From: Candidatus Zymogenaceae bacterium
GTDB lineage: Bacteria > Desulfobacterota > Zymogenia > Zymogenales > Zymogenaceae
NCBI GenBank assembly: GCA_016931225.1
Contig: JAFGFE010000018.1
Coordinates: forward strand, 124,001-188,000
Direction: 5' to 3'
Length of the DNA: 64,000 nucleotides
Shown piece by piece: positions 1 through 64,000 of the stretch. The position numbers and the translations under genes are program-made. The first letter of the stretch is position 1. Every line of letters begins with the position of its first letter. The notes beneath the pieces were generated by a model. The model did no database searches and was not told the origin of the DNA. It saw only the letters and a program-made list of their open reading frames with translations.

Positions 1-799
1 CGCCCGAGGCGTCGTTATAGATGAAAAGCGCCGTGTTCTCCCCGGAGAAAAACCTCGGTTCGGAAAAGCCGACCGGCGCCCCCGCCGGGGGGACTTCATC
101 CAGGGTGCCGGTTTTGATCACGGTTTTTTCGCCGAATCCCGAGCCGGTCAGCTCGATTTTCGATAGAGACGACTCCATTTCCACGGTTTCCACCATCAGT
201 ATCGTCTTCCCGTCCGGGGAGATGTCCATATCCGACACCGATCCCTTTTGAGAAAACCGCACCCGAAAGCCAGCGGGATCGTCCGACGGACGTGCGGCGA
301 TCGTCACGCCGCCGCCTGTGAGATACGCAAGGATCGTTCCGTCCCCGGACCAGCGGGGGGCGGTTCCCGGCCCCAAGTCCGCGATCACCGTGCCTTCCGG
401 ATCGATAACGAGCACGCGGTCCTCGTCAAGGGTCTGGACCACGGCGATGGCGTCACCGGTGGGGGAGATTTCAAAATCGGTGATGTTCGTGGTCACATCC
501 CGCGGCTTCCCCTCGTCGATGTCGTAGTATCTCAGCTTTGCGTAATTATCGATAAAGTAGACACCCTCGCCCACCGTATCCCAGGCGACAAAGACGCCCT
601 TTGCCGCCTTCTCGGTGAATTCACCCTTGAAGTCGGAGAAGTAGATGGTTCCGTCGTTGATGAATACCACGTCATAGTCGTCGGGGGTAAAAAACGTCTC
701 TTCATCCTTCCGTAAGAACAGGAAGTAGATGATAAAAAAGATGGCGAAAAAAATGATGGTCGTCACCATGAACTGGGACGTCTTGTTCTGATTACTCAT
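1..799 (-). CDS. Membrane-anchored TolB/WD40-like beta-propeller protein (partial, 3' end outside window)
   Basis: Reading leftward from an ATG at 799, the frame stays open to the window edge (about 266 residues seen). It is preceded by AAGGAGAA at a 5-7 base spacing. Residues about 9-29 are a strongly hydrophobic segment after a short polar start (MSNQNKTSQ), which suggests an N-terminal membrane anchor. The rest is a series of beta-rich repeats with motifs such as DFEISPTGDAIAVV and MDISPDGKTILMV, typical of TolB or WD40-like propeller blades. The gene is transcribed divergently from the helicase gene. Specific function is unknown; such proteins often act as periplasmic scaffolds. The C-terminus cannot be judged. 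Confidence 0.75.
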   Translation of the reverse strand, partial: MSNQNKTSQFMVTTIIFFAIFFIIYFLFLRKDEETFFTPDDYDVVFINDGTIYFSDFKGEFTEKAAKGVFVAWDTVGEGVYFIDNYAKLRYYDIDEGKPRDVTTNITDFEISPTGDAIAVVQTLDEDRVLVIDPEGTVIADLGPGTAPRWSGDGTILAYLTGGGVTIAARPSDDPAGFRVRFSQKGSVSDMDISPDGKTILMVETVEMESSLSKIELTGSGFGEKTVIKTGTLDEVPPAGAPVGFSEPRFFSGENTALFIYNDASG

Positions 800-838
800 G
801 CCGTTCTCCTTTGTGAGAAACCGGGGTGGAGGTAATAC

Positions 839-867
839 ATTATATACTTGCGTTTCCGCCCCGATAC
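839..867 (-). promoter_or_regulatory. Possible promoter for the propeller gene
   Basis: On the minus strand a perfect TATAAT -10 box lies at 844-839, about 40 bases upstream of the ATG at 799. The -35 region is poor, so only the -10 box is convincing. It sits in the 177-base divergent region 800-976, where I found no clear promoter for the helicase gene. Confidence 0.35.
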
Positions 868-976
868 GGATATCCTGAATAGAGAGTGTCGGTGCCCTCG
901 TTTTGTTTTACACGGGATTCTTCGCCCGTTTCATTGATTCTTTGTATATACCACCATCAATCCGGATAAGTCAATA

Positions 977-2998
977 GTGACAACAATTCCCGAGGAGAGC
1001 CGGGACACCCGCGCGGAGCCGGGCATCGAGGAGATTTTTGGAGACGACGGCGCTTTGTCCGCGGTTCTGGAAAGATACGAGTTTCGAGACGGCCAATTGA
1101 CCATGTCCCGGGCCGTGCGGGACGCTCTTGTGGATCGGGAATGTCTGATGGTGGAGGCCGGTACGGGTACCGGCAAAACTCTTGCCTACCTGGCCCCGGC
1201 CGTGCTGTCGGGCAGAAAGGTGGTCGTCTCCACGGCCACGAAAAACCTCCAGGACCAGATAATCAATCAGGACGTGCCCCTGCTTTCCGATATTCTGGAC
1301 AGGCCGGTGACCGCCGTACACCTGAAGGGACGGCGAAATTATCTCTGTCTGCGTCACTACGACCGATTCATCCGCCAGGGCACCTTTTCATTCAAGGACG
1401 ACGCCCTGCTCTTTCGCACAGTCGAAAAATGGGTTCAGACCACCCAAACCGGGGACCGGGCGGAGATCGACCGGCTCCCGGATTCCTACACCCCCTGGAA
1501 CGAAATATGCTCCACCGCGGACACCTGCACGGGCGCAAATTGCCCCCACCATGAGCGGTGTTTCGTGATGAAAAGGCGCCGGGAGGCGAGGGAGGCGGAC
1601 CTGGTGGTGGTCAACCACTATCTCTTTTTCGCGGACCTCATGATCAAGCACCTGGGGGGGATGGGTATCATCCCGGAGCATGATGCGGTGATCTTCGACG
1701 AGGCCCACCATCTTGAGGATGTTTGTGCCGCCTATTTCGGGTGCTCCCTCTCCCGGTTTCGTATCGACGAGCTGATGAGAGACCTGCTTCGGGAAATGGG
1801 TCACGAAGGAGTGGTCGATGAACGGGTCGCCGGGGCCGCGGAAAAGCTGACCGGCGCCTCGAACACGTTTTTCGGTGACATTCACCGCAGGCTGTTTCAA
1901 TCCCGGGGCGAGGGAAGGGTGCGCATGCGCCGGGGGTTCTTCTCGAAGGAGGACGCGCAAAACGCGGTCCAACTCAGGGAGCGTCTCACCCTCCTGTCCG
2001 ACCGGGTCAGCGGCCTTAACACCGATTCCGAGGGGATCCTCTCCATCTCCCGGCGGGCCGATGAGCTGGCGGCGGATCTGGACACCTTCTTCTCGCCGCC
2101 GGACTCGGACACCGTGTACTGGTGCGAGGTCAGGGGGCATGGGCTGTTTTTGATGGCCACGCCCATTGACTCGGGGAAGGTCCTCCGGGAGACCCTCTAC
2201 CCGGCGCTGGACACCCTGGTCTTTACATCGGCGACCCTCACCGTCGGCGGTGAATTCGATTTCTTCGCCCGGAGCGTGGGGCTCTGGGAATCGACGGATG
2301 ACGCGTCAAGTGATGCGATTTATGAGAAGACCCGGGGCGTTCGTATCGCCGGCGGCTTCGATCTGTCGCGTCAGGCCCTCCTGTGCATTCCCCGGGGGCT
2401 GCCTGAGCCCTCGCATCCGTCATTCATTCCCCGGATATCCTCCCTTGCCGAGCGGCTCATCACGGCCTCTCAAGGGAAAGCGCTTGTTCTGTGCACCAGC
2501 TTCAAGAACATGAACGAGATGTATCGGGAATTATCGGAGCGGCTTTCCATGCCGGTGTTTGTGCAGGGGGAGGCGCCGAAGCCCGTGCTTTTGGATGCAT
2601 TTCGCACCGACGTGGAGTCTGTGCTGTGCGCCACGTCATCCTTCTGGGAGGGGGTCGACGTTCCGGGGGAGGCCCTTTCCTTGGTGATCATCGACAAGCT
2701 CCCGTTCGATTCCCCCTCAGATCCGATCATCCAGGCCAGGGGCGAGTATCTGTCCATGATGGGGAGAAATCCCTTCTATACCTATCAGATTCCACGGGCG
2801 GTCATCGCCCTGAGGCAGGGATTGGGAAGGCTCATCCGCAGCGCATCCGATCGGGGGGCGCTGTGCGTGTTCGACTCCCGGCTGTATACCCGCACGTACG
2901 GGACACTGTTTCTGAACAGCCTTTCCGATTACCGTATTACGGACAGACCCGAAGATGTCGAGGAGTTTTTCACTTCGGGGGACGGGGAAAATCCTTGA
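977..2998 (+). CDS. dinG: DinG-family ATP-dependent DNA helicase (XPD-like, iron-sulfur)
   Basis: This is a 673-residue superfamily 2 helicase of the DinG/YoaA type, expected to unwind 5'-tailed DNA, forks, D-loops or R-loops during repair. Walker A is AGTGTGKT at residues 61-68 and the DEAH box is at 241-244. A QGLGRLIRS motif VI lies near the C-terminus. Cysteines at 124, 184, 189 and 195 give a C-x59-C-x4-C-x5-C pattern matching the [4Fe-4S] domain of DinG and XPD helicases. There is no N-terminal exonuclease domain, unlike the Firmicutes form. The start is a GTG at 977 with a weak ribosome-binding site; a later ATG at 1103 would remove conserved sequence. The next operon's promoter overlaps its stop codon. 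Confidence 0.93.
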   Translation: MTTIPEESRDTRAEPGIEEIFGDDGALSAVLERYEFRDGQLTMSRAVRDALVDRECLMVEAGTGTGKTLAYLAPAVLSGRKVVVSTATKNLQDQIINQDVPLLSDILDRPVTAVHLKGRRNYLCLRHYDRFIRQGTFSFKDDALLFRTVEKWVQTTQTGDRAEIDRLPDSYTPWNEICSTADTCTGANCPHHERCFVMKRRREAREADLVVVNHYLFFADLMIKHLGGMGIIPEHDAVIFDEAHHLEDVCAAYFGCSLSRFRIDELMRDLLREMGHEGVVDERVAGAAEKLTGASNTFFGDIHRRLFQSRGEGRVRMRRGFFSKEDAQNAVQLRERLTLLSDRVSGLNTDSEGILSISRRADELAADLDTFFSPPDSDTVYWCEVRGHGLFLMATPIDSGKVLRETLYPALDTLVFTSATLTVGGEFDFFARSVGLWESTDDASSDAIYEKTRGVRIAGGFDLSRQALLCIPRGLPEPSHPSFIPRISSLAERLITASQGKALVLCTSFKNMNEMYRELSERLSMPVFVQGEAPKPVLLDAFRTDVESVLCATSSFWEGVDVPGEALSLVIIDKLPFDSPSDPIIQARGEYLSMMGRNPFYTYQIPRAVIALRQGLGRLIRSASDRGALCVFDSRLYTRTYGTLFLNSLSDYRITDRPEDVEEFFTSGDGENP

Positions 2999-3023
2999 CT
3001 GATGAGCACAAAAATATTATAAG
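2995..3023 (+). promoter_or_regulatory. Strong sigma-70-type promoter for the GTPase-chemosensory operon
   Basis: TTGACT (2995-3000), a 17-base spacer and TATAAG (3018-3023) give five of six consensus bases in each box at ideal spacing. The -35 box overlaps the dinG stop codon. It predicts transcription starting near 3030, about 270 bases before the GTPase start codon, so the mRNA would have a long leader. Confidence 0.75.
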
Positions 3024-3302
3024 TTAAGTCAAATGAATCAAAAACAGTCAGTAAACGATAAAATATGAAGATATGCTTCAAATAATGTGGAGCATGTTTC
3101 TCTATATGGGGTAAAAAAAGCAAGAAAGAAAAGTCCTGTTGCCCGGTTTTCACACGGAAGATATGTTACCTCTGGAGCTGGTACACTTACCGGTATATTT
3201 TCGGCGTAAACCAAAAGGAGCTGCAAGAACGTCCTGTATGCTGTGGATGTCCGGCGGCGAAGATATTGATACATCGAGAGAAACGGGTGGTGGAGGTGTG
3301 AT
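3024..3302 (+). other. Long 5' leader of the chemosensory operon, with a possible small coding sequence
   Basis: This region of about 280 bases is richer in A+T than its surroundings and has no long gene. One reading frame of 47 codons runs from an ATG at 3163 (behind GGAAG) to a TGA at 3304-3306. Its stop overlaps the GTPase ATG at 3303 as ATGA, an arrangement typical of translational coupling. Its predicted product (starting MLPLELVHLPVY) resembles nothing I know and its codon use is not convincing. I see no recognisable c-di-GMP riboswitch or other known RNA element. Confidence 0.35.
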
Positions 3303-3815
3303 ATGAGTAGAAAAAAGGTTGTGGTAACCGGTCCCTTCAACAGCGGCAAAACCCAGTTTATCAAAACACTCAGCGAAATAGCTGTGGTCAGCACAGAAAA
3401 GAAGGTAACCGTCGCCGACCTTGCCGCCATAAAATCCGAGACGACCGTCGCCATGGACTTCGGCAAGGTGACCAGGGGTGACGATAAGATATATCTCTTT
3501 GGAACGCCGGGCCAGCAACAGCTCCAGATTATGTGGGAAGTGCTGACCGAAAATATGCTCGGATTCATCGTCATCGTCGATTCCACAGACACCCGACGAT
3601 TCAAGGAGGCGAAAGATATCATCAAGTTTTTCTCGGATATTCTCGAAGAGCCGTTTGTTGTGGCGGCCAACAAGCAGGATAAAGAGGACGCGGTGTCTCT
3701 GGATATCCTGAAAAAGGATCTGGACCTGTCGGACGACACGGTAATTCTACCCTGTAATGCAACCGACAAAAAAAGTGCACAATCGGTGTTAAACGCGCTG
3801 ATTGGGCGTCTCTAA
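3303..3815 (+). CDS. Small Ras/Arf-like GTPase (COG2229 type)
   Basis: This 170-residue protein has a P-loop GPFNSGKT (residues 10-17) and an NKQD guanine-specificity motif (123-126). The switch-II position reads FGTPGQ (66-71) rather than the canonical DxxG, a feature of bacterial small GTPases related to MglA. The next gene encodes a Roadblock protein, the usual partner or GTPase-activating protein of such GTPases. The pair probably forms a polarity or motility switch acting with the downstream chemosensory genes; this is inference. The ATG follows GGAGGTG with good spacing. It is the first substantial gene of the operon after the leader. Confidence 0.87.
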   Translation: MSRKKVVVTGPFNSGKTQFIKTLSEIAVVSTEKKVTVADLAAIKSETTVAMDFGKVTRGDDKIYLFGTPGQQQLQIMWEVLTENMLGFIVIVDSTDTRRFKEAKDIIKFFSDILEEPFVVAANKQDKEDAVSLDILKKDLDLSDDTVILPCNATDKKSAQSVLNALIGRL

Positions 3816-3836
3816 TGTCCCTGATGAGGTTTACTC

Positions 3837-4214
3837 GTGACGACATATAAAGTCGAAAAGCTTACACAGATAATATCGGAATTGCACACGGGCATTTCCG
3901 GTGTCGATGCGGTGGTGCTTGAGACCTACGAGGGACTTGTCCTTGCCTCAACGCTTCCCACAAGCCTCGAGGAGGAGATCATCGCCGCCGTGTCTTCCAA
4001 CACCCAGAGTGTGGTGAACCGGGCGGTTCGGGAAATTAAACATGGAAAGAATCACAACACACTTATCATCAATTCCGATGGACAGATCATACTGACGGAC
4101 ATTGATGGAAAGGCGCTGTTGACGGTTATTGCGAAACGTACTGCGAATCTCGGCCTTATTTCCATAATGAGCAGACGGGTTGCCGACGATTTGAAGGAGG
4201 TGCTGCCCTTCTGA
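3837..4214 (+). CDS. Roadblock/LC7-domain protein, probable regulator of the adjacent GTPase
   Basis: This is a single Roadblock/LC7 domain of 125 residues, the family that includes MglB. It shows the alternating beta-alpha pattern and segments such as GVDAVVLETYEGLVLAS and HNTLIINSDGQIILTDI. The start is a GTG at 3837 after a CTGATGAGGT ribosome-binding region, 21 bases past the GTPase stop. Members dimerise and either activate a Ras-like GTPase or scaffold it on the membrane. The gene ends in a strong AAGGAGGT (4194-4201) that must serve cheR. Family assignment is firm; action on the neighbouring GTPase is inferred from adjacency. Confidence 0.85.
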   Translation: MTTYKVEKLTQIISELHTGISGVDAVVLETYEGLVLASTLPTSLEEEIIAAVSSNTQSVVNRAVREIKHGKNHNTLIINSDGQIILTDIDGKALLTVIAKRTANLGLISIMSRRVADDLKEVLPF

Positions 4215-4249
4215 TTGAATCCGACGCCAATACACCCGGCGGCTCGGGA

Positions 4250-5077
4250 TTGCTCGACGATCTGCGGATTTCGGTCAGATCGCTCGCCAGGCTCAAGGAG
4301 CTTCTGTACACGCGGTCGAATATCAACATGAACATCTACAAGGATGTCTATGTGAAGCGTCGGCTTCGAGTGCGGATGCGGGCCAAAAATTGCACGGACG
4401 TCGACGAGTATCTCGATCTGGCGGAACGGGACAAGGATGAATACAAACGGCTGCTCAATGCGCTGACGGTGAATGTCACCAGATTTTTTAGAAACAAGGA
4501 AACCTTCGACAACATCAGAAGGATCGTAGTCCCCGAGATCGTACAAAACAGGGAACATCGGGGCGATACAAAAATAAACATATTGAGTGTCGGCTGTTCC
4601 ACGGGAGAAGAGCCGTATAGCGTCGCAATTTGTTTTCTGGAATACTTCAAAAAAATAAACGGGAGATTTGATCTGAGGATAATCGGAACCGATGTCGACA
4701 AACGGGCGCTGTTTTATGCAATCAAGGGGATCTATCCGCCCGAGCGGATGTCGGGAATGTCATCGAACCTGATCGAAGACTATTTTGTTAAGGTTGACGC
4801 GGGCTATCAGGTGACACCGGAATTGAAGAAATCGGTTCTTTTTATCAAGAAAGATGTGCTTAAACAGAGGGTCCATAGACGGTTTGACCTGATTCTGGCC
4901 CGCAACATCCTGATTTACTTCTCCCGAAGATACCAGGAAATGTTGGAAACCGGATTTCATCGGCAACTGGTTGATGGAGGTTATCTTATCCTGGGGAGAA
5001 CCGAATCGCTTGTCGGTCGGGGACGGCATCTTTTTAGAACGGTGAGTATCCCTGACAGAATTTACCAAAAAGTGTAA
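4250..5077 (+). CDS. cheR: Chemoreceptor glutamate methyltransferase CheR
   Basis: CheR uses S-adenosylmethionine to methylate glutamates on the chemoreceptor. The protein has the helical N-terminal CheR domain and the SAM-binding loop SVGCSTGEEPYSVA. It also has GTDVD and the LARNILIYF motif of the catalytic domain. The listed start is TTG at 4250, which has no good ribosome-binding site. The strong AAGGAGGT at 4194-4201 fits better with an in-frame CTG at 4211 or ATT at 4214, the latter overlapping the Roadblock stop as TGATT. The true N-terminus may therefore be 12-13 residues longer. No TPR extension is present. Confidence 0.92.
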   Translation: MLDDLRISVRSLARLKELLYTRSNINMNIYKDVYVKRRLRVRMRAKNCTDVDEYLDLAERDKDEYKRLLNALTVNVTRFFRNKETFDNIRRIVVPEIVQNREHRGDTKINILSVGCSTGEEPYSVAICFLEYFKKINGRFDLRIIGTDVDKRALFYAIKGIYPPERMSGMSSNLIEDYFVKVDAGYQVTPELKKSVLFIKKDVLKQRVHRRFDLILARNILIYFSRRYQEMLETGFHRQLVDGGYLILGRTESLVGRGRHLFRTVSIPDRIYQKV

Positions 5078-5138
5078 CAATATCCCTTTAAAATTTGCCT
5101 CCATTGGTGTACTATAAAGTAAAACGGGAGGACCTGTA

Positions 5139-6422
5139 ATGAGAATAGAGATCGGCTACAAGTTTATTCTTGGATTCCTGCTGGTCATTCTTGCCTCCGT
5201 CATCGTTACTCAGATTGTTGATCTCCTCAACATCGTCGATGATGATTTACTTCAGCGCATGATTTCGGCGTTGATGTCCATTTGTATCGGGCTTGTATTA
5301 GGATGGCTGTTTACCAAGGGATTCACCGGAGATTTCCGCGAACTGACCAATACGACCGAAATAATCAGCCAGGGAGATTTGAGCCGGTATATCGATATCT
5401 CGGCCAAGAAAATATTTCCCGATGAGACGGTGGACCTGGCCAACGCCATTAATCGAATGTTAGGAAACCTGAGAGAGCTTGTCGGACACATCAAAAGTAC
5501 CGCATCCAACGTATCCGATTCCGCCCAGTCGCTTTCCACTTCGGCGGAGGAAATTAATGCATCCACCGAGGAAATTGCATCAACAATCGAACAGGTCTCC
5601 CGAGGTGCGGAGCACCAGGCCGAAATGGTCGAAACGACGTCCGGAATCATCAAGGAAATTGCGGGCAACATAGAAAAGGTTGCCGGCACGGCGCGGGAGC
5701 TTTCCCAGACCTCGGATAAGAGCCAGGAGGAGGCACGCAACGCCGGAGAGATGGTGGACAACGCCATGGAGCGAATGATGGCGGTGCTGGAGGACATGGA
5801 GAAAATCGGCATGGACATGCTCAGATTTTCGGAACAGGCCAGGGAAATCGGGAAGATTGTCGAGGTGATCAGCGGCGTGGCCCAGCAGACGAATCTTTTA
5901 GCTCTTAATGCCACCATCGAGGCGGCCCGGGCCGGCGAATACGGCAGGGGATTCGCCGTGGTCGCGGACGAGATCAGAAAGCTCTCCGAAAGCACCACGC
6001 GGTTCGCGGAGGAAATCACCGGGATCGTGAAAGTCATCCATGACAGCAGCGAAGAAACCATGACTGATGTTCGGGATGTCTTGAAAAACGTTCAGGACGG
6101 AAAGAACGTTATCAACTCGGCGGTCAACTCGCTGAACGGTGTTGTACGTATCGCACTGGATTCACTGCATGAACTCAACCGGATTTCAACGCTGACTCAG
6201 GAGCAGTCCTTCGGCGCAGAGAAAATGGTCAAGGCGGTGGATGAAATCGCCCGAGTAGCCGAAGACAACGCCGCCGCAACCGAGGAAGTATCCGCCGCCA
6301 CTGAGGAGCAGACCGCTTCGATGGAGGAGATGGCGTCAGCCGCCCAGGAATTATCGGATACGGCCGATCGATTGAAAAGTATAGTCAACTCCTTCAAGCT
6401 CGATCCGGAATTGGAGGTGTAG
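5139..6422 (+). CDS. Methyl-accepting chemotaxis protein without a periplasmic sensor domain
   Basis: The 427-residue receptor has two membrane segments (about 7-27 and 40-60) joined by only about 12 residues, so there is no extracytoplasmic ligand domain. A HAMP linker (about 61-115) and a long helical signalling domain follow. The highly conserved hairpin tip ([20 protein letters not shown]) lies around residues 247-270. Possible methylation sites with paired Glu/Gln residues flank it. It starts at ATG 5139 after GGGAGGACC. It probably senses membrane state, an interacting protein or a cytoplasmic cue and signals to the CheA-CheW pair in the same operon. Family is certain; the stimulus is unknown. 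Confidence 0.93.
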
Positions 6423-6426
6423 TGGC

Positions 6427-6912
6427 ATGGCCGAGGTGGAAACTCCAAGGCTTGTCCGTGCGCAGGGTCAGATCATCCTGTTTCGGGTGGGAAAGGAAAT
6501 TTACGCCATCGACATTAGAAAAGTGGAACGGATCGCCGACCTGCAGCCGATTACCAGAGTTCCTCGGGCGCCGGGGTTTGTTCGAGGGATCATGAACCTT
6601 GCGGGCAGCATCATCACCATGATCGATGTCGACAAGGTACTCGGCCTTGAGGATGAATCGCAGATCGACCAGGTTATCTTGCTGGAGCATGCGGGCATGA
6701 ACCTGGGGCTGGTTACCGGTCAAACAACCGACGTATTGAGCGTTGATGAGGAGTTTCTTTCCGGCGATACGATGCTCAGAGATGAAAACAAGGGAGAGAT
6801 TTTCGTTTCTTCTGTTTTTACCGAAGGAGATAGGATAATCAATTTGCTGGATGTGGATAAATTGGTACATTATGTGGAAACCTCGTTTAACGTGATGAGC
6901 TATGAGTTATAA
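6427..6912 (+). CDS. cheW: Chemotaxis coupling protein CheW
   Basis: CheW links the receptor to the CheA kinase. This 161-residue protein is one CheW/SH3-like domain, with the segments LFRVGKEIYAIDIRKVERIAD and RVPRAPGFVRGIMNLAGSII that mark the family. It begins 4 bases after the MCP stop behind GGAGGTG. Its last 11 bases overlap the start of cheY, so the two are probably translationally coupled. No extra domain or truncation is seen. Confidence 0.93.
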   Translation: MAEVETPRLVRAQGQIILFRVGKEIYAIDIRKVERIADLQPITRVPRAPGFVRGIMNLAGSIITMIDVDKVLGLEDESQIDQVILLEHAGMNLGLVTGQTTDVLSVDEEFLSGDTMLRDENKGEIFVSSVFTEGDRIINLLDVDKLVHYVETSFNVMSYEL

Positions 6913-7270
6913 AATATTGATTGTTGATGATGCGAATTTCATGCGCGTGATGCTGCGGGATGTTCTCACTTCCGAAGGATACGAAGTGGTAGGTGAAGCC
7001 AAAGACGGCGAGGAAGCGGTGGATCAGTACAAGAGATTGAAGCCGGATCTTGTCACGATGGATATTGTTATGCCCCTCAAGAGCGGCATCGATGCGGTCA
7101 AGGAAATAATCGATTTTGACCGCAACGCGAAAGTCATCATGTGCAGCGCGTTGGGCCAGGAGCCGTTGGTGGTGGAGGCGATAAACGCAGGCGCAAAGGA
7201 CTACATCGTCAAGCCGTTCGAGCCGGATAAAGTCATTGAGATGGTTAAAAAAGTAGCCGGTTTAAAGTAA
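6902..7270 (+). CDS. cheY: CheY-type single-domain response regulator
   Basis: This 122-residue receiver domain has the acidic pair VDDAN at residues 9-10 and the phosphoacceptor Asp54 in MDIVMP. The switch Ser/Thr is in MCSALG and the conserved lysine in YIVKPF. Like Bacillus and Thermotoga CheY it lacks any output domain. It would be phosphorylated by CheA and dephosphorylated by the CheC encoded downstream. Because the next gene is a CheB catalytic domain without its receiver, this CheY could also act as the detached regulatory half of CheB; that is speculation. The output, possibly the pilus motor, is unknown. Confidence 0.92.
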   Translation: MSYKILIVDDANFMRVMLRDVLTSEGYEVVGEAKDGEEAVDQYKRLKPDLVTMDIVMPLKSGIDAVKEIIDFDRNAKVIMCSALGQEPLVVEAINAGAKDYIVKPFEPDKVIEMVKKVAGLK

Positions 7271-7278
7271 GACGGGTA

Positions 7279-7869
7279 ATGGTCGAGGGGAAGCTGATCG
7301 TCATAGCGTCATCCACCGGTGGACCGAAAATACTGGTGGATATTTTTTCCCGTATAGATCATGTGCTGCCTGCATCAGTTATTGTTGTTCAGCATATGCT
7401 TCCCCGGTTTATCACGTCATTTGCTAATCGAATTAATAATGCGTCAAAAATGAATACCATCGTCGGTACCGATGGTCTGGCAATTGAGGAAGGGGTAATT
7501 ATCGTCGCCCCCGGTAAGCGTCATCTGGTTGTGGCGGAAGGAGAAGACGGGGATGCCCCCTTCCTGATTTTGCATGATGCGCCGCCGCATAAAGGCGTTA
7601 TTCCGGCCGCGGACTTTACCATGATATCCGCAGCGCGCATTTACAAGGCCGCGATGCTTGGTGTCATCATTACCGGCATGGGAAAAGACGGTACCGACGG
7701 ATTCGCCGCCGTCAAAGAAAACGGAGGGATGACCCTGGTACAGGACAGGGAGTCATCAGCGGTGTTCGGAATGCCCGGGGCCGCCATCAAGGCGGGGCTG
7801 GTTGATAAAGTACTTACCCCCGCCGAGATAGCCGAAGAGATTGTGAGATTTTCCTGGGAGGTTGATTAA
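7279..7869 (+). CDS. cheB: CheB methylesterase catalytic domain, lacking the receiver domain
   Basis: CheB removes methyl groups from, or deamidates, chemoreceptor side chains. The 196-residue product consists only of the esterase domain. The catalytic serine lies in ASSTGGP (Ser12), the histidine in QHMLPRF and the aspartate in TGMGKDG. Typical CheB proteins are about 350 residues with an N-terminal receiver; here that part is absent and a separate CheY ends 9 bases upstream. Activity may therefore be constitutive or controlled in trans. The ATG at 7279 has only a weak ribosome-binding site and could depend on coupling to cheY. Confidence 0.9.
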   Translation: MVEGKLIVIASSTGGPKILVDIFSRIDHVLPASVIVVQHMLPRFITSFANRINNASKMNTIVGTDGLAIEEGVIIVAPGKRHLVVAEGEDGDAPFLILHDAPPHKGVIPAADFTMISAARIYKAAMLGVIITGMGKDGTDGFAAVKENGGMTLVQDRESSAVFGMPGAAIKAGLVDKVLTPAEIAEEIVRFSWEVD

Positions 7870-7871
7870 CC

Positions 7872-9953
7872 ATGGATATGTCGCGTTACAAGAAAATATT
7901 CATGGAGGAATCTCGGGAGCATCTGAGCAAGCTGAGCCAGCTTTCCCTGGATCTCGAGAAAAATCCGGAAGACATGGAAGTGGTCAATGCGATTTTTCGA
8001 GAGGCTCACTCGGTTAAGGGTATGAGCGCCTCCATGGGGTTTGAGTCCATATCCGAGCTCACCCATAAGGTCGAGGACCTTATGGATGTCATCCGTAAGG
8101 GAATCATCACGATAAATCCTGACACCATCGATATTCTGCTCAAATCCGTAGATGTACTTGAGATGCAGTTGACCGCCGTGGACAAGGATGAAGATCCTTC
8201 GGTGCATCTCGGCGATATTATCGAACAGCTTTTGGCGGCGGCAGAGGGTGTGCCGGTTCCCGAGAAGCCGGCGGAAGAACGAGCGGCTGCGGGGCCGGAG
8301 GAGGAGCCCCACATATCCACAGAGGTTCTACGGGACGATTCGCGAGTATACAAGGTTGTGCTGCGTGTGGATCCCAAGGGGTCGAAACCGCACGTCAAGG
8401 CGCTGTTGGGCGTCAAGAAATTGTCCGAGCTTGGGAGGGTCATGGGGATGGTTCCGAATCTCCAGGATCTCAAGCAGGGCAACTGGGGGGGGATCATCGA
8501 GGGCGTGTTGACGGTAAACCTGCTGACCGGTGTTGACGAAGCCGATATCGCCAGGGCGTTGGGGGACATGCCGGACATCATCGGGCATGAGATCCTGCGC
8601 ACAAGCGCCAAGCCCCAGGAGGGGGCTCAGGAAAAAAAAATTCCTGAGCACGTCGAGGCCGTCGGAGAGCCTCCGGCGGATTCAAAAAAAGCCGTAAAAC
8701 CGGACACCCCCGAGGAAGAGAGCGACTCTCTGGAGCCTTCCGAAGCGTCCGGAGAAGGTCACGTCAGCATCGGGGAAATGCTCCCCTCGGGAGAGGTCTC
8801 CTCGGACCTGCCTCGATCCGTCCGTATCGGTACGGATGTTCTTGAGAGTTTCATTAATCTCGTCGGCGAACTCCTGATTACCAAATCCCGTATTCAGGTC
8901 TCTACCAGCGGACTGGGGATTACTCCGCTGGACGAGGCGGTTAATCGGCTTGAAAGCCTTATTCGGGAGCTGCATACCAAGGTCATAACCGTTCGCATGA
9001 TGCCCCTGGAGAGTATCCTCACCAGACTCCCCCGCCTGATTCGCGATATCGCACGGGAAAAGAAGAAGGAGATAGATTTCACCGTGACCGGCGGCGATAT
9101 TGAGCTTGACCGCGCCATCCTGGAGGAATTGTCGAACCCTCTGATGCATATCCTCAGAAATGCGGTGGATCACGGGATAGAGCCTCCCGAGGAACGGGAA
9201 GCGAAGGGAAAACCGAGGGAGGGCAGGGTCAGCCTGAACGCCTACCGGGAGAAGGACCTGGTCTTCATTGAGGTTGTGGATGACGGCAGGGGCATGGATC
9301 CTGCACGTATCAAGGAATCGGCGGTTTCCCGGGGGATCATTGGGAGGGAACAGGCCGATCTGTTAAGCGACGAGGAGCTGTTACTGTTGACGTTTATGCC
9401 CAATCTCTCAACCGCTCAGGAAGTGACGGATATTTCCGGACGCGGGGTGGGGATGGACGTGGTAAAGACGACCGTTGAGTCTCTGGGAGGTTCCGTCAAT
9501 TTAGAGGCGAAAAAGGACCGGGGGACGAGAATTGTCATGACGCTGCCCCTGACGGTCGCCATCATCCAGTCCCTCTTGGTGCGGGTCGGCGAGGAAACGT
9601 ACGTACTGCCGCTGAGCAAGACCGTGCGGTCCGCCGAGGTATCCCGGGATGCCGTCAAACGCAGTCAGAACCAACGGGTTGTCATCATCAACGATGAGAT
9701 GGTGCAGCTCATGAGCCTTGCGCGGCTTCTGGGACTGCCGGAGAACGGGGACGGTCGGCCGGTCATTCCGATGGTCGTCGTCGAGGTGAGGGGGAGGAAC
9801 ATCGGCCTTGAAGTGGACGAGATACTGGGAAGCGAAGAGGTGTTCATCAAATCCCTTGGCGAACCGCTGGAGCGTATCCCCGGATTTTCCGGGGTGACCA
9901 TCCTCGGTGACGGTCGGCCGGTACTGATTCTTGATGTTGTAAATTTGATGTAA
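7872..9953 (+). CDS. cheA: Chemotaxis histidine kinase CheA
   Basis: CheA autophosphorylates in response to the receptor and passes phosphate to CheY. Domains in order are HPt (about 1-105, phospho-accepting His46 in EAHSVKG) and a P2-like response-regulator-binding region (about 155-255) flanked by acidic, proline-rich linkers. A dimerisation domain, an HATPase domain (N-box RNAVDHGIEPP, then VDDGRGMD and GRGVGMDV) and a C-terminal CheW-like domain follow. The length of 693 residues is normal. ATG 7872 follows GGGAGG with 9-base spacing, 2 bases after cheB. There is no attached receiver domain, unlike the kinases of many social-motility systems. Confidence 0.95.
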   Translation: MDMSRYKKIFMEESREHLSKLSQLSLDLEKNPEDMEVVNAIFREAHSVKGMSASMGFESISELTHKVEDLMDVIRKGIITINPDTIDILLKSVDVLEMQLTAVDKDEDPSVHLGDIIEQLLAAAEGVPVPEKPAEERAAAGPEEEPHISTEVLRDDSRVYKVVLRVDPKGSKPHVKALLGVKKLSELGRVMGMVPNLQDLKQGNWGGIIEGVLTVNLLTGVDEADIARALGDMPDIIGHEILRTSAKPQEGAQEKKIPEHVEAVGEPPADSKKAVKPDTPEEESDSLEPSEASGEGHVSIGEMLPSGEVSSDLPRSVRIGTDVLESFINLVGELLITKSRIQVSTSGLGITPLDEAVNRLESLIRELHTKVITVRMMPLESILTRLPRLIRDIAREKKKEIDFTVTGGDIELDRAILEELSNPLMHILRNAVDHGIEPPEEREAKGKPREGRVSLNAYREKDLVFIEVVDDGRGMDPARIKESAVSRGIIGREQADLLSDEELLLLTFMPNLSTAQEVTDISGRGVGMDVVKTTVESLGGSVNLEAKKDRGTRIVMTLPLTVAIIQSLLVRVGEETYVLPLSKTVRSAEVSRDAVKRSQNQRVVIINDEMVQLMSLARLLGLPENGDGRPVIPMVVVEVRGRNIGLEVDEILGSEEVFIKSLGEPLERIPGFSGVTILGDGRPVLILDVVNLM

Positions 9954-9956
9954 TAT

Positions 9957-10550
9957 ATGGACAGACATAATGCGTTGATACAATGGAAGGATGTTCTTGG
10001 TGACTATTCGGATAAAGCGCTCAAAAAGGCGGCACAGGCGCTATCCAGGTTGACCGGAGAGACCGTAACGGTGGGAAACGCCTCCATCACGATTATCAAT
10101 CCTGATGAGGCGTTTCGCATTATGCAGGATGAGGCCGAGAAACTCACCATTATCAAACATGCCATTGACGGCAAGATAGCCGGCGATATCCTCCTTATTA
10201 TATCCACCGATCAAACGGACATCCTTATTGAACATGTCGTGAAACGGGGGGCGCTGGGATGTGTGGATGACGAGGTGAGGAATTCCATCCTCGGTGAATT
10301 GGGAAATGTTGTTTCGTCTTCATATATCACCGTTATAGGGGACTCTTTCAGCATTCTCCTGATCCCCACGGTTCCGGAAACGCTGTGTGTTCAAAAACCG
10401 GACGAAATCGAAACAATGCTCGGAGAGGGGAAACATGCCTATAACTATGCGCTGATACTTGCCAACGATTTTTTCGTCGGCGATGATCGCGTGAGAATAT
10501 ATTTCCTGTTTCTTATTTCCCAGGAATCAGGAGAATTGTTTTTCCGGTGA
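9957..10550 (+). CDS. cheC: CheC-family CheY-phosphate phosphatase
   Basis: This 197-residue protein matches the CheC/CheX/FliY phosphatase fold. It contains one clear active-site helix with the E-x2-N signature (ILGELGNVVSSS) followed by a downstream proline (LLIPTVPE). Such proteins hydrolyse CheY phosphate and terminate the signal. The second CheC motif is not obvious, so it may have a single active site. It follows cheA by 3 bases and precedes larB by 6, so it ends the chemosensory block of the operon. No CheD, the usual stimulator of CheC, is encoded in the window. Confidence 0.8.
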   Translation: MDRHNALIQWKDVLGDYSDKALKKAAQALSRLTGETVTVGNASITIINPDEAFRIMQDEAEKLTIIKHAIDGKIAGDILLIISTDQTDILIEHVVKRGALGCVDDEVRNSILGELGNVVSSSYITVIGDSFSILLIPTVPETLCVQKPDEIETMLGEGKHAYNYALILANDFFVGDDRVRIYFLFLISQESGELFFR

Positions 10551-10556
10551 ATTCTC

Positions 10557-11318
10557 ATGAATCGTGATGAACTGACAGAGCTGCTGTGCCGGGTACGGGA
10601 CGGCGAGCTTGATATAGAAGAGGCGTCGGATCGGCTGAAATATCTTCCCTATACCGATCTGGGGTTTGCGATGCCGGATACCCACCGGGCGATCAGACAG
10701 GGATTTGCGGAGGTTGTGATGGGGGAGGGGAAGCGGCCCGAGGATATTGTAAAGATCATCGGGGAGCTGGCGGCGGGGGGCAATAATGTATTGATTACCC
10801 GGGTCGATGCCGACAAGGCGGACGAAATACGTCGTCTCATGGACGGCATGGTCTATTACGAACGGGCGCGATGCCTCTTCTTCGAGCAGCAGCCGGTTGA
10901 AAAAACCGGAATCGGAACGGTTCTGGTCGTCAGCGCGGGCACCTCCGACCTTCCGGTGGCCGAGGAGGCTGCGTTGGTGTGTGAGATGATGGGAAATGAT
11001 GTCACGCGCCTCTATGATGTGGGGGTGGCGGGTCTGCATCGGCTGATGGGACATATGGATCTGATTCGCCGCGCCAACGTCCTGATCGTCGTGGCGGGTA
11101 TGGAAGGGGCGCTCCCCAGCGTCATTGGGGGTATCGTTGATAGACCCGTTGTCGCCGTACCCACAAGTGTTGGGTACGGCACATCCTTTGGGGGGCTGAC
11201 GGCGCTTTTGGGCATGCTCAACTCGTGCGCCGCGGGAGTGTGCGTGGTGAATATCGACAACGGCTTCGGGGCCGGATATATCGCGTCTCTCATCAATAGA
11301 AAACATGAAGGGATATAA
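10557..11318 (+). CDS. larB: Nickel-pincer cofactor biosynthesis protein LarB
   Basis: LarB carboxylates and hydrolyses nicotinic acid adenine dinucleotide, the first step towards the nickel-pincer nucleotide cofactor of lactate racemase-type enzymes. The 253-residue sequence has the family's N-terminal part (DGELDIEEASDRLKYLPY) and a PurE-like core. Core motifs include VSAGTSDLPVAEEA, VVAGMEGALPSVIGG and PTSVGYGTSFGG. It follows the chemotaxis genes closely and overlaps larC by 14 bases. LarA and LarE, needed for the full pathway, are not in this window. Family assignment is secure. Confidence 0.93.
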   Translation: MNRDELTELLCRVRDGELDIEEASDRLKYLPYTDLGFAMPDTHRAIRQGFAEVVMGEGKRPEDIVKIIGELAAGGNNVLITRVDADKADEIRRLMDGMVYYERARCLFFEQQPVEKTGIGTVLVVSAGTSDLPVAEEAALVCEMMGNDVTRLYDVGVAGLHRLMGHMDLIRRANVLIVVAGMEGALPSVIGGIVDRPVVAVPTSVGYGTSFGGLTALLGMLNSCAAGVCVVNIDNGFGAGYIASLINRKHEGI

Positions 11319-12552
11319 TAAAACGGAATATCCTGGGACGAAAGAAGGAATATTGTATATTGACGCCTTCTCAGGCGTATCGGGCGATATGCTCATGGGC
11401 GCTTTCATTTCCCTCGGATTTGATCTTGGACGGCTCACCGAGGAGATAGGGCGCCTCGGTATCGGGGCCGAGGTCGGCGCCAAAAAAACGCGGCGCCATT
11501 CCATCGAGGCGGTTGATTTTACCGTTGAAGTCCGGGAAGACCATCATGTACATCGAGACTATGCTCACATAAAAAGCCTCCTTTCCGATGGCATGACACC
11601 GGGGCCGGCGAAAGACATGGCGCTTCTCACATTCGCCCGTATTGCCGAGGCGGAGGCCGGCGTGCATGGAGTGGAAGTCGACCATGTACATTTCCACGAA
11701 ATAGGTGCGGTGGATTCCATTGTCGATATTGTGGGTGTCTCTCTGGCCTTTACGGAAAGGGGGGCGTCTCGGACTGTTTCGTCGCCCGTTCCCTTGGGAT
11801 ACGGCTTCGTTCAAACGAGGCACGGGAAGATGCCGGTACCGGCGCCGGCGACAATCTCACTGTTGTCGGGCGTTCCGGTATATCCCGGGGAGGTGGAGTC
11901 GGAACTCACAACCCCCACCGGCGCGGCGCTTCTTACGGCCATGGCCGATACATTCGGCCGCATGCCTCTGATGACCCCGGACATGGTCGGCTACGGGGCG
12001 GGAGATCGGGAATTTGAGGAAGCACCGAACCTCCTTCGCATTGTGACCGGCACGGCCGTATCTGATGAGCGTGGGGACAGTGTCGTCGTGATCTCCGCGC
12101 ATATAGACGACATGAATCCGCAGTTTTACGAATCAGTCGTCGATCGTCTTTTTGAATCGGGGGCGCTGGACGTTACGCTGACCCCGATAATCATGAAGAA
12201 GGGGAGGCCCGCAATTCTGTTGACGGTCATCTGTCACAAGGAACAAAGGGACGTGATGACGTCTCTGGTGCTTTCGGACACAACCACCATCGGCCTCAGG
12301 TTTCATGAGGAACAGAGGGTCACGTATGATCGTCGAATCGAGACGGTTCACACGCAATATGGAGAAATTCGGGTGAAGGTCGCAGAGAACAGTGACGGTG
12401 TGATTATGAACATACACCCGGAATATGACGACATAAAAAACGCGGCCCTGAAACATCGGGTCTCCCCGGTGTGTGTATCCCGGCATGTCATGGTGTGTGC
12501 GGAACGTATTCTCCAATCGGAATACGACAATAAATGCGATACAAACGGGTAG
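11305..12552 (+). CDS. larC: Nickel-pincer cofactor metallochaperone LarC (nickel insertase)
   Basis: LarC inserts nickel into the pincer nucleotide in a CTP-dependent reaction. The 415-residue protein begins with the family hallmark YIDAFSGVSGDMLMGA and contains the histidine-rich VDHVHFHEIGAVDSI. It also has the C-terminal HIDDMNPQFYE motif. It is encoded as one continuous frame, whereas the Lactobacillus plantarum gene is read through a programmed frameshift. The ATG at 11305 lies inside the end of larB, indicating translational coupling. No shortening or missing motif is apparent. Confidence 0.93.
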   Translation: MKGYNKTEYPGTKEGILYIDAFSGVSGDMLMGAFISLGFDLGRLTEEIGRLGIGAEVGAKKTRRHSIEAVDFTVEVREDHHVHRDYAHIKSLLSDGMTPGPAKDMALLTFARIAEAEAGVHGVEVDHVHFHEIGAVDSIVDIVGVSLAFTERGASRTVSSPVPLGYGFVQTRHGKMPVPAPATISLLSGVPVYPGEVESELTTPTGAALLTAMADTFGRMPLMTPDMVGYGAGDREFEEAPNLLRIVTGTAVSDERGDSVVVISAHIDDMNPQFYESVVDRLFESGALDVTLTPIIMKKGRPAILLTVICHKEQRDVMTSLVLSDTTTIGLRFHEEQRVTYDRRIETVHTQYGEIRVKVAENSDGVIMNIHPEYDDIKNAALKHRVSPVCVSRHVMVCAERILQSEYDNKCDTNG

Positions 12553-12564
12553 GTATACAACGTT

Positions 12565-14043
12565 ATGTCAGTGGCGGATCAAAGAGGTATTGTATTGGTG
12601 GTCGATGACGAGGCGATCGTCAGGGATATCATCAGTGACGTGCTGGTTGAGGTGGGCTATGTAGTTCACACGGCCGAGAACGGCATGGACGCGCTTGAGA
12701 AGATCAAGGATGAGCCTCCGGACCTGATCATCACGGACATGAAAATGCCCAAGATGGGGGGGATGGAGCTGCTGAACGAAATAAATCACCTGAAAAACAA
12801 ATTCACGACGGTTATGATGACCGGCTTTGCCACGGTGGAATCGGCGGTGGAGGCGATCAAACAGGGCGCGTATGACTATATCATGAAACCGTTTCAGTTT
12901 GCTGACCTCCTTCGTGTGGTGGAACACGCCATGGAAAAGCAGCAGCTTTTGAAGGAGAATCTTGAGCTGAAAGAGACCATGACGCTGTATGATATCAGCC
13001 AGGCCATCAGTTCGAACCTGAATCAGGAGGTGATTCTTTCGATGCTGGTGGAAGCGCTCATGAAGGAGGGGGATGCCGATGCGGTTGTGCTCTGTCTCAG
13101 CGACATCACCCAGGAGATCATCACTCCCGATATCATCATGACCACCGATGAACGTCTGAAAGAGATGCTTTCTGAAAAGGTGAAATGGGGCGGCGTGTTG
13201 GAGATGCTCGACGGGAAGGAGGGTATGATCTTTCAACGGAACGATGTCGCGCAGGTTGCGGATGTCATAAACGGTATCGACGGCATCGAGTCCCTGATGT
13301 TTCTGCCGATGGTCATCAAAGACAAGCCCGTCGGTGTTACGGCGCTTCTGTCGATGACCCGGGGATATCGTTTCACCGAGGGATCCAGGAAGGCCCTTTC
13401 AATCCTGGTCAATAACGTAACCGTGGCGGTGGAGAACGCCCGCCTGTATGAGGATATCGTTGACATCCTGGAAGACACCGTCAATAGCTTCGCCCGCACC
13501 CTCGATGCCAAGGACAAGTACGCCAGCGGTCACTCCGAGCGGGTGACCCGATACGCCCTGATGATAGCGCATCAGATGAGGCTGTCTCGAGAGGATACCG
13601 ATACCCTCGCCCAGGCGGGGCTGCTGCACGATATCGGGAAGATCGGCATCAGCGAGTTTCTGCTCAACAAGAAGGGGGTGCTGGACTGGGATGAATACGA
13701 GGAAACGAAACTGCACCCGGTTATCGGCCGGGATATCCTGGCCCCCGTCGAGCAGTTTCAACATCTGGCGGAAATTATCTATCACCATCACGAGCGGTAT
13801 GACGGGGGGGGATATCCGGAGGGCATTTCCGGGGATGACATTCCCCTGCTTTCCCGGATCATCGCCGTTGCCGATGCTTTTGACGCCATGACGTCGACCC
13901 GGTCGTATCGTGAGAAGCTGAACCGGGAAAAAGCGGTGCTGGAGATACAGGCGAACTCCGGCACGCAGTTCGATCCGAAGATTGTCGACGCATTCCTCGC
14001 GGTTGTAGATCAACTTGACTTTGATGAAAATCCTTCGATATAA
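12565..14043 (+). CDS. Response regulator with receiver, GAF-like and HD-GYP domains (predicted c-di-GMP phosphodiesterase)
   Basis: The 492-residue protein has an N-terminal receiver (about 8-125; acidic VDDE, phospho-Asp in ITDMKMP, Lys in IMKPF). A middle region of about 150 residues looks like a GAF sensor. The C-terminal HD-GYP domain contains HDIGKIG, HHHERYDGGGYPEG and AVADAFDAMTS. HD-GYP enzymes degrade cyclic di-GMP, a signal that controls pili and biofilm. Lying between the chemosensory and pilT parts of one gene string, it may tune motility; no diguanylate cyclase is encoded here. ATG 12565 has only a weak ribosome-binding site. Confidence 0.92.
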   Translation: MSVADQRGIVLVVDDEAIVRDIISDVLVEVGYVVHTAENGMDALEKIKDEPPDLIITDMKMPKMGGMELLNEINHLKNKFTTVMMTGFATVESAVEAIKQGAYDYIMKPFQFADLLRVVEHAMEKQQLLKENLELKETMTLYDISQAISSNLNQEVILSMLVEALMKEGDADAVVLCLSDITQEIITPDIIMTTDERLKEMLSEKVKWGGVLEMLDGKEGMIFQRNDVAQVADVINGIDGIESLMFLPMVIKDKPVGVTALLSMTRGYRFTEGSRKALSILVNNVTVAVENARLYEDIVDILEDTVNSFARTLDAKDKYASGHSERVTRYALMIAHQMRLSREDTDTLAQAGLLHDIGKIGISEFLLNKKGVLDWDEYEETKLHPVIGRDILAPVEQFQHLAEIIYHHHERYDGGGYPEGISGDDIPLLSRIIAVADAFDAMTSTRSYREKLNREKAVLEIQANSGTQFDPKIVDAFLAVVDQLDFDENPSI

Positions 14044-14052
14044 TTGAAATAT

Positions 14053-14625
14053 ATGAGCGCATCCGCAGACGGTTCTGTTCATAACGGAAATCGACCGGAC
14101 ACGGCATCGACCGGGAATGAAAAAAAGCGGGCAGTGAACGACATCATCGTGAGGGCGCTGGCGTCCGGATTCGGTGTGGGATACATTCCCGTCGCTTCGG
14201 GTACCTTCGGCACGCTCTGGGGCATTCCGCTGTTTCTGCTGCTCCATCTGTGGGACGGGGGGAAGCTCGGCCCGTTCCCGCTGGGACCGATCGTATATTT
14301 CGGCGGCACACTCGTATTTATCCTCTTTTCATGCTGGGTGTCCCATCGGGCGGATTCGCTGTTCGGCGGGCATGATTCCGGAAAGATCATCATAGATGAA
14401 GCGGCGGGACTGCTCGTCAGTCTTTCGTTTTTTCCGGTTCGGTGGACGTGGATTCTCGCGGGCTTCATTGCGTTTCGGTTCTTTGACATCATAAAGCCAT
14501 TTCCCGTGGGATTGGTCGATAAAAAAGTCGGCGGCGGGATCGGTGTGGTGCTTGATGATCTCATCGCCGGCGTCTATGCAAATGCGGTCATATGGCTTGC
14601 GGTCGTGTTGTGGGGTGTCCTGTGA
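14053..14625 (+). CDS. pgpA: Phosphatidylglycerophosphatase A
   Basis: PgpA dephosphorylates phosphatidylglycerol phosphate at the inner membrane to give phosphatidylglycerol. The protein has the family motif YIPVASGTFGTLWGIPL, the acidic segment IIIDEAAGLLVSL and FRFFDIIKPFPVG. The C-terminal part reads GGIGVVLDDLIAGVYAN, with several hydrophobic spans. ATG 14053 was preferred over TTG 14044, although neither has a good ribosome-binding site. The polar first 35 residues are longer than usual. It ends in a GTGA overlap with cinA. Confidence 0.93.
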   Translation: MSASADGSVHNGNRPDTASTGNEKKRAVNDIIVRALASGFGVGYIPVASGTFGTLWGIPLFLLLHLWDGGKLGPFPLGPIVYFGGTLVFILFSCWVSHRADSLFGGHDSGKIIIDEAAGLLVSLSFFPVRWTWILAGFIAFRFFDIIKPFPVGLVDKKVGGGIGVVLDDLIAGVYANAVIWLAVVLWGVL

Positions 14626-15917
14626 GGGGTGAGATCGTTACCATAGGAAATGAGCTGCTCACAGGCCTGGTGACGGATACCAACGCCGCGCACATTGCCC
14701 GGGAGCTTTTCGCCGTCGGCATCGATACCGCGTTTCTGACGACCGTGGGTGATATCGAGGAGGACATAGCCGACGCCCTGATTCGCGCCTCCGGGCGGGC
14801 GAGGGCCGTGGTGGTGACCGGCGGTCTGGGTCCCACGCCGGATGACATCACCTCCCGGGCGGCGTCCCGGGCCTTCGGCAAAAGCCAGGTGCTGGATCCG
14901 GACGCCTTTGAGCATATCAAGGCGCGGTATCTCAAGCGGAACATGCCGATAGGCCCCACGGCCGAGCGCCAGGCGCTGGTGCCCCGGGGCGCCCGCATTA
15001 TCGAAAATCCGGTGGGGTCGGCCCCCGGATTTATGGTCGAATACCAAGAAGCGCTTTTCTTTTTCATCCCGGGGGTGCCCGAGGAGATGGCCGTCATAAC
15101 GGCTCAGGGGGTGGTCCCGATCATTCGGGAAAAGCTGACGGGGCATATTTCCTCGGCCAGAAAGATACTCAAAATTTTCGGCCTGACCGAGACCCAGGTC
15201 TACGAGCGGGTCAGGCCGGTACTCTCGGAACTCGGCTCGGTTTCCGTCGGTTTTCTTCCGGTATACCCGGAAAACAGAATATCCCTGATATCCCGCTCGG
15301 AAGTGTCTCCGGCCGATGCCTTTGATGCACTTGACGCTGCGGAGCGGCTGATTCGGGAGAGGCTCGATGAGTACATTTTCGGTGAAAACGACGACTCCCT
15401 TGAGCAGATAGTGGGGAGGCTCCTTGGCCGGGCGGGGATGACTATCGCCGTGGCGGAATCGTGCACCGGGGGGCTACTCTCCCAGCGGATTACGAGTATC
15501 CCCGGGAGCTCCGATTACTTCATCCGGGGTGTTGTCAGTTACAGCAACGAGGCCAAGAGCAGATACCTGGGTGTGGAGCCTGGATTGATCGAGGACCACG
15601 GGGCCGTCAGCGACGAGGTGGCCCGGGCGATGGCCACGGGCGTCAGGGAGGGCGCCGCAGGAGGCGATCCGGTCGACATCGGCGTCGCCATCACCGGCAT
15701 CGCCGGTCCCACGGGTGGGAGTGAACAGAAACCTGTAGGGACGGTCTTTGTGGCCCTGGCTCATGAAGACGGCGGGTGTAAAACCGTTACCGAGTGCAAG
15801 CGGTATCAGTTTATGGGAGATCGGGATCGGGTGCGCATGATATCCTCCCAGGTGGTGCTGGAGTGGGTTCGGCGATACATGCTGTCGAGGGAGGAATCAT
15901 CGACGGATTCGTCATGA
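14622..15917 (+). CDS. cinA: CinA family nicotinamide-nucleotide amidohydrolase / ADP-ribose pyrophosphatase
   Basis: CinA recycles pyridine nucleotides and is historically called competence/damage-inducible protein A. It has the N-terminal MoaB-like domain (EIVTIGNELLTG, VVVTGGLGPTPDD) and the C-terminal amidase domain (VAESCTGGLLSQRI, VSYSNEAKSRYLGV, GIAGPTGG). The GTG at 14622, overlapping the pgpA stop, gives the standard MRGEIVTIGNE start; a start 30 bases upstream would add a non-conserved tail. It lies just upstream of thpR and recA, a common arrangement. Confidence 0.94.
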   Translation: MRGEIVTIGNELLTGLVTDTNAAHIARELFAVGIDTAFLTTVGDIEEDIADALIRASGRARAVVVTGGLGPTPDDITSRAASRAFGKSQVLDPDAFEHIKARYLKRNMPIGPTAERQALVPRGARIIENPVGSAPGFMVEYQEALFFFIPGVPEEMAVITAQGVVPIIREKLTGHISSARKILKIFGLTETQVYERVRPVLSELGSVSVGFLPVYPENRISLISRSEVSPADAFDALDAAERLIRERLDEYIFGENDDSLEQIVGRLLGRAGMTIAVAESCTGGLLSQRITSIPGSSDYFIRGVVSYSNEAKSRYLGVEPGLIEDHGAVSDEVARAMATGVREGAAGGDPVDIGVAITGIAGPTGGSEQKPVGTVFVALAHEDGGCKTVTECKRYQFMGDRDRVRMISSQVVLEWVRRYMLSREESSTDSS

Positions 15918-15978
15918 TCGACGGTTTTTTGAATGTGAGTTGAAAGATACGGAGTGTATCGCTCGCCGTGGAGAGATA

Positions 15979-16539
15979 ATGGCAACGAAGAGGCTGTTCA
16001 TAGCCGCCGAGCCGCCGCAGCATGTCGTCGACGGCTGCCGGGACGTTATCGAAAAGCTCAAGGGCGCGGGAGACGGCATCCGGTGGGTGAAACCCCACGG
16101 CATTCATTTGACGGTGAAGTTTTTCGGCAATGTGGATGAGTCCCGCATCCCCGAGATCAGTGACGCCGCAGGAGTTCTTTCGGGAAGCGGCGCCATAGAC
16201 CTCGCGGTGGGGGGTCTGGGGACGTTTCCGGGGAAAAAGAGACCCCGGGTCATCTGGATCGGGATCACGGGCGATCTCGATCGGCTCGTCACGGCCAGGG
16301 ATATGCTGGACGGTGCCCTCTCCGGGATCGGTTTCCCTCGGGAGGACAGGCCCTTCAGGGCGCACCTGACCCTGGGGAGGGTCAAGGAGCGCATCCCCGT
16401 CGCCCTGGTCTCGCGCCTTGAACAATCCCGGGACATCTCCCTGGGTGCGATGCGCGTTGAGGGATTCTCTCTCATACAGAGCGACCTGAAACCCTCCGGG
16501 GCGGTGTATACCCCCCTGGCGTTTTATTCGCTCACCTGA
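15979..16539 (+). CDS. thpR: RNA 2',3'-cyclic phosphodiesterase (LigT/ThpR)
   Basis: This is a member of the 2H phosphoesterase family, which opens 2',3'-cyclic ends on RNA. Two catalytic HxT motifs are visible: IHLTVKFFG in the first half and AHLTLGRVK in the second. The ATG at 15979 follows GGAGAG and yields [13 protein letters not shown], a typical start; an upstream in-frame start would add 13 unconserved residues. About 187 residues is normal. It sits between cinA and recA, which is conserved in several lineages. Confidence 0.92.
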
Positions 16540-16552
16540 AAGGATTATGCAT

Positions 16553-17575
16553 ATGGCACTGGATGAAAACAAGGAAAAGTCACTGAATCTGGCGCTGTCG
16601 CAGATAGAAAAGCAGTACGGCAAGGGCGCCATCATGCGCCTCGGAGACGGCCCGGATGCGGGCGAGGTGGCGGTGATTTCCACCGGGGCCGTCGGGCTCG
16701 ATATCGCTCTGGGCGTGGGGGGAGTGCCCCGGGGGAGGGTTGTGGAGATATTCGGCCCCGAGGCGTCGGGAAAGACCACCCTTGCCCTTCATATCGTCGC
16801 GGAGGCCCAGAAAAAGGGCGGCGTCGCGGCGTTTATCGACGCGGAACACGCCCTGGACGTCCGCTATGCCCGGGCGCTGGGCATCAATACCGACGAGCTG
16901 CTCATCTCACAGCCGGATACCGGAGAGCAGGCCCTTGAGATTACGGATATCCTGGTCAGGAGCGGGTCGGTGGATGTGCTGGTTATCGACTCGGTGGCGG
17001 CCCTGGTGCCCCGGGCCGAGATCGAGGGGGAGATGGGGGATTCTCATATGGGGCTTCAGGCCCGCCTGATGTCCCAGGCCATGCGAAAGCTCACGTCGTC
17101 CATTTCGAAGTCCAAAACCGTGGTCGTCTTCATCAATCAGATACGCATGAAGATCGGGGTGATGTTCGGAAGTCCCGAGACGACCACAGGCGGAAACGCA
17201 CTGAAATTCTACTCCACCGTGAGGCTCGACATTCGGCGCATCGGCGCCCTCAAAGACGGACAGGAAGTGGTGGGAAACAGGACCCGTGTGAAGGTGGTCA
17301 AAAACAAGGTTTCGCCGCCGTTTCGTGAAGTGGAGTTCGACATCATATACGGCAAGGGCATCTCCAAGGAGGGAGACCTCGTGGACCTTGCGGTGGAAGA
17401 GGGACTGATTGAAAAGAGCGGCACCTGGTACTCCTACGGTGAAGAACGGATCGGACAGGGCAGGGAAAATGCCAAGCGTTTTTTAATGGAAAACAGTGAT
17501 ATATATGATACCATCAAAGAGAAGATACTCGAAAAACATGGATTCACCTCCCGAGTCGATGAAAAAGCGGTATAG
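16553..17575 (+). CDS. recA: Recombinase RecA
   Basis: RecA forms filaments on single-stranded DNA, carries out strand exchange and triggers LexA cleavage. The sequence contains all hallmarks: [12 protein letters not shown], the Walker [36 protein letters not shown], the L2 loop and [14 protein letters not shown]. The second of two nearby ATGs (16553) fits the AAAGGA ribosome-binding site and the usual MALDENKEK start. I saw no LexA-type operator just upstream. pilT follows 9 bases downstream and recX after that. Confidence 0.97.
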
Positions 17576-17584
17576 GGGGTTGCT

Positions 17585-18766
17585 ATGGATATAAATGAAA
17601 TATTAAAGATCGCTGTGAAGCAGGGCGCCTCGGACATTCACCTCAAGGTGGGGCTGCCCCCGGTCTTTCGGATAGACGGCTCCCTTTTTCCATTGAAAAA
17701 TACGAATCGGTCGACGCCGGATGATATCATCCGGGTGGCCGAGAGCATCATGAACAAAACACAGATGGAGCGCCTGAGAAATCTCAGCGATATCGACCTC
17801 GCGTACGGCGTTCCCGGTCTCGGCCGATTTCGGGTGAATGTGTTTCAGCAGCGGGGTACCCTGGGCGTCGTGCTCAGGTCCATCCCGGTAAAGATAAACA
17901 CAATCATGGAAAACCTCCTGCCGAGGGTCCTCGAGAAAATATCCCTGGAACCCCGGGGGCTTATCCTGGTTACCGGCACCACCGGTTCCGGTAAGTCCAC
18001 CACCCTGGCTTCCATGATAGACCATGTCAACACGAACCGGACGTGCCATATCATCACCATCGAGGATCCCATCGAGTTTCTCCATCGGGATAAAAAGAGC
18101 ATCATCAATCAGCGGGAAATCGGGCTTGACACCCTCGATTTCGCCTCATCCCTCAAGAGCGCCCTGCGCCAGGACCCGGACGTCATCCTTGTGGGCGAGA
18201 TGAGGGATTTCGAGACCATTGAAACGGCCCTGACGGCCGCGGAAACCGGCCATCTCGTTCTCAGCACCCTGCACACGGTCGACGCCACCGAGACCATCAC
18301 CCGTATCATCTCGGTGTTTCCCCCCTATCAGCAGCAGCAGATACGCATCCAGCTTGCCGGCATCCTTAAGGGGGTTGTCTCCCAGAGATTGGTGCCCCGG
18401 GCCGACGGCAAGGGGCGGGTTCCGGCGGTGGAAGTCATGGTGTCCACGTCACTCATCCGCGAGTGCATCAGTGAAAAGGAAAAGACAAAGGAAATCCACG
18501 ACGCCATCTCCCGGGGGTTTACCGTGCACGGCATGCAGACCTTCGACCAGTCGCTGATGTTCCTGTACAGAAAGGGGCTCATCACCTACGAAGAAGCCCT
18601 CAGGCAGAGCACGAACCCGGATGACTTCGCCCTCAGGGTGAAGGGTATCTCCTCCACCAGTGATTCCACCTGGGATCAGTTCGACCAGGAAGATATTCCG
18701 GAGAGCGATGACGGAGTGGAAGGGGACGGAAAAGAAGAAGGCGATATCAAGATCGAGCGGTTTTAA
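17585..18766 (+). CDS. pilT: Type IV pilus retraction ATPase PilT
   Basis: PilT is the hexameric ATPase that depolymerises type IV pili to power twitching. The 393-residue protein has the N-terminal PAS-like part (ASDIHLKVG, LPPVFRIDG), the Walker A GTTGSGKST, the Asp box with ITIEDPIEF, and Walker B/His box motifs (DPDVILVGEMRD, TGHLVLSTLHT). The retraction-specific C-terminal region reads STSLIRECISE in place of the usual AIRNLIRE. The acidic C-terminal tail of about 40 residues is not part of the family core. It separates recA from recX. No pilin or assembly genes are in the window. Confidence 0.94.
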   Translation: MDINEILKIAVKQGASDIHLKVGLPPVFRIDGSLFPLKNTNRSTPDDIIRVAESIMNKTQMERLRNLSDIDLAYGVPGLGRFRVNVFQQRGTLGVVLRSIPVKINTIMENLLPRVLEKISLEPRGLILVTGTTGSGKSTTLASMIDHVNTNRTCHIITIEDPIEFLHRDKKSIINQREIGLDTLDFASSLKSALRQDPDVILVGEMRDFETIETALTAAETGHLVLSTLHTVDATETITRIISVFPPYQQQQIRIQLAGILKGVVSQRLVPRADGKGRVPAVEVMVSTSLIRECISEKEKTKEIHDAISRGFTVHGMQTFDQSLMFLYRKGLITYEEALRQSTNPDDFALRVKGISSTSDSTWDQFDQEDIPESDDGVEGDGKEEGDIKIERF

Positions 18767-18829
18767 CCGGGAGGGTGTTTCCTGGAGGAGCGAGACAGAA
18801 GCGGGAACGGGCCCGGTCATTCGGGCGGA

Positions 18830-19351
18830 TTGTTTCCGGAGGCCGACCCCGAGCGGGAGCGGGTCATGGCCTCCGCGTTACGAAGCCTCGGGATGCGTGC
18901 TCACAGCACAGCCGAGTTGAAGAGAAAACTGTTATCCAAGCGGATGGATCCCGCCGTCGTATCAGATGTCATCGGGTATCTGATTGATCTCGGATACTTG
19001 AATGATCACGATTTTACCCGCCAGTTTGTCGAATACGGTTTCAGGCGAAAACTCTGGGGCGCTTTCAAGGTGCGGGCATCCCTGATGGAGCGGGGGGTGT
19101 CGAAGGAAATCGTGGATGAGCATCTTTGTGGGGGAGTTGTCGACGCATGGGAGCGGCAGGGGGCGAGGGAATTCGCGAGAAAGCGTGTCAGAAATCAACC
19201 GCGCCGTGATGAAATATTCCTCAAAAAGCTTACCACACAGCTGACCGGCCGGGGATTCGCCTGGGATATCGTATCGGAGGTGATCGCGGAGATCAAAAGC
19301 GGGGATATCGATGAGGGGTCGGACAATGAAGGGGGAGGGGAAAAGGGGTGA
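18830..19351 (+). CDS. recX: RecA regulator RecX
   Basis: RecX binds RecA filaments and modulates their activity. The roughly 173-residue product has the repeated three-helix RecX pattern, with motifs such as LRSLGMRAHSTAELKRKL, VIGYLIDLGYLNDHDFTRQFV and RRKLWGAFKVRASLMERGV. The listed TTG at 18830 has no clear ribosome-binding site. A CTG at 18782 in the same frame lies 6 bases after GGGAGGG and is an alternative. The C-terminal acidic/glycine tail is encoded by the beginning of a G-rich tract. Confidence 0.85.
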   Translation: MFPEADPERERVMASALRSLGMRAHSTAELKRKLLSKRMDPAVVSDVIGYLIDLGYLNDHDFTRQFVEYGFRRKLWGAFKVRASLMERGVSKEIVDEHLCGGVVDAWERQGAREFARKRVRNQPRRDEIFLKKLTTQLTGRGFAWDIVSEVIAEIKSGDIDEGSDNEGGGEKG

Positions 19352-19410
19352 TGATCGGCGGGGAGGGATGACGGAAGGGATGGGGATGGGGGGATGGAGA
19401 CACAGGGGGA
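19331..19410 (+). repeat. G-rich purine tract with G-quadruplex potential between recX and alaS
   Basis: About 80 bases on the coding strand carry at least eight runs of three or more G within a nearly all-purine context, beginning inside the 3' end of recX. The run density meets the usual G3-loop G-quadruplex pattern. A similar tract lies between uppS and cdsA. Confidence 0.6.
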
Positions 19411-19439
19411 TTGATTTTTTTCTCGACCTGTGCAATACT
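19411..19439 (+). promoter_or_regulatory. Possible alaS promoter
   Basis: TTGATT (19411-19416), 17 bases, then AATACT (19434-19439) match four of six bases in each box. It lies directly after the G-rich tract and about 80 bases before the alaS start, which would let alaS be transcribed independently of recA-pilT-recX. Confidence 0.4.
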
Positions 19440-19516
19440 CTGACGACCGACAGGGGAGTGATATCCCCTTTTTCATATGAATGTATGTGACACCGACAGC
19501 AACAAAGCAGGCAGAC

Positions 19517-22147
19517 ATGAAAGGCAGTGAGATTAGAGAACGCTTTCTCTCCTATTTTGAAAAACAGGCGCACCGCCGGATTCGCTCGTCGTCATTGGTT
19601 CCGGAATCCGATCCGACATTGCTGTTTACCAACGCCGGGATGGTGCAGTTTAAAAATGTCTTCACCGGCGATGAAAAGCGGGAGTATGTTCGGGCCACCA
19701 CCTCCCAGAAATGTCTCCGGGTCAGCGGCAAGCACAACGACCTGGAAAACGTGGGCGTGACCGCCCGACACCACACCTTCTTCGAAATGCTGGGCAATTT
19801 CTCCTTCGGTGATTACTTCAAGGAGGACGCCATCAAGTTCGGGTGGGAGTTTTTGACCGTGGATATGAAGCTTCCCACGGACAAGCTCTGGGTCACCGTG
19901 TTTCGTGATGATGACGAGGCATACGAAATCTGGCGGGATATCATACACGTCCCTGAAGAGCGCATCGTTCGGATGGGCGAAAAGGACAATTTCTGGGCGA
20001 TGGGCGATACCGGCCCCTGCGGCCCCTGTTCCGAGATCATCATCGACCAGGGCGAGGAGATGTCCTGCGGGCCGGACTGCGGCCTGGAGACGTGCGATTG
20101 CGACCGATATCTTGAGCTGTGGAACCTGGTGTTCATGCAGTTTAACCGGGATGAATCGGGGGTGATGACGCCGCTCCCCAAGCCGAGCATCGACACTGGG
20201 ATGGGCCTTGAGCGCATCGCCGCGGTCGTCCAGGGTGTCAAGAGCAACTACGATACGGACCTGTTTACGCCGATCATTCGGACCATCGAGGAGATATCGA
20301 AGGTTTCCATCGGCGACGATCCGAACAGCGATACATCGATTCGGGCCATCAGCGACCACTGCCGGGCCGCGGCGTTTCTCATCGCCGACGGCGTGCTGCC
20401 CACGAACGAGGGGCGGGGCTACGTGCTTCGCCGGATCATGCGGCGGGCGGCCAGGCACGGGCGGTTTTTGGGCATCGAAGAGCCGTTCATGTTCCGGGTG
20501 GCGGACGTGGTGGTGGATGAAATGCACCCGAGCTATCCGGAGCTTCTTGACAATCGATCATTCATCGCCCAGGTCGTCAAGGCGGAGGAGGAAAAATTCG
20601 GTGAGACGTTAGACGTTGGGTTGAAGCTCCTCACCGATGAAATAGAGGCCCTCAAAAAGAAAAAAGAGCGGGTGCTGTCGGGACAGGTGGCATTCAAGCT
20701 GTACGATACGTTCGGATTTCCCCTGGATCTGACCCAGGATATCATCAAGGCGGAAGAGATCGAGGTGGACGAGGCGGGGTTCGAGGCGGCCATGCGGGCC
20801 CAAAAGGAACAGTCCAAGGCGGCGTGGAAGGGCTCGGGAGACGATCAGGTGTCCGAGGCGTATCTCAAGCTTGCGGCGCGCGTGGGTCCCACAACCTTTA
20901 CCGGCTACGGGTCGACGGAATCAAAATCTGTCATCACCGCCCTCCTGGTGGACGGTGCGGAGGTAAAGAAAATCGAAGAAGGGGACACGGCCGAGATCGT
21001 CGTGAAAGAGACCCCCTTTTACGCCGAAATGGGCGGGCAGGTGGGGGATGTGGGCGTCATCGAGTCGGATTCGTTTCAGTTTGTGGTGGACGATACGAAG
21101 AGACCCGCCGGCGATATGATTGTTCACACAGGCTCAATGAAAAAGGGAAGCGTCGCCGTGGGGGAGAACGTCACCCTCAGGGTCACATCTGAGCAACGCG
21201 CCAGAACCGAGGCGAACCACAGCGCGACGCACCTGCTGCACGCGGCCCTCAGGGAGGTGCTGGGTGATCATGTCAAGCAGGCGGGTTCGCTGGTATCTCC
21301 GGATCGGCTCCGGTTTGATTACAACCACTTCGGCCAGGTGACCGACCGGGAACTTCTCGCCGTGGAGGATATCGTCAATCGCCGCATCCGTGAAAATCAC
21401 ACCGTGACCGCCGCCGAAGAGTCCTACGACAAGGCGGTGGCCGAGGGGGCGACAGCCCTCTTCGGCGAGAAATACGGCGACGACGTTCGGGTGGTGAAGA
21501 TCCCCGGCGTGTCGATGGAGCTGTGCGGCGGCACCCATGCCGACAGCACCGGTGAAATCGGCATGTTCAAAATCATCAGCGAGGGGTCCATCGCCTCGGG
21601 CGTGCGCCGCATCGAGGCGGTGACCGGGGCGGGCGCCCTGGAGCATGTCCGAATGCAGGAGAAGATACTCTCAGCCGTGACCGATATCCTCAAGACCACA
21701 CCAAAGGAGGCGCCGGAGCGGGTGGAAAAGCTCCTGGGACATGTGAAGGCGCTCACCCGGGAGGTGGAAAAGCTCAAAAGCGGCGGGGGGAGACTGACCG
21801 TCCAGGACGTCATCGGGGACGCTCGGGAGAAAAACGGCGTGACCGTGGTAGCACGGGTGCTGGACGACATGGATCCGAAAAGCCTCCGAGAGTTTTCCGA
21901 TCGCGTCAAGGACCGGATGGAAAAATCGATCATCGCCCTGGGCTCGGTGGCGGACGGTAAGGCGATCATTCTGGTGTCGATCACCGAGGATATCACAGGC
22001 ACCTACAAGGCCAACGAGATCATCAAGGAGATGGCGGCAGAGGTCGGCGGCAAGGGCGGCGGTCGACCGGACATGGCCCAGGCCGGGGGTCCCAGGGGCG
22101 AGAACATCGAGCAGGCGATCAACAAGGTGTTCGACAGTATCGGGTAG
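19517..22147 (+). CDS. alaS: Alanine--tRNA ligase
   Basis: AlaRS charges tRNA-Ala. The protein (876 residues from this start) has the class II catalytic domain (FTNAGMVQFKNVFTG, GRGYVLRRIMRRAARHG) and the editing domain zinc motifs (NHSATHLLHAAL and CGGTHADSTGE). A C-terminal DHHA1 domain ends in GGGRPDMAQAGG. ATG 19517 gives the usual MKGSEIRERFLSYF start; an upstream ATG adds 12 unconserved residues. It lies downstream of recX, a frequent neighbour. A strong terminator follows. Confidence 0.97.
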   Translation: MKGSEIRERFLSYFEKQAHRRIRSSSLVPESDPTLLFTNAGMVQFKNVFTGDEKREYVRATTSQKCLRVSGKHNDLENVGVTARHHTFFEMLGNFSFGDYFKEDAIKFGWEFLTVDMKLPTDKLWVTVFRDDDEAYEIWRDIIHVPEERIVRMGEKDNFWAMGDTGPCGPCSEIIIDQGEEMSCGPDCGLETCDCDRYLELWNLVFMQFNRDESGVMTPLPKPSIDTGMGLERIAAVVQGVKSNYDTDLFTPIIRTIEEISKVSIGDDPNSDTSIRAISDHCRAAAFLIADGVLPTNEGRGYVLRRIMRRAARHGRFLGIEEPFMFRVADVVVDEMHPSYPELLDNRSFIAQVVKAEEEKFGETLDVGLKLLTDEIEALKKKKERVLSGQVAFKLYDTFGFPLDLTQDIIKAEEIEVDEAGFEAAMRAQKEQSKAAWKGSGDDQVSEAYLKLAARVGPTTFTGYGSTESKSVITALLVDGAEVKKIEEGDTAEIVVKETPFYAEMGGQVGDVGVIESDSFQFVVDDTKRPAGDMIVHTGSMKKGSVAVGENVTLRVTSEQRARTEANHSATHLLHAALREVLGDHVKQAGSLVSPDRLRFDYNHFGQVTDRELLAVEDIVNRRIRENHTVTAAEESYDKAVAEGATALFGEKYGDDVRVVKIPGVSMELCGGTHADSTGEIGMFKIISEGSIASGVRRIEAVTGAGALEHVRMQEKILSAVTDILKTTPKEAPERVEKLLGHVKALTREVEKLKSGGGRLTVQDVIGDAREKNGVTVVARVLDDMDPKSLREFSDRVKDRMEKSIIALGSVADGKAIILVSITEDITGTYKANEIIKEMAAEVGGKGGGRPDMAQAGGPRGENIEQAINKVFDSIG

Positions 22148-22162
22148 AAAATAGATACGAAA

Positions 22163-22200
22163 AAAGCGGGACGAATCGCATGCACGATCCGTCCCGCTTT
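22163..22200. terminator. Strong bidirectional terminator after alaS
   Basis: A 10-base perfect stem, AAAGCGGGAC (22163-22172) with GTCCCGCTTT (22191-22200), is extended inward by nearly complementary bases. It is flanked by A-rich and T-containing ends. It can terminate alaS on the plus strand and the DUF2892 gene on the minus strand. Confidence 0.8.
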
Positions 22201-22252
22201 CGGACGAAATAATCTGACATACGGGGCGCACGACCTTTTCGGGTACAGCGCC

Positions 22253-22441
22253 CTATTTTTTTGCCTTACAGGTGTTGATCCCGAAGGGCACGTAGAGTCC
22301 GCACCTGCCAAGCGCCGCCGTGGCCAGGGGGATGACGCCGATCAATCCCCACCAGCTTTCGTAATACGCGCCCAGGCCGATGATGACGATGCCGACGGCG
22401 ATCCTGATGAGCCGATCTATGGTTCCCACGTTTTCTTTCAT
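22253..22441 (-). CDS. DUF2892 (YgaP-type inner-membrane) protein
   Basis: The 62-residue protein matches the DUF2892 pattern: a short N-terminus (MKENVGTIDRLIR), two transmembrane helices separated by YYESWWG, and an ending with CGLYVPFGINTCK. This domain also occurs as the membrane part of YgaP-like rhodaneses. The function of stand-alone copies is not established. The ATG follows GGGAGG, and a good promoter lies upstream at 22489-22517. It appears to be a single-gene transcript ending at the shared terminator. Confidence 0.88.
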   Translation of the reverse strand: MKENVGTIDRLIRIAVGIVIIGLGAYYESWWGLIGVIPLATAALGRCGLYVPFGINTCKAKK

Positions 22442-22488
22442 GATACGCCTCCCTGTATTACATATGGAAACAAAACTCTTTTACTATT

Positions 22489-22517
22489 AAAATAATCTCT
22501 CACGGGAGTGAAGTCAA
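22489..22517 (-). promoter_or_regulatory. Promoter for the DUF2892 gene
   Basis: On the minus strand TTGACT (22517-22512), 17 bases and TATTTT (22494-22489) precede the DUF2892 ATG by about 48 bases. Its -35 box overlaps the last codons of the frameshifted gene upstream. Confidence 0.6.
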
Positions 22518-23046
22518 TCCGCCTCCGAAAAAATCTCTCTCATCGAGGACGAAAGCACCGGGGGGATACACGTGTCGACGGGAAAGTACGCTGCGCGCTC
22601 CCATAAATACTCGTGGGCCGATCTTTCGTGTGAGGGTGAGGTGCCGTTGAGAGATGTTAGGAAACGTCGCTCGACGTCCCCTTTTTCATCCAGTCTCGGA
22701 TGATGGATGCCGCAGTGGATTTGTGTATGGGCTCGAGGCTCTCTGCAGGGGGATCGGCGAGGAAGAACGCGCATAGATGCGCATCTCTCAGGATGGGACA
22801 GCGATTCTCGTCGAAGAAGGCGCTTCCCAGCCATGAGGCGTCCGGCCCGGAAAGAATCGTCTCCGGGAAAATCCAGTCCCGGTCTCGGCCCACAACCCAG
22901 ATGAATCTTCCCTCCCGGGGAATCTTGATGGTGAAATAGCGTTCTCCGATGTGCGTGCGGGGATGCCCGTTTCGATCGCTCGTTAGCTCCCCGATGACCG
23001 CGCGCATACGCTCTGTTATGGGGGAGTACGTGTCGTATCGGCACAT
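22514..23046 (-). pseudogene. Unrecognised protein gene interrupted by an apparent one-base frameshift
   Basis: From ATG 23046 the first frame reads like a real protein (for example EGRFIWVVGRDRDWIFPE and CPILRDAHLCAFFLADPP). It stops at 22657 soon after WMKKG. A second frame then continues from the same point with protein-like sequence (DVERRFLTSLNG, YLWERAAYFPVDTCIPPV, SSSMREIFSEAD) to a stop at 22514. The switch lies at a run of five A and four G (22678-22686 on the minus strand), where one missing base would join the halves into about 177 residues. Earlier sequence in the second frame looks like random arginine- and histidine-rich antisense. It may be a pseudogene, a sequencing error or a recoded gene. 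I do not recognise the family. Confidence 0.6.
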
Positions 23047-23086
23047 AGTATCGCCCGATGCCTTGTGAAAACGATGTTTGTACAAA

Positions 23087-23115
23087 AATATACATAAAAG
23101 TTTTTACTTTGTCAA
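23087..23115 (-). promoter_or_regulatory. Near-consensus promoter for the frameshifted gene
   Basis: The minus strand shows a perfect TTGACA (23115-23110), 17 bases and TATATT (23092-23087). It predicts a transcript starting near 23080. That favours the ATG at 23046 as the start codon over the one at 23085, which would sit at the very 5' end. Confidence 0.75.
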
Positions 23116-23236
23116 TAGGATTTTAACGGGAGGTATTTTGGCCCATTTTTTTGAAAATTTACAGAAAATGTCCCCGTACCTTTAAATCCAGCCCGTATAG
23201 AGGTATACATGCAGAAGAAATCACGTTGAGGAAAGC

Positions 23237-23437
23237 ATGGAATACAACCGCATCAGGCTTCCAAACGGGAAACATTGTCAGCGGTGCGGCCGTCTGTATA
23301 AGGGTCTGTGGGAGCCGTTTTGTCCCGATTGCCGGGCGGAGAATGATACCGCGGGGGGCAGATGCACTCCGAGGAGTCGAGCCGGGATTTCGGTGATGTA
23401 TGTACATCGCCCTCACAGCCGAAGGAGCACACGGTAA
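23237..23437 (+). CDS. Small zinc-ribbon hypothetical protein (doubtful)
   Basis: This 66-codon frame begins at ATG 23237 after GAGGAAAG. Its first 35 residues form a plausible zinc ribbon with CQRCG and CPDCR knuckles 15 residues apart. The remainder (from about residue 37) is arginine-rich and looks non-coding, so this may be a decayed fragment of a longer gene. It lies alone in a poorly coding 700-base patch. I do not recognise a family beyond the zinc-ribbon pattern. Confidence 0.35.
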   Translation: MEYNRIRLPNGKHCQRCGRLYKGLWEPFCPDCRAENDTAGGRCTPRSRAGISVMYVHRPHSRRSTR

Positions 23438-23822
23438 GGTAATTCTATCAGCCCCCTCACCTCCCCACCCTCGCATGAGGTATCTATGAGGAGGACGCTG
23501 TTTTTTTGCCCCGATCCCCCCGCTTTGTGTCCGTCGGGCCGGACGTCTTCCCACCTCCCGCACGCCGCCTCTGGAAGGGGGAGTGACTCCTTTTTTCGCA
23601 CCCTCCTCCGGCTCCGCCGCCTTTTTTAGCACACGTCTTGTCGGGTGTCCCCCAATCCGCTCACCCCCCCGTCTTCCCGACTCGGATCGGCGGCGCCGTA
23701 CCGTCCCATATCTCATCTTGTGCCGCCCGTCCCGAAACAGGGCGCAATCATCTGAAGCCCCGGCGTTTGATCGCCGCGGGATGTGCGGTTGGTGTGTTTA
23801 GAATGTGGGGGTCTATGGAATA
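23438..23822. other. Intergenic patch without a convincing gene
   Basis: This stretch is rich in C and T runs on the plus strand (G/A runs on the minus strand). The frames open across it give low-complexity Arg/Pro/Ser translations with no motif. I see no tRNA, repeat unit, insertion-sequence end or clear terminator. Confidence 0.5.
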
Positions 23823-25712
23823 TTACAGGCTGGATTCGACGTACTTGAGCCAGCGATCGATAAACTGGCCGTAGGAAAGATAGAGGTTCCCCTCCAGGGC
23901 CTCTCCCATGGTTTCCCCGTCGCCCAGGTCGTCCAGCATGGTTTTGATATATGTCATGCCGTATTTCTTGATGATGAAGGCCGTGGCGGACAGGCTCATG
24001 TCGTACGCCTGGTACACCTCGGATTCGCCGAAGCCCATAAAGCTGGATTCATAGCGCATCAGGGGCGGGTCCTGCTCAAAGGTGCGGACGAATGTATATG
24101 TCGTCTCGTGGGCTTTTTCCACCGATTCTCCCTCGAAGTACTGGGCCAGCCCCTCGTTCAGCCACACGGGGCAGTTGCCGCCCGTCATCTCATAGACGAC
24201 GGCGTGGGTGTATTCGTGGGTGACCACTTTTGTGAGCTCTTCGGAGTTTCCCTCGAGTCCCCTGACCGGAATGCGTATCTTGCCGTCATACACGCCACCG
24301 GACCAGTCCGGGGTGAGGGTGGCGGTATAGAAGTCCTCGTCCGTGTAGAGAATGACGGTAATCTTGTTCGATGGATAATGTCCCAGCTTGGCTCCGGTGG
24401 TGATGTAGATTTCTTCCAGGGTGATTTTAAGGAAGTGACCGACCGTCTTGGACGATACGCCCTCGTACTTGAAGATGAAGTGTTCGCCCTCGCTGATCTC
24501 ATAGGATCCCTCCACCTCAAGCTCCCGCTCTATCTTCGAGACGTATGAAACGACCTCCTCATTCGTCGGGTTCATTTCCATATACGTGGTGAGATATGAG
24601 AGAGACTCCTCCAGTTTTTCCTGATTGTACAACACAACACCGAGGGCCAGCATGACCTCCGCATCGGAGGAATCGAGGGTGAGGGCCTTTTTATAGTATG
24701 ATTCCGCCGAGACATAATCCCCCTCCTTTTCGATGACATAGCCCAGACCTTTATATATAAGCGGTTCGGTGTCATCGTACAACAGAGCGCTGGAAAAATA
24801 GGTCCGGGCCTGCTCGTAATCGGATGCGTTTGCCGCCTCCCATCCCCTCGTGGCGTAGCAGACCGCCACATTGTGACGGGACGAAGTGTCATTCGGATTT
24901 TTGGTCAATGCCGCAAGGAATGAAGAGAGGGCTTCGTCATACTTCTCTTCGTTATAGAGCCGTACTCCCTCGCTGTTCAGGGGCGAGGCCGGATTCTCCA
25001 TCAGGCCTGATACAATATCATCCGCGGTTGTTCTCCCTTCGATTTCGATGGTTTCGGGCGTCGGTGGAACAACGGGCGGTGTCGTCGTGTCGGGGACTTC
25101 AGGTAAGGCCGGAACCTCCGACTCCGGCTCGGAAGCGGGGGGTTCTCCGTTTTCCTGCCTGTCGATGGGTGTATAATCAAAATCCTTATAAAACAGGGGG
25201 AGGACGAAAAGAACAAGCATGAAGACAATAATGAAGGCGAAGGCGATAAGATATCCCCACTTGACCTTGAATGTACTCGCCTTGGCCTCCAGCCTTTTTA
25301 CCGACGTCGGCATCTCCAGCGGTTTCTCTTCCAGGTAGGAGCGGGAGACGGGCTGTTTCAGCTCCTCGATGAGCTTCCTTTTCTCCTCGGGGCTGGAGAT
25401 TTTCGGGATGAACTTGAGGTTCGCCCCCATGCGGGAGAACTGACGGTCCAGCTCCATGGCCTTTTGACGGGACGCGGCCTTTGACACGGTCACCGGAAGG
25501 TTTTCAAGGCGGGAGAGGATCGTCTTGAGGTCCGCCGATGAAGATTGGGAGGCCAGGTACTTGGCGGTCTTCTTTTTCGCCTCGTAATCAGCAAACGAGT
25601 TGATAACGACGGTATAGGTATACTCGCTGAGGTTTTGAGGAAAAAAGGAGCCGCAGGAGGTGCAGCGGCGGGTTGTATTCGGGATGTTTATGCCGCAGGT
25701 TTTACAAAACAT
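23823..25712 (-). CDS. Zinc-ribbon, TPR and HEXXH metallopeptidase (peptidase MA-like) membrane protein
   Basis: The 629-residue protein starts with a zinc ribbon (Cys3, 6, 17 and 20). A cytoplasmic region and one membrane segment (about 152-174) follow, then a Pro/Glu-rich linker and TPR repeats (about 240-400). The C-terminal domain has HEYTH at 499-503 and NEGLAQYFEG with Glu520, the zinc-binding pattern of gluzincin peptidases such as the peptidase MA-like family. The peptidase half should face the periplasm. It lies 6 bases after an FtsB-like gene in a minus-strand operon with a good promoter. The substrate is unknown; a link to the envelope or division is only suggested by the neighbour. 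Confidence 0.85.
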   Translation of the reverse strand: MFCKTCGINIPNTTRRCTSCGSFFPQNLSEYTYTVVINSFADYEAKKKTAKYLASQSSSADLKTILSRLENLPVTVSKAASRQKAMELDRQFSRMGANLKFIPKISSPEEKRKLIEELKQPVSRSYLEEKPLEMPTSVKRLEAKASTFKVKWGYLIAFAFIIVFMLVLFVLPLFYKDFDYTPIDRQENGEPPASEPESEVPALPEVPDTTTPPVVPPTPETIEIEGRTTADDIVSGLMENPASPLNSEGVRLYNEEKYDEALSSFLAALTKNPNDTSSRHNVAVCYATRGWEAANASDYEQARTYFSSALLYDDTEPLIYKGLGYVIEKEGDYVSAESYYKKALTLDSSDAEVMLALGVVLYNQEKLEESLSYLTTYMEMNPTNEEVVSYVSKIERELEVEGSYEISEGEHFIFKYEGVSSKTVGHFLKITLEEIYITTGAKLGHYPSNKITVILYTDEDFYTATLTPDWSGGVYDGKIRIPVRGLEGNSEELTKVVTHEYTHAVVYEMTGGNCPVWLNEGLAQYFEGESVEKAHETTYTFVRTFEQDPPLMRYESSFMGFGESEVYQAYDMSLSATAFIIKKYGMTYIKTMLDDLGDGETMGEALEGNLYLSYGQFIDRWLKYVESSL

Positions 25713-25718
25713 CTACTT

Positions 25719-26000
25719 CTACTCGGATGGAAAAATATAAACGGTTTCGCCCGGCCTGATCATTCCCAGGGTTGAGCGAATCACCCGCTCGAGATAGACC
25801 GGATTTTCAAGCTTGATCAGCTCCTCGGTCAGTTCCCTGTTTTCTTCTTCCAGAACGATAACCTCGTTGCTGATTTCACGCTGTTGTTCCTTCAGTGCGA
25901 GATAGGAAAAGAGACCCCGATCACCGAAGATCGTAAAGCCGATGATTACAAGCGATATGATTGCGGAGGTGATCAGCAGGGATCGTCCTGTCTTGGTCAT
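25719..26000 (-). CDS. FtsB/DivIC-family septum formation initiator
   Basis: The 93-residue protein has a short cytoplasmic tail, one membrane helix (about 7-25) and a periplasmic coiled coil (about 35-65, EEENRELTEELIKLENP). It ends with YLERVIRSTLGMIRPGET, the pattern shared by FtsB and DivIC. These proteins join FtsL and FtsQ in the divisome. Deltaproteobacterial members usually lie next to eno; here the partner is the TPR-metallopeptidase gene. The start has no clear ribosome-binding site. Confidence 0.85.
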   Translation of the reverse strand: MTKTGRSLLITSAIISLVIIGFTIFGDRGLFSYLALKEQQREISNEVIVLEEENRELTEELIKLENPVYLERVIRSTLGMIRPGETVYIFPSE

Positions 26001-26076
26001 ATGGCGTGAGCTTTCGATATATAAAAATAAAAGTAAAAAGACACACGGAACGATGTGTATTCATGTTTCATGACAA

Positions 26077-26106
26077 ATTGTAGCTCAAATAACATAATTA
26101 AGTCAA
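26077..26106 (-). promoter_or_regulatory. Promoter for the FtsB-like / metallopeptidase operon
   Basis: On the minus strand TTGACT (26106-26101), 18 bases and TACAAT (26082-26077) match five of six bases in each box. It lies about 75 bases before the start codon in an A+T-rich divergent region. Confidence 0.7.
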
Positions 26107-26202
26107 GTGTTATAACAATTTACATAAATAGTATAGCAATTATGGATCGATCGCCTCAAAGATGGGAAAATAGTGTTTTTTTAAGAGAGCTGTGTTTCAT
26201 GC

Positions 26203-26232
26203 TTGACCTCGGGGAGGGTAATCGTACATGAT
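26203..26232 (+). promoter_or_regulatory. Probable promoter for the amino-acid permease
   Basis: TTGACC (26203-26208), 18 bases and CATGAT (26227-26232) precede the permease GTG by about 40 bases. The -35 box is good; the -10 box matches four of six. Confidence 0.5.
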
Positions 26233-26271
26233 AAAGGATAATTATTCTATTCGAGTCAGGAGGATTGAGCG

Positions 26272-27633
26272 GTGTCTGAAAAAAGTGTATTGGGTCTCAA
26301 GCGTGTGCTCGGGCTCAAGGAAGTGGTCGCCATCGAAGTGGGTCAGACCATCGGGGCCGGTGTGTTTGCAATGACCGGCATCGCCATCGGCATATGCGGC
26401 GCGGGTCTTCCCCTGGCCTATGCGCTGGCGGTGATACCGGTCGCGCTTCTGATGCTTCCCCTGGCGTTCCTTGGCGCGGCGATACCCACCGTGGGCGGCA
26501 ACTATACCTATCCCAGCAGGCTGGTCTCGCCCATGGCGGCATTCATGGGGATATGGATTTACGCTCTCGGCGCGTTTTTCGGCTTTTTTCCCCTCTATGC
26601 AATCACCATGGTCGAGTACCTCAAGGCTTTTTTCCCGGAGATATCCGTCACGATCTGGTCCGTCGTATTCCTGACCGTTTTTTACGTCATCAATCTCTTC
26701 GGCGTGCGTCTTGCCGCCCAGCTCCAGGGGATCTTCGTGCTGATTCTCCTTTCCGCCCTGCTGATGTACATGACCAAGGGGATACCCGCGGTGTCCCTGG
26801 ATTACTTCTCGATACTCTTCCCCCTGGGAGGCATGTCCGTTCTCTCGGCGGCGGCGCTTCTGACCTTTCCCTATCTGGGGGCGAACGCGGTCATCGAGCT
26901 GGGAGGGGAGATCAAGAATCCGGCCCGGGTCATCCCGGTGTCCCTGGTCATTTCGATATCCCTGGTGTTTGTCATATACGTAATCATGAGTGTCGTGGCG
27001 GTGGGGGTGACGGACTGGACGTTCTGCGCCGACCAGCCGCTGACCGAATCGGCCCGAGTGTTTCTGAGCGGCGGAGCGCTCGTCTATTTCATAGTGGCTG
27101 GTGCGCTCCTGGCGATCGCCACCACCCTGAACGCCACCTTTATGTGGGGTACCAAGTCACTTATGATCATCGGCAGGGATCGCCTCATGCCCCAGGTCCT
27201 GACCCGGGTCAATACGCGCTTCGGGACGCCGCACTATCTCCTGACGGCCATATGGCTGTGCGCCGTGGCGGCGGTGGTCAGCGGGCTGCCGGTCAAGGCG
27301 TTCGCCATATACGCGTCCATCGGCGGTTTGGTGGTCTTCATTCCGGTCTTGATCGCGGCGATCGTCCTGCCGAAGAAGCTTCCCGACCGCTACGAGGCGT
27401 CGCCTTTGAAGATACCGGTATGGCTCCTCATCGTCAGCGTAGTGCTGGGGATCGTGCTCTTTATGGGCGCCACGGTATCCCTCTTTGACGAGCTGATACG
27501 GACGAGCATGTTTATGACCTGGTTTTTCGTCTTCTGGGTGTGTCTGGGGATCGGCTACTACCTGACGGTGAAGGCATGGCTGAAGCGGAGGGGATTCGAC
27601 CTGTCGGCACTGACACAAGATGTAGATTTCTAA
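26272..27633 (+). CDS. APC-superfamily amino acid/polyamine permease
   Basis: The 453-residue integral membrane protein has about 12 hydrophobic segments. The N-terminal motif VVAIEVGQTIGAGVFAMTG matches the helix 1 unwound substrate/cation site of APC transporters. Helix 2-3 residues (GGNYTYPSRLVSP) and the GANAVIELGGEIKNPAR signature also fit. The start is GTG 26272 after AGGAGG. The substrate cannot be read from sequence. It is apparently a single transcription unit. Confidence 0.9.
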   Translation: MSEKSVLGLKRVLGLKEVVAIEVGQTIGAGVFAMTGIAIGICGAGLPLAYALAVIPVALLMLPLAFLGAAIPTVGGNYTYPSRLVSPMAAFMGIWIYALGAFFGFFPLYAITMVEYLKAFFPEISVTIWSVVFLTVFYVINLFGVRLAAQLQGIFVLILLSALLMYMTKGIPAVSLDYFSILFPLGGMSVLSAAALLTFPYLGANAVIELGGEIKNPARVIPVSLVISISLVFVIYVIMSVVAVGVTDWTFCADQPLTESARVFLSGGALVYFIVAGALLAIATTLNATFMWGTKSLMIIGRDRLMPQVLTRVNTRFGTPHYLLTAIWLCAVAAVVSGLPVKAFAIYASIGGLVVFIPVLIAAIVLPKKLPDRYEASPLKIPVWLLIVSVVLGIVLFMGATVSLFDELIRTSMFMTWFFVFWVCLGIGYYLTVKAWLKRRGFDLSALTQDVDF

Positions 27634-27708
27634 AGGATTCCGCATACAATATATACATAAAAGAATCCCCACAATGTCGTAACGGTCGGAGATTATTATG
27701 GTTTTCCC

Positions 27709-27737
27709 TTGACTTTTATCCCCGTTATTGATACATA
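27709..27737 (+). promoter_or_regulatory. Probable promoter for the M23 peptidase gene
   Basis: TTGACT (27709-27714), a 17-base spacer and TACATA (27732-27737) lie about 80 bases before the ATG. The -35 box matches five of six bases; the -10 box is weaker. Confidence 0.5.
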
Positions 27738-27814
27738 TAAATTGGAAAGGTGTGTGTGGGCGTTAATTACGCCTCACGGAACATTCCTATAAAAAAAATA
27801 TTCGGTATATCCAC

Positions 27815-28726
27815 ATGCTGAAAAAAAGATACTTTACCATCATGGTCGTACCCCAGAAGGCCGACCGGGTTCGTAAAATCCGCATTTCCAATTATCTCCT
27901 CTATACCCTCTCGGTCATTGCCCTGGGTATTCTCATCACCGCCAGCGTCATGCTCTATAACTACATGGATATTTATACGAAGGCGAGGGAGGTGACGGAG
28001 CTTCGAGAAAAGAACCGCGAGCTGCGGGATCAAATCCAGGAGTTCTCGTTGAAGATCGAGGACCTGAACGAACAGATGGACAAGATCAGTCAGTTCGACG
28101 AGAAGCTGCGTATTATCACCAACATCGGCGAGTTCGGTGAGGGCGAGGAGATTTTCGGCATAGGCGGCCCGATCATGGAGGGGGGGGAGAGCGTGACCGA
28201 GCTCGACAAGCGGCACGATTCCCTCATCAAGGAGATTCGCGTCGACCTGGAAAATCTCCAGGAGGAATCAAAGATACGGGAGGAGAGCCTCCAGGAGCTG
28301 CTGAGCTATCTGGAGGATCAGAAGAACCTCCTCAACTCCACGCCGTCGGTCTGGCCCACCCGAGGATTCGTCACGTCCGGCTTCGGATACCGGCGCTCTC
28401 CCTATACAAAGACCCTCAAGATGCACGAGGGGCTTGACATCGCCAACAAGACCGGCACAAACATCACGGCGACCGCGGACGGCGTGGTGGTATTCGCCGG
28501 GATCGAGAGCGGGTACGGCAAGATGCTCACCATCGACCACGGATACGGCCTGATGACCCGGTATGGCCATCTCGATACGATTCTGGTCAAGGAGGGGGAT
28601 CGGGTCAGCCGGGGGGACAAGCTGGGCACCGTGGGCTGTACGGGATTGTGCACCGGCCCGCACCTCCATTATGAGGTCCGGGTAAACGGCGTTCCGGTCA
28701 ATCCGATGAACTATATTCTCAACTGA
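27815..28726 (+). CDS. M23-family (LytM) peptidoglycan endopeptidase or activator, membrane-anchored
   Basis: The 303-residue protein has a basic N-terminus, a membrane helix (about 27-49), a coiled coil (about 56-105) and a C-terminal LytM domain. Zinc ligands are present in HEGLDI (His-x3-Asp) and HLHYEV, and the other active-site histidine in RYGHLD. The domain is therefore likely catalytically intact, unlike EnvC-type activators. It probably trims peptidoglycan cross-links in the periplasm during growth. The ATG at 27815 has no good ribosome-binding site. Confidence 0.9.
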   Translation: MLKKRYFTIMVVPQKADRVRKIRISNYLLYTLSVIALGILITASVMLYNYMDIYTKAREVTELREKNRELRDQIQEFSLKIEDLNEQMDKISQFDEKLRIITNIGEFGEGEEIFGIGGPIMEGGESVTELDKRHDSLIKEIRVDLENLQEESKIREESLQELLSYLEDQKNLLNSTPSVWPTRGFVTSGFGYRRSPYTKTLKMHEGLDIANKTGTNITATADGVVVFAGIESGYGKMLTIDHGYGLMTRYGHLDTILVKEGDRVSRGDKLGTVGCTGLCTGPHLHYEVRVNGVPVNPMNYILN

Positions 28727-28770
28727 GGGGTGTAAATAGCAGGCTGTACAAGAAGAAATAAACGGAGAAT

Positions 28771-29217
28771 ATGCAGAACACCAACGAGCCGTCGTCTTTC
28801 ATAATCAGCGAATCATCATCTTTGAACGCCCAGGAGTCTTTTTTTATTATAATAAGACTCCTGACGTGTTTTGTCGGGATTGCGGTTCTTCTCACCGGAC
28901 TCGGATTCATCATCGTCGCGATCAAGGAAATATACCAGGCCATTATGAGCCCGGAAACCATTACACCCGTTATTGAACAGTGGGTTGAATTTTTCAGCAC
29001 AAGCGGGTTGGTAATGGGGCGGGAGGGGTATTTTATCCCCGTGGAAGTTATATCCACCGGTCTGGTATTTATTGCCGGTTTTTTACTTGCCTCGATTCTA
29101 TTGAAGTTAGTAACGACCGGGGCGAAAATCATCGCCCATGCTTCAATCGGAAAGGCGGCGATGTCACGGATGATCGATGAGGCCGTTAAAAAACAAATGC
29201 AGTCCCACGGCCGATAG
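28771..29217 (+). CDS. Small two-helix membrane protein of unknown function
   Basis: The 148-residue product has a polar N-terminus and two membrane helices, around residues 27-53 and 90-115. The loop between them has about 35 residues, and the short tail is amphipathic and basic. ATG 28771 follows GGAGA. I recognise no domain. It lies 44 bases after the M23 gene in the same direction and may be co-transcribed. The clean hydrophobic pattern supports a real gene. Confidence 0.7.
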   Translation: MQNTNEPSSFIISESSSLNAQESFFIIIRLLTCFVGIAVLLTGLGFIIVAIKEIYQAIMSPETITPVIEQWVEFFSTSGLVMGREGYFIPVEVISTGLVFIAGFLLASILLKLVTTGAKIIAHASIGKAAMSRMIDEAVKKQMQSHGR

Positions 29218-29329
29218 TAATGGTAAAAGTCGATCCCGGGTGGCACATTCATTCTATGTAAGAGGGGTGGCATAGGGATTTCATCTTATGGACCGATAAA
29301 AACGTAATAGATAAAAATGAATGATTCGA

Positions 29330-29369
29330 CCCCGAAGGAGTTTACCTCCATCGGGGTTTCGTGTATAAT
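29330..29369 (+). promoter_or_regulatory. Hairpin overlapping the secA promoter
   Basis: CCCCGA-x-GGAG pairs with CTCC-x-TCGGGG (29330-29356), a stable stem with a 5-base loop. It could end transcription of the upstream gene, although no clear U run follows. TTTACC (29341-29346), 17 bases and a perfect TATAAT (29364-29369) make a probable secA promoter whose -35 box lies inside the hairpin. Confidence 0.5.
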
Positions 29370-29411
29370 TATAAGGTTACGGATATATCGAGAGAGAGAA
29401 AGGGAGACGCC

Positions 29412-32336
29412 ATGCTGAGCGGTCTTTTACGGAAGATATTCGGCTCGCAGAATGAGCGGGAGCTCAAACGCATCATTCCGCTTGTTGAGGATATAAACGA
29501 CCTGGAACCGGAGGTGATGTCGCTGACCGACGTGGAACTCAGGGCCAGGACGGAACAGTTCAAAAAGCGGCTGGAAGAGGGATGGAGTCTGGACGATCTG
29601 CTGCCCGAGGCGTTCGCCGTGGTGCGGGAGGCGTCCCGCCGGGTTTTGGGCCTCCGGCATTTCGACGTCCAGCTTATCGGCGGCATCGTCCTGCACCACG
29701 GAAAAATCGCCGAGATGAAGACCGGCGAGGGGAAGACGCTCGTGGCGACCCTCTCCGCCTACCTGAACGCCCTGACCGGACGGGGCGTCTATATTGTGAC
29801 CGTCAACGACTACCTTGCCCGGCGGGACCGCGAATGGATGGGCCGGATTTTCGAGTTTCTGGGATTGACCGTGGGCGTCATCCTCCACGATATGGACGAC
29901 GCCGCACGGAAAGAGGCGTATGCCTCTGATGTGGTGTACGGTACCAATAACGAGTTCGGCTTCGATTACCTCCGGGACAACATGAAGTACGATCTGTCGC
30001 ACTACGTTCAGCGGGAGCCCTTTTATGCCATCGTGGATGAGGTGGACTCCATCCTCATCGACGAGGCCCGGACGCCGCTGATCATCTCCAGCCAGGTGGA
30101 GCAGGACCTGCACCAGTACGATCAGCTCAAGCCGGTCATCAAGAAGCTGGTCTCCCGCCAGAAGGAGGCGATCGCCGCGATCTTCAATAGGGCCATGAGC
30201 GCCGAAAAGGATGACGAAGACGAGGGGATGTTCCTCAATCTCATCAAGGTGGAAAAGGGGGATCCCAAGAACAAGCGGTTTTTGAAGTATACGGCGGACA
30301 ATAAATCCACAAAAAAGGAGATGATGCGCTGGGAGAGCCTCTACACCCGGGACAAGATGACCTCAGAATTCGAGACGGGGCTCTACTACATCTTTTCGGA
30401 CAAGGAGCACAACGTCTCCTTTACCGAACAGGGACAGGCCGTCATCAGAGAGTCGGTGGGCGAGCTCTTCGACGGCATGGACATCAACGAGGAATACATC
30501 AAGATAGAGCAGGACGAATCCCTTTCGCCTCAACAGAGAGAGGAGAAAAAGAAAAAGATCGGCGCCGAATTTGAAGATAAGTCGCTCAAGATACACAACA
30601 TGTCCCAATTGCTGAAGGCCTATACCCTCTTCGAGCGGGACGTGGAATATGTGGTGCACAACGACGAGGTGATCATCGTGGACCAGTTCACCGGGCGCAT
30701 GATGCCCGGACGCCGGTTCAGCGACGGACTTCACCAGGCCCTTGAGGCCAAGGAGGGGGTGACCATCGCCAAGGCCACCCGCACCGTCGCTACCGTGACC
30801 CTCCAGAACTATTTTCGGCTCTTCGAGAAGCTGGCGGGCATGACCGGTACCGCGGACACCGAGGCAGAGGAATTCGCCAAGGTCTATGAGCTGCAGGTGA
30901 TGGTCATCCCCACCAACAAGCCGCTCAGGAGGGATGAGTTCTCGGACGTTATATACAAGACGGAAAACGGGAAGTTCCTGGCCGTGGCCGACGAGATCGC
31001 CGAGCTTCACGGTGAGGGGCAGCCGGTGCTGGTCGGCACCACGTCGATTGACAAATCGGAAAAGCTCTCGCGCCTGTTGAAGCTGAGGAAAATACCGCAC
31101 CAGGTACTCAACGCCAAGCATCACGAGCGGGAGGCGGAGATCGTCGCCGGGGCGGGGCAGCGGGGAAGCGTCACCATCGCCACCAACATGGCGGGCCGCG
31201 GCACCGACATCGTCCTGGGTGACGAAGTGCCGGATTTGGGCGGTCTTCATATCATCGGCACCGAGCGCCACGAGAGCCGGCGCATCGACAACCAGCTTCG
31301 GGGCCGGGCGGGCCGGCAGGGCGATCCGGGATCGTCCCAGTTCTATCTCTCGTTGGAAGACGACCTCCTCAGGATATTCGGGGCCGACCGCATCACGTCC
31401 GTCATGGACCGGATGGGCATGCAGGAGGGGGAATCCATCGAGCACGGTCTTCTGACCAGGGCCATCGAAAGCGCCCAGACGAAGGTCGAGGCGAACAACT
31501 TCGGCATCCGGAAGAATCTCCTGGAATACGACGACGTGATGAACAAGCAGCGGGAAACCATCTATCGGCGCCGCCGGGAAATTCTGAGTGAGGACGACAT
31601 CGCGGAAGACATCCTGGAGATGATCGAAGAGAAGGTGGACGAGATTATCTATACCTTTACCGACGGGAAGGGCTACCTGGAGGATTGGGACTCTATTGGT
31701 CTCGCGGAATCGGTTCTCAGGTTCTTCTCCATCGCCATCGATCCCTCCGATCCGAAGCTCTCCGACATACCACGGGATGAATTTCACGAATGGCTGCTGG
31801 ATCGGGTGCTCTCGGTCTATAAGGCAAAGGAAGAGCACATCGAGCCGCAGCTGATGCGCCGCCTGGAAAAAATTATCATGCTTCAGAGCCTTGATACCGC
31901 GTGGCGGGAACATCTGGAGGGCATGGATCAGCTCAAGGAGGGCATCGGCCTGCGCGCCTACGGTCAGAGAAATCCCCTTATCGAGTATCAGCGGGAGGGA
32001 TATGATCTTTTTCAGGAGATGGGCGAGAGCGTCAAGGGGGATGTGATCGCGAAGCTCTTCCGGGTGCAGGTGGCCCGGGATGAGGCTCAGCGTCAGGACC
32101 TGCAGCGGGACCGCATGAACCTGGTGCATCGATCCGTGACGGATACCATGTCCCGGACGGCGGCGGCCGAGAGCGGGGAGGGACTCCCGCAGTCCCGCCC
32201 AGAGATGCGTCCGCCGGGGGAAAAGCAGAAGACCGTCGTCCGTGAGGGAGAAAAGGTGGGCAGAAACGATCCGTGCCCCTGCGGCAGCGGGAAGAAATAC
32301 AAGAAATGCTGCGGCGTCACCGCAGCGACGGGATAA
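29412..32336 (+). CDS. secA: Preprotein translocase ATPase SecA (long form)
   Basis: SecA drives export of unfolded proteins through SecYEG. From ATG 29412, after AGGGAGA, the protein has about 974 residues. It shows Walker A (MKTGEGKT), the DEVDSILIDEAR Walker B region, NMAGRGTDI, and the helical scaffold/wing. It ends in a zinc-binding RNDPCPCGSGKKYKKCC that contacts SecB or ribosomes. NBD1 carries an extra segment of about 50 residues (roughly residues 240-310) not found in E. coli SecA; similar insertions occur in Bacteroidetes/Chlorobi proteins. argJ begins 14 bases after the stop. Confidence 0.96.
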   Translation: MLSGLLRKIFGSQNERELKRIIPLVEDINDLEPEVMSLTDVELRARTEQFKKRLEEGWSLDDLLPEAFAVVREASRRVLGLRHFDVQLIGGIVLHHGKIAEMKTGEGKTLVATLSAYLNALTGRGVYIVTVNDYLARRDREWMGRIFEFLGLTVGVILHDMDDAARKEAYASDVVYGTNNEFGFDYLRDNMKYDLSHYVQREPFYAIVDEVDSILIDEARTPLIISSQVEQDLHQYDQLKPVIKKLVSRQKEAIAAIFNRAMSAEKDDEDEGMFLNLIKVEKGDPKNKRFLKYTADNKSTKKEMMRWESLYTRDKMTSEFETGLYYIFSDKEHNVSFTEQGQAVIRESVGELFDGMDINEEYIKIEQDESLSPQQREEKKKKIGAEFEDKSLKIHNMSQLLKAYTLFERDVEYVVHNDEVIIVDQFTGRMMPGRRFSDGLHQALEAKEGVTIAKATRTVATVTLQNYFRLFEKLAGMTGTADTEAEEFAKVYELQVMVIPTNKPLRRDEFSDVIYKTENGKFLAVADEIAELHGEGQPVLVGTTSIDKSEKLSRLLKLRKIPHQVLNAKHHEREAEIVAGAGQRGSVTIATNMAGRGTDIVLGDEVPDLGGLHIIGTERHESRRIDNQLRGRAGRQGDPGSSQFYLSLEDDLLRIFGADRITSVMDRMGMQEGESIEHGLLTRAIESAQTKVEANNFGIRKNLLEYDDVMNKQRETIYRRRREILSEDDIAEDILEMIEEKVDEIIYTFTDGKGYLEDWDSIGLAESVLRFFSIAIDPSDPKLSDIPRDEFHEWLLDRVLSVYKAKEEHIEPQLMRRLEKIIMLQSLDTAWREHLEGMDQLKEGIGLRAYGQRNPLIEYQREGYDLFQEMGESVKGDVIAKLFRVQVARDEAQRQDLQRDRMNLVHRSVTDTMSRTAAAESGEGLPQSRPEMRPPGEKQKTVVREGEKVGRNDPCPCGSGKKYKKCCGVTAATG

Positions 32337-32350
32337 CGGGAGGGACGGAT

Positions 32351-33538
32351 ATGAGTGACGCGGAGCATTTTGTCTGTCCCGGATTTCGGGCGGCGGGGTG
32401 TGCATGCGGGATCAAGAAAAACGGGGATGCTGACCTGGCCCTGATCGCCGCCGATGAACCGGCGACAGCCGCCGCGGTGTTCACAAAGAACCGCGTGAAG
32501 GCGGCGCCGATCCTGGTGGCCTCGGAGAGGGTCGAGGGGGGACGGACCCGGGCGGTACTAATAAACAGCGGAAACGCCAACGCCTGCACCGGCGAGGGGG
32601 GTCTCTCGGCCGCGCGGAAGGTTACCCGTGCCGTGGCGGATATCCTGGGATGTGTGGAGGAACTCGTGGTGCCCGCCTCCACCGGCGTCATCGGCGCTCT
32701 ATTGCCGGTTGACCCGGTTCTCTCCTCCCTTGATGGGCTCAACCGTGCCCTTTCTCCCACGGGATTCGTCGATGCGGCCCGGGCGATCATGACCACCGAT
32801 ACGTTCCCGAAATTGTCCCGCCGTTCGGTGCTCGTCGGGGATCGTGAATACAGTGTTCTCGGCTTCGCCAAGGGCGCGGGCATGATCCGTCCGGACATGG
32901 CGACGATGCTCTCTTTCGTCGTCACCGATGCCCCGATTTCAAAAGGCATGCTGCAGCATGCTCTGGGAGACGCCGTCAACGGCACGTTCAACACCGTCAC
33001 CGTGGACGGCGATACCAGCACCAACGACATGGCACTGGCCTTGGCCGGGGGACGGGGGGATCCGCTTTCCGGGGCCGGGATGGACACATGGTGTGAGGGT
33101 CTTTTCGGCGTCCTCTCGGAGCTTTCCGGGATGATCGTCAAAGACGGTGAGGGGGCGACGAAGTGCGTCACCGTGATCGTGAGAGGCGCTCCCGATACTC
33201 ACACCGCGCGGCACGCCGCCTTCGCCGTGGCGGAGTCTCCCCTGGTCAAGACCGCCTTTTTCGGCGGCGACCCGAACTGGGGGCGCATCATGGGGGCGCT
33301 GGGGATGGTACCCGGCGATTTCGACCCGAACCGGGCCGATATTTCCATCAATGATGTGCCGGTGGCTGTGGATGGTCTGGGAGCCGGCGCCGAGGCGGAA
33401 CGGGCTGCGGCCGGCATTATGGCGGGCCCGGAGTTCAGCGTACATATCGATCTGAAGTCGGGTAACGGCTCGTTTTCGGTCATGACCACCGATCTTTCGT
33501 GCGATTATGTGAGGATAAATGCAGATTACAGAAGCTGA
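32351..33538 (+). CDS. argJ: Bifunctional ornithine acetyltransferase / N-acetylglutamate synthase ArgJ
   Basis: ArgJ recycles the acetyl group in arginine synthesis. The 395-residue protein contains the autocleavage site in PDMATMLSF, where the Thr becomes the N-terminal nucleophile of the beta chain. It also has NSGNANACTG, VDGDTSTNDM and GGDPNWGRIMGALG. The ATG at 32351 follows GGGAGGGAC. Whether it also has synthase activity cannot be told from sequence. It overlaps the next gene by 20 bases. Confidence 0.95.
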   Translation: MSDAEHFVCPGFRAAGCACGIKKNGDADLALIAADEPATAAAVFTKNRVKAAPILVASERVEGGRTRAVLINSGNANACTGEGGLSAARKVTRAVADILGCVEELVVPASTGVIGALLPVDPVLSSLDGLNRALSPTGFVDAARAIMTTDTFPKLSRRSVLVGDREYSVLGFAKGAGMIRPDMATMLSFVVTDAPISKGMLQHALGDAVNGTFNTVTVDGDTSTNDMALALAGGRGDPLSGAGMDTWCEGLFGVLSELSGMIVKDGEGATKCVTVIVRGAPDTHTARHAAFAVAESPLVKTAFFGGDPNWGRIMGALGMVPGDFDPNRADISINDVPVAVDGLGAGAEAERAAAGIMAGPEFSVHIDLKSGNGSFSVMTTDLSCDYVRINADYRS

Positions 33539-34451
33539 AAGCAGGATCGCCCTTATTGTTCGGGCCGTCAGGGTCCCGTTTTTTACCGCAACGCTGGTGC
33601 CGATTTCCATCGGGGCCGCAGAGGCCGCCCGACAGGGTCGGTTTGATATCGTGCTTTTTCTCGCGTGTCTCATCGGTGGGGTGCTGTTTCAGGCGTCCTC
33701 CAACGTGCTCAACGACTATTTCGATCACCGGGGCGGCACCGATACCATCAACCGGTATTACAATACCTTCTCCGGGGGGAGCCGCCTGATCCAGGAGGAG
33801 AAACTCTCGCCGAAGGAAACCCTGATCCTGGGGAGCGTACTGCTGTGTGTAGGGATGTGTATCGGCATCGGGCTGACGTTCGTGTCCGGCCCACGGCTGT
33901 TGATCATCGGCGGTATCGGCGTGCTGCTGGTGGTGATCTACTCCATAGACCGTGTGGGCCTCGCCTACATCGGCCGTGGGCTGGGGGAGCTCGCCATCGG
34001 CCTCGGATTCGGACCCGTGATGATACTGGGGACCTGTTATGTATTGACCTGTGGCTTTACGGAGGCTGCGTGGTGGCTCTCCATCCCCACGGCGATCCTG
34101 ATCATCCTGGTGTTGTATATCAACGGCTACCCCGATTACGACGCGGACAGGGCCACCGGCAAAAAGACCCTCCCGGTGACGCTGGGGCGTTCCGCCGCAC
34201 GCTTCGGATACGCCCTGGGATTGTTTCTTGCGTATGCGGCCATCGTCGTCGGCGTTGTTCTGGATATCATTCCGACCTGGTCTCTCCTCGCCCTGATTCC
34301 GATGCCCCTGGCTTTCGCCGCCGTGCGGGAGCTGTGGCGGGTGTATGACGACCCAAGGGCGGTGGTGGGGGTGTGTGCGAAGACCATTCTCATTCATCTG
34401 ACGACCGGCCTGTTGATCGTCACAGGTCTTGTGCTGGATATATATCTCTGA
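33519..34451 (+). CDS. menA: UbiA-family prenyltransferase, probably 1,4-dihydroxy-2-naphthoate polyprenyltransferase (MenA)
   Basis: The 310-residue membrane protein has about nine hydrophobic helices and the two UbiA aspartate motifs: NVLNDYFDHRGGTDT and YPDYDADRATGKKTL. The spacing and the RYYNTFSGGSRLIQ segment resemble MenA, which attaches the isoprenoid tail in menaquinone synthesis. No other men gene is in the window, so the quinone substrate is inferred. ATG 33519 lies inside the end of argJ. A terminator follows the stop codon directly. Confidence 0.8.
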   Translation: MQITEAESRIALIVRAVRVPFFTATLVPISIGAAEAARQGRFDIVLFLACLIGGVLFQASSNVLNDYFDHRGGTDTINRYYNTFSGGSRLIQEEKLSPKETLILGSVLLCVGMCIGIGLTFVSGPRLLIIGGIGVLLVVIYSIDRVGLAYIGRGLGELAIGLGFGPVMILGTCYVLTCGFTEAAWWLSIPTAILIILVLYINGYPDYDADRATGKKTLPVTLGRSAARFGYALGLFLAYAAIVVGVVLDIIPTWSLLALIPMPLAFAAVRELWRVYDDPRAVVGVCAKTILIHLTTGLLIVTGLVLDIYL

Positions 34452-34452
34452 T

Positions 34453-34482
34453 CGCCCGAAATTGAGTGTCCGGGCGGTTTTC
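34453..34482 (+). terminator. Rho-independent terminator after menA
   Basis: CGCCCG (34453-34458) and CGGGCG (34471-34476) form a GC stem followed by GTTTTCT. It closes the secA-argJ-menA unit 1-2 bases after the stop codon. Confidence 0.7.
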
Positions 34483-34484
34483 TG

Positions 34485-34513
34485 TTGCGCAAGGAAGATA
34501 TTTGTGCTAATAA
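34485..34513 (+). promoter_or_regulatory. Possible rpsB promoter and start of a ribosomal-protein leader
   Basis: TTGCGC (34485-34490), 17 bases and TAATAA (34508-34513), with TG one base before the -10 box, sit just after the menA terminator. The resulting leader would be about 155 bases, long enough for autoregulation by S2. I could not identify a defined S2-binding fold in it. Confidence 0.4.
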
Positions 34514-34672
34514 TTTAAAATTCGTGACCAATACGCACGCCCCGAGGGGGAACAGGGATGGTGGCCTTTCGGATGTGGTCGTCGCTTGTGTGAATACAAC
34601 GACTGCCGATCCATCGGGCTCCCGGGTTCCAGCGGGGCGGTGGTACAAACCGAAATGGAGGAGGAACATTCC

Positions 34673-35509
34673 ATGAGTGCAGTTACAATGAAGGAACTTC
34701 TGGAGGCCGGTGTGCATTTCGGCCACCAGACGAAACGCTGGAATCCGAAGATGAAGCCGTACATCTTCGGCGCCCGAAACGGCATCTACATCATCGATCT
34801 GCAAAAAACCATCGCGGAATTCGATAAGGCCTACCAGTTTATCTCAAAAGTCGCGTTCAGCGGCGGCACAATCCTCTATGTGGGAACCAAGCGCCAGGCC
34901 CAGCAGGCGATTATGGAAGAGGCGATACGGGCCGGTATGCACTACGTCACCGGACGGTGGTTGGGCGGAACTCTGACCAACTTCGTGACGATAAAGAACA
35001 GCATCGATCGCCTGAAGCGCCTCGAGGTGTTTCTGAATGATGAGGCCGCCGAGGCGTTGACGAAAAAGGAGCGGCTCGGACGCACCCGGGAGATGGAAAA
35101 GCTCAACAAGAACCTGGGCGGCATCAAGGAGATGACGAAGCTTCCGGACGCGGTCTTCGTCGTCGATCCCAGAAAAGAGCGTATCGCCGTGAACGAGGCG
35201 AAGAAGCTCGGTATCCCGGTCATCGCCGTGATAGATACCAACTGTGATCCGGACCCGATCGACTACATCATCCCCGGCAACGACGACGCCATCCGGTCCA
35301 TCCGACTCTTTTCCTCGAAGCTGACAAATGCGATCATTCAGGGTCGCCAGCAGTCCAAGCGGGAGGTGGCCCCCGATACGGGCGAGGAGCCGGATAAGGC
35401 CGACGAGGCGCAGGAGACAAAAGCCGAGGAGAAGCCGGAGCCGGAAGCGGCGGAGACAAATGAGGCGGAAACCGTCCCGGACGATTCTCCGGAAGAAAAA
35501 GACGAATAG
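34673..35509 (+). CDS. rpsB: 30S ribosomal protein S2
   Basis: S2 binds late to the 30S head and body. The sequence has the standard start ([21 protein letters not shown]) and core ([54 protein letters not shown]). ATG 34673 follows GGAGGAGGAA at ideal spacing. After about residue 225 the protein carries an unusual tail of about 50 residues made largely of Glu, Lys, Ala and Pro, which is not part of the S2 fold. It is followed by tsf, as in most bacteria. Confidence 0.96.
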
Positions 35510-35587
35510 AAACACACAATACCACCGAGGCGAAAGAGACAATTCGCGTGCGCATATAACCAGAGAGCGCATCCTGAGGAGATGAAC

Positions 35588-36190
35588 ATGGAAATCAGTG
35601 CGAAAATGGTCAAAGACCTGAGAGATAAAACCGGTGCAGGCATGATGGACTGCAAATCCGCCCTCTCCGAGGCCGGGGGCGACATGGAGAAGGCCGTCGA
35701 TATTCTGAGGACGAAGGGCCTCTCCAAGGCGGCAAAAAGGGCCGGGCGGGCGGCCAACGAGGGCGTTATCGGCTCATATATTCACATGGGTGGGAAGATC
35801 GGCGTCATGGTGGAGGTCAACTGCGAGTCGGACTTCGTCGCCAGCAACGAGGACTTTCAGGCCTTTGTAAAGGACGTCGCCATGCATATCGCCGCGTCCA
35901 GTCCCCTCTTCGTCACGAAAGACGAGGTCCCGGACGAGATGCTCGAGCGGGAGAAGGATATCTATCGCGCGCAGGCGAAGGAATCCGGAAAGCCCGACAA
36001 GGTGATCGATAAGATCATCGAGGGGAAGATCGGCAAGTATTACACGGAGGTCTGTCTCTTGGAGCAGCCCTTCGTCAAGGATACGGATATCACCGTTCAG
36101 GATTACCTGAACAATATCATCGCCACCATCGGTGAGAACATCATCATTCGACGTTTCGTCCGCTACCAGATGGGCGAAGAAACAGACTAA
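35588..36190 (+). CDS. tsf: Elongation factor Ts (short form)
   Basis: EF-Ts is the nucleotide exchange factor of EF-Tu. The 200-residue form has the UBA-like N-terminus ([16 protein letters not shown]) and the core motif [16 protein letters not shown]. Its C-terminal domain is shorter than that of E. coli, as in many non-enteric bacteria. The second of two ATGs (35588) fits the GAGGAG ribosome-binding site, whereas the ATG at 35582 is too close. It lies between rpsB and pyrH in the conserved operon. Confidence 0.95.
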
Positions 36191-36234
36191 TTCCACCGGG
36201 AGATGTTTTCAAAGGTCGTCGTCTGGAGGGACAT

Positions 36235-36963
36235 ATTACCACATCCGCCTACAAACGGGTTCTCCTCAAGCTTTCCGGCGAAGTGCTGGCGGGCGAGGAC
36301 CCCTTCGGCATCAACCACCGGGCCATCACCTACATCACCGGTGAGGTGAAGGCGGCGGCCCAAACCGGCGTTCAGATGGCGCTGGTCGTGGGCGGGGGTA
36401 ACATTTTTCGTGGGGTGGAGGTGGCGGCGGATTCGGGCGGGATGAATCGTACCGTGGGCGACCATATGGGAATGCTCGCGACGGTGATAAACTCGCTTGC
36501 CCTGCAGTCATATCTCGAACGGGCGGGCCTCGAAACCCGGGTACAGTCGGCCATCGAAATACAGGCGGTTGCCGAATCCTACATCAGGAGACGCGCCGTC
36601 AGGCATCTGGAAAAGGGGAGAATCGTCATCTTCGCCGGCGGGACCGGGAATCCCTACTTCACCACGGATACCGCGGCGTCCCTTCGGGCCATGGAGATCG
36701 ACGCGGAGGTACTCCTGAAGGCCACGAAGGTGGACGGCGTGTATGACAAGGACCCGATGGTTCATGCGGACGCCGTCATGTTCGACACCCTCACCTATCT
36801 GGAGGCCCTGAATCGCGGTTTGAGGGTGATGGACTCCACGGCCCTGTCATTATGTATGGACAACAAGTTTCCAATCGTCGTCTTTAACCTGCTGAAAGCC
36901 GGAAACGTCAAAAACGTCATCTCCGGAAAACATATTGGGACAATCGTGAGAGGTGAGGAATAA
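36235..36963 (+). CDS. pyrH: UMP kinase, apparently initiated at an AUU codon
   Basis: PyrH phosphorylates UMP to UDP with a hexameric amino-acid-kinase fold. The conserved N-terminal phosphate-binding segment [17 protein letters not shown] lies upstream of the first ordinary start (GTG 36283), which would delete it. No in-frame ATG, GTG or TTG exists between the tsf stop and that segment. ATT at 36235 lies 4-5 bases after GGAGGG (36225-36230) and gives [16 protein letters not shown], matching family length. Other motifs are [24 protein letters not shown] and [13 protein letters not shown]. It overlaps frr at TAATG. Confidence 0.92.
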
Positions 36964-37517
36964 TGCAAGAGGTTCTGGAAGAGTTACGACAGGGCATGGA
37001 TAAATCAATCGATTCGTTCAATTCCGAGCTTGCCAAGGTGCGTACGGGCCGTGCGTCCACGGCGCTCCTTGACGGGATCAAGGTCGACTATTACGGTACT
37101 CCCACACCTCTGAACCAGCTGGCGACGATCTCGGCCCCGGAAAGCCGTCTGATCACCATTCAGCCTTGGGATATCAACTCCATCGGCGAGATCGAAAAGG
37201 CGATAATGAAGTCCGACCTGGGCCTAACGCCCCAGAATGACGGGAAAATCATTCGCATCACCATTCCGACCCTCACCGAGGAACGCAGGAAAGAGCTGGT
37301 CAAACTGGTCAAGAATATGGCGGAGGACTACCGGGTGGCCCTTCGCAACCAGCGTCGGGACAGCAACGATTTCCTCAAAGAGCTTAAAAAAGAAAAAGAA
37401 ATCTCCGAGGACGACTTCTTCCGACTCCAGGACAGGGTACAGGAAGTAACCGACGAGTATGTAAAGAAGGTCGACGAGCTGGTGAAACAAAAAGAACAAG
37501 AAATAATGGAGATATAA
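36963..37517 (+). CDS. frr: Ribosome recycling factor
   Basis: RRF splits post-termination ribosomes together with EF-G. The 184-residue protein is full length, with KVRTGRASTALLDGIKVDYYG, the LITIQPWD hinge region and the C-terminal long helix RVQEVTDEYVKKVDEL. ATG 36963 overlaps the pyrH stop by one base (TAATG), and the ribosome-binding site GAGGTGAGG lies in the end of pyrH. Gene order matches the usual rpsB-tsf-pyrH-frr operon. Confidence 0.97.
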   Translation: MQEVLEELRQGMDKSIDSFNSELAKVRTGRASTALLDGIKVDYYGTPTPLNQLATISAPESRLITIQPWDINSIGEIEKAIMKSDLGLTPQNDGKIIRITIPTLTEERRKELVKLVKNMAEDYRVALRNQRRDSNDFLKELKKEKEISEDDFFRLQDRVQEVTDEYVKKVDELVKQKEQEIMEI

Positions 37518-37521
37518 ATCA

Positions 37522-38274
37522 TTGTCGGCACAGGACCTTGGAATTGACAAGCTCCCCCGTCATGTGGCCATTATTATGGATGGAAACGGACGATGGGCCA
37601 CGGATCGCGACCTCAAGCGTGTCGAGGGACACCGACGGGGAAGCGAAGTCGTAAAAAAGATCATCGATTTCAGCAAAGATATCGGCATCGAGGTCCTGAC
37701 ACTGTATGCCTTCTCAGAGGAAAACTGGCACCGCCCCCATGAAGAGGTCACGGCCCTGATGGATATTCTGGCGAATTACCTGAGCTCGGAATTCGAGCGG
37801 ATGGTGAATGAGGGGCTGAGGCTCCACACCATCGGGAGAATAGACAAGCTCCCCGGGAATGTCCAGGATATCATCAACGCCGGCAAGAAGGTCACGAAGA
37901 AAAACACCGGGATGGTCTTCAACCTCGCCCTCTCGTACGGCTCTCGGGAGGAGATCGTCAGGGCCCTTCGTGAAATAGCCGAAGATGTCCGCCGGGGAGA
38001 AATCCTCCCGGATGATATCGACGAAGCCCTGATCTCGAGCCATCTCTATACCAACGATCTGCCTGATCCGGACCTGCTCATCCGGACCAGCGGTGAGTTT
38101 CGCGTGTCCAATTTCCTGCTGTATCAGATCGCGTACACGGAAATATTTATAACCAAAACCCTCTGGCCGGATTTTACCGTAGAGGAATACACGGAGATAC
38201 TCAAAGACTACGCCGGGAGGGAGCGACGGTTCGGTCGCACCGGAGAGCAGGTGCGCGAGGACGGAGACCGGTAA
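37522..38274 (+). CDS. uppS: Isoprenyl (undecaprenyl) diphosphate synthase
   Basis: UppS makes the C55 carrier lipid for peptidoglycan and other surface polymers. The 250-residue protein has the cis-prenyltransferase motifs HVAIIMDGNGRWA (catalytic Asp), LYAFSEENWHRP, and DLLIRTSGEFRVSNFLLYQIAYTE, here with SGEFR in place of the common GGExR. The start is TTG 37522, five bases after frr, with GGAG upstream. It belongs to the frr-uppS-cdsA cluster but is separated from cdsA by a G-rich spacer. Confidence 0.95.
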   Translation: MSAQDLGIDKLPRHVAIIMDGNGRWATDRDLKRVEGHRRGSEVVKKIIDFSKDIGIEVLTLYAFSEENWHRPHEEVTALMDILANYLSSEFERMVNEGLRLHTIGRIDKLPGNVQDIINAGKKVTKKNTGMVFNLALSYGSREEIVRALREIAEDVRRGEILPDDIDEALISSHLYTNDLPDPDLLIRTSGEFRVSNFLLYQIAYTEIFITKTLWPDFTVEEYTEILKDYAGRERRFGRTGEQVREDGDR

Positions 38275-38395
38275 GGGGGTGTGGGGGCAGAGAGGGGAAG
38301 CGTAAAAAGGGGGGGAATTGGAGGGTCGGTAGGCGGGTAAAAGGGAGAGGGAGTGGGGAGGAAGAGGAAAGAGGGGGGAGAATGGGAGCCGGGAT
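38275..38395 (+). repeat. G-rich polypurine tract with G-quadruplex potential between uppS and cdsA
   Basis: About 110 bases are almost entirely purine, mainly runs of G separated by A. At least eight runs of three or more G occur, and the first 40 bases alone contain four runs of four to seven. It lies on the coding strand of the mRNA just after the uppS stop and contains no frame of note. Confidence 0.65.
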
Positions 38396-38471
38396 CCCGC
38401 CGCGCCCCGCACAGGTCATCGGTGATTCGGCACATCTTCCTCCAACGTGACAACCACGGTAGCATGTAGCA

Positions 38472-38498
38472 TTGCGTTATCATTATATATAGTATTAT
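38472..38498 (+). promoter_or_regulatory. Possible promoter upstream of cdsA
   Basis: An A+T-rich stretch after the G-rich tract contains TTGCGT (38472-38477) and TATTAT (38493-38498) with a short 15-base spacer, plus other TATA-like hexamers. It lies about 35 bases before the cdsA ATG. The exact boxes are uncertain. Confidence 0.35.
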
Positions 38499-38532
38499 AT
38501 GAATAAACAGGATAAAGAGGGAGCGTGTTGTT

Positions 38533-39342
38533 ATGCTGGGTAAACGCCTCTTGACCGCCCTGGTGGCGATACCTGCCATCATTCTGATAGTCTTCCACAG
38601 CGGTCATATCGGCTTTTCAATTTTCATCTTATGCGTTGTGGGCGTGGGGCTGTACGAGTACCTGTCGTTTCTCTACCCGGAGAAGTTCAACGTACAGATT
38701 TGCACCCATGTGCTTCTGGGGTTGACGCTTCCCGTGGCGTTTTACGTCGGTTTCCCGGACCTGATCGTTCCGACCCTTTCCTTCGTGCTTGTCTGTACGA
38801 TGGCGTTTTCCCTGTTTCGGGTGACCGATCCGCAAAAAAAGGCCCAAAATCTCTTCATCAGGACGTTCGGCATCCTCTATATCGCGTTTCTCCTGTCGTT
38901 TCTCATACCCGTACACGCGCTGCCCCACGGTCCCTGGTGGGCGCTGTTGGCCATCGGGATTAACTTCGGCTCCGACGCGGGCGGATATTTCGCCGGGCGG
39001 TTTCTCGGGAAACATAAGCTCTATCCGGTAATCAGCCCCAAGAAGACCGTCGAGGGATCCCTGGGGGGGATGCTCGGGGCGTTTCTGGTGGTGCTGGTTT
39101 TTAAATATATCCACTTCGACATGTTCCGATATCTGGACGTGGTCATGCTCGGCGTGGTCGGCGCGATGTTCGCCATTCTGGGCGATATGGTGGAATCCCT
39201 CATCAAGCGGGGGTTCGCCGTCAAGGACGCCGGCGGCATCCTTCCCGGTCACGGGGGCATCATGGATCGTATCGATTCCTTTGTGTTTTCCCTCCCCTTC
39301 ATATACTATTACGCACTATATATCAGCAATCTGAATCTATGA
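38533..39342 (+). CDS. cdsA: Phosphatidate cytidylyltransferase
   Basis: CdsA makes CDP-diacylglycerol, the precursor used by PssA and by the phosphatidylglycerol pathway that ends with PgpA. The 269-residue protein has about seven membrane helices and SDAGGYFAGRFLGKHK. It also has the signature SPKKTVEGSLGG and the C-terminal GDMVESLIKR...KDAGGILPGHGGIMDRIDS region. It overlaps dxr by four bases (ATGA). The ATG is preceded by GAGGGAG about 10 bases upstream. Confidence 0.95.
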   Translation: MLGKRLLTALVAIPAIILIVFHSGHIGFSIFILCVVGVGLYEYLSFLYPEKFNVQICTHVLLGLTLPVAFYVGFPDLIVPTLSFVLVCTMAFSLFRVTDPQKKAQNLFIRTFGILYIAFLLSFLIPVHALPHGPWWALLAIGINFGSDAGGYFAGRFLGKHKLYPVISPKKTVEGSLGGMLGAFLVVLVFKYIHFDMFRYLDVVMLGVVGAMFAILGDMVESLIKRGFAVKDAGGILPGHGGIMDRIDSFVFSLPFIYYYALYISNLNL

Positions 39343-40493
39343 AACAGGTGGCGATTCTTGGCTCCACCGGGTCCATCGGCACCCAGGCGCTGGATGTCAT
39401 CGCCCGGTATCCCCGGCGGTTCTCGGTGACGGCCCTGACGGCGGGGAAAAACGTTTCTCTGATGGCCGAACAGGTCCGACGCTTCGAGCCGCATCTTGCG
39501 GCGATGGGTGACCCGGAGGCGGCGGAAGCGTTGAAAAAACTGATACCCCGGGGTGTGCGGGTGTTGGCCGGAGAGGAGGGAATGCTCACGGCCGCGGCGC
39601 AGTCCGATGCGGATATCCTTCTGACCTCGGTGGTGGGGTCCGTGGGCTTGGGGCCCACACTTGCCGCGATAGATGCGGGGGTGGACATCGCTCTGGCGAA
39701 CAAGGAGACGCTGGTGGCGGCGGGAAGCATCGTGACGGCCGCAGCGAAGCGAAGGGGTGTGCGCCTCCTTCCGGTGGACAGCGAGCACAACGCGATATTC
39801 CAGGCCCTGAAGGGGCACCGACATGAGCATATCAGCCGTCTCATCCTCACGGCATCCGGGGGGCCGTTCTGGCAGAGGACGAGAGACGATCTTCATGACG
39901 TGACGCCCGAGGAGGCGGTGCGGCATCCCCGATGGAATATGGGGGCGAAGATCAGCGTGGATTCCGCCACGATGATGAACAAGGCGCTGGAAATCATCGA
40001 GGCGAGGTGGCTGTTCGACGTTCCGGGGGAGAAGATCGACGTCCTGATTCACCCCCAGAGCATCGTGCATTCCCTGGTGGAGTATCGGGACGGATCGCAG
40101 ATCGCACAGCTCGGGACCGCCGACATGCGTATACCCATCGCCTACGCCCTGTCATATCCGGAGAGGATTGAGACACAGGTCAAAAGGCTGAAGCTTTCCG
40201 ATGTCGAGGGGGGGCTTGCCTTCTTTCCCCCGGACGAGGCCCGCTTTCCCGCCCTGGGACTGGCGCGTCGGGCGTTAGCTGTGGGCGGGACGATGCCCGC
40301 GGTGCTCTCCGCGGCGAACGAGCGGGCGGTGGAGCTTTTTTTGGACCGAAAACTTCCGTTTTCCGCCATCGAGTCGATCGTCGCGGCGGTGATGGAACGA
40401 CATATTGTGGTGGATACCCCGGACCTGGAGGACGTGTTCGAAGCGGACCGCTGGGCCCGAGGGGCCGCCGAAAATGCAGGAGAAGAGTTATGA
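39339..40493 (+). CDS. dxr: 1-deoxy-D-xylulose-5-phosphate reductoisomerase
   Basis: Dxr is the first committed enzyme of the MEP isoprenoid pathway and uses NADPH. The 384-residue sequence shows the nucleotide-binding ILGSTGSIGTQALDV and the metal/substrate motifs VDSEHNAIFQ, SGGPF and HPRWNMGAKISVDSATMMNK. The HPQSIVHSLVEYRDGS segment is also present. It is flanked by ATGA overlaps with cdsA and rseP, so the three are co-translated. Nothing unusual is seen. Confidence 0.97.
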   Translation: MKQVAILGSTGSIGTQALDVIARYPRRFSVTALTAGKNVSLMAEQVRRFEPHLAAMGDPEAAEALKKLIPRGVRVLAGEEGMLTAAAQSDADILLTSVVGSVGLGPTLAAIDAGVDIALANKETLVAAGSIVTAAAKRRGVRLLPVDSEHNAIFQALKGHRHEHISRLILTASGGPFWQRTRDDLHDVTPEEAVRHPRWNMGAKISVDSATMMNKALEIIEARWLFDVPGEKIDVLIHPQSIVHSLVEYRDGSQIAQLGTADMRIPIAYALSYPERIETQVKRLKLSDVEGGLAFFPPDEARFPALGLARRALAVGGTMPAVLSAANERAVELFLDRKLPFSAIESIVAAVMERHIVVDTPDLEDVFEADRWARGAAENAGEEL

Positions 40494-41566
40494 GCACGGT
40501 AATCGCATTTATCGTGGTGCTGGGAATTTTGATCTTTGTACACGAGCTGGGGCATTTTTTGGCCGCCAAGGCGTCGGGGGTGCGGGTGCTCAAGTTTTCC
40601 CTCGGATTCGGCCCCAGGCTTTTCGGAAAAAAGGTTGGGCATACCGACTATATGATCTCCGCGATACCCCTGGGCGGGTATGTCAGGATGCTGGGAGACG
40701 ATCCCACCGAAGACCTCGGGCCGGAGGAGGCCCCCTTCTCGTTTCTGACCCAGGGGACGTTTAAGAAATTATTCATCGTTGCGGCGGGGCCGGTGGCGAA
40801 TTTCATATTTGCCGTCTTCGCCCTCTGGATCGTGTTCATGCTGGGGGTCCCGGTGCTGGAATCGGTGGTGGGGGATGTGCTTTCAAATTCCCCCGCCGAG
40901 CGGGCGGGTCTGATGGCCGAAGACCGGATCACCTCCATCGACGGCATACCCGTCACCGAGTGGGAGGAGATGTCCCGGCTGATCCAGGAGTCCGGCGGCG
41001 GGGAGTTGGAGCTTATCGTCGAGCGGACGATGGACGGTGAAACCGGAGAACTCGTCATTCACATCACCCCGGAGCTCAGGGAGGGGACCAACGAGCTGAT
41101 GCTCCCCGACGAGGTGTATATGATCGGCATCTCCATGTCCGACTCGTACCACTACGATCGGAGGGGGCCGATCGGGGCGATCGGCTCGTCGGTGTCTGAG
41201 ACGGGAAGGATAGTGGCCATCACCTTTCTTGTCATCGGCAAGATGTTCTCGGGCGAGGTCCCGCTGAATAACCTGGGGGGTCCCATCTTAATCGCCCAGG
41301 TCTCCGCCGAGGCGTTCCGGCTGGGCCTGATGGAGTTTCTCTATTTCCTCGCCCTTATCAGCATCAACCTCGGCATCTTGAACCTGCTCCCGGTGCCGAT
41401 ACTGGACGGGGGGCATCTGATGTTTTTCGTCATCGAGGGCGTCATCGGGAGGCCCATAAATCTTCGGATCAAAGAGATCGCCCTCCAGATCGGCCTCGTG
41501 CTGCTGGTGGCGTTGATGGCGCTGGCGTTCTATTTTGATATTTCGCGCCTGATTTCCGGAGGGTAG
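40490..41566 (+). CDS. rseP: RIP zinc metalloprotease RseP
   Basis: RseP is a site-2 protease that cuts membrane-spanning substrates such as anti-sigma factors or leftover signal peptides. The 358-residue protein has HELGH at 18-22 in the first helix and one PDZ domain (about 115-190; LSNSPAERAGLMAEDRI). The second active-site motif NLLPVPILDGGH lies near the C-terminus. It has one PDZ domain rather than the two of E. coli, as in many non-enteric bacteria. It overlaps dxr by four bases and precedes tsaB. Confidence 0.95.
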   Translation: MSTVIAFIVVLGILIFVHELGHFLAAKASGVRVLKFSLGFGPRLFGKKVGHTDYMISAIPLGGYVRMLGDDPTEDLGPEEAPFSFLTQGTFKKLFIVAAGPVANFIFAVFALWIVFMLGVPVLESVVGDVLSNSPAERAGLMAEDRITSIDGIPVTEWEEMSRLIQESGGGELELIVERTMDGETGELVIHITPELREGTNELMLPDEVYMIGISMSDSYHYDRRGPIGAIGSSVSETGRIVAITFLVIGKMFSGEVPLNNLGGPILIAQVSAEAFRLGLMEFLYFLALISINLGILNLLPVPILDGGHLMFFVIEGVIGRPINLRIKEIALQIGLVLLVALMALAFYFDISRLISGG

Positions 41567-41571
41567 CCGCG

Positions 41572-42342
41572 ATGATCGTGCTGGGTGTGGACAGCGCCAC
41601 GCCGAGGGCGGGGGTGGGGATCGTTGAGGACGGGCGTTTGTGCGCCCGGCGTGTCACGCTGCCGGATAAAAACCACTCGGAGACGCTGCTTTCGGCGATC
41701 ATCGAGGCTTTGAGGGAGGCGCGCCTCGCTTTTTCTGATCTGGACCTCCTGGCGGTGGGGCTGGGCCCCGGATCGTTCACCGCCCTTCGCGTCGGCGTAT
41801 CGACCATGAAGGCGCTTTCCTACGCCCACGATGTGCCTTTGATTGGTATATCCACCCTGGACGTGCTGGCCGGCGGGCTTCTGGAGTATGCCGAGGGCCT
41901 GAAAACCGCCGGGACCGCCGTCTCTACCACTTCCTGGCGCGACATGATGAGGGGGGGCGCGCGCGTCGCGTCGGTGATAGACGCCCGGCGGGGAGAGCTG
42001 TACAGCGCAAGCTATCGGCTGGGAGAGGGGGACGGGCTGGTTCGGGAGACCCCCTATCGGACGATTACGCCGGGGGTACTGCTGGACGAGCTGAAAGAAC
42101 CATCGGTCCTGGTAGGGAGCGGCTGCGATCTTCTCGAGAGACCGCACGACCGGGGTCATGTCGTCGTGCCCGAGGAATACCGGCACCCTGACGGGGCGGT
42201 ATGCGCCGAAATGGCGAGGCGGGGTTTTGAAAGCGGTCAATTGATTGATGATCGGGACATCGTACCGCTGTATATACGCCGTTCCGATGCGGAGATTAAC
42301 TACGAGCGAAGGATGAACAAAGACCTGTCATTGGGGCATTGA
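41572..42342 (+). CDS. tsaB: tRNA N6-threonylcarbamoyladenosine synthesis protein TsaB
   Basis: TsaB is the inactive ASKHA-fold partner of TsaD needed for the t6A37 tRNA modification. The protein starts GVDSATPRAGVGIVEDG and has DLLAVGLGPGSFTALRVG. ASVIDARRGELYSASY also fits. ATG 41572 follows GGAGGG. The 256-residue length is slightly long because of a polar insert around residues 105-125. No rimI or tsaD is adjacent. The promoter for the next unit overlaps its stop codon. Confidence 0.92.
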   Translation: MIVLGVDSATPRAGVGIVEDGRLCARRVTLPDKNHSETLLSAIIEALREARLAFSDLDLLAVGLGPGSFTALRVGVSTMKALSYAHDVPLIGISTLDVLAGGLLEYAEGLKTAGTAVSTTSWRDMMRGGARVASVIDARRGELYSASYRLGEGDGLVRETPYRTITPGVLLDELKEPSVLVGSGCDLLERPHDRGHVVVPEEYRHPDGAVCAEMARRGFESGQLIDDRDIVPLYIRRSDAEINYERRMNKDLSLGH

Positions 42343-42370
42343 CATCGCACATTTTTTTATTTACTATAAT
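42339..42370 (+). promoter_or_regulatory. Promoter for the DUF465-ilv-psd-pss-leuA unit
   Basis: A perfect TTGACA (42339-42344) overlaps the tsaB stop. At 17 bases lies TACTAT (42362-42367), and a perfect TATAAT follows at 42365-42370 (20-base spacing). The leader to the first start codon would be only about 30 bases, too short for an amino-acid attenuator. Confidence 0.65.
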
Positions 42371-42404
42371 TCGATTATATCGATTTTAAGAAGGGGTTGT
42401 GGGT

Positions 42405-42623
42405 ATGAGTCGGACAGAAGAGGAAATGAAAAGGAAACTGATGGAAGAAGATCCCGAGTTTCGAGCGCTGGCCGAGGAACACGAGAGTTTCGAACGAATT
42501 CTTGAGGAGTTCAACCGGAAACCCTATTTGACTCCCGCCGAGGAGATAGAACGCAAGAACATCCAGAAGCAAAAGCTCAAGGGCAAGGACAAAATGGAGC
42601 GGATTCTCAAAAAGCACCGATAG
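42405..42623 (+). CDS. DUF465 (YdcH-like) small helical protein
   Basis: The 72-residue protein is highly charged and helical. It ends with the DUF465 pattern EIERKNIQKQKLKGKDKMERIL, preceded by a first helix containing FRALAEEHESFERIL. ATG 42405 (second codon pair after a GTG at 42399) fits the AAGGGG ribosome-binding site better. The family forms helical hairpins and has no established function. It is the first gene behind a strong promoter and upstream of ilvB. Confidence 0.85.
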   Translation: MSRTEEEMKRKLMEEDPEFRALAEEHESFERILEEFNRKPYLTPAEEIERKNIQKQKLKGKDKMERILKKHR

Positions 42624-42713
42624 CACGTATTCACAGACCGGGTGATATGAGCGGACGTGGGTGGATTTTTACCTTTTTATCCTGATGGATATCAGCAGGA
42701 ATCTCAGCAGACG

Positions 42714-44399
42714 ATGATTAAGGAAGGAAGCGAAATATTCTACGAAACACTCCTGGACGAGGGGGTTGAGGTTATTTTCGGATATCCGGGCGGCGCGGTG
42801 TTGAATCTCTATCACCGTATGCCCGAGTATCCCCTGAAGCACATTCTTGTGCGCCACGAACAGGCGGCGGTGCACGCCGCGGACGGCTACGCCCGGTCCA
42901 CCGGGAAGGTGGGGGTGGTGCTGGTCACTTCCGGTCCGGGGGCCACAAATACGGTGACGGGCCTGGCCACGGCGCACATGGATTCCATCCCCCTGGTCGT
43001 CTTTTCCGGGCAGGTTCCCAGCATGCTCATCGGGAACGACGCCTTCCAGGAAGCGGATACTGTGGGGATCACCCGTCCCTGCACCAAACATAATTTTCTG
43101 GTCAAGAACACGCATGACCTCGCCCGGATCATAAAAGAGGCGTTCTATATCGCCCGCACCGGGCGGCCGGGTCCGGTGGTAGTGGACCTCCCTCGGGACG
43201 TTATCGGGTCGTCGGTGGAATTCGAGCCCCCGGGAGACATTCATATCAGAAGCTACTCCTTCCATGCCGAGCCGGATGCACAACAGGTGCGCCGGGCGTT
43301 CGAGGTCATCTCCAATGCCGAACGTCCGGTATTGTATATCGGCGGGGGGGTTATCTCCTCTTCGGCGGCGGGGGAGGTGGTGAAGCTGGCGGAGAAGATG
43401 TCGATACCGGTGACCGCCTCCCTCATGGGACTGGGCGGTTTCCCGGGCACTCATCCCTTGTTTTTGGGGATGCTGGGCATGCACGGCACGTATCATGCGA
43501 ATATGGCCGTCACCCACGCGGACGTGCTGATCGCCGTGGGCGCCCGGTTCGACGACCGGGTGACCGGAAAGGTGGAGGAATTTGCGCCCCGGGCGAAGAT
43601 CGTTCATATCGATATCGATCCCACATCGATCAGCAAGAACATCATTGTGGATTATCCGGTGGTGGGGGACGTCAAAAACGTCCTGGTTCAGATGCTCAAG
43701 CACGCCGGTAAGCTGAAAAAATACTGGAAGACCGGGAGAAAGGACTGGATCGGCCGGATAGAACAGTGGAGGACCACCTATCCTCTGGAATATACCCAGA
43801 AAAAAGACGTCATCAAGCCCCAGTATGTTGTGGAATCGATATACAACGTCACAAAGGGAGACGCCATCATCGCCACGGAGGTTGGGCAGAACCAGATGTG
43901 GACGGCCCAATTTTTCCGCTTCAACGATCCCCGGACGTTGTTGACCTCCGGGGGTCTCGGCACCATGGGATACGGATTTCCCGCCGCCATCGGCGCCCAG
44001 GTGGCTTTCCCGAATCGTCTGGTGTTTGATATCGCCGGCGACGGCAGCATCCAGATGAATATCCAGGAAATCGCCACCGCCATACAGCACCGTCTGCCGG
44101 TGAAGATCGCCATTCTCAACAACGGATATCTGGGAATGGTCAGGCAGTGGCAGGAACTCTTCTACGAGGAGCGCTATTCCCACACGAGGATGGAGCTTTC
44201 TCCGGATTTTGTGAAACTGGCCGAGGCCTACGGAGCCGTGGGGATGCGAATCGAAAAACCCGAAGACGTGATCCCGGCCATCGAGGAATCCATCAAGATA
44301 GATCGTCTGGTGATAATGGATTTCGTCGTTGACGAGAACGAAAACGTCTTCCCGATGGTTCCCGTCGATTCGCCCATTGACAAGATGCTCCTGGTTTAA
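42714..44399 (+). CDS. ilvB: Acetolactate synthase large subunit
   Basis: This enzyme condenses two pyruvates (or pyruvate and 2-oxobutyrate) in valine, leucine and isoleucine synthesis. It contains the activating-glutamate region ([19 protein letters not shown]), the FAD-binding middle domain and the thiamine diphosphate motif GDGSIQMN...NN. It also has the herbicide-site region typical of biosynthetic AHAS. ATG 42714 gives a normal N-terminus ([17 protein letters not shown]); an upstream GTG at 42657 would add 19 unconserved residues. The regulatory subunit gene ilvN is absent from its usual place before ilvC. Confidence 0.94.
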
Positions 44400-44482
44400 C
44401 GCCCGCCGGGGACGGGGGGGTGTTTTGTGCTTTGCGGGAGAAAACATATTGTTGTTGTGATGCAAAAAGAGTAAAATCATAA

Positions 44483-45523
<1,041 letters not shown>

Positions 45524-45525
45524 CC

Positions 45526-46191
45526 ATGAAGAATCGGCATACACCAGTCGCCGTTGAGGGGATTCCCTTCATCTTATTGGCCCTCGCCGTCGCGGTCTGT
45601 GTGACGCTCGTCGTCCGTCATTTCTTCCCCGGTGCGGCGATATTTGCGGCGGTGCCTTTGGGTGCGATATGCGTCTTTGTGGCGATGTTTTTTAGAAACC
45701 CGAATCGGGACATCCCCCACGATCCGAAAGAGGTGGTATCCCCCGCCGACGGCACGGTTCTCGATATTACCCGGATGAAGGAGGATACGCTTTTAAATGG
45801 TGACGCCGTTCGCGTCGGCGTATTCATGTCCATCTGGAACGTGCACGTGAACCGGATTCCGATGTCGGGCCGGGCGGAAGAGGTGGTCTATTATCCTGGG
45901 AAATTCCTGGTGGCACGGCTCGAAAAGGCCTCTACCGACAATGAACGAAACGCCCTTGTCATTACAAATGAAGAGGGTGTGAAAATTATGGTGGTGCAGA
46001 TTGCGGGTATCGTCGCCCGGCGCATCGTCTGTTACGTGTCCCGTGGGGACGCGGTGGAAAAAGGGCGGCGGTTCGGCCTGATTCGATTCGGCTCCCGCCT
46101 GGATGTGTATTTTCCCCCCGATACCGTTATTCGGGTTACGGAGGGAGACAAGGTGAGGGCCGGGGAAACGGTTTTGGGAGAGTTGCCATGA
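45526..46191 (+). CDS. psd: Phosphatidylserine decarboxylase (short PSD-A type)
   Basis: Psd turns phosphatidylserine into phosphatidylethanolamine using a self-generated pyruvoyl group. The 221-residue proenzyme has two N-terminal membrane segments and VSPADGTVLDI. NVHVNRIPMSG and the C-terminal cleavage site FGSRLDVYFP follow, where the serine after glycine becomes the pyruvoyl residue. It starts 2 bases after ilvC and overlaps pssA by four bases. The psd-pssA pair and the ilvC-psd order are typical of Geobacter-like genomes. Confidence 0.93.
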   Translation: MKNRHTPVAVEGIPFILLALAVAVCVTLVVRHFFPGAAIFAAVPLGAICVFVAMFFRNPNRDIPHDPKEVVSPADGTVLDITRMKEDTLLNGDAVRVGVFMSIWNVHVNRIPMSGRAEEVVYYPGKFLVARLEKASTDNERNALVITNEEGVKIMVVQIAGIVARRIVCYVSRGDAVEKGRRFGLIRFGSRLDVYFPPDTVIRVTEGDKVRAGETVLGELP

Positions 46192-47003
46192 GTGACGAAA
46201 TTGAAAAAAGAGCAAAGAGGAAGAGACGCGCCGGCGGGCGTCGGATCAAGAAAGATGACCTGAAAAAGGGCATCTATGTGCTCCCGAACCTATTGACCAC
46301 AATGGCCCTTGTCTCCGGCTTCTATTCCATCATCTCATCGATTTCGGGTCACTACATACACGCGGTCTGGGCTATTTTCATCTCGGTCCTTTTCGATTCC
46401 ATGGACGGGAAGGTCGCCCGCCTGACCCATACGGAGAGTGAATTCGGGGTGCAGTACGATTCCCTGGCGGACCTCGTTTCGTTCGGGGTGGCCCCGGGCA
46501 TTTTGATGTACCAGTGGGCGCTGACCCCCTATGAGCGTCTCGGCTGGCTCGGGGCTGCGCTCTATGTGATATGCGCGGCGCTCCGTCTCGCCCGGTTCAA
46601 TGTCCAGGTGAGCACCGTTGATAAGAAGTACTTTTTGGGAATCCCCTCGCCGGGGGCGGCCCTGGTAAACGCATCCACGGTCCTGTTCTTTATCAACATG
46701 GACGTTTCCGTGGAATACTGGCGGTTTTTTCTGTTGCTCCTGGTGTACGTTACCGGTCTTCTGATGATTTCCAACATCAAGTATTTCAGTTTCAAGGACC
46801 TGGATGCGTCTCGACGGCGGCCGGTCAATGTACTGGTGCTGATCATCCTTGTTGCGATATTCATTGCAACGAAGCCGGAGATCATGCTATTTACCGTGTT
46901 CTCCCTATATGCTCTATCCGGGCCTCTTGGGTATCTGTATATGATGCTCACGGGGCGTTCCAAGGAGTTGGATGAGCTGGATGCCGAGGAACAAATCGGT
47001 TGA
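46188..47003 (+). CDS. pssA: CDP-diacylglycerol--serine O-phosphatidyltransferase
   Basis: PssA makes phosphatidylserine for the adjacent decarboxylase. The 271-residue membrane protein has the CDP-alcohol phosphotransferase signature DGKVARLTHTESEFGVQYD...D, that is DGx2ARx8Gx3Dx3D. About eight hydrophobic helices follow a very basic N-terminus (KRAKRKRRAGGRRIKKDD). The ATG overlaps the psd stop as ATGA. leuA follows 42 bases downstream. Confidence 0.93.
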   Translation: MSDEIEKRAKRKRRAGGRRIKKDDLKKGIYVLPNLLTTMALVSGFYSIISSISGHYIHAVWAIFISVLFDSMDGKVARLTHTESEFGVQYDSLADLVSFGVAPGILMYQWALTPYERLGWLGAALYVICAALRLARFNVQVSTVDKKYFLGIPSPGAALVNASTVLFFINMDVSVEYWRFFLLLLVYVTGLLMISNIKYFSFKDLDASRRRPVNVLVLIILVAIFIATKPEIMLFTVFSLYALSGPLGYLYMMLTGRSKELDELDAEEQIG

Positions 47004-47045
47004 TTCCAGCGGAAAGTATGAAACAGCAATTGACAGGATAGAGCA

Positions 47046-48584
47046 ATGAATGACAAGGTCATTATATTCGACACCACCCTCCGGGACGGAGAACAGTCTC
47101 CGGGGGCGAGCATGAACGACGAAGAAAAGATACTGGTCGCCCAGCAGCTGGAACGGCTGGGCGTGGACGTGATAGAGGCCGGATTCCCGGTGTCGTCCCG
47201 TGGGGATTTTGACGCGGTAAAAAGGATCGCCGCATCGGTAAAGACGCCTGTCGTGGCGGCGCTCGCCCGGGCCAAGATAAAAGACATCGACGTGGCGTTT
47301 GATGCCGTAAAAGACGCGGCCAAACCACGGCTTCACACCTTCATTTCCACCTCCGACATCCACCTGGACTACCAGATCAAGAAGTCCAGGGAGGAGGTGC
47401 TGAAGATCGCCAAGGCCTCCGTCAAGCGGGCACGCTCATTGTGCGGGGATGTGGAGTTTTCCGCAATGGACGCCACCCGCAGCGACTGGGAGTACCTGGC
47501 CCAGGTCATCACGGTGGCCATCGAAGCCGGGGCCACCACAGTCAACATCCCGGACACGGTGGGCTACACCATCCCAGGAGAATACGCCGCCATCATCGAG
47601 TATCTCTTTGAGCATGTCCCCGGCATACATGACGTCGTGGTGTCCGTTCACTGTCACAACGACCTGGGCCTGGCGGTGGGAAATTCCCTGGCGGCGGTCC
47701 AGAGCGGCGCCAGACAGGTGGAATGTACCATCAACGGGATCGGGGAGCGGGCCGGCAATACGTCTCTTGAGGAGTTTGTGATGGCCCTCAAGGTGAGACG
47801 GGACGGCTACGGTCTTGATACGAACATCAACACGGAGCTGATTTACCCCACAAGCCGAATGATCAGCGCCATCACCGGCATCAGGGTGCAGCCCAACAAG
47901 GCGGTTGTGGGAGCGAATGCCTTTTCCCATGAATCGGGTATCCATCAGGACGGTGTGCTCAAGGAAAAGCTCACCTACGAGATTATGACCCCGGAAAGCG
48001 TGGGCTACACCAGCTCACATTTGGTGCTGGGAAAGCATTCCGGACGCCACGCGTTTCGCGAGCGCATAAAGAAAATGGGGTATTCTCTCAACGACTCGCA
48101 GATAGAAAAGGCGTTCAAGAGCTTCAAAAAGCTGGCCGACAAGAAAAAGAACGTGTTCGACGAGGACATCGCCGCCATCATCGCCGAGGATGTGTTGCGC
48201 ATCCCGGACCGATATCGGTTGATGTTTCTCTCCTTCAGCGCCGGGACGGACACCATCCCCACCGCAACCGTCACCCTCTCCATCGACGGGCAGACGGTGC
48301 GCCAGGCCGATTTCGGCGACGGACCGGTGGACGCGGTGTTCAAAACCATCTCCAAAATGGTCAAGGCCAAGTGTACGCTGTTAAGCTATGAGGTCAAGTC
48401 CATCACCGGAGGCACCGACGCCCTGGGCGAGGTGACGGTCAGGCTGGAGGACGGGACCTTTCGGTCGGTGGGAACCGGATCTCATACGGACATCATCGTG
48501 GCATCGGCCATGGCGTTTATCAACGCGCTGAATAAAATGGAGAAGCGCAAGAAGAAGGAGCTGCCCCGGGTGCAGACGATCTAA
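47046..48584 (+). CDS. leuA: 2-isopropylmalate synthase
   Basis: LeuA condenses acetyl-CoA with 2-oxoisovalerate, the first step of leucine synthesis. The 512-residue protein has the HMGL-like TIM barrel (TTLRDGEQSPGASM, ATRSDWEYL, SVHCHNDLGLAVGNSL with the HxH metal site, NGIGERAGN). The C-terminal allosteric LeuA dimer domain is also present. ATG 47046 follows AGGATAGAGC. It is the last gene before a strong terminator, which separates it from leuC. Confidence 0.95.
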   Translation: MNDKVIIFDTTLRDGEQSPGASMNDEEKILVAQQLERLGVDVIEAGFPVSSRGDFDAVKRIAASVKTPVVAALARAKIKDIDVAFDAVKDAAKPRLHTFISTSDIHLDYQIKKSREEVLKIAKASVKRARSLCGDVEFSAMDATRSDWEYLAQVITVAIEAGATTVNIPDTVGYTIPGEYAAIIEYLFEHVPGIHDVVVSVHCHNDLGLAVGNSLAAVQSGARQVECTINGIGERAGNTSLEEFVMALKVRRDGYGLDTNINTELIYPTSRMISAITGIRVQPNKAVVGANAFSHESGIHQDGVLKEKLTYEIMTPESVGYTSSHLVLGKHSGRHAFRERIKKMGYSLNDSQIEKAFKSFKKLADKKKNVFDEDIAAIIAEDVLRIPDRYRLMFLSFSAGTDTIPTATVTLSIDGQTVRQADFGDGPVDAVFKTISKMVKAKCTLLSYEVKSITGGTDALGEVTVRLEDGTFRSVGTGSHTDIIVASAMAFINALNKMEKRKKKELPRVQTI

Positions 48585-48606
48585 TTGCGTCACATGCGCG
48601 ATACTC

Positions 48607-48642
48607 GGCGCACCCGGTTTTGTTGAGCGGGTGCGCCTTTTT
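48607..48642 (+). terminator. Strong Rho-independent terminator after leuA
   Basis: A perfect 10-base GC-rich stem, GGCGCACCCG (48607-48616) with CGGGTGCGCC (48628-48637), is followed by five T. Its position 22 bases after the leuA stop ends the ilv-psd-pss-leuA transcript. Confidence 0.88.
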
Positions 48643-48650
48643 CATATTAT
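48623..48650 (+). promoter_or_regulatory. Possible leuC promoter overlapping the leuA terminator
   Basis: TTGAGC (48623-48628), 16 bases and TATTAT (48645-48650) lie about 50 bases before the leuC start. The boxes are moderate; a promoter is expected here because the terminator cuts off the upstream transcript. Confidence 0.35.
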
Positions 48651-48701
48651 ATGTAAAATAAAAAACATTCTTTGTCACTTTCAGCAGCAGGAGCTTCCCC
48701 C

Positions 48702-49967
48702 ATGCCCATGACGATCATAGAAAAAATTCTCGCGCGGCACTCGGGGGCGGATGACATCGCCCCCGGCGACCTGATAATGGCTGATGTGGACCTTGCCCTG
48801 GCCAATGACATTACCGCGCCGCTTTCCATCGATGTATTCAACGAGGCGGGATTAAAGCGGGTATTCGATGCGAAAAAGATCGCCCTGGTATGTGATCACT
48901 TCACCCCCAACAAGGATATCGACAGCGCCAACCAGTGTAAGATGGTGCGAAAATTCGCAAAAGACATGGACATAATCCATTTCTATGAGGGGGGCGACTG
49001 CGGCGTGGAGCACGCCCTGCTCCCGGAGCTGGGGTTGATCGTTCCCGGCGATCTTATCGTCGGTGCGGACAGCCATACCTGCACCTACGGCGCCCTGGGG
49101 GCGTTCGCCACCGGCGTGGGGAGCACGGACCTGGCGGGGGTGATGATGACAGGGCAGGTGTGGCTCAAGGTCCCGGAATCGATGAAATTCGTCTATCACG
49201 GAACCCCCGGAAGGTGGGTGAGCGGAAAGGACCTTATTCTCCATACCATTGGTGATATCGGCGTGGACGGCGCCCTGTATCGAGCGATGGAGTTTACGGG
49301 CCCCGCCATCGATGATCTCTCCATCGAGGGGCGTCTGACGATGGCCAATATGGCCATCGAGGCCGGGGGGAAGTGCGGTGTGTGCGCCCCGGACGAAAAG
49401 ACGAAGGCCTTTCTTGCCGGAAGGACCGAGAGGAACCATATCGTTTTGGAAAGCGACGATGGGGCGGTCTATGTGGACGTACGGGAATACGACGTCTCGA
49501 AGATCCAGCCCCAGGTGTCACTGCCGCACCTTCCGTCCAATGCAAAAGCCGCAGGCGAGCTTTCGGATATTGCCATCGATCAGTCCGTCATCGGGTCGTG
49601 CACCAACGGCCGCATTGAAGATTTGCGGGTCGCCGCAGAGGTGCTGAAGGGGAGAAAGGCGCATCCGGACGTTCGCCTGATCATCATTCCCGCCACGCCG
49701 GAGGTGTATCGAACGGCCCTCCGCGAGGGGTTGTTTGAAATATTCCTGGACGCCGGCGCGACGATCGGTCCCCCCACCTGCGGACCGTGTCTGGGGGGGC
49801 ACATGGGGGTCCTGGCCGCCGGCGAGCGTGCGATCGCGACCACCAACCGGAACTTCCAGGGGCGAATGGGAGACCCGAAAAGCGAGGTCTATCTCGCAAA
49901 TCCTGCGGTGGCGGCGGCGTCGGCGGTGCTGGGCCGTATCGCGGGGCCGGAGGAGCTGGGCCTGTAG
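48702..49967 (+). CDS. leuC: 3-isopropylmalate dehydratase large subunit
   Basis: LeuC with LeuD isomerises 2- to 3-isopropylmalate. The roughly 421-residue protein belongs to the shorter aconitase-like (HacA/LeuC2) type and retains the [4Fe-4S] cysteines: one in VIGSCTNGR and two in PTCGPCLGGHMG. GADSHTCTYGALGAFATGVG is present as well. ATG 48702 is 8 bases after AGGAG. It is separated from leuD by a 165-base non-coding gap, unusual for this gene pair. Confidence 0.95.
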   Translation: MPMTIIEKILARHSGADDIAPGDLIMADVDLALANDITAPLSIDVFNEAGLKRVFDAKKIALVCDHFTPNKDIDSANQCKMVRKFAKDMDIIHFYEGGDCGVEHALLPELGLIVPGDLIVGADSHTCTYGALGAFATGVGSTDLAGVMMTGQVWLKVPESMKFVYHGTPGRWVSGKDLILHTIGDIGVDGALYRAMEFTGPAIDDLSIEGRLTMANMAIEAGGKCGVCAPDEKTKAFLAGRTERNHIVLESDDGAVYVDVREYDVSKIQPQVSLPHLPSNAKAAGELSDIAIDQSVIGSCTNGRIEDLRVAAEVLKGRKAHPDVRLIIIPATPEVYRTALREGLFEIFLDAGATIGPPTCGPCLGGHMGVLAAGERAIATTNRNFQGRMGDPKSEVYLANPAVAAASAVLGRIAGPEELGL

Positions 49968-50132
49968 ATGGAACGATAGCAATCCTTTGGGTGTCCCAAA
50001 CAATTCGAGTAGGGTGAGAAAGCGGGCCACTCACCCCGGTGTGCCAAAGGCCCCGATGTTTTTTTGATGACAGTTCATGCCTGAATCGGTATACGATGTG
50101 ATCCCGTCACAAGGCACAAGAGAGCGACAGCA
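49968..50132 (+). other. Structured gap between leuC and leuD
   Basis: This region holds two perfect small hairpins, TTTGGG-TGT-CCCAAA (49986-50000) and GGGTGAG (50012-50018) with CTCACCC (50030-50036). A run of seven T follows about 20 bases later (near 50059). It may attenuate or process the transcript. No gene or recognised riboswitch is visible. Confidence 0.4.
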
Positions 50133-50639
50133 ATGAAAATTTCCGCACATGCATACATATTGGGCGATGATGTCGACACCGACGCCATCATCCCCGCGAG
50201 GTTTCTGAACACCTCCGACCCGGAGGAACTGGGGAGTCACGCCCTGGAGGACTACGCCCCCGATTTTCGCCGCTCCGTGCGGGGCGGAGGCATCGTCGTG
50301 GCGGGCAGAAACTTCGGGTGCGGCTCCAGCCGAGAGCACGCCCCCGTGGCCCTCAGGGTCGCCGGAGCGTCGTTGATTATTGCGGACAGCTACGCCCGGA
50401 TATTCTACAGAAACGCCTTCAACACCGGGCTTCCGATCCTGGAGTCGCCCGAGGCGGCGCGAGATATCAACATGGGAGATGCCGTATCTGTGGACATTGA
50501 AACCGGTGAGATCGTAAATGAGACCACCGGGAAAACCTTCCATGCAAAGCCGATCCCTCCCTTTATGCGGGAGCTTTTGGATGACGGGGGGCTGATTCCT
50601 CACCTGAAGAAGAAAGAGAAAAAGACGGGAAAATCATGA
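50133..50639 (+). CDS. leuD: 3-isopropylmalate dehydratase small subunit
   Basis: LeuD is the swivelling domain partner of LeuC. The 168-residue protein shows [32 protein letters not shown] and [11 protein letters not shown], the standard motifs of the short (LeuD2) type. It matches the LeuC type encoded upstream. It overlaps leuB by four bases (ATGA). The last residues are lysine-rich. Confidence 0.95.
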
Positions 50640-51739
50640 CACAGAGGGTACATTCTGTTCTGCTGCTCCCCGGAGACGGGGTGGGGGTTGAGGTAGTGCG
50701 GGAGACGGTGAAGGTCCTGGAGCGGACGGCGGATCTGTTCGGGTTCTCCCTCTCGTTTACCCGTGCCCCGGTGGGTGGGGAGGCGATAGACCAGACCGGA
50801 GAGCCGCTGCCCGCGGAAACCCTCCAGGCGGCGAGGGACGCCGATGCCGTGCTCTTGGGCGCCGTCGGCGGACCGAAATGGGACGACCTTTCCACGGACA
50901 GGCGTCCCGAGGCGGCGCTTTTGGGGTTGAGGGAGTCCCTGGGGTTGTTCGCCAACCTTCGGCCGGCGATCCTGTTTGAAGAGCTGGCCCACGCCTCCAC
51001 CATCAGGGAGGAGGTCATCCGGGGTATCGATATCATGGTGGTCCGGGAGCTGAACCGGGGCATCTACTTCGGCACGCCCCGGGGCATCAGCGGGGAGGCC
51101 GGCCGGCGGGTGGGGATCAATACGCTGTCGTACTCCGAGGCGGAAATCGAGCGAATCGCCCGGATCGCCTTCCAGATCGCCCGAACGAGAAAGGGGAAAG
51201 TGACGTCTGTGGACAAGGCGAACGTTTTAGAGTCCATGGCGCTGTGGCGGGAGGTGGTCGTGCGGATCGGCGGCGATTATCCGGATATAGAGCTTGAGCA
51301 CATGTATGTGGACAACTGCGCCATGCAGCTCATCAGAAGGCCGGGGGAGTTCGATACAATTTTGACAACGAACCTGTTCGGTGATATACTGAGCGATGAG
51401 GCGGCCATGCTCACCGGTTCCATCGGCATGCTCCCATCGGCAAGTCTGGGAGGGGTCATGGGCGACGGGGTGATGTTCGGGATGTATGAGCCGGTTCACG
51501 GCAGCGCCCCGGATATCGCCGGCACAGACGTCGCCAATCCGATCGCCACGATTTTATCGTCGGCGATGATGCTGGAATATTCGCTGGGTGAGGAGGCGGC
51601 CGCCCGGGCCATAGAGCGCGCGGTTCGAGATGCTGTGCGGGAGGGTTTGCGCACCGCGGATATCGCCACGAGGGGGGAATCGATAGCAGGCACGTCGAAG
51701 ATGGGCGATGAAATCGCCCGACGGATATCGAACACGTAA
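50636..51739 (+). CDS. leuB: 3-isopropylmalate dehydrogenase
   Basis: LeuB oxidatively decarboxylates 3-isopropylmalate with NAD. The 367-residue protein has [27 protein letters not shown], the substrate region [41 protein letters not shown] and [18 protein letters not shown] 50636 overlaps the leuD stop. asd follows after 33 bases. Confidence 0.96.
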
Positions 51740-51772
51740 CATTTTCATTTCGAGTAATACGCGGTTTTTCAA

Positions 51773-52798
51773 ATGACTCAGAAAAAGAACTACTCTGTGG
51801 CGGTTGCGGGCGCAACGGGTGCCGTGGGAAGCGAGATGATCAAAATCCTCCAGGAGCGGAACTTCCCGACAGGCAAGATCAAACTCCTTGCATCAAAAAG
51901 GTCCATCGGAAAGCGTCTTTCCTTTCGGGGTGAGGATGTGGCGGTAGAGGAGCTGACGAAGGATTCCTTCGACGGTGTTGATATCGCCCTCTTTTCCGCC
52001 GGTGGAAGCCGCAGCCTGGAATTCGCTCCGGCGGCGGCGTCGGCCGGTGCCGTGGTGATTGACAATTCGAGCGCCTTTCGAATGGAGGACGACGTCCCCC
52101 TGGTGGTGCCCGAGGTGAATCCGCATGCCGTGGCCGACTATACCAACCGCGGGATCATCGCGAATCCGAACTGTTCGACCATTCAGATGGTTGTGGCTTT
52201 AAAACCCCTGCATGACGAGGTGAAGATCAAACGGGTCGTCGTTTCCACCTACCAGGCAGTGTCCGGTACGGGCGCTCAGGCCATTATGGAGCTTGAGAAA
52301 CAGACCCGGGCGATTGTAGAAGGGAAGACCGCGGTTTCGAGTGTATATCCGCACCAGATCGCCTTCAACTGCCTTCCTCACATCGACGTGTTCACGGAAG
52401 ACGGATATACCAAGGAAGAGCTGAAGATGGTCAACGAGACCAGGAAGATCCTTGAGGCCCCCGACATCGCGGTGACCGCCACTACCGTTCGGGTGCCTGT
52501 CTACTACGGTCACAGCGAGTCGGTGAATGTGGAATTTCACGGCGCTCTTTCACCTGAGCGCGCCCGAGAGATCCTGGCAAAGGCGCCCGGCGTTGTGGTG
52601 ATGGACGAGCCGGGGAAAAACCTGTATCCCTTGGCGATCAATGCCGCGGGAAAGGACGATACCTACGTGGGCCGCATTCGCAAGGATTTTTCCATCGAGA
52701 ACGGATTGAATCTCTGGGTCGTCTCGGACAATCTCAGAAAGGGGGCGGCGCTCAACGCAGTCCAAATCGCCGAGCTTCTCATTGATGGATACATCTAA
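51773..52798 (+). CDS. asd: Aspartate-semialdehyde dehydrogenase
   Basis: Asd reduces aspartyl phosphate in the lysine, diaminopimelate, threonine and methionine pathways. The 341-residue protein has the nucleotide loop VAGATGAVGSEMIKIL, SAGGSRSLEFAP, and the active-site cysteine in NPNCSTIQ (about residue 130). YQAVSGTGAQA and a C-terminal RIRKD segment also fit. It lies directly after leuB, an order shared with Geobacter-type genomes. Confidence 0.96.
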   Translation: MTQKKNYSVAVAGATGAVGSEMIKILQERNFPTGKIKLLASKRSIGKRLSFRGEDVAVEELTKDSFDGVDIALFSAGGSRSLEFAPAAASAGAVVIDNSSAFRMEDDVPLVVPEVNPHAVADYTNRGIIANPNCSTIQMVVALKPLHDEVKIKRVVVSTYQAVSGTGAQAIMELEKQTRAIVEGKTAVSSVYPHQIAFNCLPHIDVFTEDGYTKEELKMVNETRKILEAPDIAVTATTVRVPVYYGHSESVNVEFHGALSPERAREILAKAPGVVVMDEPGKNLYPLAINAAGKDDTYVGRIRKDFSIENGLNLWVVSDNLRKGAALNAVQIAELLIDGYI

Positions 52799-52840
52799 TC
52801 GAATATATATGGATTTTTCTATTTTCGGCATGCAACGGCC

Positions 52841-55087
52841 ATGACTGATCCAGGTGTCTTGAAAAAATATCTTGATCTGATCAGATCGGGGGGCCTCACT
52901 CGACAGGATCGTTTAATCCTCGCCGGGGGCACCATGCCGAACGGAACCCCCACGCCGCCTGAAATTCTCGGCTTGCTCTTTCATGACGAGGATCGACATA
53001 TTCGTGAAGAGGCCGTCGGCTCGATGCTCAAGCTTTCCGAGCCGGAACTCAGGCAGCTGGCCATGGATACGAATTCCTCCTCTGAATTGCTGAAATTTCT
53101 GGCCACGCATTTTCACGACTCCCCTTCCATCGGCGTTTCAATTATCAGCAACAAGAACATCACCCTGGAGATCCTGAAAATCCTTCAGGGGAAGAGCGAC
53201 GATCGGGAATCGATGGAGTTTGACGGCGCCTTTTCTCACGAAGAGGTGATAGAGGCCGGATACCGTGATGCGGAGGAAAGCTACGATTCGTCCATCCTGG
53301 ATTCGATAGTTGAAGATGAAGAGGACATGACCATTGAGATCGAGATGGGCGATGACGATCTTTCTCTTGAAACCGAACCCCCCGGCGGCCCGCAAAAAGA
53401 TTTTTCGGAACCGTCGTCGGTGTTACCGGAACACTCCGGAGGCGGCGAAGAAATCGTCTTTGACAGATATGATATGAGCAGCCCGGATGACGAATCTCTC
53501 TCCACCGATCGACGGGAAGAACTCATTCTGGACGACGACAGCGATATGATTCGTGACGATCTTCATACAAGCCATACCGATGACATCGTTATTGATGAAG
53601 ACCTGATCGATGAACGGGATCAGTTTTCCCAAACCGTGGATTATATCGAGGAACGATTCGACGATGTGTTCGATTTCGTTCCCACATCAGGCGATGATTC
53701 TGAAGTAAAAGCCCCGAAGGACGATTTCAATATTGTTCTCGAACGAGGGCCGTTTGATACGTTGCTTACTCCTGAACATAAGGTTCAAAGGGAAGCCGTT
53801 CGGCCGACGGTTAGCGATGGCGACGCCGAGGTGACGCTTGCCACCGATAAATTCGTTACCCGGATACCGAAACAGCGGTATTACTATAAAGCCAGCCTTT
53901 TGGAGCTGCTGACGCCGGTCATTAAGATATCCATTCCCATCATAATCGTATTGCTCATCTTTTTGGTATATTGGATATCTGTTCCGAGAGAACCGCTTTC
54001 GGTGGAATCCTTTGAAAACGGCATCAACAGAAACCTGATTGACGGAAAGATCCTCGGATTCAACTCGAAGCTTCCCAATCCGCTGCCCGGCGATGCGACA
54101 ATATCTTCATGGAATTCTCTGGATGTCTCGGAGGAGACGGAAGTTGCATCCGGCAAGCTGCGTGGCGAGATGGATTCGTTCCTCACCACCTATGAAGTTG
54201 AAATTGAAATCGAGGATTTGAAAACCCGAATCGAAGGCGGTAAACGGGAGCTGAACAGCACGGAAAACCGACAGGTTGAAGTTGCAGATACCATTGAAGC
54301 CCTGAACACGAAGATCGCCTCCCTGGAGGAGATCGTTGTGAACGAGAATCTAAACGAGCGGGACATAGAAGACAAGAGACAGGAGGAGCTGGGCGCCTTC
54401 GAGGGGGAATTTGCCGAGTTAGAGGAGAGGCACCTGGTACTCGAGGAGGAGATCGCCGACGTGAAGCGACGAATCGCCGCATATGACGGCCCGATCGGCG
54501 AAGACGAAAGCCCGGGACATGTGGCGAATAAGATTGAGTTGGAGGCGCTGACCAAGGAGCTTGGGGAAGTGGCTCCGCAGTATAATCGGTACAAGGGCGA
54601 ATATCAGGGAATCGTCGACGTGATAAATCGGAAGTACGACACCATGCGTGATAACGTTAAAGCCCTGAAAAAATCAAAAGACATGCTTCAAACCCTCCAG
54701 AAGGAGCAGCTCAAGAACGTAGCATATATAGAGAATATTTACAGCCAGATAGAATCGAATACAAAAGATCTGGCGGCCCTGGAAAAATCACCTGAGCGGG
54801 GGCCCAAACTTAAGGGCGCCGCTCTCTCCAACTTTTTGGTGTTCAATTATTTTCTGGTGGAAAAGATGACCACTCGGGAGGAAGAGGTATCCTCCTTTGC
54901 GAGATATGCAATCTACAAGCGGGTTGCGAATATTGATGTAACCTATGAATTGTCCGACGGCGAGAAACGGGCTGCAACATATGCCTTTACGTTCATGCGC
55001 ATGGAGACGTTCAACAAGATCCTGGTTTTTACATGGAATTTCGACAGCACCACCTGGGTGCTGACCGGAATCGCAAGCGCAAAGTAA
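52841..55087 (+). CDS. Large unrecognised membrane protein: helical-repeat N-terminus, acidic linker, one membrane span, coiled coil
   Basis: I do not recognise this 748-residue protein. Residues 1-115 resemble HEAT-like helical repeats (EILGLLFHDEDRHIREEAVGSM). Residues about 125-330 are very acidic and look disordered. A single membrane helix lies at about 356-378. The rest contains long coiled-coil helices (about 445-650) and ends in a small beta-rich domain (TYELSDGEKRAATYAF). With one span, the acidic half is probably cytoplasmic and the coiled coil periplasmic. It sits between asd and ecfT and ends 13 bases before ecfT. A structural or scaffold role is possible but unproven. Confidence 0.75.
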   Translation: MTDPGVLKKYLDLIRSGGLTRQDRLILAGGTMPNGTPTPPEILGLLFHDEDRHIREEAVGSMLKLSEPELRQLAMDTNSSSELLKFLATHFHDSPSIGVSIISNKNITLEILKILQGKSDDRESMEFDGAFSHEEVIEAGYRDAEESYDSSILDSIVEDEEDMTIEIEMGDDDLSLETEPPGGPQKDFSEPSSVLPEHSGGGEEIVFDRYDMSSPDDESLSTDRREELILDDDSDMIRDDLHTSHTDDIVIDEDLIDERDQFSQTVDYIEERFDDVFDFVPTSGDDSEVKAPKDDFNIVLERGPFDTLLTPEHKVQREAVRPTVSDGDAEVTLATDKFVTRIPKQRYYYKASLLELLTPVIKISIPIIIVLLIFLVYWISVPREPLSVESFENGINRNLIDGKILGFNSKLPNPLPGDATISSWNSLDVSEETEVASGKLRGEMDSFLTTYEVEIEIEDLKTRIEGGKRELNSTENRQVEVADTIEALNTKIASLEEIVVNENLNERDIEDKRQEELGAFEGEFAELEERHLVLEEEIADVKRRIAAYDGPIGEDESPGHVANKIELEALTKELGEVAPQYNRYKGEYQGIVDVINRKYDTMRDNVKALKKSKDMLQTLQKEQLKNVAYIENIYSQIESNTKDLAALEKSPERGPKLKGAALSNFLVFNYFLVEKMTTREEEVSSFARYAIYKRVANIDVTYELSDGEKRAATYAFTFMRMETFNKILVFTWNFDSTTWVLTGIASAK

Positions 55088-55100
55088 TGTTCCGGCAATC

Positions 55101-55898
55101 ATGAGAATCCTCCAGGACATCACCCTCGGGCAATATATGCCCGCAGAATCCGTCATCCACAGACTGGATCCACGACTGAAATTTATTGTGCTCGTCGTTT
55201 TGATGGTGGTTGTTTTTTTCATAGAACAGCCCCTGAAGTTTGTCCTCCTCGGCCTCTGTGTGTTTTTGATAATCAGGCTTTCGAAGATTCCCCTTGCCTA
55301 CACGCTCAAGGGAATTGCGCCGTTTATATGGCTGTTTCTGTTCGCATCGATCGCTCATTTCTTTTTTACCCCCGGTGAATCCATCGCCCCGTTTCCCATC
55401 TGGAAGATCAACGTTACCCGTGAGGGGGTCGCAAACGGCGTTTTGGTGACGGCTCGGATATTTTTCATTATACTCCTGTCGTCCCTGTTGACCCTCACGA
55501 CAACCCCCCTGGAGCTGACCACAGCCCTGAAGCGGGGCCTGTCTCCCCTTGAGCGATGGAAGGTGCCGGTGGGGGATTTCGCCATGATGATGATGCTGAC
55601 CCTCAGGTTCGTGCCCATCCTGCTCATGGAGGCCAGGCGCGTTATCAACGCCCAGAAATCCCGGGGCATCGATTTCGAAGCCGGCGGCCTTGTAACGCGG
55701 GCCAGAAAGCTGGTGCCCATCTTCATTCCCCTGTTTCATCTCTCCTTCAAGCGGGCCGATGAGCTTGCAATCGCCATGACATGCCGCGGATACATGACCG
55801 GCATTTCCCGGACAATGTATCGGGAGCTCCGCTTCAAAAAGGTCGATTTCTATGCCGCGATCGTGTCCCTCCTTGTGATGCCGTTCTTTTTTATCTGA
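55101..55898 (+). CDS. ecfT: Energy-coupling factor transporter transmembrane protein EcfT
   Basis: EcfT couples ATPase subunits to a vitamin-binding S component. The 265-residue protein starts with the typical YMPAESVIHRLDPRLKF and has about five or six membrane helices. It carries the two coupling-helix motifs, here AQKSRG and AMTCRGY. ATG 55101 lies shortly after the upstream stop. The ATPase genes (ecfA) are missing from the window, while the S component bioY is two genes away, so a biotin transporter is the likely assembly. Confidence 0.92.
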   Translation: MRILQDITLGQYMPAESVIHRLDPRLKFIVLVVLMVVVFFIEQPLKFVLLGLCVFLIIRLSKIPLAYTLKGIAPFIWLFLFASIAHFFFTPGESIAPFPIWKINVTREGVANGVLVTARIFFIILLSSLLTLTTTPLELTTALKRGLSPLERWKVPVGDFAMMMMLTLRFVPILLMEARRVINAQKSRGIDFEAGGLVTRARKLVPIFIPLFHLSFKRADELAIAMTCRGYMTGISRTMYRELRFKKVDFYAAIVSLLVMPFFFI

Positions 55899-55899
55899 C

Positions 55900-56640
55900 A
55901 TGCGCACGATCAAGCTGGTCATCGCCTACGACGGCACGGATTTTCACGGCTGGCAGGTTCAGCCGGGCACACGGACCGTTCAGGGCGAGATTGAATCCAT
56001 CCTTTCCCTGATGACCGGAACGCCCACGCGGCTCTATGGGGCCGGGAGGACGGATGCCGGGGTGCACGCCCTGGGCCAGGTGGGTCATTTCAGGACCGAA
56101 AGCGCCATCGGTCGAGAGGACTTTTTTCGCGGTCTCAACGGACTGCTTTCGGACGACATCGGTATCCTTTCCGTCGAGGATGTCTCAGGCAACTTCGACG
56201 CCCGTCGATCGGCGACGGCCCGGGTGTATCGCTACTTTATATCTGAGGGCGGCGCCCCCCTCCCCTTTACCCGGCGGTATGTCTGGCATATGCGGGAGAT
56301 GCTGGATCTGGAGCGCATGACGCGGGCGGCTTCTCATCTCATCGGCACTCACGACTTCGCGTCGTTCGCCGGGGCGGGGGGGGATGATGAGGTGACGATA
56401 CGGGATGTATATGCGCTTGTCCTCTCCCGAAATCGGGGGGGGATTATCGAGATATGCGTGGAAGCAAACGCGTTTCTCCGGCACATGGTGAGAAACATTG
56501 CGGGCACCCTCGTGGAGGTGGGGAGGGGGAGGCGGGATCCCGACGAGATGCCCGATCTGATTTTAGCGAAAGACAGGGCGGCGGCGGGGGAAACCGCCCC
56601 GGCCCGCGGACTGTTTCTTGTGGAGGTGAAATATCCATAA
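55900..56640 (+). CDS. truA: tRNA pseudouridine(38-40) synthase TruA
   Basis: TruA modifies uridines 38-40 in the tRNA anticodon stem. The 246-residue protein has YDGTDFHGWQVQPGTRTVQGE, the catalytic aspartate in GAGRTDAGVHALGQV, ARRSATARVYRYF and FLRHMVRNIAGTLVEVG. It begins 1 base after ecfT; an ecfT-truA pairing is also common in Firmicutes. It is sandwiched between two biotin-transport genes. Its 3' end carries GGAGGTGA, which probably serves bioY. Confidence 0.95.
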   Translation: MRTIKLVIAYDGTDFHGWQVQPGTRTVQGEIESILSLMTGTPTRLYGAGRTDAGVHALGQVGHFRTESAIGREDFFRGLNGLLSDDIGILSVEDVSGNFDARRSATARVYRYFISEGGAPLPFTRRYVWHMREMLDLERMTRAASHLIGTHDFASFAGAGGDDEVTIRDVYALVLSRNRGGIIEICVEANAFLRHMVRNIAGTLVEVGRGRRDPDEMPDLILAKDRAAAGETAPARGLFLVEVKYP

Positions 56641-56665
56641 GCACACGCGGCTTCAGGTTCTGACG

Positions 56666-57196
56666 ATGGTGGCTCTTTTTTCCGCGTTGACGGCGGCGGG
56701 TGCGTATATCAAGATCCCCCTGCCTCCGGTCCCGCTGACGCTGCAGACCATGATGGTATATCTTTCCGGGCTCGTATTAGGGGGACGGGCCGGGGCGCTG
56801 TCCCAGGCGATATATCTGTTGTTGGGTCTTCTGGGTCTTCCGGTATTCGCATCGGGTGGGGGACCGGTATATATCCTCTCGCCCACGTTCGGGTATCTTA
56901 TTGCGTTCGTGCCCGCGTCGCTGGTTGTGGGATATTCGGTTCGACGATTAAAGGGGCGCGCGAGAATTTTAAGTATTGTGGCTGGAATGCTGGTGGTGTA
57001 TAGTATCGGTGTTGGATACCTTCTTTTTTCCATGAATGTGCTGCTTGACAAACCGATGAACGTGTATGACGCCGTCCGCGCCGGTTTTTTGATTACCGCA
57101 CCGGGGGAGATTCTCAAGGGCGTGGTATGCTGGATTTGTTACGCGTCGCTGGAACGTCGATTCGATCTGCCTCTGTTCGGGGGAGGTCATGATTGA
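56666..57196 (+). CDS. bioY: Biotin transporter substrate-binding subunit BioY
   Basis: BioY is the biotin-specific S component of ECF transporters. The protein has six hydrophobic helices and the family motifs IPLPPVPLTLQTMMVYLSG, GLLGLPVFASGGGPVYILSPTFGYLI and a C-terminal GEILKGVVCW. The listed ATG at 56666 begins inside the first helix and lacks a ribosome-binding site. The frame is open upstream to 56630, and an ATC at 56633 lies 6 bases after GGAGG in the end of truA. Starting there would add 11 residues (MHKHTRLQVLT) and give a normal family N-terminus. Confidence 0.92.
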   Translation: MVALFSALTAAGAYIKIPLPPVPLTLQTMMVYLSGLVLGGRAGALSQAIYLLLGLLGLPVFASGGGPVYILSPTFGYLIAFVPASLVVGYSVRRLKGRARILSIVAGMLVVYSIGVGYLLFSMNVLLDKPMNVYDAVRAGFLITAPGEILKGVVCWICYASLERRFDLPLFGGGHD

Positions 57197-58136
57197 CGAA
57201 CCGACCCTCTTTGATGTACCGCTGGAAAAGCTTGTCGGCATTACCCGGTCGATGATAGGCCAAGACGTTGAGAAGGCGAAGGAGGACATCGAGACTCTTT
57301 CGAATATATATCCGCATCACCCCCACATCAATCGGGAAAAAAAGATTGTTCTTCACATCCACGAGGCCTTGAACACGGACGGCACCCCCGCGGAGTTTTT
57401 CAAGCGTTTTCGTGCATACAGGAAGCTCCTGCAGGAGCTGGCATATGCCCCGACATACGCCATCCAGGTCGAGGAGCTGTTTTTCCGGCGGATCATCGAG
57501 ACCTTCGGCGACGATCCCCCCCAGCCGGTGTACGGATTCCCCACGGGTTATTTGTTGATGAAAGCGGGCATGTTCGAGGATGCCAGGGAGAGCCTGGAGG
57601 GGGAGGCCTCCGCCCCGTCGCTGCCGTCAAGATCCCGGGCACGGCTCGTCGGATACCTGGGGGATCTCTTTTCCATGATGGGCGATGAGCCTGTGGCCCG
57701 AAAAAAATACCTCGAGGCGATGCTGACCGACTGGCGGGGGATGGATGCCGATAATATCGTCGACGAGGACGTTCGGGCGCTTCTGAGCGGGTCGTACGTG
57801 TCGGAGGATCACGGCGGCGTTTGGGCCGCGTCGGTGGGGGCGATGTTTCTCATCCTGCCGCGACCGGATTTCGCCGATTCCGATGAGGTGCTCCGGTTTT
57901 CAAAGGAATTTCTCGCTCTGAAGAACGCGCAGAAGAAGGACGAGAGTGAAGAGCTGGCCGGAAAGCTCTTTTTCTACGCCCTGGTCATCGCCGAAAACGA
58001 GCGGCTGTTTCGCTCTCTCAAAGACGCGGATATCATGGAGCTGAGAAAATTGATGCGGCGGCTCAACGCCTCTCTCTTTCGCTTGTATACCAAGATCAGC
58101 CTCTCCTCGGACCGGGATGCCGAAGATCAATCATAG
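57189..58136 (+). CDS. Helical-repeat (TPR-like) cytoplasmic protein of unknown function
   Basis: The 315-residue protein is almost wholly helical, with repeat-like pairs resembling degenerate TPRs (for example LLMKAGMFEDARESLEGE and YLGDLFSMMGDEPVARKKYLEAM). It has no signal peptide or membrane span. ATG 57189 follows GGAGGTC and overlaps the end of bioY by 8 bases, so it is translationally coupled. I recognise no specific family. It faces the convergent DUF488 gene with only 9 bases between the stops. Confidence 0.75.
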   Translation: MIDEPTLFDVPLEKLVGITRSMIGQDVEKAKEDIETLSNIYPHHPHINREKKIVLHIHEALNTDGTPAEFFKRFRAYRKLLQELAYAPTYAIQVEELFFRRIIETFGDDPPQPVYGFPTGYLLMKAGMFEDARESLEGEASAPSLPSRSRARLVGYLGDLFSMMGDEPVARKKYLEAMLTDWRGMDADNIVDEDVRALLSGSYVSEDHGGVWAASVGAMFLILPRPDFADSDEVLRFSKEFLALKNAQKKDESEELAGKLFFYALVIAENERLFRSLKDADIMELRKLMRRLNASLFRLYTKISLSSDRDAEDQS

Positions 58137-58145
58137 CCGGTCGGT

Positions 58146-58646
58146 TTACGTCTTTTTCCCGAATAATCCCATCAACTCCCTTTCCGTCACCGTCTTCCCG
58201 TCCGACAGGATGTGGCGAACCGTAACATCACGCTCATCGAGGACCGCCGCGATGATATGGCGGCGATGACAGCGGTTCGGATCCTTCTCCGCGCACATGA
58301 CGGCGGTGTGTGCCTCTCCCGCTTCATTCAGGAGCGTATCGATCCCGGAATGAAACGACGGGTCCGCTATAGCCTGGGCATACGTCCTGGGCCGCGCGCC
58401 GTCCTCGTCTTTGATCCTCCCGCCGAGGGCGTCTCCCATGAAAAGATATCGGATGCCGGCGGATTCAAGCGCCCGTTTGATCTCCGTGCGGTTGAAGTGG
58501 GGGACGTGCCGGGAATAGGGCGCGCTTCGGACATCGACGACGCACCTGATGCCGTGGGTATGAAGGAGCCCGAGAAAGTCGTCGATCTCCATGTTGCTGT
58601 GGCCGATCGTCCAGACAACCGGCACATTTCGACACCGGGGGATCAT
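58146..58646 (-). CDS. DUF488 family protein
   Basis: The 166-residue protein matches DUF488: VWTIGHSNMEIDDFLGLLHTHG, VVDVRSAPYSRHVPHFN, YLFMGDALGG, and the cysteine/histidine segment MCAEKDPNRCHRRHII. The biochemical role of the family is not established. ATG 58646 overlaps the stop of the upstream exported-protein gene (ATGA), so both are translated from one minus-strand transcript. The length is typical. Confidence 0.9.
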   Translation of the reverse strand: MIPRCRNVPVVWTIGHSNMEIDDFLGLLHTHGIRCVVDVRSAPYSRHVPHFNRTEIKRALESAGIRYLFMGDALGGRIKDEDGARPRTYAQAIADPSFHSGIDTLLNEAGEAHTAVMCAEKDPNRCHRRHIIAAVLDERDVTVRHILSDGKTVTERELMGLFGKKT

Positions 58647-59284
58647 GGGGAGGATGCGCCCTCACCGAGAGACGGGTCGAGGGTGATGGAGTCGACGGCG
58701 GTATTGAAGGTGTCTCTCCATTCGTCCAGCGACGCCGGTGGACAGCGAAGGGTCATCGTCACGATGTGGGTTGGGGTGTAGTACCGGACGATGTATATAA
58801 TTGTATCGGGGAAGAGCGTGTTTTCCACCGTGGCCCGGGCGCACACCTCCATGCCGGGATGTCCGGAAAGCTCTCTGTTTTCGAGGGACAGTATCTCGAA
58901 GTCCGGCTTTGAGAAGGTGTTTTCGAAACTTATCGCCTCCCTCTTGAGAAAGGGAGACGCCGGATCGTTCGGTTCCGTCGCCGTCTCCGTATCCGATACC
59001 TCAGAAAGGAGTTCATTGCCGGTGGTTTCCTCGGCGATGAGGCTGAGACGGATGTCCCTGTTTTGGGCGGGGGAGAAGACGTCAAGTCCGTAATAGTCCC
59101 ACAGGACCCATCCAACCGGGGGCGTGAAGGCGCACACCCCCAGCTCGTCCATGTAGCGCCCGTCGCTCATTTCGCCGTTGACGGCAAAGGCGGTTTTTAC
59201 AGAGAACAGGAGCGCTAGCAGAAGGGCACACGCGAAGATGACGCAAAAAAGCCGATGACTTCCGGAAGATAAGCGAGGTGTCAT
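58643..59284 (-). CDS. Exported protein of unknown function (signal peptide)
   Basis: The 213-residue protein begins with a basic N-region, a hydrophobic core (about 14-30) and the likely signal peptidase I site TAFA-VN, so it is probably periplasmic. The mature part is beta-rich (CAFTPPVGWVLWDYYG, GHPGMEVCARATVEN, TIIYIVRYYTPTHIVTMTL). It resembles PsbP/DUF1795-like folds in pattern, but I cannot assign a family. It is the first gene of a two-gene minus-strand unit with DUF488. A probable promoter lies at 59318-59346. Confidence 0.75.
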   Translation of the reverse strand: MTPRLSSGSHRLFCVIFACALLLALLFSVKTAFAVNGEMSDGRYMDELGVCAFTPPVGWVLWDYYGLDVFSPAQNRDIRLSLIAEETTGNELLSEVSDTETATEPNDPASPFLKREAISFENTFSKPDFEILSLENRELSGHPGMEVCARATVENTLFPDTIIYIVRYYTPTHIVTMTLRCPPASLDEWRDTFNTAVDSITLDPSLGEGASSP

Positions 59285-59317
59285 ATCCGATCCGTTCCGT
59301 GAATTTTTAAATGCCGT

Positions 59318-59346
59318 ATTATAGCATGAAAGCGCCTAACTCCAAA
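59318..59346 (-). promoter_or_regulatory. Probable promoter for the exported-protein/DUF488 unit
   Basis: On the minus strand TTTGGA (59346-59341), 17 bases and a perfect TATAAT (59323-59318) lie about 35 bases before the start codon. Confidence 0.5.
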
Positions 59347-59367
59347 CGACGAAAGGGTGATGTTACG

Positions 59368-59396
59368 TTGACTTTCGTGCCAATGCATGGTACAGT
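59368..59396 (+). promoter_or_regulatory. Probable promoter for the radical SAM-rng unit
   Basis: TTGACT (59368-59373), exactly 17 bases and TACAGT (59391-59396). It lies about 115 bases before the GTG start, divergent from the minus-strand promoter nearby. Confidence 0.6.
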
Positions 59397-59510
59397 ACAA
59401 AAAATGAACGAAGAGTGTTCACCGCTCGCACCCACCCCGCGATACGACACCGGTGGTTTGTCCCTCGTCTGAACAGCGCTATTTAACCGAAGCCGAGCAT
59501 GGATTGATAC

Positions 59511-62132
59511 GTGTCAAAACGTGTAGAAGATATACATACATTTCTGGAACATTCTCTCGCCGGCGTCGCGATGCCCTCCCGGTATATCGGCGGGGAGATA
59601 AACACGACGGAGCGGGGGCCTGAGCCGGACGACCTCCGGTTTGTTCTGGCGTTCCCGGAGGCGTATGAGATCGGCATGAGCCATCTGGGAATATCCATTC
59701 TTGCCGATATCACAGGGAGGATGCCGGGCGTCTTCGTTGAGCGGGCGTACGCGCCCTGGGTGGATATGGAATCGCTGATGCGGCGGGAGGAGACGCCGCT
59801 CTTTACGCTGGAGACGAAGACGCCGCTGTGTGACGTCGATGTGATCGGCTTTTCTCTCATGTACGAGCTGACGTATACGAATGTTGTCTCCATGCTCGAG
59901 CTTTCCGGTATCCCCCCTCTGACGGCCGATCGAACCGATGGGCATCCCCTGATAATCGGCGGGGGCGCCGCGGTCTACAATCCGGAGCCGATCGCGGATT
60001 TTTTCGACGTCCTATTCATCGGCGAGGCGGATGAGGCGATAGAAGAGATCATCGAATATCTTCGTGATTGTCCCGACATGGAGAAAGAACGCCTTCTCCG
60101 AGGGCTGGAGAAGATAGACGGGGTGTATGTGCCCCGATTTTTTATGCCCCGGTATGAGCGCGGGCGCTTTGCGGGGATCGCTCGCTCGCCCGACGCCCCG
60201 AACGGCCCGGTCTCTGTCTCCCGCAGGGTGGTGTCGGACATCAACCGGGTGCCGGCTCCCCGGACTCCCGTGGTGCCGAATAAAAAGGCAATACACGACC
60301 GTATCAGCGTGGAGATCGCCCGGGGGTGCGGCAGGGGATGCCGGTTCTGCCAGGCCGGATTTGTCTACCGACCGGTACGGGAGCGGGACGTCGATATGGT
60401 GATCGACTCCGCCCTCACGGCCCGGGAAAGCACCGGCATGGAGGAGGTGTCGCTTTTGTCTCTCTCCTCCGGCGATTACGGCAGAATCGAGACTCTCATG
60501 TCCCGCCTGATGGATCACCTGGCGCCTCTCAAGGTGGCGTTGGCGGTGCCGTCTCTCAGGGTGGGGAGTCTCAAGCGGGAGATGATGGAGACGATTTTGC
60601 GGGTGAGGAAGACCGGTTTTACCATCGCCCCGGAGGCGGGGAGCCAGCGGCTCAGGGATGTCATCAACAAGAACGTGACGGAGACTGAGATCACCGACGC
60701 CGTTCAGGCGGTGTTCGACGCCGGCTGGCGGCTTCTGAAGCTCTATTTCATGATCGGTCTCCCCACGGAGACGGACGAGGACCTCGACGAGCTGTGCCGT
60801 CTGGTCGAGTTGGTGGACAGGAAGGTTCGTCGCGTCAAGAAGGGCGGCTTGAACGTGAGCGTCTCGACCTTTGTTCCCAAGCCCCATACCCCCTTCCAGT
60901 GGCAGCCTGCCCTTCCGATCGCCGAGACAAAGCGGAGGCAGGCTCGGATTTCCAAAAGACTCAAAGGGCTCCGGGCGTCGGTGAAGTTTCACGACGCCGA
61001 GATGAGTTATATGGAGGCGGTCTTCGCCCGGGGGGATCGACGGCTCTCCCGAGCGGTGATGGAGGCGTATCGTTTGGGGTGTCGATTCGACGGCTGGACG
61101 GAACGGTTCGATTTTTCCCTCTGGGAGGAGGCGTTCAGGCGGGCGGGTCTCTCCCCGTCCGATTACACGGAAGCGGCGTATGACCGAACAGAGCCCCTCC
61201 CCTGGAGCCATATCGAGACCGGCGTAACCGCGGCCTACCTGTGGGAGGAGCGGCGGCGGGCGTTCGACGGTGTAACCACCCCGGATTGCGCATCGAATGG
61301 ATGCACCGGCTGCGGGGTATGCGGGGATGGTCTTGCGACCGTGAGGGTGACGGAGGCGGGGGAGACGGCGGGAGGGAGCGGTATAATCCCGGATACACCG
61401 GAGGAAGACACGGAGAGGTATCGTTATCTGTGCGTCTATTCCCGATCGGGCCAGGCCCGGTTCCTGAGCCATCTGGAAACCGCGTCGGTCATCATCCGCG
61501 GCATGGCGAGGGCGGGACTTCCCCTGAAATATTCCGAGGGTTTCAATCCGAAGCCGAAGGTCAGCTTCCTGGACGCGCTTCCCGTGGGGGTGGAGACCGA
61601 AGGAGACCCCTTCGTGGTGGAGCTGACCGAGCGGGTATGCGAGGACGACCTTCGGGAAAGACTGAGCGCCCGGCTTCCCCGGGGGATTCGCCTGGAGGCG
61701 GCGTGTGCGATAGCCGCATCCGGGAACATGTCCAAGCGGTATCTGCAGCTGTCGTACCGGATAGCGCTTGTGGGCGCGGACGTTCCCCTCCCGGACGTCG
61801 ACGAGTCGATCGACGCATTTTTATCCCGGGACGAGGTGTGGTTTGAGGGCGGGGGCGATGCGAAGAAGAAGCGCATAAACGTCCGACCGTTTGTGGAATC
61901 GATGGAGTACCACCGGGAGTCCGAAACCCTGACCTTTGGGCTTGTGCGCATCAACGGATCGGCGCCCAGCCCCTATCGGGTGGCGTCGGCCCTTTTGGGG
62001 GTGAGGGAGAGGGACCTCAGAAACTGCAGGGTGGTCAAGGGGGAGAGCACGTCCGATTTTTTCCAAGACACGGCGTCCGAGGACGTCCCGATGTCTCAAG
62101 AAAGAGAAAAGAATTATACGGCGAAAGCATGA
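59511..62132 (+). CDS. Radical SAM protein fused to DUF2344 (TIGR03960/TIGR03936-like)
   Basis: The 873-residue protein has an N-terminal B12-binding-like region, then a radical SAM domain with the CGRGCRFC [4Fe-4S] motif at about residues 273-280. A second cysteine cluster (CASNGCTGCGVCG, about 594-606) follows. The C-terminal DUF2344 region starts at CVYSRSGQARFLSHLE and includes KYSEGFNPKPKVSF. In many genomes the two parts are fused or adjacent and lie next to RNase G and rplU-rpmA, as here. The substrate is unknown; the neighbourhood hints at RNA or ribosome modification. GTG 59511 lacks a clear ribosome-binding site. It overlaps rng by four bases. Confidence 0.92.
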   Translation: MSKRVEDIHTFLEHSLAGVAMPSRYIGGEINTTERGPEPDDLRFVLAFPEAYEIGMSHLGISILADITGRMPGVFVERAYAPWVDMESLMRREETPLFTLETKTPLCDVDVIGFSLMYELTYTNVVSMLELSGIPPLTADRTDGHPLIIGGGAAVYNPEPIADFFDVLFIGEADEAIEEIIEYLRDCPDMEKERLLRGLEKIDGVYVPRFFMPRYERGRFAGIARSPDAPNGPVSVSRRVVSDINRVPAPRTPVVPNKKAIHDRISVEIARGCGRGCRFCQAGFVYRPVRERDVDMVIDSALTARESTGMEEVSLLSLSSGDYGRIETLMSRLMDHLAPLKVALAVPSLRVGSLKREMMETILRVRKTGFTIAPEAGSQRLRDVINKNVTETEITDAVQAVFDAGWRLLKLYFMIGLPTETDEDLDELCRLVELVDRKVRRVKKGGLNVSVSTFVPKPHTPFQWQPALPIAETKRRQARISKRLKGLRASVKFHDAEMSYMEAVFARGDRRLSRAVMEAYRLGCRFDGWTERFDFSLWEEAFRRAGLSPSDYTEAAYDRTEPLPWSHIETGVTAAYLWEERRRAFDGVTTPDCASNGCTGCGVCGDGLATVRVTEAGETAGGSGIIPDTPEEDTERYRYLCVYSRSGQARFLSHLETASVIIRGMARAGLPLKYSEGFNPKPKVSFLDALPVGVETEGDPFVVELTERVCEDDLRERLSARLPRGIRLEAACAIAASGNMSKRYLQLSYRIALVGADVPLPDVDESIDAFLSRDEVWFEGGGDAKKKRINVRPFVESMEYHRESETLTFGLVRINGSAPSPYRVASALLGVRERDLRNCRVVKGESTSDFFQDTASEDVPMSQEREKNYTAKA

Positions 62133-63643
62133 AGTCATATATCATCATAGATTCCCACCCGTGGGAGACCAGAGCCGCACTGGTGGAAAACGGCGTGGTC
62201 GCGGAGCTTTTCATCGAGCGGCCCAAGGACCTGGGCGTCTCCGGCAACATCTACAAGGGTAAGGTCATCCGCGTTCTTCCCGGCATGGAGGCGGCCTTCG
62301 TCGATATCGGCCTGGAACGGGCGGCGTTTTTATATGTCACCGATTTCTACGACGACTTCGACGAGTTCGACGCCTTCATCGAGAGAAACGGAGAAATGGC
62401 CGGGGGTGAGGGCGACGAGGAACGCCGACAGGTACACAGTGTTGATGTGATAGAGGGACTCATCAGGCGGGGTCAGGACGTGCTGGTGCAGGTGTCCCGG
62501 GAGCCGCTGGGAGGAAAGGGCGCCAGGATCACCTCCCACATCTCGCTGCCCGGGCGGTTTCTGGTGTTGCTGCCGACAATGGAGCGGATCGGCATCTCCC
62601 GCCGGATAGACGACGAGGAGGAACGACATCGGCTCAAGGAGCTTATTGAGGCCATCAAGCCGCCGGGAGTCGGCTTTATCGTGCGTACCGCGGGATGGGA
62701 TATGACCGAGGAAGAGCTGCGGGCGGACATGGAGTTTCTCATCAAGCTGTGGCGCGCCATCATGGAGAGAAAGGAAAAGGCCTCCTCGCCCAGCCTCATA
62801 CATCGAGAGCTGGACCTGTCTCTTCGGGTGGTGCGGGATCTGCTGACCCAGGATGTGGACCGGCTGCTGATAAACTCCAACGACGAGCAGAAACGGCTTC
62901 TGGAATTCGCCGACGACTTCATGCCCCGGGTGGCGGACAAGATCAGGATATATGAGGGGACGGACCCCATTTTCGAGGATTACGGGCTGGAAGCGGAGAT
63001 CGAGCGGGCGTTGGGGAAGAAGGTGTGGCTGAAATCCGGCGGATATATCGTCATCGAGGTGACGGAGGCCCTCACCGCCATAGATGTCAACACCGGAAAG
63101 TTCGTGGGCAAGCGGGATCTGGAGGATACCATCCTGAGGACGAATCTTGAAGCGGTCAAGGAGATCGCCCATCAGCTCAGGCTTCGGAACATCGGCGGAT
63201 TGGTGATTATCGATTTTATCGATATGGAGCACGTAAAGAATCGAGAGCGGGTCTACGAGGCCCTGGATGAAGCCCTGAAGGTGGACAAGAGAAAAACCAA
63301 TATCCTCAAGATATCGGATCTCGGCATTGTGGAAATGTCCCGAAAACGAAACAGAGAGAGCCTCACCCAGATCCTCACGGATGCATGCTCCTACTGCGAC
63401 GGCAAGGGATATGTCAAATCCCGCAGAACGATCTGTTATGATATTTTCAGGGAAATCGACCGGAACGGGGCGAACCGCGCCGGCGAAAAGCTGGTGGTGA
63501 TGGTCAATCCGGACGTGGCGGCCATGCTGTACGATGAGGAATGGGAGGTAGTGGAATACCTGGAACGGCTCGTTGGAAAGCGGATCGTCATCAGGTCTGT
63601 GGCAAGCCTCCACGTGGAGGATTACGACATCCACTACGGATAG
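62129..63643 (+). CDS. rng: Ribonuclease G/E family endoribonuclease
   Basis: RNase G trims the 5' end of 16S rRNA and cuts AU-rich mRNA. The 504-residue protein has the embedded S1 domain (YKGKVIRVLPGMEAAFVDIG) and the 5'-sensor/RNase H-like core. The metal-binding aspartates lie in AIDVNTGKFVG and VIIDFIDM. The zinc-link cysteines are in CSYCDGKGY. It lacks the long C-terminal degradosome scaffold of RNase E, so RNase G is the better name. It is translationally coupled to the radical SAM gene (ATGA). Confidence 0.95.
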   Translation: MKSYIIIDSHPWETRAALVENGVVAELFIERPKDLGVSGNIYKGKVIRVLPGMEAAFVDIGLERAAFLYVTDFYDDFDEFDAFIERNGEMAGGEGDEERRQVHSVDVIEGLIRRGQDVLVQVSREPLGGKGARITSHISLPGRFLVLLPTMERIGISRRIDDEEERHRLKELIEAIKPPGVGFIVRTAGWDMTEEELRADMEFLIKLWRAIMERKEKASSPSLIHRELDLSLRVVRDLLTQDVDRLLINSNDEQKRLLEFADDFMPRVADKIRIYEGTDPIFEDYGLEAEIERALGKKVWLKSGGYIVIEVTEALTAIDVNTGKFVGKRDLEDTILRTNLEAVKEIAHQLRLRNIGGLVIIDFIDMEHVKNRERVYEALDEALKVDKRKTNILKISDLGIVEMSRKRNRESLTQILTDACSYCDGKGYVKSRRTICYDIFREIDRNGANRAGEKLVVMVNPDVAAMLYDEEWEVVEYLERLVGKRIVIRSVASLHVEDYDIHYG

Positions 63644-63877
63644 TGTTTCATACGTATTGTTGCGGTTAGGCGGCCCCACGTTCTTTTTCGGTCGTGCCGA
63701 AAGCCCTTTTCCACCGTGTATATGATCATTTCTCACATTCCCGGCGATTGATTTCTTGAATGGAGGGATATCCATCGAAGGGGATACTCCGGGCGTACGT
63801 GGAACGGTTTTTTCGTATGCAAAAAAGAGAGATATCGCAAGATATTATGAGTAATTATCAGTAAAATTGAGAAATAG

Positions 63878-63906
63878 TTGACTATTTGGCTTTCATTGCG
63901 GATTAT
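63878..63906 (+). promoter_or_regulatory. Upstream promoter candidate for the heat-shock operon
   Basis: TTGACT (63878-63883), 17 bases and GATTAT (63901-63906). The -35 box is five of six, the -10 box four of six. Confidence 0.45.
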
Positions 63907-63931
63907 ATCTGATTTATTCTGCTGATAGTTC

Positions 63932-63960
63932 TTGCAATTTGAAAGTCATTGTCATACCAT
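63932..63960 (+). promoter_or_regulatory. CIRCE-proximal promoter candidate
   Basis: TTGCAA (63932-63937), 17 bases and TACCAT (63955-63960). Transcription would begin near 63967, inside the CIRCE element, the usual arrangement for HrcA repression. Confidence 0.5.
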
Positions 63961-63964
63961 ATCG

Positions 63965-63991
63965 TTAGCACTCAATAGCATTGAGTGCTAA
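63965..63991. promoter_or_regulatory. CIRCE operator (HrcA binding site), perfect inverted repeat
   Basis: TTAGCACTC (63965-63973), a 9-base spacer and GAGTGCTAA (63983-63991) match the CIRCE consensus exactly. HrcA binds this site to repress groESL or hrcA-grpE-dnaKJ operons in the absence of heat stress. Only nine bases remain to the window edge, so the target gene is not visible. Confidence 0.95.
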
Positions 63992-64000
63992 TATTTTTTT

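Follow-up and report, generated by a model that had tools for sequence, protein, structure and literature searches.

The genome of a Candidatus Zymogenaceae bacterium, a family placed by NCBI in the Deltaproteobacteria and by GTDB in the phylum Desulfobacterota, carries between asd and ecfT a frame coding for a protein of 748 amino acids. An initial sequence-only reading described it as a membrane protein of no known family that might bridge cytoplasm and envelope. The questions addressed here are whether the frame is a real gene, to what its product is related and what it may do. The window, i.e. the whole stretch of DNA that was analysed, has a length of 64,000 nucleotides. Literature searches on Zymogenia together with Desulfobacterota, or on Zymogenus, gave no result.

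Identification of the gene and its orthologs

The coding sequence starts with ATG and extends from position 52841 to 55087 of the + strand, stop codon included. This is a genuine gene and not a chance frame, because two other genomes carry, in the same asd–ecfT interval, orthologs aligning over the full length. The orthologs count 812 aa (G002) and 835 aa (G003), are alignable along the whole 748-aa protein and share 32 and 30% identity with it, respectively. The contig of G003 is letter for letter that of Candidatus Zymogenus sp. (JAUWME010000054.1). In the three genomes with the locus, asd, the gene and ecfT follow each other on one strand, and the gene is separated by 8–42 nt from asd and by 9–13 nt from ecfT. 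The length and position given by the sequence-only reading were thus borne out.

Among 59 genomes near the window, genuine matches were obtained in three (the own genome, G002 and G003), all from one family. The conservation figures presented below derive from three sequences, two of them from one genus, and the structure models are likewise thinly based. A match in a further genome (G050; E 1.9e-4, residues 451–549) fell in a 122-aa ORF and was rejected as a chance coiled-coil similarity. G001, the fourth genome of this family, gave no match to the 748-aa protein, to asd or to the ~315-aa neighbour, and for ecfT only distant relatives; the absence of the protein there is uninformative because asd was likewise not found. 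A profile of the last 110 alignment columns, run against 297 genomes of the phylum, detected the same three orthologs and five beta-domain matches outside the family (E 0.05–0.09), which were discarded as chance. Pattern scans of genome contigs, which favour close relatives, returned at most one relative.

The protein evolves faster than its neighbours, with 32% identity to G002 compared to 48–71% for six neighbouring products (leuB, asd, ecfT, truA, bioY and the next ORF), and the GC3 of the gene is 59.8 against 70.7–78.5 in four neighbours. Both figures could be read as signs of a decaying or weakly constrained protein, whose layout is conserved without a specific role. Such decay is nevertheless considered very improbable, as frames of 748–835 aa have stayed open at the same place in all three genomes with the locus, and the N-terminal head, the hairpin tip and the C-terminal beta domain (see below) have been kept.

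The asd–ecfT interval

The upstream neighbour (51773–52798, + strand) matched Pfam Semialdhyde_dh/dhC and the downstream one (55101–55898, + strand) Pfam CbiQ, which confirms the earlier placement of the gene between asd and an ECF transporter gene. The EcfT and BioY genes with truA between them (55101–57196) possibly form a biotin uptake set. They are followed by a gene for a 315-aa protein (57189–58136) with a sub-threshold TPR row only and no matching family, 48% conserved in G002 and G003 and located in the same cluster in the window and in G002. Elsewhere in the window (4250–9953 and 17585–18766), ORFs resembling by eye CheR, a chemoreceptor, CheA and PilT suggest that this genome encodes chemosensing functions and type IV pili.

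A search for ecfT in 198 phylum genomes delivered 41 matches, and 30 of the loci were read, three of them being the family's own. In 12 of the 27 loci outside the family (L097–L100, L104–L109, L112 and L113), asd directly precedes ecfT without the gene, with at most ~265 nt between the alignments, a spacing far too short for a 748-aa gene. The stretch read showed no asd in the remaining 15. The two genes are probably an old pair. Since they adjoin without it in other families, the 748-aa gene was probably inserted into the pair, loss elsewhere being the less simple alternative.

For the same reason, the position next to asd and ecfT is a poor clue to function. The short gaps and the common strand in three genomes would fit co-transcription, with the protein assisting the adjacent ECF (BioY/EcfT) vitamin transporter or some other neighbouring product. 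However, the pair occurs without the gene in the 12 loci and is probably older, and no ECF component is known to have a long periplasmic hairpin. A role of this kind is therefore regarded as most improbable.

Comparison with described families

The 748-aa protein reached no curated cut-off in Pfam or NCBIfam, and PHROGs and PADLOC returned weak rows with no fitting family. A clear match to a described family, sought as a refutation of the orphan status initially proposed, was found in none of the four collections. The orphan status held against these databases, but not entirely, as residues 20–120 belong with an undescribed family of ~350-aa HEAT-like proteins (see below). Coiled-coil rows for SMC, Rad50, occludin, syntaxin, MakB, LmuB, phrog_937 ('hemolysin') and others were located in or around the hairpin and were weak or far below cut-off. 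The SMC/Rad50 ATPase model (NCBIfam TIGR02169), for example, scored 22.9 bits against a cut-off of 729.4 and matched residues 452–650 only. A PADLOC row for RT_X (E 0.0058, 14.1 bits) concerned residues 24–59 of the head alone and was judged to be chance.

Three types of domains were specifically considered. Pfam HEAT models (PF02985 and HEAT_2, PF13646) gave no row at E≤1 with the whole protein or at E≤10 with residues 1–130. No row for SPOR (PF05036) was obtained at E≤1 with the protein or its periplasmic part, and a SPOR search of four genomes gave no match at the locus. Profiles of the HlyD/EmrA type produced no row at E≤1 in Pfam or NCBIfam.

Layout and predicted topology

All parts of the protein are encoded on the + strand. 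A HEAT-like helical module (the head) forms residues 1–119 (52841–53197). It is followed by a poorly conserved linker (residues 120–345; 53198–53875), in which 71 of 226 residues are D or E and whose composition suggests disorder. The sequence-only reading had mentioned about 200 acidic residues, which holds for the approximate length of this acidic stretch but not as a count, the whole protein having 156 D and E. An acidic–hydrophobic motif in the linker (3, 2 and 2 sites in the three proteins versus 0.21, 0.18 and 0.35 in shuffles) was given no weight, as the pattern was chosen after viewing the sequences.

The single membrane span announced earlier was recovered by hydropathy at residues 363–381 (53927–53983), with a mean Kyte–Doolittle value of 2.78, and 2.82 and 2.81 in the orthologs. 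In the three proteins, the 25 residues before the span contain 5–6 K/R and 1–2 D/E, while 3–4 K/R and 3–6 D/E follow it, which makes a moderate contrast. Because basic residues are enriched before the span, the positive-inside rule assigns the N-terminus to the cytoplasm and the hairpin to the periplasm. The protein is thus probably N-in with one span and a periplasmic hairpin, as judged from sequence, and this predicted topology is consistent with the link between cytoplasm and envelope suggested by the initial reading.

Beyond the span, a predicted periplasmic stretch (residues 383–439; 53987–54157) with two short low-confidence strands leads to a predicted antiparallel helical hairpin (residues 440–648, with helices at 440–501, 506–548 and 558–648; 54158–54784). 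The hairpin includes a conserved tip (residues 539–575; 54455–54565). A C-terminal beta domain with four predicted strands (residues 689–748; 54905–55084) ends the protein. The tip, the beta domain and the homology of the head were absent from the sequence-only reading.

Identical columns among the three orthologs amount to 40% in the head, 38% in the tip, 35% in the beta domain, 26% in the pre-hairpin stretch and 22% in the span region, to be compared with 15% in the linker and in the stretch before the beta domain and 10–16% in the hairpin arms. The tip accounts for 15 identical columns out of 37, versus 36 out of 209 over the entire hairpin. Windows of 37 columns as conserved as the tip occurred in 123 of 20000 column shuffles, a figure which allows for position but whose window width was chosen post hoc.

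Structure models of the periplasmic part

The periplasmic part was modelled from the three-row alignment with a mean pLDDT of 72.8 and a pTM of 0.46. The long coiled coil of the initial reading reappeared as a predicted helical pair (residues 440–548 and 558–648) with most blocks above pLDDT 90, lower values in the tip and over the initial 20 residues of arm 1 (57–80; 62–80 for the tip alone) and low values at the ends. Foldseek and VIA rows for the hairpin consisted of generic long hairpins (SMC, SH3BP5, chemoreceptors, RipA, EmrA), with VIA Z scores of up to 11.8, within the range common for long helices, and profile searches of the PDB likewise gave mostly coiled coils. When modelled alone, the beta domain displayed the same four strands (pLDDT 60.8). 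It obtained no Foldseek match below E 0.15, and its best VIA Z score, 5.1 over 42 residues (3kvp), is not evidence of a new fold. No HlyD- or SPOR-type fold appeared among the VIA titles listed, which excludes nothing.

Proteins of the EmrA/HlyD family are built in the order span, strands, long hairpin, strands, and the predicted order of elements in the 748-aa protein is the same. The protein could then be a periplasmic adaptor, in which one half of a beta domain follows the span, the hairpin reaches to an outer-membrane channel and the second half of the beta domain closes the chain. The conserved tip and a Foldseek row for EmrA (4tko; rank 18, E 3.8e-3, probability 0.99) would agree with it. 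The strands predicted on either side of the hairpin, where such an adaptor would have its lipoyl and beta-barrel domains, are of low confidence. In contrast, the family itself was matched by neither Pfam nor NCBIfam, the EmrA row is generic, stands lower in the list than unrelated coiled coils and superposes poorly (TMq 0.30, rmsd 17.6), and the beta domain alone finds nothing. Inspection of the neighbouring ORFs by eye revealed no efflux gene either. An adaptor function is consequently seen as improbable.

Homology of the head to a family of HEAT-like proteins

The 748-aa protein is not a complete orphan: sequence comparison shows homology between its residues 20–120 and the first half of the proteins of a HEAT-like family (~350 aa). 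When 297 phylum genomes were searched with a three-row profile of residues 1–119, 18 of them gave matches at E≤0.01, among these the three orthologs. All further matches were the N-termini of proteins of ~300–400 aa, one of which is encoded in the own genome (L051:6633-7691). In the reverse direction, an HMM of 14 family members scored the orthologs with 45.5, 42.9 and 39.0 bits, the best of 3000 shuffled N-termini reaching 7.5. It aligned residues 20–120 of the 748-aa protein to model positions 21–121 only, scored at most 2.0 bits elsewhere and revealed no trace of the second-half module. With hhalign, head and family were paired with a probability of 98.3 over 101 columns. The HMM and hhalign figures lean upwards, since it was the head profile that served to assemble the family. 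A single comparison, BLASTP of the head against the own-genome paralog (E 4e-6, 26% over 107), is the plainer figure, although the paralog itself was also found by profile.

Five relatives scanned in Pfam gave at best 16.6 bits for HEAT_2 (cut-off 27.7) and 14.6 for HEAT (cut-off 23.5), and a PDB profile search with the head gave marginal rows (E 0.12–1), many of them the HEAT protein PP2A-A. With sub-threshold rows of this kind in the family members, 'HEAT-like' is a description and not a membership. The HEAT-like part of the initial reading stands in that descriptive sense, while the Pfam HEAT models themselves do not match the protein.

Besides the homology of residues 20–120, both proteins continue after the head with a linker, acidic by eye in several family members. 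They differ in what comes next: the ~350-aa proteins have a second module where the 748-aa protein has its linker, span, hairpin and beta domain. A strong span was found in none of 14 family members tested, the largest 19-residue Kyte–Doolittle mean being 1.61. A bacterial scaffold comparable by description is PomY of Myxococcus xanthus, which also combines HEAT repeats with a coiled coil and a disordered region (PMC10307791). Its parts are arranged in a different order (coiled coil, HEAT, disordered region), and no membrane span is mentioned in the portion of that paper considered here.

Distribution and gene neighbourhood of the HEAT-like family

None of the five members scanned corresponded to a Pfam or NCBIfam model. 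A 13-row alignment of the family, with either half counted at E≤1e-5, matched 101 of 297 phylum genomes and 70 of 198 genera, many by the second half alone. Both halves in one frame were present in at least 40 genomes among the matches listed.

Twelve neighbourhoods were inspected, in ten of which the family gene was among the picked ORFs; the other two (L057 and L061) hold it by profile match. Recurrent neighbours were EF-G (nine loci), CoaX (nine), BirA (seven), NadC (six) and an MglA-like GTPase (six). A SPOR-domain protein occurred in seven, and two more fall into a separate cluster. Gene order was then counted in the 30 best-scoring loci, taken from 30 of the 101 matching genomes. A SPOR-domain gene lies directly upstream of the HEAT-like gene in 26 of these 30, or in 18 of 22 without the eight loci from the genomes that served as source of the SPOR profile. 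A gene for an MglA-type GTPase lies directly downstream in 10 of 30, or in 6 of 26 without the four loci holding the GTPase query sequences. The gene order of the relatives thus points to a SPOR envelope system in the first place, with MglA-type GTPases coming second. The set SPOR, HEAT-like and MglA-type is present in the own genome (L051:5725-8790, on G000:C15) and among L063–L092. The GTPase of the own-genome operon aligned with solved MglA with an E-value of 3.8e-73 over residues 1–194 and has ~165 further residues at its C-terminus; in L061 the extension reaches ~750 residues.

SPOR-domain single-pass envelope proteins such as DamX, DedD and FtsN (Pfam PF05036) resemble the 748-aa protein by a cytoplasmic, sometimes acidic N-terminus, one span and a periplasmic part, and genes of the SPOR type adjoin those of the HEAT-like family. 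The 748-aa protein differs from them by its hairpin and beta domain and by having no detected SPOR domain. Seven of the 26 SPOR partners (L063, L066, L067, L068, L073, L078 and L081) have, before one span, tails of 79–130 residues with a clear excess of D/E over K/R, the length being measured from where the open frame begins. The tails of the others are short or neutral, and six partners are truncated because the locus stops there. The readable SPOR copies of Zymogenaceae (L064, L065 and L075) lack an acidic tail and begin with a short segment resembling a signal or a lipobox. It is tempting to think that in Zymogenaceae the fused protein supplies the acidic membrane-tethered part.

Two further relatives from the own genome carry the second module. 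One (L124:1870-2763, G000:C5) combines in one protein a PilZ-like domain (TIGR02266, E 5.3e-11, 42.5 bits, below the cut-off of 68.7), an acidic linker and the second module, and is possibly a c-di-GMP-reading relative. The other (L125:2125-3027, G000:C10) is a 300-aa protein that scores 82 bits for the second module and obtains no row from Pfam at E≤0.1. Its gene adjoins an ORF resembling by eye a membrane metalloprotease.

Literature searches joining the SPOR domain with the HEAT repeat, or PilZ, the HEAT repeat and Geobacter, returned nothing, and those joining MglA with the SPOR domain returned work on Francisella only, whose MglA is a different protein. In the classification of prokaryotic small GTPases of up to 240 aa by Wuichet and Sogaard-Andersen (PMC4316618), a word search of the main text found neither HEAT nor SPOR. 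The SPOR, HEAT-like and MglA-type gene set was not found described in the literature searched.

The presence of the GTPase gene raises an alternative view of the 748-aa protein, in which its HEAT-like head binds an MglA-type Ras-like GTPase and the protein acts as an effector by which the envelope is informed of polarity or motility. The HEAT–SPOR–MglA set found elsewhere would then be the multi-gene form of the same device. The 10 loci with the GTPase gene include the paralog operon of the own genome. Three MglA-like genes of that genome are clear and a fourth is weak. All of these lie off the contig of the window, however; no GTPase gene was found beside the HEAT-like gene in 20 of the 30 loci, SPOR is the steadier partner, and adjacency of genes does not equal binding. 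The effector function is therefore judged unlikely.

Proposed function of the 748-aa protein

The explanation we favour, to which about an even chance is given, is that of a single-pass inner-membrane scaffold, a lineage-specific fusion coupling a cytoplasmic HEAT-like head to a periplasmic rod. It is weakened by the small number of sequences, the poor models of the beta domain and the tip, the generic structure rows for the hairpin, the low GC3 of the gene and the housekeeping cluster around it, which gives no hint of function. In such a scaffold, the N-terminus would lie inside the cell and the head would dock a cytoplasmic partner, while the acidic linker would act as a long flexible tether between head and span. 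The span would carry the coupling to the stiff periplasmic hairpin, which with ~100 residues per arm would measure ~14–16 nm if straight. The conserved tip may contact something at the cell wall or the outer membrane, and the beta domain would come back near the membrane, at the base of the hairpin. The protein may have originated in Zymogenaceae, when the first half of a wider HEAT-like protein, whose gene elsewhere adjoins one for a SPOR-domain envelope protein, acquired a membrane and periplasmic portion of new origin. That each end docks a partner, that the protein serves as a bridge and that the fusion went in this direction are our inferences.

A wider and decidedly unlikely possibility is that the HEAT-like family belongs to an undescribed envelope-coupling module, made up of the HEAT-like protein, a SPOR-domain membrane protein and, in part of the genomes, a C-terminally extended MglA-type GTPase. 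The GTPase would be read by the HEAT part and the wall by the membrane part, and the Zymogenaceae protein, a HEAT half with a span and a periplasmic hairpin of its own, would be an effector fused into one chain. If true, the signal of a Ras-like GTPase would be sent straight across the inner membrane by a single chain. The 748-aa protein was found in one small family only, yet it leads to a HEAT-like family whose profile, with either half counted, matches about one third of the sampled phylum genomes, and which is a testable candidate for the coupling of Ras-like GTPases or c-di-GMP to the envelope.
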